This document shows positions 1 through 32,558 of a stretch of DNA of 32,558 nucleotides, in pieces; positions within the stretch are counted from its first letter, which is position 1, and every line of letters begins with the position of its first letter. The translations under genes and the position numbers were made by a program. The notes under the pieces were generated by a model. The model was not told the origin of the DNA. It saw only the letters and a list, made by a program, of their open reading frames with translations, and ran no database searches. Origin of the DNA: Candidatus Taylorbacteria bacterium RIFCSPHIGHO2_02_FULL_46_13 (lineage in GTDB: Bacteria > Patescibacteriota > Minisyncoccia > Phycocordibacterales > DSPV01); contig MHRQ01000020.1 of NCBI GenBank assembly GCA_001821015.1, positions 108,977 through 141,534 of the forward strand. The letters are read 5' to 3'.

Positions 1-1
1 C

Positions 2-748
2 GCGGAGGCGGTGAAGAATTTGATTGCGAGTGCGGGGGAGTGGGCGGTGTCAAAAATAACCTCGGCATTGGGAGTCTTTGAACGAGTCAATGTCGGCACT
101 GCGGCAGTCCAAAACGGCTTGGAAATGAAGGATTCCGCGACCGGAGAGACTTATTGCGTTACTATCAAAAATGGCGAATGGAACAAAGCGACAGGAACTT
201 GCGACAGTCCGACTGCTACAACCGGTGGCCCCATTGTCACCATTCAGGGCAATAATCCGGCGAGTATAGAAGTGGGGACGAGTTATGTTGACTTGGGAGT
301 TATTGCGCAAGACAGCAACGGTATTGATTTGAGCATTCGTTATTTTGTAAACGGCGCGCAAGTCAGCGCGATTTCACTTGACACTTCCACCAGCACCACT
401 TACACCATTGATTATTCGGCGACGGACAATGCCGGCTTAACGGCAACTTCTACACGCATCGTGAATGTGGAGAACCAACCACTACAACCACTACAACCAC
501 TAACAGCCAACAACCAACCACCGGAAGAAACTGCCACAACCACTTCGCCAGTCATTCCACCCGCAGAACCGCCTGCCCCAATTCCTGAATCAGCGACCAG
601 CACTCCGCCAGTGGTAAGTCCGATCGAACCGCCGATTGCGGAAACTCCAACAGACACAGCCACGACTACCCTTGATGTGGGTACCTCAACATCCGAGACC
701 GATACCGCAAGCGCCGAGGTAACGTCAGGCACGGGGACGACAGAATGA
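2..748 (+). CDS. C-terminal part of a large secreted/surface protein (Ig-like DUF5011-type domain, then Pro/Thr/Ser-rich tail), truncated by the window edge
   Basis: Reading frame is open to the window start; the listed start at 11 is GTG. Domain-like segment GNNPASIEVGTSYVDLGVIAQD... followed by a PPAEPPAPIPESATSTPPV tail. Confidence 0.7.
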   Translation, partial: AEAVKNLIASAGEWAVSKITSALGVFERVNVGTAAVQNGLEMKDSATGETYCVTIKNGEWNKATGTCDSPTATTGGPIVTIQGNNPASIEVGTSYVDLGVIAQDSNGIDLSIRYFVNGAQVSAISLDTSTSTTYTIDYSATDNAGLTATSTRIVNVENQPLQPLQPLTANNQPPEETATTTSPVIPPAEPPAPIPESATSTPPVVSPIEPPIAETPTDTATTTLDVGTSTSETDTASAEVTSGTGTTE

Positions 749-886
749 TAGGAAAATTGACGCTAGTCAAATCTTGTTGTTTTGATTGTATCACGAATGA
801 GGGGGTTTGAGCTAAAAACTCAAGAAAAGCGTGATATAGGGCTGTGCTATTGACTTTCATTAATATTTTTAATATCATAGTAATAT

Positions 887-1084
887 ATGGTTACAATAAC
901 TATACCCAAAACTTTAACTAAAGCAGGTGAGCTCGTCCTCATATCTAAAAAGGAATTAAATGAGCTTATTGCTCGTGCGGGTGATGTCGTAAAAGAAAAT
1001 GATATTTTACGCTGGTCTCGTGAGGCTAAAGTATTAAGGAAAAATGGTAAATTACCAGTCCTTCGATCCCTGAGGTCTCTATGA
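887..1084 (+). CDS. Putative antitoxin of a RelE/ParE-type TA pair
   Basis: 65 aa, start overlaps a good promoter (TTGACT 850-855, 17 nt, TATCAT 873-878), 4-nt overlap with downstream toxin ORF. Confidence 0.7.
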   Translation: MVTITIPKTLTKAGELVLISKKELNELIARAGDVVKENDILRWSREAKVLRKNGKLPVLRSLRSL

Positions 1085-1344
1085 TTATTTATTATCATCC
1101 TCGTTTTCAAAGAAGTTATCGTGGGCTAGAACAGAAAACTAAAATGCGAGCTGAAGCACGTTTGGAAATCTTTAAGAAGAATCCATTCGATAGTCGTTTG
1201 GGAACCCACCGTCTCCACGGAAAGCTCAAAAAACAGTTAAGCTATTCTGTAAATTCTCAATATAGAATTTTATTTGAATTTCTAAATAAAGATAAGACCG
1301 AAGTGATATTTCTTGATATAGGTACTCATGATATCTATAAATAA
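1081..1344 (+). CDS. RelE/YafQ-like mRNA interferase toxin
   Basis: 87 aa with RelE-superfamily pattern (YHPRFQRSYRGL...RLGTHRLHGKLKKQLSYSVNSQYRILFEF...IGTHDIYK). Confidence 0.8.
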   Translation: MIIYYHPRFQRSYRGLEQKTKMRAEARLEIFKKNPFDSRLGTHRLHGKLKKQLSYSVNSQYRILFEFLNKDKTEVIFLDIGTHDIYK

Positions 1345-1423
1345 TTTTAGATACAATTTATCTAAAGAAGAGATTTTGTAAATAAACTTGTGTATTTGTC
1401 AAATTCTGTATCTTTGTAAATAT

Positions 1424-1718
1424 CACCCCGCACCCTAAAATCCGTGATACGCTATTTCAATGATGTATTATATGTATATTTTGAAAAGTTCAAAAGATAA
1501 ACGGTTGTATATCGGATCAACCGTTGATCTGAAAAAGCGTATCAAAGAACATCAATCTGGAAAGGTTTTTGCTCAGAATATCGTTTACCAGTTATTCTTA
1601 TGTATTACGAAGCGTACCTAGAGGAATTTATGGTCCGAAAAAGAAAAAAGCAATTAAAATATTTTGGCAAAGCATATAAGTCATTGAAAGAGAAATTGAT
1701 GCTCTAGGGTGCGGGGTG
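1424..1718. repeat. Perfect 14-bp inverted repeats flanking the GIY-YIG pseudogene
   Basis: CACCCCGCACCCTA at 1424-1437; exact reverse complement TAGGGTGCGGGGTG at 1705-1718. Confidence 0.85.
1460..1707 (+). pseudogene. Frameshifted GIY-YIG family endonuclease
   Basis: Frame 1 reads MMYYMYILKSSKDKRLYIGSTVDLKKRIKEHQSGKVF; the family C-terminal half (EYRLPVILMYYEAYLEEFMVRKRKKQLKYFGKAYKSLKEKLML*) continues in another frame after GTTTTTG. Confidence 0.8.
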
Positions 1719-1787
1719 CTATGAGAGCAAAAGGTATGCGTGATATGAGATTTGGATTTTTTATTATAATTATGATAGTATCAATAT

Positions 1788-2006
1788 ATGACTACAAAGC
1801 TTATAGAAGAACAATTACACACGCTCAATCAAGAAGTGGCGCTTTTGCGCTCCGCTGTGTTAAGTGTTGTTGGGAGTGCTGATACTGAAGGGGAGTATCG
1901 TCCAGAATTTGTCTCAAGTGTTCTTGCTCGAGTCCACGCGCGTGTTGCTTCTCATAAGTTTACTAACTCTAAAAGTTTTTTAGCGCTTCTCCGAAAGAAA
2001 ACTTAA
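1788..2006 (+). CDS. Putative antitoxin of second RelE-type TA pair
   Basis: 72 aa ORF with extended -10 TGATAGTAT 6 nt upstream of ATG, directly upstream of a RelE-like ORF. Confidence 0.65.
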   Translation: MTTKLIEEQLHTLNQEVALLRSAVLSVVGSADTEGEYRPEFVSSVLARVHARVASHKFTNSKSFLALLRKKT

Positions 2007-2018
2007 ATATTATTTTCG

Positions 2019-2279
2019 ATGAAGATTCTCTTAGACATTCGTTTTATAGAGGATACCCAAAAATTACCAAAAAGAACTCAAGAAAAATTAGCTCGCTTAC
2101 TTAGAGTCCTTGGGCAAGACCCCTTTAGCTCCTTACTTCACAGCAAACGACTTAGGGGAGATTTGGTAGGTTTTCTTTCTTTTAGAATTACCCAAGAATG
2201 GCGAGTCATTTTTTATTTTCAAGATACGGATACAATCCAAGTAGTAAAAATTGGTCATCGTAAGGATATCTATAAATAA
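2019..2279 (+). CDS. RelE/ParE-like toxin
   Basis: 86 aa: FIEDTQKLPKRTQEKLARLLRVL...SKRLRGDLVGFLSFRITQEWRVIFYF...VKIGHRKDIYK. Confidence 0.8.
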   Translation: MKILLDIRFIEDTQKLPKRTQEKLARLLRVLGQDPFSSLLHSKRLRGDLVGFLSFRITQEWRVIFYFQDTDTIQVVKIGHRKDIYK

Positions 2280-2341
2280 TTTTAAATATGATTTCTACAA
2301 AAATAGTTCCGTCTATTTATTGCCGAGTGAGTGATGGCAAC

Positions 2342-2360
2342 AAAGGGTTTAATACCCTTT
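2342..2360. terminator. Small hairpin downstream of second TA pair
   Basis: AAAGGGT-TTAAT-ACCCTTT, 7-bp perfect stem. Confidence 0.4.
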
Positions 2361-2726
2361 ATATTGTGATTGCGTATCCCGTCCCCTGCTTGTCTGCGCA
2401 GGCAGGCCGCGGGGGGATACCTATCTGCGTGCGTAACACGCGCAGGCAGAGGACGAGGCTAAACTTTATTGTTTAGCATAGGGGTCTTTATAAATATCGT
2501 GAACGTGGGGGTGATGCAATATCCCAATGTCAAAAAAAGAAAGTATTGGTAGCCAAACAGGGAAAAAGGATATGAGCGCAAAAGCGTTGGCAACTTTGCG
2601 TTCCCATGCCGATATTGTCGGGAATAATTCCGGGACCGATACCGCAGGAGCCACGGCAACTTCAGGCACGGGGACGGTCAACCTCGGCATCGGGATGCCC
2701 AGTGCAAAATATGATATAATCTTCAC

Positions 2727-2921
2727 ATGATGAATCACTGGTCAATCAACACAAAAGAGCTTGAGAAATACCCGGAAAATTTTGCTATATGGAAGCTTGA
2801 ACAGTGGGTTAATTGGGGTATTGGAACAAATCGTATCAAAAAAACTGATCTTATAAAATACTGGGATAAAATTGATATAGATGTATGGAAACGTAAGGCG
2901 CTTTCACTAGCCATTTCTTAA
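2727..2921 (+). CDS. Small protein upstream of AbiEii-like toxin; possible antitoxin
   Basis: 64 aa; extended -10 (TGATATAAT) ends 6 nt before ATG; adjacent to AbiEii-like gene. Confidence 0.55.
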   Translation: MMNHWSINTKELEKYPENFAIWKLEQWVNWGIGTNRIKKTDLIKYWDKIDIDVWKRKALSLAIS

Positions 2922-2934
2922 ATACGTTATCTCC

Positions 2935-3594
2935 GTGTCATCAATATTGTCAGAAAATCAAGTCAAGATCCTCTCACTTTTAAGTGAAGAAAGTTTAATT
3001 ACCAACTCTTTCTATCTCTCTGGAGGTACCGCTCTTGCAGAGTTCTACTTAGAGCATCGTCTTTCAGAGGACTTAGATTTTTTTTCCGAAAAAGAATTTG
3101 ATCCATTGTTTATCAGTTCTACATTCAAGAAGCTTCAATCTGAAACTGGTGCACAGAAAGTGCGTTATGAGCAAAGCTTTAATCGCAACCTCTTCTTTTT
3201 GGAACTTGCAAACGAGACAATAAAGACAGAATTTACTTATTTTCCTTTCACGCGAATTGAATCAAAAAAACAATTTGGCAAATTATACATAGATAGTCTT
3301 ATTGATATTGCTGTTAACAAAATCTTCACCATCTATCAAAGGCCACGTTCTAGAGATTTTATAGATTTGTATTGCATTCTCATGAGCGAAAAGTCGTGGG
3401 GGATTGATGAACTGGCAAAAAAAGCTCAGATAAAATTTGATACTTCCATAGATTCGCTTCAGTTGAGTAGCCAATTCGTGAAGTCAGAAATCTTAAAAGA
3501 CTATCCAAATATGATAAAAAAAATTGATGAAAAGGAATGGCAGGACTTTTTTATGAAGGAGGCCAAACGACTTGTAGAATCAAAACTTGAATAG
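2935..3594 (+). CDS. AbiEii/AbiGii-type nucleotidyltransferase toxin family protein
   Basis: YLSGGTALAEFYLEHRLSEDLDFF nucleotidyltransferase signature and later KIFTIYQRPRSRDFIDLYCIL; GTG start. Confidence 0.8.
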   Translation: MSSILSENQVKILSLLSEESLITNSFYLSGGTALAEFYLEHRLSEDLDFFSEKEFDPLFISSTFKKLQSETGAQKVRYEQSFNRNLFFLELANETIKTEFTYFPFTRIESKKQFGKLYIDSLIDIAVNKIFTIYQRPRSRDFIDLYCILMSEKSWGIDELAKKAQIKFDTSIDSLQLSSQFVKSEILKDYPNMIKKIDEKEWQDFFMKEAKRLVESKLE

Positions 3595-3667
3595 GGCGTC
3601 CCAGTGCCGATATTGACTTGACGTCTGTGGCATCTTTGATTTTTTCATTCCATGTTAAGATGTCCGC

Positions 3668-5005
3668 ATGTTGAAAAAAGAAGCGAAAGAAAAATCGGCA
3701 AAAGGGGAGAATATCACAGAAGGCAAGGCAATCTCGGCCGGGGAAAATGTCGCGGACGCCACGGCAACTTCGGCATCGGGATGCCCCGTGCCGAAGTTTC
3801 CCGATGTTGAGGCGATAACTTTGAAGCCCGCCGAATCCTGCCCCTACTGCGAGTCGGTTGATTTCGTTAAACGAGGCGTGCGGAAAAATAAATTCGGCGA
3901 AGCGCAGATGTATCTCTGCCGCAATCCGCTGTGTGGCCGCACCTTCACCGCGCGGGACATCAAGGGCAAAAAATTCCCGCTTCGGATCATTATTGAGAGC
4001 ATGAGTTATTACAATCTCGGCTTCACTCTGGAATATGCTTGCGCCTTGGTAAAGAAAAAGTTCGGCTCGGCGCCCGACCCGCAAACTCTTTCGGGGTGGA
4101 TTGAAGAATACAAACCGCTGTGCCGATATGAGCGATTGCGTCCGTATGCGGTCAAGTATTGCAAACCGGAGGAAACCGTTGAGGTGGTAACCATGGCGCA
4201 CCGTCAGCTCTATCGTTTCCGTTATCATCGCGCTAAAACTTATTTGATGCTTGAAGAATTTCGCAATCACTCGTTGAAACCGCTGAAAGAATATCTTGAC
4301 AGTGTTTCCAGCGAAACTCCGCATCAATATTTTCAGGAAGGGGCGCGAATGTCAGAAATTAAAAGCAAGTTTGACAAAGCGGATATGATCGTAAAATCAA
4401 AAGAAAATTTCGCCAATCATCTGGCGGCATTTGTTTTGAAAGCGGTTACGGAGAACAAGGCGCGACACGAAGAATTGCAGAGATTTTTCATCGCTAATGA
4501 TTCGGTAACGGTGGCCACCGAAGTGTCGGTCTATATTCGGCACGAGGATGTGGAGCATATGGAAAATGTTTTGAAATTTAAGATTAGTGAGCGTCCCAAT
4601 CCCGACGTTGCCTTGGCGTCTGCGGCATCCGAGACCATTCCCGCAGGATTCGTGATGTTAAAAGGTCATAAGCGTCCGGTCCCATTTCCCAAACTGTTGA
4701 CCGGTCACATAGACTTCGTCCAAATCAGAAATGGTTGCGTCCATCTTCTGGACTACAAACCGAATGCCGCAAAAGAACAGCCGATTGAACAGCTGACGTG
4801 GTATGCTATGGCTATGAGTCGGCTCACCGGGCTTCGCCTTTTCTCATTCAAATGCGGTTGGTTTGACGAAAAAGATTATTTTGAATTTTATCCGCTTCAT
4901 GTGGTGAAGAAGCTCAATTACAATCGTAAGCGGAATGTCAGGTTTAAGGATGGTAGTAAAGTGGAAATTCCGAGTAAAGTAGACGGGAAGGCAGTTATTG
5001 TTTAG
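3668..5005 (+). CDS. Fusion protein: N-terminal IS1/InsA-like zinc ribbon (+HTH-like) and C-terminal RecB/Cas4-like PD-(D/E)XK nuclease
   Basis: CPYC...CRNPLCGRTFTA zinc ribbon; C-terminal GHIDFVQIRNGCVHLLDYKPNAAKEQPIEQLTWYAMAMS matches the D...DxK...QxxxY nuclease pattern. Confidence 0.75.
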   Translation: MLKKEAKEKSAKGENITEGKAISAGENVADATATSASGCPVPKFPDVEAITLKPAESCPYCESVDFVKRGVRKNKFGEAQMYLCRNPLCGRTFTARDIKGKKFPLRIIIESMSYYNLGFTLEYACALVKKKFGSAPDPQTLSGWIEEYKPLCRYERLRPYAVKYCKPEETVEVVTMAHRQLYRFRYHRAKTYLMLEEFRNHSLKPLKEYLDSVSSETPHQYFQEGARMSEIKSKFDKADMIVKSKENFANHLAAFVLKAVTENKARHEELQRFFIANDSVTVATEVSVYIRHEDVEHMENVLKFKISERPNPDVALASAASETIPAGFVMLKGHKRPVPFPKLLTGHIDFVQIRNGCVHLLDYKPNAAKEQPIEQLTWYAMAMSRLTGLRLFSFKCGWFDEKDYFEFYPLHVVKKLNYNRKRNVRFKDGSKVEIPSKVDGKAVIV

Positions 5006-5125
5006 CGTTCCAGTGCCGATGTTGAGGTTGCACTTGCGGTATTGGGGACTCTTACCGGAATTGGTATACTTAAAAAGTCGGCAAGAGAAGGCTCAACGCG
5101 CCGTTCAATATCGGCACTGGAACGC
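5005..5125. repeat. 21-bp inverted repeat (20/21) with internal hairpin, between nuclease and four-helix-bundle genes
   Basis: GCGTTCCAGTGCCGATGTTGA 5005-5025 versus TCAATATCGGCACTGGAACGC 5105-5125; internal CTCTTACCG...CGGCAAGAG. Confidence 0.8.
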
Positions 5126-5126
5126 G

Positions 5127-5558
5127 ATGTTCAAATTCACCCCCAAAAAACCAATCAGAAGTTTTCGCGATTTGGAAGTTTATCAAAAAACGCTTGAAGG
5201 CGTAGTGATTTTTTATAAGGACATAAGACCGGAGCTCGTGAAGCTTCAATACGATTTACTGGAAGGAATGACCAATTGTGCGCTTTCAATCCCGCTCTTT
5301 GTCGCTGAATCTCACGGCATGCGCTTTTCGGATTTCAAACTAGCGGTTGCCACCCTTGAGAAAGCCATGCAGGACTGCAACAAAATGATTGTTTATCTTG
5401 AACAGACGGCCGGCATTTATGGCACAAAGCTTTCCGTGGACTTAATTGACGACCTTTCGCGTCGCTATATGGATACGCGTGGTAAAATGTTCCGGCTAGA
5501 AAAGTCCTGGCAGAAATTTCGCCAAGCGGATGTGGCGATGTCTAAATTCAAGAAGTAG
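5127..5558 (+). CDS. Four-helix-bundle protein (23S rRNA-intervening-sequence/S23-like family)
   Basis: IRSFRDLEVYQKTLEGVVIFY N-terminus typical of the family. The listed ORF starts at TTG 4998 but the family-like N-terminus begins at ATG 5127. Confidence 0.7.
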   Translation: MFKFTPKKPIRSFRDLEVYQKTLEGVVIFYKDIRPELVKLQYDLLEGMTNCALSIPLFVAESHGMRFSDFKLAVATLEKAMQDCNKMIVYLEQTAGIYGTKLSVDLIDDLSRRYMDTRGKMFRLEKSWQKFRQADVAMSKFKK

Positions 5559-5566
5559 AGGTTAGC

Positions 5567-5583
5567 GAAGGTTCAACCTTCGT
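5567..5583. repeat. REP-like palindrome overlapping the RAYT 3' end
   Basis: CGAAGGTTCAACCTTCG; same core at 6283-6314 and 11225-11241. Confidence 0.85.
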
Positions 5584-6250
5584 TGGAAAATTCAAGATAC
5601 AGTCTAATAAAGCTATCGAAATCACACGTGTTGGGAAAATAAGTTGGGAAAGTCTCTCTAGCTAAGATAGTTTTTTCAGGGCGGCTTTCTCCAGTGTATT
5701 CTTTGTAGCTTGAAAAACGGTAGCCATCCAGGAAGGAATTTGCTTTCCGCATCTTTTGTATACCCGACTCCTTCCAATTTGGCTCTATGAGTTTTACTGG
5801 ATTGAGATGAATGTATGCGAAGAGATATTTCAGGTACTCGTCTGTATGTGCATGTTTTGCCTTGAACCTTCCTTGAAATAATGCTCCAGTACGGTCGTAT
5901 TTTTTGTTGAAGTACATGGTATATGCAGTATTGAGTTTCTGCATGAATTTACTAATACCCAATCCTTTATCGGAAAACTCTTGGACGAGAAGATGAAAGT
6001 GATTTGGCATGAGACAATAGGCTCCGATTTTCACAAGTAATTTTCCACGATTAACGTTAAATATATCAGTTACTGAGATTCCAGAAATGAACAGCTCTCT
6101 TATATCAAGCGCGTTTTCGGTATTACATAAATACAAGAGCATTATAAACCTTGTCCGATCGTGATCATTCAAAAAGGTCTCTCTTTTATCGGTGCCTCTA
6201 TTATAGAGGTGATAATATTCGCCTGTACCGAATTGAAAATTTCTAGTCAT
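5573..6250 (-). CDS. REP-associated tyrosine transposase (RAYT; Y1_Tnp/HUH family)
   Basis: YYHLYNRGTDKRETF, YCLMPNHFHLLVQ (HUH), TGALFQGRFKAKH, YLKYLFAYIHLNPVK: typical RAYT motifs. Confidence 0.93.
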   Translation of the reverse strand: MTRNFQFGTGEYYHLYNRGTDKRETFLNDHDRTRFIMLLYLCNTENALDIRELFISGISVTDIFNVNRGKLLVKIGAYCLMPNHFHLLVQEFSDKGLGISKFMQKLNTAYTMYFNKKYDRTGALFQGRFKAKHAHTDEYLKYLFAYIHLNPVKLIEPNWKESGIQKMRKANSFLDGYRFSSYKEYTGESRPEKTILARETFPTYFPNTCDFDSFIRLYLEFSNEG

Positions 6251-6282
6251 ATATCGGTATTGAGTTTATCAGATAAGAAACA

Positions 6283-6314
6283 AAGGTTCAACCTTCGCGA
6301 AGGTTGAACCTTCG
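6283..6314. repeat. REP-like double palindrome upstream of RAYT
   Basis: AAGGTTCAACCTTCG|CGAAGGTTGAACCTT is a perfect 30-nt palindrome (6283-6312), followed by CG. Confidence 0.9.
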
Positions 6315-6353
6315 TTTAAGTTATTTTGCCTTAGTCTCTGGTATAATTTTGAT

Positions 6354-7376
6354 ATGAAGAAAATAAAAGTTGCGATTAATGGGTGCGGCAGAATTGGGCG
6401 GGCGTTTTTGAAGTTAGCGGTTAAGCGGCCGGAACTCCAAGTGGTTGCGGTCAACGACCTCGGCGATATCAAAGACATCGCTTATCTTTTGAATTACGAT
6501 TCGGTTTATGGGCAAAGCGGGCTTGGGGCGCGCGCCGAGGGAAGCGATTTGATTGTTGACGGAAATAAAATTGCTTATGTGTCGGAAAAAGATCCGGCGG
6601 TTTTGCCTTGGGCGAAGTTCGGTGTTGATGTCGTTGTGGAGGCGACAGGGCGATTTACTTCTTTCGAATCGGCACGGGTGCATATTACGGCGGGGGCGAA
6701 AAAAGTGGTGGTGACGGCACCAGTCAAGGATTCGCCGAAAGATAAAACCGAAGCGACAGTTTTGATGGGAGTAAATGAAGAAATGATGGGCGGGGCGACG
6801 GTGACTTCAAACGCTTCTTGCACGACCAATTCAGCCAGTCCTTTGATTGCGATTTTGGATGAAGCGATTGGAATTGAAAAAGCGGTTTTGAATACTGTTC
6901 ACGCTTATACCGCTAGCCAAGGAATTGTTGACGGGCCAAACAAAAAAGATTTTAGAGAGGGAAGGGCGGGGGCGGTAAATATCGTGCCGAGTTCAACTGG
7001 CGCGGCGATTGCCGTGACAAAGGCTTTTCCAAAGCTTGAAGGACTTTTTGATGGGATTTCTATTCGGGTGCCGGTCGTCATTGGGTCAATTGTTGACGTG
7101 ACTTTTATTGCTAAACGCGAAACTAGCGCCGAAGAAGTCAATAAAATTTTAAGTGGCGCCGCGGCGGCGCCACGCTGGAAAGAGATTTTTGGAGTTACCA
7201 CTGAGCCGCTTGTTTCTTCTGATATTATCGGTCAGCCCCTTGCATCCCTGGCAGACCTTTCTTTCACCCGTGTCGTCGGAGGAAATCTCGTTAAGGTCCT
7301 CGCGTGGTACGACAACGAAATGGGGTACACCTATACCTTAGTAGAGCATGTCATCCGTCTCGCCTCAAGTTTATAG
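6354..7376 (+). CDS. gap: Type I glyceraldehyde-3-phosphate dehydrogenase
   Basis: INGCGRIGRAFLK, SNASCTTNSASPL (catalytic Cys), NIVPSSTGAA, WYDNEMGYT. Confidence 0.97.
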   Translation: MKKIKVAINGCGRIGRAFLKLAVKRPELQVVAVNDLGDIKDIAYLLNYDSVYGQSGLGARAEGSDLIVDGNKIAYVSEKDPAVLPWAKFGVDVVVEATGRFTSFESARVHITAGAKKVVVTAPVKDSPKDKTEATVLMGVNEEMMGGATVTSNASCTTNSASPLIAILDEAIGIEKAVLNTVHAYTASQGIVDGPNKKDFREGRAGAVNIVPSSTGAAIAVTKAFPKLEGLFDGISIRVPVVIGSIVDVTFIAKRETSAEEVNKILSGAAAAPRWKEIFGVTTEPLVSSDIIGQPLASLADLSFTRVVGGNLVKVLAWYDNEMGYTYTLVEHVIRLASSL

Positions 7377-7383
7377 AAAAGAT

Positions 7384-7497
7384 ATGAAAAAAATTATCAT
7401 ATATATAATTATCATCGTTGTTGTTGTGCTTGGTTATCTATGGATTAAAGGAACTTTTTATTATGCCCCAGAGCAACCAGTACCAGCAGGATATTAA
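7384..7497 (+). CDS. Small single-TM peptide (37 aa)
   Basis: ATG...TAA encodes MKKIIIYIIIIVVVVLGYLWIKGTFYYAPEQPVPAGY; below the ORF-track size cutoff. Confidence 0.5.
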   Translation: MKKIIIYIIIIVVVVLGYLWIKGTFYYAPEQPVPAGY

Positions 7498-7542
7498 TAT
7501 TTTGCATTGTCATTTTTCATTTTGATATTTTAATTTTAAATT

Positions 7543-8055
7543 ATGAAGATTTATATCGCATCAGATCACGCAGGGTATGACATGAAAAATACGCTTCAGC
7601 GTTTCCTTGTTGGCGAGGGGCACGAGGTGGTTGACTGCGGTCCGTATGAATTCAACGAAGCAGACGATTACCCCGATTATGTCGCTGAAGTTGCAAACCA
7701 TGTGTCTAAAGAACCAGAAACCAATTGGGGAATCGTAATTGGAGGGTCCGGCGAAGGTGAGGCTATTATGGCCAATCGGTTTGCCAACGTCCGTGCGGTG
7801 GTGTACAACGGAGAGTCCAATTCTTTAGACGGCCGAAAAATGACGGACAAGATTACGCTTACCCGTGAGCACAACAATTCAAATGTGCTTGCTCTTGGTT
7901 CGTGGTTTCTCACTGAACAGCAAGCAAAAGATTCTGTCCTTCGTTGGCTCTCTACGGAATTTAAACCAGAGGAGCGACACCTTCGGCGTTTACAGAAAAT
8001 AGAAAAACTCGCGCCACACGGCGTTTCCGATTCAAGCAGTAATGCTTCGCTATGA
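7543..8055 (+). CDS. rpiB: Ribose-5-phosphate isomerase B / RpiB-LacA family
   Basis: MKIYIASDHAGYDMKNTL, DYPDYV, GGSGEGEAIMANRF. Confidence 0.93.
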   Translation: MKIYIASDHAGYDMKNTLQRFLVGEGHEVVDCGPYEFNEADDYPDYVAEVANHVSKEPETNWGIVIGGSGEGEAIMANRFANVRAVVYNGESNSLDGRKMTDKITLTREHNNSNVLALGSWFLTEQQAKDSVLRWLSTEFKPEERHLRRLQKIEKLAPHGVSDSSSNASL

Positions 8056-8744
8056 AAACGGTAATTGTTCCCGCGGTGCTTCCGGAGAGTTTTGGGGAGT
8101 TGTCGGAGAAACTATCTGAGGTGGTGGGTCATGCACTCTGGGCGCAAATTGATGTCTGTGACGGAATTTTTGTCCCGCGCGTTTCATGGCCGTATCATCC
8201 TGCTGATGTCAAAAAGTTTGGCGCAATTGAACGAGAGGAAGAAGGTCTTCCTCACTGGGAAGATTTTGATTTTGAAATTCACCTGATGGTTTCTGACCCG
8301 GTGGTGCAAGCACCAAAGTGGGTGCGTGCCGGTGCCACGAGAATCATTTCGCACGTGGAAGCGACAGGGGATTTCAGTGCCGTACAGAGTGCTGTCGGCG
8401 GAATTGTAGAATTGGGGCTTGCGCTTAAACTGGAAACATCGCTTGATTCCGTAGTGCCTTTTGCGGATAAGATTTCAATGCTTCAGCTAATGTCCATTTC
8501 TAAAATTGGTTATCAGGGTTCTAAATTTGATTCGTCTGCCATTGAGAAAGTCAAAGAAGCGCGCGAGAGATTTCCCAACCTTACCATAAGTGTTGATGGT
8601 GGTGTAAACTTAGAGAACGCGAAAGCTTTATTGGATGCTGGGGCAAATCAGCTTGTGGTAGGCTCGGCGATTTTTGCCGAGGAAGACCCCGCATTTGCCC
8701 TTGGCGCCTTCAAAAAACTTGCTAAAGAATTTGACTCCCGTTAG
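8052..8744 (+). CDS. rpe: Ribulose-phosphate 3-epimerase
   Basis: VPAVLPESF, QIDVCDGIFVP, FEIHLMVSDP, VDGGVNLENAKALLDAGANQLVVGSAIF. Confidence 0.92.
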   Translation: MKTVIVPAVLPESFGELSEKLSEVVGHALWAQIDVCDGIFVPRVSWPYHPADVKKFGAIEREEEGLPHWEDFDFEIHLMVSDPVVQAPKWVRAGATRIISHVEATGDFSAVQSAVGGIVELGLALKLETSLDSVVPFADKISMLQLMSISKIGYQGSKFDSSAIEKVKEARERFPNLTISVDGGVNLENAKALLDAGANQLVVGSAIFAEEDPAFALGAFKKLAKEFDSR

Positions 8745-8753
8745 AGGAAAACC

Positions 8754-9623
8754 ATGACTATTGAAGAAAGAAAAATTTTTGCGCTGGAGAAAAAGGCGAA
8801 TCAGCTTCGCCAGATTGTCATTGAAGCGCTTGTTGAAGCAAAATCCGGTCACACGGCGGGACCTTTAGGTATGGCCGATATTTTCACCTACCTCTTTTTC
8901 TACGCGCTTCGCCATGACCCGAAAAATCCTACGTGGGAAGAGCGCGATAGGCTGGTGCTTTCAAACGGCCACATTTGCTCGATTCTCTATGCCGCGATGT
9001 GCTCTGCCGGATATGCGAGCGTAGACGAATTTAAAAAAACTTTGCGCAAATTTGGTAGCAAATTCCAAGGCCATCCGCACCGTGATTTTTTCCCTGCGCT
9101 TGAGACAAGCTCGGGTCCCCTCGGAAGTGGTTTGTCGCAAGCTGTAGGCATGGCACTTGCTCATCGGATGGACAGAGGACGCTCATCTGGCCGGTTCTTC
9201 TATTGTCTGATGTCTGACGGTGAGCTTGACGCGGGAAATTCATGGGAAGGTGCGATGCTTGCGGGCAAAGAGAAGCTGGGGAATCTTATTGCAATTGTAG
9301 ATCGCAACAACATTCAAATTGACGGATTTACGGAGGACATTATGCCACTTGAGCCACTCGTTGATAAGTGGCGTGCGTGGAATTGGCATGTGCTTGAGAT
9401 TGACGGCAACAACATCTGGCAGATTGATCGTGCGATTCAGGAAGCAAAATCAATTTTCAACCAACCTTCGGTTATTATCGCGCACACGGTTCCCGGTAAA
9501 GGCGTGCCCGAATTTGAGCGCAAGTATGAATGGCACGGCAAGCCACCCAACAGGGAGGAGGCCGAACGCGCGCTGAAAGCTTTAAGATCTTTAGGGGGCA
9601 AGATTACAAGCGAACATCAATAA
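8754..9623 (+). CDS. Transketolase N-terminal subunit
   Basis: GHTAGPLGMADIFTYLFF, GSGLSQAVGMALAHRMD, SDGELDAGNSWEGAMLAGKEKLGNLIAIVDRNN (TPP-binding). Confidence 0.95.
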   Translation: MTIEERKIFALEKKANQLRQIVIEALVEAKSGHTAGPLGMADIFTYLFFYALRHDPKNPTWEERDRLVLSNGHICSILYAAMCSAGYASVDEFKKTLRKFGSKFQGHPHRDFFPALETSSGPLGSGLSQAVGMALAHRMDRGRSSGRFFYCLMSDGELDAGNSWEGAMLAGKEKLGNLIAIVDRNNIQIDGFTEDIMPLEPLVDKWRAWNWHVLEIDGNNIWQIDRAIQEAKSIFNQPSVIIAHTVPGKGVPEFERKYEWHGKPPNREEAERALKALRSLGGKITSEHQ

Positions 9624-9628
9624 AAATT

Positions 9629-9892
9629 ATGGAAAACAATATCGTTACTAAAAAAAGTTCGACGAGAAAAGATATCTCTGCTTATGCATACGGTTTTTTG
9701 ACCATTTTGGTTTTGGTTAGTTTTTATTTTATACCTTGTTTGAAACTTTCATTCAGCAATTCTTTACCCCAAAGGTGTATTGAACTCGGAGTTGCAGAGA
9801 ATTTGCTCATCTTCGTCCCGATTCTAATTATCTTGTGGGTTTTTGCTACTGTTATGATGATTATAAAATTGATATCCAAAAAGAGAAATTAA
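9629..9892 (+). CDS. Small predicted two-TM membrane protein between the transketolase subunits
   Basis: In-frame ATG at 9629 gives MENNIVTKKSSTRKDISAYAYGFLTILVLVSFYFIP...LLIFVPILIILWVFATVMMIIKLISKKRN. Confidence 0.6.
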   Translation: MENNIVTKKSSTRKDISAYAYGFLTILVLVSFYFIPCLKLSFSNSLPQRCIELGVAENLLIFVPILIILWVFATVMMIIKLISKKRN

Positions 9893-9908
9893 TTAGCGAC
9901 CCCCGATA

Positions 9909-10940
9909 ATGCTTATCTCATCCCAAAAACTCAATCCTAAGATTTTCGACAAAGATGTTGAAATGCAACCAATTCGTAAGGGGTTTGGAGAAGGTTTGCT
10001 TGCCGCAGGTGAAGCGGATGAGCGGGTTGTTGGGCTTTGTGCAGACCTTACCGAGTCTACGCAGATGCATTTGTTCAAAGAAAAGTTCCCGCATCGTTTT
10101 GTTGAAATCGGTGTCGCAGAGCAAAACTTAGCAACCGTTGCCAGCGGCATGGCCGCGATGGGGAAAATCCCGTTCATCTCTTCTTACGCTATGTTTAGCC
10201 CGGGGCGTAATTGGGAGCAGATAAGAACGACGATCGCGTACAACAATGTACCAGTCAAAATCGCTGGCTCGCACGCAGGCGTCTCTGTCGGTCCCGATGG
10301 AGGCTCGCATCAAGCTTTGGAGGACATCGCGATGATGCGCGTGATGCCACGTATGGTGGTACTTTCTCCCTGCGATTCTATTGAAGCACGCAAAGCAACT
10401 ATTGCCGCGGCAAAGACAAATACACCAGTTTATATTCGTTTGGCTCGTGATAAAACACCAGTGATAACCACAGAAGAAACGCCGTTTGAAATAGGGAAGG
10501 CGAGTTTACTGTGGGAGCCTCACAACCTACAAGGTCCGACCTTGTATACAAGGTCCGACCTTGTAGGTAGGGTGGGCATCATTGTCACCGGTTCTCTAGT
10601 CCACGAAGCTCTCAAAGCCGCGAGACAACTTGAAGAAATAGAACGAGTTTCGGTTTCTGTGCTTAACCTTGCCACTATCAAACCTCTGGATGTAGACGCG
10701 GTTGTAAAACTTACAAAAGAAGCCGGAGCGATTGTTACCGTAGAAGAACATCAGAAAATGGGCGGGATGGGAAGCGCTGTCGCAGAGTGTCTCGCAGGCA
10801 ACTGTCCGGTGCCGATAGAGTTTGTTGCAGTGGATGACCAATTTGGCCAGTCAGGCACGCCATCAGAACTTGTCGCACACTACGGTCTAGATGCGCCGCA
10901 CATTGTCCAGGCGGTAAGAAAAGTTATTAGTAGAAAATAG
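9909..10940 (+). CDS. Transketolase C-terminal subunit
   Basis: VGLCADLTEST, FVEIGVAEQNLATVASGMA, GSHAGVSVGPDGGSHQALEDIA, IKPLD. Confidence 0.95.
   Translation: MLISSQKLNPKIFDKDVEMQPIRKGFGEGLLAAGEADERVVGLCADLTESTQMHLFKEKFPHRFVEIGVAEQNLATVASGMAAMGKIPFISSYAMFSPGRNWEQIRTTIAYNNVPVKIAGSHAGVSVGPDGGSHQALEDIAMMRVMPRMVVLSPCDSIEARKATIAAAKTNTPVYIRLARDKTPVITTEETPFEIGKASLLWEPHNLQGPTLYTRSDLVGRVGIIVTGSLVHEALKAARQLEEIERVSVSVLNLATIKPLDVDAVVKLTKEAGAIVTVEEHQKMGGMGSAVAECLAGNCPVPIEFVAVDDQFGQSGTPSELVAHYGLDAPHIVQAVRKVISRK
10525..10568. repeat. In-CDS palindromic element: two exact tandem 19-nt units within a longer near-palindrome
   Basis: ACC-[TACAAGGTCCGACCTTGTA]x2-GGT; units at 10528-10546 and 10547-10565. Confidence 0.95.
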
Positions 10941-10978
10941 ATACTAGTTTCGTTCGATATATCGCACGAAACACATTC

Positions 10979-11146
10979 ATGTCTATCACGCCTCGCTGTT
11001 ATTTTTGTAAAAAGGAGCTGACGCAGTTTGGCGGAATTCTTTTAAGTCCTCCGCACAAGGATGGATCGGTAAATAAATTGCATGCGTGCCGTGGATGCTT
11101 CAAGCGTATCCTTCGTCTGAAAAAAGTTTTCCGTATCGGAGATTGA
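10979..11146 (+). CDS. Small zinc-ribbon protein (55 aa)
   Basis: MSITPRCYFCKKELTQFGGILLSPPHKDGSVNKLHACRGCFKRILRLKKVFRIGD; two CxxC pairs; not in the ORF track. Confidence 0.65.
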   Translation: MSITPRCYFCKKELTQFGGILLSPPHKDGSVNKLHACRGCFKRILRLKKVFRIGD

Positions 11147-11224
11147 GGACATCGTTTCTCTCGGTCCTACATGACTTAACTATACGCAAGCTCAAACGCA
11201 AAAAGAGAGCATAATTGATGTGCC

Positions 11225-11241
11225 CGAAGGTTGAACCTTCG
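11225..11241. repeat. REP-like palindrome (solo copy)
   Basis: CGAAGGTTGAACCTTCG followed by TTGAAAAA, matching the context of the RAYT-adjacent copy. Confidence 0.85.
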
Positions 11242-11258
11242 TTGAAAAAGACTATATG

Positions 11259-12248
11259 TTAAGCCAGTCTCTCGGCTATAAATTCTGGAGGAGCCTCCGC
11301 TAGCGTTTTCTCAAGTTGCTCGCGCGTGAGAAGTCCTTTTTGCGCGCCGACTTCCTGCACTACCGAACGAGAGTTGGTGTGACCCCAACGGACTGCTTCC
11401 GCTGGGGTTTTTCCTAAAATCAACGCAGAGACAAACGTGGACGCGGTGGCGTCGCCGGCACCTGTGCGTTCATACGGAGGTTTTTCATCAGGGTAGATGG
11501 GGATATGCCAGCTCGTCTGGCCGTCAAAGAGGTAGGAGCCATTTCTACTGTCCGTCAGAAGAACCATTTTAGAGCCGAGCCTTTTCAATTCTTCTAATGA
11601 ATCTCGCACGACAAGTTTTGTTTTAAGAATTTTTTCTGCCTCGTTAAGATTGGCCACGATTACTTCCGCTCGGCTGTAAAACTTTTTCATTGTTTCCATT
11701 CCGAAGTTGATTTGGAACGTGCCGGGCTGGAACGCCAGCTTAACGGATGGATGTGCCTCTAGATACGCGGCGATTTCCTGATGATATTTCTGTGAATCAG
11801 GTCCGAGAGAACTTACATACATCCAGCGCGGTTCGGGCGCGTCAGGGAATTTGTAGGGAAACGCCGCGTGGTTGACGAGAATAGTGCGCTCGTCTTCATA
11901 CCAGAGCACGAAGTGGTGGTTCGTGGGCAGTTTTTCATGACTGGAGACCCATGTTTGATTTACATGCTCTTTTTCCAGTTGCGCGCGGCACTCTTCTCCC
12001 GCTTCATCTGTGCCGAGGTCGGTGGCCAGGGCAGAGTTGAGGCCCAAGCGTGCCGCCGCAACAGCGGCATTAGGGGAATTGCCAACGGCCGGAACATCCA
12101 CCAGAAACTCGTACGGCACCTTGTCGCCGAATCGTACGCAAATCTGGCAGTGCTCGCGGTTTAAATCGCAGTGGACGCTGGCGTCTTTCATCCGTATAAA
12201 TGAGTCAACGGTGATGTCGCCAACGGCCAGAAAGTCTATTTTTTGCAT
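11259..12248 (-). CDS. PfkB/ribokinase-family carbohydrate kinase
   Basis: DFLAVGDITVD, VGNSPNAAVAAARLG, ERTGAGDATASTFVSALILGKT. ATG at 12248 preferred over TTG 12254 because of TGTTATAAT 6 nt upstream. Confidence 0.88.
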   Translation of the reverse strand: MQKIDFLAVGDITVDSFIRMKDASVHCDLNREHCQICVRFGDKVPYEFLVDVPAVGNSPNAAVAAARLGLNSALATDLGTDEAGEECRAQLEKEHVNQTWVSSHEKLPTNHHFVLWYEDERTILVNHAAFPYKFPDAPEPRWMYVSSLGPDSQKYHQEIAAYLEAHPSVKLAFQPGTFQINFGMETMKKFYSRAEVIVANLNEAEKILKTKLVVRDSLEELKRLGSKMVLLTDSRNGSYLFDGQTSWHIPIYPDEKPPYERTGAGDATASTFVSALILGKTPAEAVRWGHTNSRSVVQEVGAQKGLLTREQLEKTLAEAPPEFIAERLA

Positions 12249-12309
12249 CCCCAAATTATAACATGTACTGGTAATTGCTACTGTGCATGTGTGCTACAAT
12301 TTACCCTAT

Positions 12310-13179
12310 ATGCAATCTTTGCAGGAATATGTCTCGGAAGCCCGGTCAAAAGGTCAAGCAATAGGGCATTTTAATGCCTGTACGGTGGAGATGGTGTGGG
12401 GAATATTTCGGGCGGCACAAAAGCTTTCGGTACCGGTTATTGTGGGATTTTCCGAGGGCGAGCGTGATTTTTTTGGTGTCAGGCAGGCCGCATTGTTTGT
12501 CAGAAGCCTGCGCGAGCAATATACCTACCCGATTTTCTCCAATGCCGATCATACGTACAGTTTACAGCGGGTGAAAGAGGCAGTTGATGCCCTGTATGAT
12601 GCGGTCATTTTTGACGGCGCCGAGCTTTCATTTGATGAGAACTTAAAAATTACCAAACAATGCGTTGAGTACGCACGGGCTCATCAGTCCGGAACTCTTG
12701 TGGAAGGGGAACTCGGGTTTATTGGGAAATCTTCGTCGGTGCGTGCCGAACTTCCGGCAGGAGTACACATCAGCGAAGCGTATTTGACTAAACCCGAGGA
12801 AGCAGCCCGATTTGTAAAAGAAACTGGCGTTGATTTTCTTGCGCCGGCAGTCGGCAATGTACACGGGATGCTTGCAAACGGGCACGATCCGTCCTTACAC
12901 ATTGCCCGTGTCAAAGCGATACGTGATGCCGTGGCTGTTCCTCTGGTTCTTCACGGCGCGTCTGGGAATAGCGCAGAGGATATTGCTGTGGCGTGTCAGG
13001 CAGGTGTTGGAATTGTGCACATCAGTACCGAATTGCGCGTTGCATACCGTAGGGCATTGCAGGTGTCTTTGCAATCAGATCCAGACCAAGTGGCACCCTA
13101 TAAATATTTAAAACCGGTAGTAGCGGCGGTGGAGAAAATTGTTGAGGAGAAACTCGCCATTGTTAATAAGAAGCTATAA
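12310..13179 (+). CDS. Class II fructose-bisphosphate aldolase family
   Basis: AIGHFNACTVEM, SNADHTYS, VEGELGFIG, APAVGNVHGM, LVLHGASGN. ATG 12310 preferred to GTG 12283. Confidence 0.9.
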   Translation: MQSLQEYVSEARSKGQAIGHFNACTVEMVWGIFRAAQKLSVPVIVGFSEGERDFFGVRQAALFVRSLREQYTYPIFSNADHTYSLQRVKEAVDALYDAVIFDGAELSFDENLKITKQCVEYARAHQSGTLVEGELGFIGKSSSVRAELPAGVHISEAYLTKPEEAARFVKETGVDFLAPAVGNVHGMLANGHDPSLHIARVKAIRDAVAVPLVLHGASGNSAEDIAVACQAGVGIVHISTELRVAYRRALQVSLQSDPDQVAPYKYLKPVVAAVEKIVEEKLAIVNKKL

Positions 13180-13183
13180 GCGT

Positions 13184-14155
13184 ATGAAGAAGATATATGT
13201 GACGAGGTCGATTCCAGCTCCTGCGGTAGAGATGCTTGAAGCGAAAGGATATGCGGTGACCGTCAGTCCACATGAGCGCGCGTTGACTAAGGCCGAGTTG
13301 CTCAAAGCGCTTGGTGGACAGGCGTATGATGGAGTGCTCACTCTTTTACATGATGAAATCAATGCCGAAGTATTTGACGCCGCGCCGAGCGTAAAAATTT
13401 ATTCCAACTACGCGGTGGGTTTTAATAACATTGATACGTCCGAAGCCGTTCGGCGCGGCGTTACCGTCACCAACACCCCGTCTGACGCGGTAAATGAAAG
13501 TGTCGCCGAACATACCTTTGCCCTCCTTTTAGCGTGTATGCACCGTATCGTGGAAGGTGATACCTTTATGCGCGCGGGTACATACAAAGGGTGGGACCCC
13601 AATTTACTCATCGGTACAGATCTCAAAGGAAAGACGCTTGGAGCAATCGGCGCGGGGCGGATTGGCGCACTGGTCATAGAAAAAGCAGTTCGCGGTTTTG
13701 GCATGAAGGTGGTGTATTTTGATGTCGTGCGCAATGAGCGTGTTGAAAAAGAATACGGGGCCGAGTACCTCTCGTCGGTAGAGGAAGTGCTGAAAGTTGC
13801 TGATGCGGTTACTCTGCATGTCTTGCTAACCAAAGAAACGCAGCACCTGATGAATGCTGCGCGGTTTGCGCTCATGAAAAAATCTGCGTATTTAATAAAT
13901 ACCTGCCGCGGTCCGGTGGTTGATGAGACGGCGCTTGCTGACGCACTTTCCAAAGGAATCATCAGAGGTGCGGCGATTGATGTCTATGAACATGAGCCGT
14001 CTGTTGCTAAAGGACTGCTCAAACTTCCGAACATTATCTTCACTCCTCATATCGCGTCCGCAACCGATGCGGCGCGCGCTGATATGAGCACCATCGCAGC
14101 GCAAAATCTCATTGATTTTTTTGAAGGGCGCATCCCAGCGCATGTGGCACAATAG
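13184..14155 (+). CDS. D-isomer-specific 2-hydroxyacid dehydrogenase (glyoxylate reductase-like)
   Basis: GKTLGAIGAGRIGALV NAD motif, NTCRGPVVDE, TPHIASAT. Confidence 0.92.
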   Translation: MKKIYVTRSIPAPAVEMLEAKGYAVTVSPHERALTKAELLKALGGQAYDGVLTLLHDEINAEVFDAAPSVKIYSNYAVGFNNIDTSEAVRRGVTVTNTPSDAVNESVAEHTFALLLACMHRIVEGDTFMRAGTYKGWDPNLLIGTDLKGKTLGAIGAGRIGALVIEKAVRGFGMKVVYFDVVRNERVEKEYGAEYLSSVEEVLKVADAVTLHVLLTKETQHLMNAARFALMKKSAYLINTCRGPVVDETALADALSKGIIRGAAIDVYEHEPSVAKGLLKLPNIIFTPHIASATDAARADMSTIAAQNLIDFFEGRIPAHVAQ

Positions 14156-14159
14156 AGGT

Positions 14160-14867
14160 ATGACATTTGTTCAATTAGATACAAAGCAACCCCGCACCAC
14201 TTTTACGCCGCGTAAAAGTGGTGCGGGGTTTACCCCGTTAGTAGAAGATGGCATTGCGCTTCGTGTTTTAAAAACACTATCTTCCAAATTAAAATCTTTT
14301 TTCAATACACGTCATGACCTATTTCGCACAAGAGCAAAAAACACGATGCCATCTTACACTACGGGGTTTACCCTTATTGAGCTTTCAGTTGTTGTCGTGG
14401 TCATCGTTATCATCGTCTCCGTAGTGCTCGTCAATTTCAATGATGTTCGTAAAAATGCGCGCGATAAACAGCGCGTGTCAGATATGGCGCACCTGCAGTT
14501 GGCCATTGAACAGTATTATGATGACACGGTGGCGTATCCAATGTGTGGGGTTAAGTCCCTCTGTTATTCAAACGGTAGTTACGCCGGTGATATAGGCCCC
14601 ATCATCAATCTTGCCATTTCTCCCACCTATATGCGAATTATACCCGTTGATCCATTAAATCAGACTGCGGATTACTATCTCTATTATTACGCGCGAGGGT
14701 ACCGAAAAGACCCAACAGATTCTAATAATTGTCCTACGTTCACGGGTAACACAAACGACTATGTTTTGGCGACACGGCTAGAAAGACAGCCAGCCGGCCC
14801 TTGCAGTTTTGAGTTCATGACTACCGCGCTCGGGAAGTACCCCAACCTTATCCTTGGCAATGAGTGA
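14160..14867 (+). CDS. Type IV pseudopilin-like protein
   Basis: GFTLIELSVVVVVIVIIVSVVLVNFNDVRKNARDKQR. Promoter TGGCACAAT 6 nt upstream supports ATG 14160. Confidence 0.85.
   Translation: MTFVQLDTKQPRTTFTPRKSGAGFTPLVEDGIALRVLKTLSSKLKSFFNTRHDLFRTRAKNTMPSYTTGFTLIELSVVVVVIVIIVSVVLVNFNDVRKNARDKQRVSDMAHLQLAIEQYYDDTVAYPMCGVKSLCYSNGSYAGDIGPIINLAISPTYMRIIPVDPLNQTADYYLYYYARGYRKDPTDSNNCPTFTGNTNDYVLATRLERQPAGPCSFEFMTTALGKYPNLILGNE
14188..14230. repeat. Perfect 21-bp hairpin (1-nt centre) inside pseudopilin leader coding region
   Basis: AACCCCGCACCACTTTTACGC-C-GCGTAAAAGTGGTGCGGGGTT. Confidence 0.97.
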
Positions 14868-14912
14868 ATAACTTTATTGATTGTCTCTGTAGTAATTGAG
14901 TACAATAAAACC

Positions 14913-15860
14913 ATGAAAATGAACAGAGAACACGGGTTTATCCAGCACCACTTTTATAGCGGCTATAAAAGTGGTGCTGGATTCACTCTTATAGAGCTTT
15001 TAGTAGTTATCTCAATAGTCAGTTTGCTTGCCAGTGTCGTGTATGCCTCGCTTTCTAATGCTCGGGGCAAGGCAACTGTGGCCGCGGGTCAGCAATTTTC
15101 TGGACAAGTTAAACGAGCTTTGTACGACAAAGCGGCGATTTATCTTGATTTTGACAGCCTTGCAGTTGGGGCAAACTTGACTACAGAATTGTCGAAAAAT
15201 AATCAAGGGACTCTTGTCTTACCTACGGCGATTACGTATCAGACCGGTACTGCCAGCCTTACTACAGATACCACGTTGTATAAAAGGGGGAATCATCTCA
15301 TAGTAAATGCAGCACCTACTTATGGAATTATATATAGCCCTGTCAGCGGTCTTAATACGATTATGGAGTCTCTGAATTATACGCTTTCCGGGTGGTTACT
15401 AGTTCCCGCAGGTGTCTCAGGTACCGTAGTAATCGTCGGCGAAGATGTTGCTGGGTCGGGTAATTATGGAGTCGCAAATCTTAAAGCGTGTCTTTCTAAT
15501 GGAAATGTAACTGGTGTTACAGCTAATTACCCTAATAATGGCGGTCAATTGGTGGTTCCGTCTTCGGGTTGCGAGCCGGTCTCCGTTCCAAGTGGACAAT
15601 GGGTTCACCTCGCCGTGTCTGTTAAGAACAAAAATAATGGTACGGTTGACATTACTTTTTTCGCGAATGGGAAACAATTAAACACATATAACAAATCTGC
15701 AGCTTATTCTGGCGCTAATGCGAGCTTTTTTATCGGGAGTGGAGGGAACGCGAATTACCAGTTTGACGAGGTTGCTATTTTCAGTCAAGCGCTTACCGCG
15801 TCTGATTTTCACGCTATTTATGCCGCAGGAGCCGCCGAGCACGGCTTAGCAGTCAAATAA
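14913..15860 (+). CDS. Type IV pseudopilin with C-terminal LamG/concanavalin-like domain
   Basis: KSGAGFTLIELLVVISIVSLLASVVYASLSNARGKA then LNYTLSGWLLVP...FDEVAIFSQALTASDFHAIYAAG. -10 TACAAT 6 nt before ATG 14913. Confidence 0.85.
   Translation: MKMNREHGFIQHHFYSGYKSGAGFTLIELLVVISIVSLLASVVYASLSNARGKATVAAGQQFSGQVKRALYDKAAIYLDFDSLAVGANLTTELSKNNQGTLVLPTAITYQTGTASLTTDTTLYKRGNHLIVNAAPTYGIIYSPVSGLNTIMESLNYTLSGWLLVPAGVSGTVVIVGEDVAGSGNYGVANLKACLSNGNVTGVTANYPNNGGQLVVPSSGCEPVSVPSGQWVHLAVSVKNKNNGTVDITFFANGKQLNTYNKSAAYSGANASFFIGSGGNANYQFDEVAIFSQALTASDFHAIYAAGAAEHGLAVK
14941..14981. repeat. Perfect 20-bp hairpin (1-nt centre) inside second pseudopilin leader coding region
   Basis: TCCAGCACCACTTTTATAGC-G-GCTATAAAAGTGGTGCTGGA. 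Confidence 0.97.
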
Positions 15861-15936
15861 CCCCTCTTTTAATCTTCTCTTACCCCTCTTACCAGTTTTA
15901 CCGCTTGTTCCTCTTACGCTTTTTCTCCACTTACAC

Positions 15937-15978
15937 ACATACACACCTCTGATGCGGCCGCATCAGAGGTGTGTATGT
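15937..15978. terminator. 42-nt perfect palindrome between convergent genes (likely bidirectional terminator/barrier)
   Basis: ACATACACACCTCTGATGCGG|CCGCATCAGAGGTGTGTATGT. Confidence 0.7.
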
Positions 15979-16016
15979 ATTGAAGTCAATGCTACGAGCA
16001 AAAAAATTCGTAGTTC

Positions 16017-16595
16017 TTATTCTTCTGGAAGTCCAAATCTAATTCGTAGGTGTCGGTCGCGTTCAACTTCGTCGGTGATGATGTAGAGTAAATCTTTCCC
16101 GATATTGAAATCTGCTTTTAGGAGCGCAACGAAATCTTCGCACGGATAAGGATATACCCACACACTGTGTTGTAGCCGTTGGAAGCCGACTGCAAGTAAC
16201 GACCGTCGGAGTTTGTTGCGAAGCGCCCTGCGATATTCGGGAATGTCAAAGATAAGCAGGCGCCATTTTTTATCCCAGTGTTTCGGTTTTTTCAATTGGT
16301 AGTTGGCAATTTCAAGCCCGCGGAGCACATGAGCGCCTTTTTTGGTGAGCGAAAGAAACCCATGATTGTCTCGTGTCATTAATCCTTGTTTCACTAAACG
16401 ATCGCGCGCTCTGTTAATTAGTTCCTTACGACGTTTGTGGGGAGTGATAATTCCCATTTTTCCGAGTGCGCCTATGACATTTGGAGCGACTACTGCCGCA
16501 CTCAATATTCCTGCCATTACTACGGTTGTAAGAATGATGTGTCGTAGGTTGTGCCCGCGTGATTTTCTTTTGGCTCTCTGTTCAAGTTGTTCCAT
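16017..16595 (-). CDS. PaaX-like / Cas2-like-domain protein: TM-like N-terminus, winged helix and Cas2-like C-terminal domain
   Basis: wHTH segment LINRARDRLVKQGLMTRDNHGFLSLTKKG; KKWRLLIFDIPEYRRALRNKLRRSLLAVGFQRLQHSVWVYPYP (Cas2/PaaX-like ferredoxin fold). Confidence 0.8.
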   Translation of the reverse strand: MEQLEQRAKRKSRGHNLRHIILTTVVMAGILSAAVVAPNVIGALGKMGIITPHKRRKELINRARDRLVKQGLMTRDNHGFLSLTKKGAHVLRGLEIANYQLKKPKHWDKKWRLLIFDIPEYRRALRNKLRRSLLAVGFQRLQHSVWVYPYPCEDFVALLKADFNIGKDLLYIITDEVERDRHLRIRFGLPEE

Positions 16596-16606
16596 ACGCT
16601 AATATT

Positions 16607-16618
16607 ATGCGGCCGCAT
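16607..16618. promoter_or_regulatory. Candidate operator ATGCGGCCGCAT adjacent to the PaaX/Cas2-like gene promoter
   Basis: 12-nt perfect palindrome abutting -10 TAATAT (16607-16602, minus strand), itself 6 nt from the ATG; same 12-mer at 15952-15963. Confidence 0.5.
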
Positions 16619-16773
16619 TGAATTAGTGTATATTGACAAAGTGGCGGTGAGTAGTATGTGAATGTGGGGAAAGAGTGTCTATCAACACGGAAATTATATT
16701 GTGCCGAGGTTCAATTTTGGTGGGAAAATACGTGCATTTGCGTTTCCTTGCAAAATAGATATAATTGCTTTTT

Positions 16774-17463
16774 ATGTTCGTGCTTGATGCGCAAAAACGA
16801 GATGTTAAGAAAAGCCCCGTCAAAATGAGACGAGACGGCCTTGTGCCTGCTGTTTTTTACGGTAGAAAGGAGAAATCAACCGCAATTTCAATTCAAAAGA
16901 AGGATTTTCTCAAGGTCTGGAAAGGGGCAGGAGAGAGCTCAATTATTACTATTAAACAAGATGACGGTTCCGAGCATCAGGCCTTGATTCAGGATGTAGA
17001 CCGCGACCCGGTAACGGGCTCACCCATTCATGCTGATTTTTATGTCATTGAAAAAGATCGCCGTCTCAAGATTAAAGTGCCGATTGAATTTTTAGGTGTT
17101 TCGCCTGCGGTCAAGGATCTCGGGGGAATTTTGGTAAAGGTTACGCATGAGCTTGAAATTGAGTCATTACCGAAAGACCTTCCACACAATATCAGTGTAG
17201 ATATTTCCGTGCTGGTTGATCTTAAAAGCCAAATTCTTGCCAAGGACCTTACGCTTTCCGCGGGCGTCACATTGATTACTGGCGCTGAGGATGTTATCGC
17301 GGCAATTGCGGAAGCAAAAATAGAAGAGGAGAAGCCACCCGAAGCGATTGATCTTTCCAGTATTGAAGTAGAAAAGAAAGGCAAAGAAGTTAAGGAAGGT
17401 GAAGGGGAAGAAAATGCAGTCACTCCTGTTGCCGCTCCTGCAAAAGGAAAGGAGGCAAAATAA
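16774..17463 (+). CDS. rplY: 50S ribosomal protein bL25 (CTC-type)
   Basis: VKKSPVKMRRDGLVPAVFYG, IQDVDRDPVTGSPIHADFYVI; acidic C-terminal tail. ATG 16774 preferred over TTG 16765. Confidence 0.93.
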   Translation: MFVLDAQKRDVKKSPVKMRRDGLVPAVFYGRKEKSTAISIQKKDFLKVWKGAGESSIITIKQDDGSEHQALIQDVDRDPVTGSPIHADFYVIEKDRRLKIKVPIEFLGVSPAVKDLGGILVKVTHELEIESLPKDLPHNISVDISVLVDLKSQILAKDLTLSAGVTLITGAEDVIAAIAEAKIEEEKPPEAIDLSSIEVEKKGKEVKEGEGEENAVTPVAAPAKGKEAK

Positions 17464-17555
17464 AGGCGACTGATTCAAATCAGTAATTTTCACCCTATAT
17501 CGGTCGTCTACATTACATGATTATACGCGATGTATAATCATGTATAATCATGTAT

Positions 17556-18896
17556 ATGCCCGAGAATCGGAGTGTTTTGGTAACGCGCAACAGCTCCCAC
17601 GGGGGATGTTTTCTTGTTGTATGTGCAGTTTTAATAGGCCTGCTTTGTTTTTCTCATACCGCAACCGCACAGGTAGAGGGCAGTGAGGTTAGCTCACGTC
17701 GGGCTCAACTTGAGAGCGATCTTGCCGCGCTTGAGAAAGAAATTGACACCCAGCGGGTTATTCTTGAGGCAAAACAGAAAGAGACCGTGTCTTTGGCGCG
17801 AGATGTGGCAATTCTCAATGCAAGTATTCAGAAGGCAAAACTTTCTATCAAGGCCCGTACCATTGCGATACAACAACTTCAGGAAGATATTGGAAGTAAG
17901 CAAAATACTATTGTCGGGCTTTCCAACAGACTTGATCGGGAAAAGCAGTCTCTCGCACAAATCATCCGACGCACCAATGAAATTGATTCGTATACGCTCG
18001 CTGAGGTTTTTTTAAGCGGTAACAACATCTCCGGTTTTTTTGAGGATTTGGATGCATTTGATTCAGTGAAAGTTTCTCTGCGCAGTTCGTATGTCGCTCT
18101 TATAGCCAATAGAGATCAAACACAAGCGCAGAAAGCCTCTCTGGAAGATAAGGCCGCCCAAGAGACAGCGCTTCGTCAGAGTCAGGAATTAGAAAAAAAG
18201 CGCATTGAACAGCAGGAAGCGGAAAAAAAGCGTATCTTGACTATTTCCAAAGGAGTTGAGGTCACGTATCAGAAAATAATTTCCACAAAGGGAAAAAGCG
18301 CAGCAGCCATTCGGGCCGAGCTCTTTACCTTGCGTGGCAGTGCGGCGATTCCGTTTGAGAAAGCGTATGAATTTGCTGTCAGTGCGTCGCAAAAAACGGG
18401 CGTGCGTCCAGCTCTCATTCTTGGCATTATCGCTGAAGAATCCAATTTAGGAGAGAATGTGGGAACAGGGAACTGGCGCGTAGATATGAAAAATCCGCGT
18501 GACACCGTGCCATTTCTTGATATCACCAAACGTCTAGGGCTTGATCCAGACAAGATGCCCGTTTCCAAAAAACCGTGGTATGGCTATGGCGGGGCAATGG
18601 GACCGGCGCAGTTCATTCCCTCCACCTGGATTTTATATGAAGATAGAATCGGCGATGAGACCGGGCATCGGCCTCCCAATCCATGGGACCCGGAGGATGC
18701 ATTTACGGCCTCCGCGCTTTTATTGGAGGACAACGGAGCCGCGAAACAAACCCCAGCGTCCGAACGTCTTGCGGCGCTACGGTATTTAGCCGGATGGGCC
18801 AATGCGTCTAAATCCGCCTACTCATTTTATGGGGATGATGTGATGGAGCTCGCGGCTAAGTATCAATCGCTCATAAATATTTTGAAGGCGAATTAA
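17556..18896 (+). CDS. Secreted coiled-coil (EnvC/PcsB-like) protein with C-terminal lytic transglycosylase-like domain
   Basis: Signal-like TM, long coiled coil, then ALILGIIAEESNLGENVG...YGGAMGPAQFIPSTW. Confidence 0.85.
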   Translation: MPENRSVLVTRNSSHGGCFLVVCAVLIGLLCFSHTATAQVEGSEVSSRRAQLESDLAALEKEIDTQRVILEAKQKETVSLARDVAILNASIQKAKLSIKARTIAIQQLQEDIGSKQNTIVGLSNRLDREKQSLAQIIRRTNEIDSYTLAEVFLSGNNISGFFEDLDAFDSVKVSLRSSYVALIANRDQTQAQKASLEDKAAQETALRQSQELEKKRIEQQEAEKKRILTISKGVEVTYQKIISTKGKSAAAIRAELFTLRGSAAIPFEKAYEFAVSASQKTGVRPALILGIIAEESNLGENVGTGNWRVDMKNPRDTVPFLDITKRLGLDPDKMPVSKKPWYGYGGAMGPAQFIPSTWILYEDRIGDETGHRPPNPWDPEDAFTASALLLEDNGAAKQTPASERLAALRYLAGWANASKSAYSFYGDDVMELAAKYQSLINILKAN

Positions 18897-18925
18897 AAAC
18901 CTACAAGGTCGAACCTTGTAGGTTT
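18897..18925. terminator. Perfect 13-bp hairpin after lytic transglycosylase gene
   Basis: AAACCTACAAGGT-CGA-ACCTTGTAGGTTT; starts 1 nt after TAA. Confidence 0.75.
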
Positions 18926-18953
18926 AGTTTGTCGGGTTATGAGGTTGGGAAAG

Positions 18954-18982
18954 AAAAAAAGGCAAGGTGTAACCTTGCCTTT
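18954..18982 (-). terminator. Intrinsic terminator for minus-strand gene
   Basis: AAAGGCAAGGT-GTA-ACCTTGCCTTT; with the preceding A tract this gives a T run on the minus strand. Confidence 0.85.
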
Positions 18983-18991
18983 GGACACTCG

Positions 18992-19219
18992 CTACACCTC
19001 CCAAGGAAACTGCTCTATTTCAACTTCGTCAGTTTGTTTGAAGAGAACCAGACCACCGCTACCAGGCCTGTTCCCCATGAAGACTGCATTACTTGCTACC
19101 GGTTCTCGGTACAAGCGATCTAGTTTAACAAAGGGTTGTAACGTGCCGTGGATTGCGAACGAGCGGAAAGTGGTTCCTCCTGGCAATTCAGAAAAAGTGC
19201 TTTTTCGTCTTTCAGACAT
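18992..19219 (-). CDS. Hypothetical 75-aa protein
   Basis: SD AAAGGAG upstream of ATG; promoter TTGACA-16-TATAGT on minus strand; intrinsic terminator downstream. Confidence 0.7.
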   Translation of the reverse strand: MSERRKSTFSELPGGTTFRSFAIHGTLQPFVKLDRLYREPVASNAVFMGNRPGSGGLVLFKQTDEVEIEQFPWEV

Positions 19220-19304
19220 AACATTTTCTCCTTTCTTCTCTTTCTACTATAGTTTTTGCAACACATTTGTCAACGTATTTCTTTTCTGCTATAGTACTTT
19301 CGTC

Positions 19305-19550
19305 ATGCAAAAAGAGCTTCACCCCACATATCATAATGCCGCTAAAATAACCTGTTCCTGTGGGCAGATTTATACTATTGGATCCACGAAAGAAACGATG
19401 CATATTGAAATTTGTAGCGCGTGCCACCCTTTTTATACGGGAAATGACAAGGTTCTAGATACTGCTGGACGTGTTGAGCGCTTTAAAGCTCGTCTTGCTA
19501 AAAAGGATACTGCAAAGCCGGCAAAGAAGACTCGTGCCGCAAAAGCGTAA
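19305..19550 (+). CDS. rpmE: 50S ribosomal protein bL31
   Basis: MQKELHPTYHNAAKITCSCGQIYTIGSTKETMHIEICSACHPFYTG. The listed ORF start (18939) overextends; promoter TTGTCA-17-TATAGT then 9 nt to ATG 19305. Confidence 0.95.
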   Translation: MQKELHPTYHNAAKITCSCGQIYTIGSTKETMHIEICSACHPFYTGNDKVLDTAGRVERFKARLAKKDTAKPAKKTRAAKA

Positions 19551-19589
19551 CTGACCTACAGGACCCACTCGGGCCTGTTTGTTTTACAT

Positions 19590-20558
19590 ATGGAAAAGAT
19601 TGATCTGACCGCCTATAAGGAAAATCGTAAAACGCTCTTTTTAGCGGGGGAGTATGAGCGTTTGTATGCACAGTACAAGGAGGTAGAGGCGATGGCGGCC
19701 GACCCCACTATGCAAGAACTTGCGAAAGGGGAATTGGCTGGTTTGTCCGCACAACTTGAAACATTAGCAGGGCAAATGAAAAATATTGTTGCATCGGAAA
19801 AGATAGAGGATGAGTTTCCGAATGAAATCTTACTTGAAGTGCGCGCGGGAGCCGGTGGCGAAGAAGCGGCCCTTTTTGCGATGGCGCTTGCGGGTATGTA
19901 TCGGCGTTACTCGGAAGTACAGGGGTGGACGTTTAAAGTGATTGATGAATCAAAGACAGATTTGGGTGGCTACAAGGAAGGTATATTTGAGATTCACGGT
20001 AAGGATGCGTATCGCAAGCTTCGGCATGAGACCGGTGTTCACCGCATTCAGCGTGTGCCTGCCACAGAAAAGTCAGGACGCATTCATACTTCCACCGCTT
20101 CAGTTGCCATCATGCCTTTACGAAAACTTGGCAAGATTGAAATAAGCCCCGCAGATCTGGAAGTAGAATTCTCACGCGCGGGGGGCAAGGGTGGGCAAAA
20201 CGTGAACAAAGTAGAGACGGCAGTTCGCCTCACGCACAAACCGACGGGGCTTGTGGTACGTGCGACTGCGGAGCGCAGTCAGGCGGCAAACCGCGAGCGG
20301 GCCCTTATCGTTCTTCAGGCAAAATTACAGGTTATACATGACGAAGCAGAGGCAGCAAAGTTTTCTTCTCATCGGCAAAGTCAGATTGGTACCGGCGACC
20401 GTAGCGAAAAAATTCGCACTTACAATTGGCTTCAGGATCGTGTAACCGATCATCGTATCAAGCAATCCTGGCACAATATTGAAGGTATTTTTGAAGGCAA
20501 TATAGGACCCATTATTGATACGCTTATTGCGGCGGAGTCAGCAACTTCTGGAAACTAA
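19590..20558 (+). CDS. prfA: Peptide chain release factor 1
   Basis: [21 protein letters not shown] (PxT as PAT), [22 protein letters not shown] (GGQ), [33 protein letters not shown]. Confidence 0.96.
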
Positions 20559-20656
20559 GTGTGAGGCCGGCGTGTTCCTTGACAAGTTACATTTTGGTGC
20601 GTAGTGTGTTTTGCAGGACATGAACACCAACCAGTAATACAGAAAGGATAGTTCTT

Positions 20657-21151
20657 ATGAAGAAAAGAAAAAAGAGGCAACCACAAAATGGTTGTGAGTT
20701 GATGGAAATGCTATTCGCGAGCATCTGTGAGCGGGCTCCGATCAGGAAAGTGACCGTTGTTGAGAAAGACCGTGTTGTTGAACTGGGCTCGGGACCGTTA
20801 GACGGACTCACTGTTCGACTTTCTCGCAGCCCGCAAGATATGAGCATTGAGCTCCACCACATGCTCGGTTCCGCTTTGACCGTTGAGCACGAAAGAGAAG
20901 GCAGGGTGCTTCTCGACTTACATCTAAGTACTACAGACGTCTACGACCAGAAACGCGGACATTTATATCGCCAAGCTCTGTGTTTCCGCCAGCAAGATGT
21001 GTTTGAGATGCTGCGGTGGAAGATGACACCTCTCATTCACGAAGCCGTCTATATGGCGGAGCAGTTGCCCGGTCAGTTTATTTGGGAGGATGAACTCGAC
21101 AAAGTCTATGTAGGCGATGCTCAGTTGTTCGCTCCCCAGCAGCCTAAGTGA
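20657..21151 (+). CDS. Hypothetical 164-aa protein
   Basis: Promoter TTGACA 20579-20584, 17 nt, TAGTGT; SD AGAAAGGA; terminator downstream. Confidence 0.75.
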   Translation: MKKRKKRQPQNGCELMEMLFASICERAPIRKVTVVEKDRVVELGSGPLDGLTVRLSRSPQDMSIELHHMLGSALTVEHEREGRVLLDLHLSTTDVYDQKRGHLYRQALCFRQQDVFEMLRWKMTPLIHEAVYMAEQLPGQFIWEDELDKVYVGDAQLFAPQQPK

Positions 21152-21178
21152 CAAGGCCACCGTAAGGATTTTATGCCA

Positions 21179-21216
21179 CCCCTATTCAGTTTCTAACTGA
21201 TATAGGGGATTTCTTT
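21179..21216 (+). terminator. Intrinsic terminator
   Basis: CCCCTATTCAGTT...AACTGATATAGGGG followed by ATTTCTTTT. Confidence 0.8.
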
Positions 21217-21281
21217 TCTAAAAAATTAAGTTGAGGCATCATTTGCAAGTAAGTCTTATTTTTGATAGACTACTTCTCTAC

Positions 21282-21992
21282 ATGGAAAATACCAAAGAAA
21301 TTAAGAACGATCCGGTCATTGAAGCCCTCTTTAGCGCGGGTGCTCATTATGGCTATGTACGATCGCGCCGTCATCCTTCCGTAAAGCCCTTTATCTTTGG
21401 TGCCAAGAACCGTGTTGATATTTTTGATCTTGAAAAGACCAAGGATCTTTTGGAACGCGCCAAAGTGTTTGCCCGTACGCTTGGAAAGGAAGGAAAGCAG
21501 GTCGTGTTTGTTACCAGCAAACACGAGGCACTGCCTTTCGTGAAAAAAGCAGCGGAAGAGACGGGGATGCCGTATGTCGCCGGGCGATGGATCGGTGGAA
21601 CGCTCACGAACTTCTCCGGTATTCGCTCGCGTATTGATAAGTTACTTGACCTGCGTGATAAACGCGAAAAAGGAGAACTCGCAAAATACACCAAACGGGA
21701 GCGTTTGATGATTGACCGCGAGATAACGAGACTCGAGACGCTTTTTTCCGGCCTGATTTCTCTAAAGAGCCTGCCGGCGGCACTGTTTGTGGTGGACCCG
21801 GGTAAAGAGCATATTGCGGTTGCGGAGGCTGGGAAAACGGGAGTGACAATTATCGCAATAGCCGGTTCTGATTGTAATCTCTCGCTGGTTGACTACCCAA
21901 TTGTCGGTAACGATTCATCCTCTAAAAGCATCGCATTTTTTGTAGATTCGTTCACCCGCGCCTTTAAAGAAGGACGCGCGCCTGCGGCATAG
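21282..21992 (+). CDS. rpsB: 30S ribosomal protein uS2
   Basis: LFSAGAHYGYVRSRRHPSVKPFIFGAKNRVDIFDLEKT, GRWIGGTLTNF, AIAGSDCNLSLVDYPIVGNDSS. ATG 21282 rather than TTG 21231. Confidence 0.95.
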   Translation: MENTKEIKNDPVIEALFSAGAHYGYVRSRRHPSVKPFIFGAKNRVDIFDLEKTKDLLERAKVFARTLGKEGKQVVFVTSKHEALPFVKKAAEETGMPYVAGRWIGGTLTNFSGIRSRIDKLLDLRDKREKGELAKYTKRERLMIDREITRLETLFSGLISLKSLPAALFVVDPGKEHIAVAEAGKTGVTIIAIAGSDCNLSLVDYPIVGNDSSSKSIAFFVDSFTRAFKEGRAPAA

Positions 21993-22043
21993 TCTCTACA
22001 CGCCCAGACTTTTGCTTGGTATATTTAACCACTATAACCCCCA

Positions 22044-22625
22044 ATGATAACCACTGAGGCAGTAAAAGAATTACGTGACGCGACTGGTATTTCAGTCATG
22101 CAGTGCAAAAAAGCGCTGGAAGAAGCTGACGGCGATATGGCCAAGGCGTTGGTGCTTTTGCGCAAGAAGGGGGCTACCATTGCGGCAAAAAAAGCCGAGA
22201 GGGAATTGAAATCGGGTACTATTGGCGCGTATGTTCATTCAAATGGGTCCATCGGCGCGATGGTGATTCTTTCTTGCGAAACCGATTTTGTCGCGAACAA
22301 TCAAGAGTTTCAGACGCTGGCCCGTGATATCGCTATGCACGTTGCTGCCACCGCTCCGGAATATGAGAGCTTTGAAAAAATTCCTGATGAGGCTAAAAAG
22401 ACTGCGCGAGAAGTGTTTAGTAAAGAGGTTGCCAGTAAGCCAAAAGCTATGCAGGATAAGATTATGGAAGGGAAATTGGCTGCACACTTTAAGGAACGAG
22501 CGCTGTTAGATCAGACCTTCATTAAAAATTCTGAGCTCACCATCCGTACTCTTATTGAAACAGCGGTTCAGAAGTTTGGGGAAAAAATTGAAGTCCAAAA
22601 GTTTACACGTCTTTCACTTTCCTAA
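22044..22625 (+). CDS. tsf: Elongation factor Ts
   Basis: VKELRDATGISVMQCKKALEEADGDMAKALVLLRKKGA, CETDFVANNQEF. Confidence 0.96.
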   Translation: MITTEAVKELRDATGISVMQCKKALEEADGDMAKALVLLRKKGATIAAKKAERELKSGTIGAYVHSNGSIGAMVILSCETDFVANNQEFQTLARDIAMHVAATAPEYESFEKIPDEAKKTAREVFSKEVASKPKAMQDKIMEGKLAAHFKERALLDQTFIKNSELTIRTLIETAVQKFGEKIEVQKFTRLSLS

Positions 22626-22628
22626 TCC

Positions 22629-23024
22629 ATGTCGCTTGAAAGCATCTTCTTCTTTGTTTCTCTTGCCGCGCTTATCCTCATGGTCGGGCTCAAATGGGGG
22701 AGTTTGCAAAATGGTTCCGAAGGGATTCTTACTCGTTCACTCGCACCCTTTGATGAGCCCATACGTAAAGCTCTTATCAATACCTCTACATACTTGAAAA
22801 GAGTAATTCTGTTGGGCTATCGGTACACGTCTGTTTTTTTTCATACTCTTCACCATATTCTTGCCGCATATCTGCATAATATGGTGCGAGCCGCAGAACG
22901 TCAGGTACGGAATTGGCGCGAATTCGCCCGTGAACGCAAGATAGAAAATAATTCCACTTCCGTGTTTCTGAAAGATATGACTGAGTATAAGAATCAACTT
23001 AAAGAAAATAATCACGAGGTTTGA
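22629..23024 (+). CDS. Hypothetical 131-aa membrane-anchored protein
   Basis: N-terminal TM (SIFFFVSLAALILMVGL), 4 nt after tsf stop. Confidence 0.65.
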   Translation: MSLESIFFFVSLAALILMVGLKWGSLQNGSEGILTRSLAPFDEPIRKALINTSTYLKRVILLGYRYTSVFFHTLHHILAAYLHNMVRAAERQVRNWREFARERKIENNSTSVFLKDMTEYKNQLKENNHEV

Positions 23025-23060
23025 GTTGTAGGCGTAGGACTCTCATAGTATAGTGTCTCT

Positions 23061-23084
23061 GTCCGATCAACAGTCGGACTTTTT
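23061..23084 (+). terminator. Intrinsic terminator immediately upstream of tRNA
   Basis: GTCCGA-TCAACAG-TCGGAC-TTTTT. Confidence 0.7.
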
Positions 23085-23156
23085 GCCGCCCTAGCTCAAC
23101 GGTAGAGCAACCGCTTTGTAAGCGGTAGGTTGTCGGTTCAAGTCCGACGGGCGGCT
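23085..23156 (+). tRNA. tRNA-Thr (anticodon TGT), no encoded CCA
   Basis: GCCGCCC TA GCTC..GAGC A ACCGC TTTGTAA GCGGT AGGTT GTCGG TTCAAGT CCGAC GGGCGGC T: full cloverleaf. Confidence 0.95.
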
Positions 23157-23187
23157 TCAGAATTAGAAATATGTTATATTGCTGGCT

Positions 23188-24330
23188 ATGAGGAACCACA
23201 TGGTGATACACGATCCCAAGGAAGCAGAGCTACTTGCTGAGCTCGGGGAAAAGACTGACTTCAAAAGTTTGCGCATGAAGAAGCTTTTGGCTCTGCCTGA
23301 TTTGACGAAGAAAGAGCAATCGCCGGTAAAGATATTGTTTGATCAAATTCTAGGACTCCCTAGATTTCAGGATTTTGATATTGTTGATTTTTCAAAACTG
23401 GTGACCGTAGAGCAGAATTTTGACCTTCTGAACACGCCAAAAGACCATCCAAGCCGCAGAGAAACGGACACGTATTATCTGACTGATGAATATCTTCTGC
23501 GAACACAAATGACCGCCTTCTGGTCTTTTTATCTAAAAGATCCGAAAGTTTTGAAGCGACTTGAAACAGAAGGACAGATTGCGGCACTTGCTTCAGGCAT
23601 TGTGTTTAGAAAAGACGAGATTGACCGGCACCATTTCCCTGCGTTTCATCAGATAGACGGTTTATTAATTTGCAAAAAGAGCAAGAAAATCATTACGCAA
23701 GCAGATTTAAAAGAAGTGCAGGCCGATTTAGCAAAAAGTATTTTCGGAGAGGGGATTGAATACAAATTCCTTGATGATGATTTTCCATACACGGTGGAGA
23801 GCCTTGAAATGGACATTATGTTCAACGGACAGTGGATTGAAGTGAATGGGGCAGGATTAGTAAATCCGATCGTGCTGAAGAACTTTGGATTAGATCCGGA
23901 GATTTACAACGGCTGGGCGTTCGGATTTGGAGAGCGGCTTGCGATGATTAAAATGGGTATACCGGATATTCGGATACTCTGGTCCGACGACTCTCGCATT
24001 ACGAGTCAGTTCAAAGATATCAATAGTACATTCAAAGAGGTCAGTAAGTACCCCTCAATAATTAGAGACATCTCATTTATTGTTGATAAGTCTACAAGCC
24101 TTAACAACTACTTTGAAATTGTAAGAGAGTACGCAGGCAACCTCATTGAAGAAGTGAAGTTGTTAGATACCTATGAAGATGCGAAGAAATTCGGGGAAGG
24201 GAAGAAGAGCTATACATTCCGTATTGTGTACTGCTCTCCAGAGCGGACACTCACCAACCAAGAAGTCAATGTCATTCAGCAAAAGATACAGGAAAAAACA
24301 GAAACCGAACTGAAAGCGGTAGTGAGGTAA
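23188..24330 (+). CDS. Single-chain phenylalanyl-tRNA synthetase: PheS-like catalytic core plus C-terminal FDX-ACB anticodon-binding domain
   Basis: DHPSRRETDTYYLTDEYLLRTQMTAF, DEIDRHHFPAFHQIDGLLIC, GWAFGFGERLAMIKMGIPDIRILWSDD, then YPSIIRDISFIVD...EVKLLDTYEDAKKFGEGKKSYTFRIVYCSPERTLTNQEVN. ATG 23188 follows TGTTATATT by 7 nt. Confidence 0.9.
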   Translation: MRNHMVIHDPKEAELLAELGEKTDFKSLRMKKLLALPDLTKKEQSPVKILFDQILGLPRFQDFDIVDFSKLVTVEQNFDLLNTPKDHPSRRETDTYYLTDEYLLRTQMTAFWSFYLKDPKVLKRLETEGQIAALASGIVFRKDEIDRHHFPAFHQIDGLLICKKSKKIITQADLKEVQADLAKSIFGEGIEYKFLDDDFPYTVESLEMDIMFNGQWIEVNGAGLVNPIVLKNFGLDPEIYNGWAFGFGERLAMIKMGIPDIRILWSDDSRITSQFKDINSTFKEVSKYPSIIRDISFIVDKSTSLNNYFEIVREYAGNLIEEVKLLDTYEDAKKFGEGKKSYTFRIVYCSPERTLTNQEVNVIQQKIQEKTETELKAVVR

Positions 24331-24370
24331 GAAGAAAGCTTAAGGCTTAGTGCTTGGGGCTTGGAGAAAG

Positions 24371-24401
24371 AAAAAACGCCCGACACAGTGTGTCGGGCGT
24401 T
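24371..24401 (-). terminator. Intrinsic terminator for minus-strand gene
   Basis: AACGCCCGACAC-AGT-GTGTCGGGCGTT; T6 tract on minus strand. Confidence 0.9.
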
Positions 24402-24508
24402 GACCATTTCAAGAGAGGAGACGGTTCTTATTCTGCCCTTGCCACTTTTCAGTGGGAGGTACAATTACCCGTTTAGGAGTCAACGACTCACCTTATCTTG
24501 GTACGGTC

Positions 24509-24742
24509 TTACCGGCTTTCAATGCGACAGGATGCCCAGCCGAAGATGCTTGCCATAACTCCCGGCAAGATGGCATGGATGAATGCCTCCATCTCGTCTT
24601 TGTCGATGCCGATGTCTTTAGCTTCGTTGCCCATGTTTCGTCGAACACTGTCGCTGACACCGTTCTTGCTGAGCTCTCGCTTGATCAACTTTAGGGCGAT
24701 TTCACCTTGTCGCGCCTCCGTCATGGCTATGGATTTTGTCAT
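24509..24742 (-). CDS. Hypothetical 77-aa protein
   Basis: Promoter TTGACT-18-TACAAT on minus strand, SD-like GAAAGGT, downstream intrinsic terminator. Confidence 0.7.
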   Translation of the reverse strand: MTKSIAMTEARQGEIALKLIKRELSKNGVSDSVRRNMGNEAKDIGIDKDEMEAFIHAILPGVMASIFGWASCRIESR

Positions 24743-25088
24743 ACGTACTACCTTTCGATGAGTTGTTTCTCTGTATCCCCAGAGACAGGGAAGTGCCTAC
24801 TTCGTTTCAGCACTTTCTAGCGTAAATTGTACTACACTTACTATATAAAAGTCAAGTTTTTTACCTTGATTTTAGACCATAGTTTTCCACTTTTTAGCTT
24901 TCATTTTAGCCCTATTTCTGTTAGAATGAATCGGTGTCTGAAAGACAGTTTTTACCCCGCAAGAGCGGGGACGGATTGTTTAAAAGGGCGCATCAAATGG
25001 TTTATCCTAACAAATTTTTTGGCCTACGCTGAGGGGTTTTTAAAGCGCACATAAACCAATAATTCGTATAGATTTAACTTAATTTAGT

Positions 25089-27236
25089 ATGGATAAAAAT
25101 TTGAAAGGGCGGGGAAAAGAAGTCCCCAATAGAACTAACGGTCGCGAAGCGCGACCTACTTCTAACGGGGCAAGTAAAAAGAATGGCTCCGGGCATCACT
25201 ATGATGCCTCGTCTATTACCGTTTTAGAGGGGCTGGAACCGGTTCGAAAGCGCCCCGGTATGTACATCGGGACCACTGGTCCTGATGGTCTTCATGACCT
25301 TATTCGTGAAATTTTTGATAACTCACGCGACGAGGCAATGGGTGGTTTTGCGGATGATATAGAAATCGTTCTTTTGCCTGGCAACCGCATTCGGGTCACG
25401 GACAATGGTCGTGGTATTCCGGTTGATATTCATAAACAAAGTAAAGTTTCTGCACTGGAAACTATCATGACAACATTGCATGCCGGAGGGAAATTCGGCG
25501 GAGACGGTTATACAGTTTCTGGAGGTCTGCATGGAGTCGGTGCTTCAGTGGTCAACGCGCTTTCAATTTTCTGTGAAGTAGTCGTACATCGTGACGGTGG
25601 GATTTATTACCAAGAATATAAGCAGGGAAAAGCAAAAGCTAAGGTGAAGAAAATTGGTAGCTCTGATTTGCATGGGACAGTTGTTACCTTCCAGCCTGAC
25701 CCAGCGATTTTTCCAGAGATTAAATTTGATTTCAACCGCGTGGTGAATCATATGCGTCAACAGGCGTACCTTGTGAGGAATATGGGTATCACCGTCATAG
25801 ACGCGAGAGAGTTTAAAGGAGAACTTGATTTTGCTGATGTATTTTATATGCGCGAGATGGGATTGGACCTCCCATCCCAGACGTTTCATTTTGAGGGCGG
25901 GCTAAGCTCACTGGTCGCGTATTACAATAAAAACCTTAAACCAATCCACAAAAATATTTTCTATGTTGAAAAGAAGGTAGAAGGAGTTGAGTCGGTTGAA
26001 GTGGCTTTACAGTATGCGGATGATATTTCCTCGCGTATCTTGGCGTTTGGGAACAATATCTATAATGCGGAAGGTGGAACACATGTGACGGGTTTTAAGA
26101 CAGCACTCACGCGTACCTTAAATACGTACGTAAAAAATGGTAGCCAAGGGAGGGGGGGGAGCGACGACAATTTTACGGGCGATGACGTGTTGGAAGGTTT
26201 AACTGTCGTTGTGTCGGTCAAATTGCGAGAGATCCAGTTTGAAGGCCAGACCAAAGGGAAATTAGGCAGTGTGGAAGCACAAGCGGCAGTCAACTCTGTC
26301 TTCGGTGAGGCTTTTGCAGCCTTTTTAGAGGAAAAGCCCGATGATGCGCGAGCCATTATCGGCAAGGTAGTGCTTGCTATGAAGGCGCGTAAGGCGGCAA
26401 AGGCTGCTAAAGATTCAGTTTTGCGCAAAGGCGCGCTTGAAGGAATGACACTGCCCGGGAAACTTGCCGATTGTCAGTCGCATGATCCAGCCGAATCTGA
26501 AATATTTATTGTAGAGGGAGACAGTGCTGGCGGTACAGCAAAAATGGGACGTGATAGGCGCACGCAAGCGATTTTGCCACTGCGCGGTAAGATTTTAAAC
26601 ATTGAACGAGCACGCTTGGATAAAATGCTTGCGTCGGAACAGATTAAAAACCTTGTGGTTGCCATGGGCACGGCGATTGGAGATACGTTTGATATCGCGA
26701 AGTTGCGTTACCACAAGATTGTTATTGCAACAGATGCCGACGTGGACGGCGCGCACATTCGTACGCTTATTTTGACACTTTTATATCGCTATTTTCGCCC
26801 CATTATTGATGGAGGATTTGTTTATATTGCGCAACCGCCATTGTACAAAATACGAAAAGGAAAAGAAATCGCGTATGCATATACCGAGTTAGAGCGAGAG
26901 AAAATGCTCGGTAAGGATGTCAAAGATATAGATATGTTGGACACTGATGAAGCTCCCGAAGAAGAGAGTGCGAAGGAAGAGGGAACAGAGGATAAAAAAT
27001 CTAAAGTAAAAATATCAACCAAGACCCACATCCAACGTTACAAAGGTTTAGGTGAAATGAACTCAGATGAGCTCTGGGAGACGACAATGGACCCATCTCG
27101 GAGAATTTTGAAGCAAGTAAGAATTGACGATGCGCGCGAAGCCGACAAAGTGTTTGACATGCTCATGGGCACCGATGTACCGGCTCGCAAAGCGTTTATT
27201 CAATCAAACGCCAAGCTAGCCACTTTGGATATTTAA
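25089..27236 (+). CDS. gyrB: DNA gyrase subunit B
   Basis: GLEPVRKRPGMYIGTTGPDGLHDLIREIFDNSRDEA, GLHGVGASVVNALS, EGDSAGGTAKMGRDRRTQAILPLRGKILN, THIQRYKGLGEMN. Confidence 0.96.
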   Translation: MDKNLKGRGKEVPNRTNGREARPTSNGASKKNGSGHHYDASSITVLEGLEPVRKRPGMYIGTTGPDGLHDLIREIFDNSRDEAMGGFADDIEIVLLPGNRIRVTDNGRGIPVDIHKQSKVSALETIMTTLHAGGKFGGDGYTVSGGLHGVGASVVNALSIFCEVVVHRDGGIYYQEYKQGKAKAKVKKIGSSDLHGTVVTFQPDPAIFPEIKFDFNRVVNHMRQQAYLVRNMGITVIDAREFKGELDFADVFYMREMGLDLPSQTFHFEGGLSSLVAYYNKNLKPIHKNIFYVEKKVEGVESVEVALQYADDISSRILAFGNNIYNAEGGTHVTGFKTALTRTLNTYVKNGSQGRGGSDDNFTGDDVLEGLTVVVSVKLREIQFEGQTKGKLGSVEAQAAVNSVFGEAFAAFLEEKPDDARAIIGKVVLAMKARKAAKAAKDSVLRKGALEGMTLPGKLADCQSHDPAESEIFIVEGDSAGGTAKMGRDRRTQAILPLRGKILNIERARLDKMLASEQIKNLVVAMGTAIGDTFDIAKLRYHKIVIATDADVDGAHIRTLILTLLYRYFRPIIDGGFVYIAQPPLYKIRKGKEIAYAYTELEREKMLGKDVKDIDMLDTDEAPEEESAKEEGTEDKKSKVKISTKTHIQRYKGLGEMNSDELWETTMDPSRRILKQVRIDDAREADKVFDMLMGTDVPARKAFIQSNAKLATLDI

Positions 27237-27269
27237 GACTAGTTAAAAAAATTCCGTACAGTACATCTC

Positions 27270-27301
27270 CACAATAAGAATGCTATAGCATTCTTATTGT
27301 G
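27270..27301. terminator. 32-nt perfect palindrome between convergent gyrB and CARDB gene
   Basis: CACAATAAGAATGCTA|TAGCATTCTTATTGTG. Confidence 0.8.
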
Positions 27302-27321
27302 TAGGTGTGGTGTGAATTGAA

Positions 27322-28395
27322 TTACCGAGTTGAGACGCGAATGGTAGTTGTCGCGATATTGTTTGACTCGCTGGCCTCGGGGATTGAACTTGTCGGATCT
27401 ACGTTGATGACAAATCTTCCGTCGGTGTCAAGCTCAACGTTGTCAAAACCGATGGTATATTCAATCTTATCTCCGGGGGCAAGCGGTTGCTGTCCGTCCG
27501 ATTCAAAGATGTAATTGGGGAACGTGGGGAGTACTGCGTTAAACTGCCAGTGTCCGGAGTTTGCGGTGCCAAGATTCTCCACTTCAAAACGTACGGCAAT
27601 GCGATCTGACGCACGCAGTGTAGTGGTTGCCGTGAACGCGTTGGTTACTTTATCAATCGTGCCTACCTCTAAAATCCGTGGTGCCAAATCAGTTTTTCCA
27701 TAGGGTTGTGCTGGTTTTGTCGTAGTTCCGACAACGTAGGTTTTTTCAGTGCGAGTGCCGGCAGTCGGTGCTTTTTTAACCGGTGCGGTAACGATGGGGG
27801 GTGTTGGAGTGGCGGCTGCGGGCTCCACAGGTTTTAGCGTTGGTGAGATCTCTGACGGCGGTTCTTTTGTGTCACCAATTATAGATATGGTTACTGATGA
27901 AGACAGAGGATTGGCGCTGTCGTCAGAGCGTGTGTAGAAAAGCGCGACTGGAATTGCCGTAGCCTGATCATTTTCAGAGACTGCGATAATCGTTACAAGA
28001 TCATCCTTGCTGTATAACGTAGATTTCATATCACACAAAAGCGTTTTATCTCCGGTCTCAGTTTTTACTCCCAGGTAGAGTTTATCTACGCACGGGTACC
28101 AGAGGGAATAGACTCCGTCGCCTTTTTTGTTCTTATGTACCCATGACATAACCGTTTCATCTCCCGAATGGAGGGTCGTTTGGTCGCTATACAGTGTGAG
28201 CTTTTCACCTGGTATGAAGGTTTGACTCATGGTCACCAATGCTTGGGCTAGACGACTCACGGTGTCGGGTAGGTAGGGTCCGATCTGAATCGCGGTCCAG
28301 ACTCCGGTGACTACCAAAAGCGTAATAACGCCAAGCCCAATAGTTTGAGCCCAGCTGAATTCTTTACCTCTTTCTTTAATTTGCGCGTGTTCCAT
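27322..28395 (-). CDS. Membrane-anchored protein with C-terminal CARDB-like domain
   Basis: N-terminal TM (GLGVITLLVVTGVWTAI); DLAPRILEVGTIDKVTNAF...RFEVENLGTANSG...ASESNNIATTTIRV. ATG 28395 follows TATAAT by 7 nt. Confidence 0.75.
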   Translation of the reverse strand: MEHAQIKERGKEFSWAQTIGLGVITLLVVTGVWTAIQIGPYLPDTVSRLAQALVTMSQTFIPGEKLTLYSDQTTLHSGDETVMSWVHKNKKGDGVYSLWYPCVDKLYLGVKTETGDKTLLCDMKSTLYSKDDLVTIIAVSENDQATAIPVALFYTRSDDSANPLSSSVTISIIGDTKEPPSEISPTLKPVEPAAATPTPPIVTAPVKKAPTAGTRTEKTYVVGTTTKPAQPYGKTDLAPRILEVGTIDKVTNAFTATTTLRASDRIAVRFEVENLGTANSGHWQFNAVLPTFPNYIFESDGQQPLAPGDKIEYTIGFDNVELDTDGRFVINVDPTSSIPEASESNNIATTTIRVSTR

Positions 28396-28489
28396 ACGGA
28401 GCATTATATATACTATAATAGATTTTTTGTCAAGTAATGATGCTTGACAATTCTAAATATATAGAGTACAGTAGTCTTCGTATACCTCT

Positions 28490-29158
28490 ATGCAATTTTT
28501 GAAATTTGCAGGATTGTGGGCGGCGGTATTTGTTCCAAGCTACCTTATCATGTCTCTTTTGGGAATAATACCGGCCGAGTTAACTGACTTCAATCGTCGG
28601 CTGTTAGTCGTGGTATCTAGAGTGCCATTACAAAACTCTGTTGTTGCCACTACCACGGTAGCGATATCCAATGGGACGTCGGATGTAGTTCCAGATTCTT
28701 TGAGCGTTCGTGAGCGCATATTGCCCGACAGAATTGTAATTGAAAAGATCGGTGTTGACACACCAGTGGTGAATCCCGAGAGTCGCGATATCGTGGTGCT
28801 TGATAAGGCATTGCTTTCAGGGGTCGTCAGGTATCCGACATCCGGAGGATTAGAAGATAACAGCACCATGTTTCTCTTTGGACATAGCACGAGTTTCCGC
28901 ACGGTACACAATGAAGCGTATAAAGCTTTCAATCGTCTTGGCGAATTGCAAATCGGAGACACCATTCGTGTCTCGTCGGGGAGCACTGATTATGTGTACA
29001 AAGTCTTTTCCGTTTCGGAAGTGGATAAGGACAAGGCATTGGTAGAGCTACAGACCGGAGAAAAGTTGCTGACACTCTCTACCTGTGACACATTCGGTGC
29101 GCGTAGTGATCGATTTGTGGTACAGGCACGTTTTATACAGGCCTTGCCTTCTCAGTAA
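28490..29158 (+). CDS. Sortase family transpeptidase
   Basis: DRIVIEKIGVDTPVV, FLFGHSTSF (His), LLTLSTCDTFGARSDRFVVQARF (Cys/Arg). Confidence 0.9.
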   Translation: MQFLKFAGLWAAVFVPSYLIMSLLGIIPAELTDFNRRLLVVVSRVPLQNSVVATTTVAISNGTSDVVPDSLSVRERILPDRIVIEKIGVDTPVVNPESRDIVVLDKALLSGVVRYPTSGGLEDNSTMFLFGHSTSFRTVHNEAYKAFNRLGELQIGDTIRVSSGSTDYVYKVFSVSEVDKDKALVELQTGEKLLTLSTCDTFGARSDRFVVQARFIQALPSQ

Positions 29159-29188
29159 TATATGAGTAAGGTATAAAATCATAAAGAT

Positions 29189-31993
29189 ATGAAATTCAAT
29201 TTGAGAAAACCTAATAGAATCGCCACCCTTACCACAGGCACATACGTTGTGCTTGCGTCCTTTGTCGCAACTTTTATAGTTCCTATGTCAGCATTAGCCT
29301 GGAATTTACAAGGCTCATGCGCGGGGGTTCCTCCTACCGTAAACGTGGGTGAGACTGTTACCTGGACAGCTACGCGTTCTTCAACCGGTACGGCCTCGGA
29401 TAGCCACTATGAGTACTTTTGGTCAGGGACAAACAGTCTTTCCGGAACATCCCAATCGGTTTCAAAAACCTACACAACCGCGGGGACCAAAAATGCAACG
29501 GTGGTCATCAAACTGGTTATTAACGCGGGCGGTTCAGAGAGTATCACCCGCTCATGTTCAATCACCGTGACGAATCCGCCGCCTCCTCCCACTCTCGTGG
29601 GATCTTGTGCCGTGGCTCCTTCTTCTGCAGCTATTGGGGACAATGTCTCTTGGAGTTCTGCTGTCTCTGGTGGCACCGGCACGTATTCATATTCATGGAC
29701 AGGAGATGACGGCCTTTCGGGCACTTCAGCTAACGTTACAAAAACGTACAACACCTCTGGTACCAAAAATGGCACGGTAACCATTACGTCTGGCGCACAG
29801 ACGGTATCAGACTCATGCCATGTTACGATCGCGTCAAATCCTCCGCCCCTTGTCACGTTCTGTGTAGCTAGCCCATCTTCCGTGAATACGGGTGTCCCAG
29901 TTTCTTGGGTTTCCAGTGTATCGGGTGGTACGGGTACTTATACCTACTCGTGGACTGGTGATGAAGGCTTGTCTGGCACATACGCTAATCTTTCTAAGAC
30001 CTATAGTTCTACGGGTACCAAGCAGGGAAACGTGACTGTTACTTCAGGTTCGCAAACGGGCACAGCTTCTTGTGTTGTGACCGTTACAAATCCTCCCCCT
30101 CCGACGACACTTGATGGCCTGTGTTTTGCAACGCCATCATCTGTTCACACGGGAGATACGGTACATTGGGGTGCAACCGCAACGGGCGGGACTGGTTCTT
30201 ATACCTATAGCTGGTCTGGTGATGAAGGCTTGTCTGGCACATCTAATCTCTCTAAGACCTATAATTCTACAGGGATAAAAAATGCGAGCGTTGTCATTAC
30301 GTCCGGCAGCAATCAACGCATCACGCGTTCATGCCAAGTAGAGGTGACCGCGACGCCACCTCAGCCACCTTTATTGACTGGCTCGTGTTTGGCGTCGCCT
30401 TCCAGCGCTCATACGTCAGATACGATAACGTGGACCGCGACTCCTTCCGGCGGGACGGGCAGCTACACCTATTCGTGGAGCGGTACCGACAGCCTTTCCG
30501 GGACAAGTGTTTCAGTAAACAAATCTTACAATACAACGGGAACGAAACAGGGAACGGTCGTCATAGCGTCGGGGTCACAGACCGTGTCCGCAAATTGCGA
30601 GACCTCTATTACGAGCATGCCGATAACCTCTGCTTTTTCAGCGATATGTTCTGTCAGTCCTTCTGTTATTCATTCTGGTGAATCTGCCACGTGGACCGCA
30701 ACTGCTACCGGTGGCACGGGAACGTATACCTATGCATGGACGGGGAGTGAAGGCTTGTCAGGGAATACGGATTCTGTCACAAAAACCTATGGGTCAACGG
30801 GCAGCAAAAACGCATCAGTAACCGTGATGTCGGGTTCAGATACCACCACGGCATCTTGTTCCCTTAATGTTCTCCCACCGCCGGGATGCACACAGAATTG
30901 TGGAGGCGGAGGTGGCGGCGGAGGTGGAGGTTTTAATCCTCCGACCGTCGTTCTGCTTAAAAAACCCCCCGTGGGACAAGTGCTTTCGGCCGTGTTCCTC
31001 TCGCAGATTCCCTACACTGGTTTTGGCGATGGATATAAGGTCGCGCTCTTTTTACTCATACTTGGCTTGTGGAGCGTGGCTGCAGTATATTTTTTCCGTG
31101 CCAAACTCTGGCGTCGGAAACGCGATACTTTCGCGTTTAACCACACACAGACAGGGTACGGGGATGGGCCGAGGTTGGGTATCAATGAGGGGGTTGTGGA
31201 GGCGCAGAGCGAAGAATCTCCATTGATTGAAGAGCCGTCGTATGTAGATATTAATCAAATTATAAATTCACCCATGTACACAGAGACCATTGTCCCGAAG
31301 GAAGTTCACGGAGGGGGGCAGGCCAGAGCAGGTATCGTTGATATCATTGCGGCTGAAGCCCAGCGTAATCACGCCATCATATCAGAGGAGGGTATGAAAA
31401 TAATTGCCGATAAAGGGAAAAATGACGCTGCGCAGGCCTTAGTATTGGTAAGCGCGGTAATCAAGAGTGCTGAAGAGAGATATGACCGCGAAGACGGGTG
31501 GCTTCTGCTGAATAAAGAAAAAGTGAGTGCTTCTCTGACCGATAAAGCTACGGTGAGCGATGTTTCTGCACGTTCTACTCCGGCCCCGATTCCCGATGTG
31601 TCTTCCGCTCGGGTCTCGTCACCATCACCGAACGCGTTTACCGCAGGGGGGAAGCCGTCAGTGGACAGTGCCCTCTTTGTCAGCTGGCTGGCAACTGGAG
31701 ATAAACAGCAAGTCGCTCGGTACCTAAAGACCTTGCGTGACCAGTTGGGGAGCGCGGAAGCATTCCTGAAAAAAGTGGTGCTTGACCTTGACATCGTATA
31801 CCGTTCCCGTTTTGACGAGATTGAGGAGACTATTGATGAGCGTTTGTCTAACACCGTTTCCGGGCTCTCAAATATAGCGCTTGAAGATCTCATTTCTGTT
31901 TTACTTTCTACGGTTGATCAGAGTTACCACTCAAGTTCACTGGGAATAAAACTCGCGCTTATGCGAGCTACTGAAGTAGGGAAGCGCCGGTAA
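29189..31993 (+). CDS. Surface protein with six PKD/Ig-like tandem repeats, an internal IPYTG-TM-basic segment and a ~290-aa C-terminal region
   Basis: Repeats of the form C-x-SPSSV-GdtV-W-GGTGtYtYSW-G-LSGts-KtY-tGtK-V-SGsqt-C; SQIPYTGFGDGYKVALFLLILGLWSVAAVYFFRAKLWRRKR. Confidence 0.85.
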   Translation: MKFNLRKPNRIATLTTGTYVVLASFVATFIVPMSALAWNLQGSCAGVPPTVNVGETVTWTATRSSTGTASDSHYEYFWSGTNSLSGTSQSVSKTYTTAGTKNATVVIKLVINAGGSESITRSCSITVTNPPPPPTLVGSCAVAPSSAAIGDNVSWSSAVSGGTGTYSYSWTGDDGLSGTSANVTKTYNTSGTKNGTVTITSGAQTVSDSCHVTIASNPPPLVTFCVASPSSVNTGVPVSWVSSVSGGTGTYTYSWTGDEGLSGTYANLSKTYSSTGTKQGNVTVTSGSQTGTASCVVTVTNPPPPTTLDGLCFATPSSVHTGDTVHWGATATGGTGSYTYSWSGDEGLSGTSNLSKTYNSTGIKNASVVITSGSNQRITRSCQVEVTATPPQPPLLTGSCLASPSSAHTSDTITWTATPSGGTGSYTYSWSGTDSLSGTSVSVNKSYNTTGTKQGTVVIASGSQTVSANCETSITSMPITSAFSAICSVSPSVIHSGESATWTATATGGTGTYTYAWTGSEGLSGNTDSVTKTYGSTGSKNASVTVMSGSDTTTASCSLNVLPPPGCTQNCGGGGGGGGGGFNPPTVVLLKKPPVGQVLSAVFLSQIPYTGFGDGYKVALFLLILGLWSVAAVYFFRAKLWRRKRDTFAFNHTQTGYGDGPRLGINEGVVEAQSEESPLIEEPSYVDINQIINSPMYTETIVPKEVHGGGQARAGIVDIIAAEAQRNHAIISEEGMKIIADKGKNDAAQALVLVSAVIKSAEERYDREDGWLLLNKEKVSASLTDKATVSDVSARSTPAPIPDVSSARVSSPSPNAFTAGGKPSVDSALFVSWLATGDKQQVARYLKTLRDQLGSAEAFLKKVVLDLDIVYRSRFDEIEETIDERLSNTVSGLSNIALEDLISVLLSTVDQSYHSSSLGIKLALMRATEVGKRR

Positions 31994-32020
31994 ATAAATT
32001 ACCCCAATCAAACCGCAGAA

Positions 32021-32046
32021 TACCCCGTCGGCTTGCCGCCGGGGTA
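32021..32046. repeat. GC-rich hairpin overlapping the putative start of the VOC protein
   Basis: TACCCCGTCGGC-TT-GCCGCCGGGGTA (11/12 bp). Confidence 0.75.
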
Positions 32047-32437
32047 TGAACAGAGTTGGCATTTTGAGATTCAAGCAGCAAATCCAAAACGTGCGTCCAC
32101 ATTCTATAAGAACGTATTTGGTTGGAAGATTGACCAGTGGGGGAAACAACGCTATTGGATGGTTATGACCGCAAGAAAGGGTAGTAAAGAAGCAGGAATC
32201 AACGGGGGACTTTTGGTTAGAAAAGGAGCTGGACCCAAAAAAGGCCAAGCGGTCAACGCCTTTGTTTGCACGGTGCAGGTTTCCGATATAGATGCGACGA
32301 TTAAGAAGGTAAAGGCTGCCGGTGGAACGGTTGCTGTGCAAAAATTCGCATTTCCAGGAATGGAGTGGCAGGCATACTACAAAGATACCGAAGGTAATAT
32401 CTTTGGCATACACCAAACTGATAAAAAGGCGAAGTAA
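32033..32437 (+). CDS. Glyoxalase/bleomycin-resistance (VOC) family protein
   Basis: WHFEIQAANPKRASTFYKNVFGWKIDQWG...DIDATIKKVKAAGGTVAVQKFAFPGMEWQAYYKDTEGNIFGI. The start is TTG; no suitable in-frame ATG nearby. Confidence 0.85.
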   Translation: MPPGYEQSWHFEIQAANPKRASTFYKNVFGWKIDQWGKQRYWMVMTARKGSKEAGINGGLLVRKGAGPKKGQAVNAFVCTVQVSDIDATIKKVKAAGGTVAVQKFAFPGMEWQAYYKDTEGNIFGIHQTDKKAK

Positions 32438-32558
32438 CAAGACAGATACTGCTCTAAACCCATGGAACGCAGTATTCTGGGGCCTTTTGGGGTAGGTAGC
32501 GGGTAGTTGACAAAAATACCCTATATACTTTGAATTACGAAACTCCCTTTTTCTCTCA

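Follow-up and report, generated by a model that had tools for sequence, protein, structure and literature searches.

The stretch of DNA analyzed here, hereafter the window (32,558 nucleotides; G000:C20:108977-141534), comes from an assembly of 887 kb in 32 contigs and harbors the genes of a split transketolase, whose relatives are found in Patescibacteria MAGs, including Zambryskibacteria, Nomurabacteria, Taylorbacteria and Vogelbacteria. The C-terminal subunit is encoded on the + strand by the ORF at 9909-10940 (Transket_pyr 2.5e-40, Transketolase_C 9.6e-25), and the solved structure nearest to its product is 6yaj. Within this gene, at 10525-10568 on the + strand, lies a 44-nt palindrome (ACCTACAAGGTCCGACCTTGTA/TACAAGGTCCGACCTTGTAGGT) with the form of a REPIN-like doublet, composed of two exact 19-nt copies of TACAAGGTCCGACCTTGTA (10528-10546 and 10547-10565) with ACC and GGT as flanks, and the ORF stays open across it, reading FEIGKASLLWEPHNLQGPTLYTRSDLVGRVGIIVTG; a previous inspection of the letters (the sequence-only reading) had described both features, and both were confirmed. 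As RNA the 44-mer folds into one hairpin of −31.6 kcal/mol, against −9.4 ± 2.7 for shuffled sequences (z −8.1), and the 19-nt unit, searched on both strands with up to three mismatches, has six matches in the window where 0.01 would be expected. The two units stand as a direct doublet, yet they fold as a single hairpin, and this arrangement was perhaps produced by a later 19-nt duplication.

Comparison with homologues shows that the segment at 10525-10568 has truly been inserted. In L008, a same-genus homologue with 77% identity, the sequence is FEIGKAQIFFAPESGKPVVGIIATG where the window reads FEIGKASLLWEPHNLQGPTLYTRSDLVGRVGIIVTG, the loop being 23 aa long in the window vs. 12 aa in this sister; the net gain is thus about 12 aa (36 nt), slightly less than the 14 or so residues first proposed for what is nevertheless a real insertion. 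Among 80 homologous loci, 64 of which were measurable (the automatic pattern failed on the remainder), the loop spans 10-13 aa in 52 and at least 14 aa in 12. The inserted loop residues (about 206-218) were placed by an AlphaFold model of the subunit (mean pLDDT 85) between strands 199-202 and 221-226, with pLDDT below 50 at residues 208-213, which is consistent with a flexible interdomain loop and agrees with the loop position raised in the sequence-only reading. In L047, L061, L084, L088, L107, and L119 this loop extends to 24-45 aa and contains stretches such as RLRQGYGGQ and ISVNQRGNQR, unlike the present palindrome, and it seems to be a general insertion hotspot. A clean pair of empty and filled sites at the nucleotide level was obtained neither for genome G019, the only member of its family in this collection, nor for G119 against its congener G047, where the flanks align and the element sits in a non-aligning stretch; nor was polymorphism among strains or excision of the element observed.

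The unit is not confined to the transketolase gene. Pattern searches of the whole genome returned 6 copies of ACAAGGTNNNACCTTGT vs. 0 of the reversed pattern, and 26 of AAGGTNNNACCTT vs. 2 of the reversed control, 9 of these 26 falling in the window, which makes up 3.7% of the genome (0.95 expected, binomial 2e-7). The residues are missing from the sister homologue and the unit has further copies in the genome, and on both counts the proposal of an inserted repeat survived. In the window, a single copy (CGAAGGTTGAACCTTCG) is intergenic at 11225-11241, and a related one (AAACCTACAAGGTCGAACCTTGTAGGTTT, 18897-18925) directly follows the stop of the ORF at 17550-18896; the latter hairpin had been presumed to be a terminator, and while its kinship with the repeat holds, a terminator function is not established, a proper T-run on the + strand being absent. 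A possible further member (AAAGGCAAGGTGTAACCTTGCCTTT, 18958-18982), near the start of the ORF at 18939-19550, has a centre that departs from the core, and its membership of the family is uncertain.

The core of the family, AAGGTYNRACCTT, is dispersed in the window's own genome and patchy across the order. Its CNG-centred form, AAGGTCNGACCTT, was found in 31 of 148 order genomes, with 150 copies vs. 6 for the reversed control, reaching 29 copies per genome and dropping to zero in several congeners; a chance origin of the repeat was rejected on the strength of the shuffles and the reversed-pattern controls. Doublets across the order are mostly inverted (e.g., AAGGTCTGACCTT-N11-AAGGTCAGACCTT) and therefore fold into one hairpin. 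When 67 distinct copies were sampled, 24 lay within ORFs of at least 120 aa, some of which, being single, may be chance occurrences, and 43 lay outside, while 9 of 22 doublets or longer clusters were within such ORFs. As the in-ORF share (24/67) is far under the 85% of sequence assumed to be coding (p 8e-20), we infer that the majority of insertions into genes have been lost. Viral contigs, searched as potential carriers, gave no match to the doublet.

The transketolase loop is occupied in other genomes as well. In-frame doublets are present at the same position in G002 (FYSS-RFDLKSEERLNL-GS) and G003 (LQKK-RLNLKSEERFNL-EKPK), both of the same family as the window, and in G019 (DSI-SRSDLDKEYQGLTL-MKSG), which belongs to another family; their DNA centres are TCG/TGA, TAA/TTA, and CAG/CTG, respectively, and each folds into one hairpin. 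The doublets of G002 and G003 may represent one ancestral insertion, since the spacer AAATCTGAAGA is common to both, and the insertion of G019 looks independent. The gene for the N-terminal subunit (8754-9623, + strand) lacks the element in the window: the comparable stretch measures 9 aa in 28 loci, among them those of the window and its sister, whereas G002 and G003, which have an in-frame doublet there, show 20 and 21 aa, respectively. Further in-frame doublets were found in ORFs identified through Pfam as MurB, UvrC, RsmI (TP_methylase), Dus, and RpiB, the last with 17 aa in the stretch concerned vs. 6 aa in four relatives. Single cores also occur within ORFs for leucyl-tRNA synthetase, a UvrD-like helicase and pyruvate kinase, and these, as 13-mers, may partly be due to chance. 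Besides their AAGGTC doublets, two ORFs of G019 show other insert-like segments, namely SVIPAEAGIQ in Dus (L158 970-2166) and a long one before KKLFAGW in MurB (L031 541-1779).

About 4 kb from the transketolase insert, the window encodes on the − strand an intact Y1/HUH transposase of 225 aa (5573-6250), whose product matches Y1_Tnp (PF01797, Pfam 5.7e-10, above cutoff) and bears the HUH motif NHFHLL. Its sole NCBIfam match is REP_Tyr_transpos, the model of REP-associated tyrosine transposases (RAYTs), at 44.5 bits, under the curated cutoff of 80, and for this reason it is called here RAYT-like, being at most a divergent relative. The gene is bracketed on both sides by AAGGTTCAACCTT palindromes: CGAAGGTTCAACCTTCG lies at its 3′ end (5566-5582), and upstream, at 6278-6317, AAACAAAGGTTCAACCTTCG/CGAAGGTTGAACCTTCGTTT forms a double palindrome. 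This bracketing by the same palindrome type, a feature absent from the sequence-only reading, puts the element with REP/REPIN-RAYT systems. The exact pairing of this transposase with the transketolase copy is not proved, because the centres differ (TCA/TGA in the palindromes next to the transposase gene, CCG in the transketolase). A second RAYT of the same genome, L133 (G000:C6:548-1210), is bracketed by a different palindrome of the type CAAGGC..GCCTTG (GGCAAGGCCTCGCCTTGCC and its inverse). The RAYT of the window adjoins an apparent gap (GAPDH) gene at 6354-7376, and a RAYT likewise adjoins an apparent gap gene in G050, a genome of another family (L042 270-1316, 1550-2419); the G050 transposase had no match when its sequence was searched against the PDB.

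With a profile built from two RAYT-like proteins, relatives were detected in 54 of 80 genomes. Perfect palindromes with arms of at least 8 nt accompany 35 of 62 RAYT ends; the corresponding figures are 36 of 1600 for random windows and 44 of 431 for the 3′ ends of other ORFs. Many loci have the same palindrome on both sides, and many of the flanking palindromes are variants of AAGG-N5-CCTT. Next to the one RAYT detected in G019 lies TATCAAGGTCTGACCTTGATA, a palindrome of the type that this genome also has in its rsmI and transketolase inserts. The presence of any RAYT and that of the core were weakly associated across genomes (24/31 vs. 28/47, p 0.08), which is probably due to the different palindrome variants of the RAYTs.

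Other palindromes of the window do not belong to this family. Two of them, at 14188-14230 and 14940-14982, share the core CACCACTTTT..AAAAGTGGTG and lie in frame near the starts of two prepilin-like ORFs, that at 14940-14982 immediately preceding GFTLIELLVV. This second family has 4 copies in the same genome and 8 in G039, and of 98 genomes of the order 7 contain it, with 0 for the control; local templated inversion as the origin of both palindromes was rejected, the same core being dispersed in other genomes. Two more long palindromes of unrelated sequence, neither with a spacer, are located at 15929-15986 (arm 29 nt) and 27258-27313 (arm 28 nt).

Taken together, we consider it probable (about 0.8) that the 44-nt palindrome is a RAYT-mobilized REP/REPIN-like element, a doublet of the core AAGGTYNRACCTT devoid of the classical GTAG/CGTC tag. 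A Y1/HUH transposase such as that at 5573-6250 would most likely recognize the hairpin in single-stranded DNA, TACAAGGTCCGACCTTGTA and GAAGGTTCAACCTTC being the putative substrates of the 225-aa protein in that form, and would then copy or join it at another place; the palindrome may have been spread by this RAYT or by a relative formerly present. Copies that are in frame, free of stops and located in a tolerant surface loop would be those that survive, and in the transketolase the surviving copy would lengthen by about 12 aa the connection from the pyrimidine-binding domain to the C-terminal domain, in an enzyme that presumably still works. A broader proposition, which we put forward only tentatively and which may well claim too much, is that an untagged RAYT-REPIN lineage of Patescibacteria repeatedly puts coding hairpins of 36-42 nt into housekeeping enzymes at preferred landing sites, with the transketolase C loop hit independently across families, and thereby supplies small genomes with new protein loops.

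Alternatively, recombination, natural uptake or a different transposase could have spread the palindrome in frame, RAYTs merely residing among palindromes and their association being secondary. Genomes that bear the core and have no detected RAYT do exist (G041, G136, G073, G117, and others), and CGTC REPs of the classical type have no transposase of their own, yet are dispersed and occur within genes (PMC3733652); however, the neighborhood of RAYT ends (within tens of bases) has palindromes far more often than the background, and different RAYTs are bracketed on both sides by palindromes of different sequence, so that we regard such a route as unlikely. Far less probable is a function of the hairpin as a signal in RNA or DNA (for mRNA stability, attenuation or protein binding) that selection maintains at this place, its coding role being secondary: the very stable fold and the pairing preserved in G002, G003, and G019 despite different bases would fit a signal, but at this locus the element is absent from the same-genus sister and from almost all relatives, and the same element is scattered through unrelated genes of other genomes. 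As for an ordinary lengthening of the loop, or a local templated duplication that became palindromic by chance, loop length does vary in many species devoid of the present palindrome and in the window's copy the 19-nt unit is directly duplicated; yet the recurrence of the unit in the genome and the order, far over controls, contradicts this origin and leaves it hardly credible. The RAYT-mobilized element thus remains the preferred reading.

REP elements are extragenic by name, and in-frame copies, already reported, have attracted little attention. The present RAYT-linked palindromes lie in frame in core enzymes of an uncultivated group with small genomes, have a candidate transposase nearby, and offer natural presence/absence comparisons for the questions of how REPINs spread, whether certain landing sites are preferred and whether short selfish hairpins turn into parts of proteins. 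Since related repeats occupy the same protein loop in other species, the element looks like a selfish hairpin that has repeatedly added short segments to enzymes.

REPINs (PMC3116915) and RAYT genes flanked by inverted REPs (PMC2817692) are known, and enzymes of the IS200/IS605 and REP families recognize hairpins in single-stranded DNA, act through tyrosine chemistry and leave no larger target duplications (PMC2817692; PMC6006769). The present family resembles REP/REPIN-RAYT systems in its short palindromes, its frequent inverted doublets forming one hairpin and its patchy, dispersed numbers, and also in that the palindromes bracket a Y1/HUH transposase gene and accumulate locally near it. In contrast to them, it has no GTAG foot, its core being AAGGTYNRACCTT or variants, its copy number is modest compared with classical REPs (0-29 per genome for the CNG-centred core), and about one third of the sampled copies are within ORFs. 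The open-access literature that we searched contains no article in which Patescibacteria are mentioned together with repetitive extragenic palindromic sequences or REP-associated tyrosine transposases; this speaks only weakly for novelty.

Intragenic GTAG/CGTC REPs are likewise known (Di Nocera et al., 2013, PMC3733652), and they share with the present family in-frame REPs or dimers in housekeeping and repair genes; they were presumed to lie in tolerated linkers or loops, and in the case of recB approximately the same site is occupied in two species. The present family differs in being untagged, in belonging to Patescibacteria and in the recurrence of one transketolase loop across families. 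TIRYT/TIRtron elements (PMC3733652; PMC6006769) are similar in having RAYT-related transposases and inverted-repeat flanks devoid of GTAG, some of them self-complementary, but the flanking palindromes listed here, as judged by inspection, have mostly AAGG-N5-CCTT-like cores and do not show GGGGWSAS, a motif described for many of those elements. The sequence-only reading had likened the element to Rickettsia RPEs, and the analogy holds as regards in-frame palindromic insertions into the genes of a reduced genome; membership does not, as RPE-4 and RPE-6 are CGTC-tagged REPs, of a class with no associated transposase (PMC3733652), and the tag is absent from the present family, a comparison made by tag and description. 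Of the 180 sides of 90 cores, counted on both strands, only 2 adjoin GTAG and only 2 adjoin CGTC, and the family is for this reason not filed with the classical tagged REPs: it is a REP-like variant, distinct both from these and from the CGTC-type RPEs of Rickettsia.
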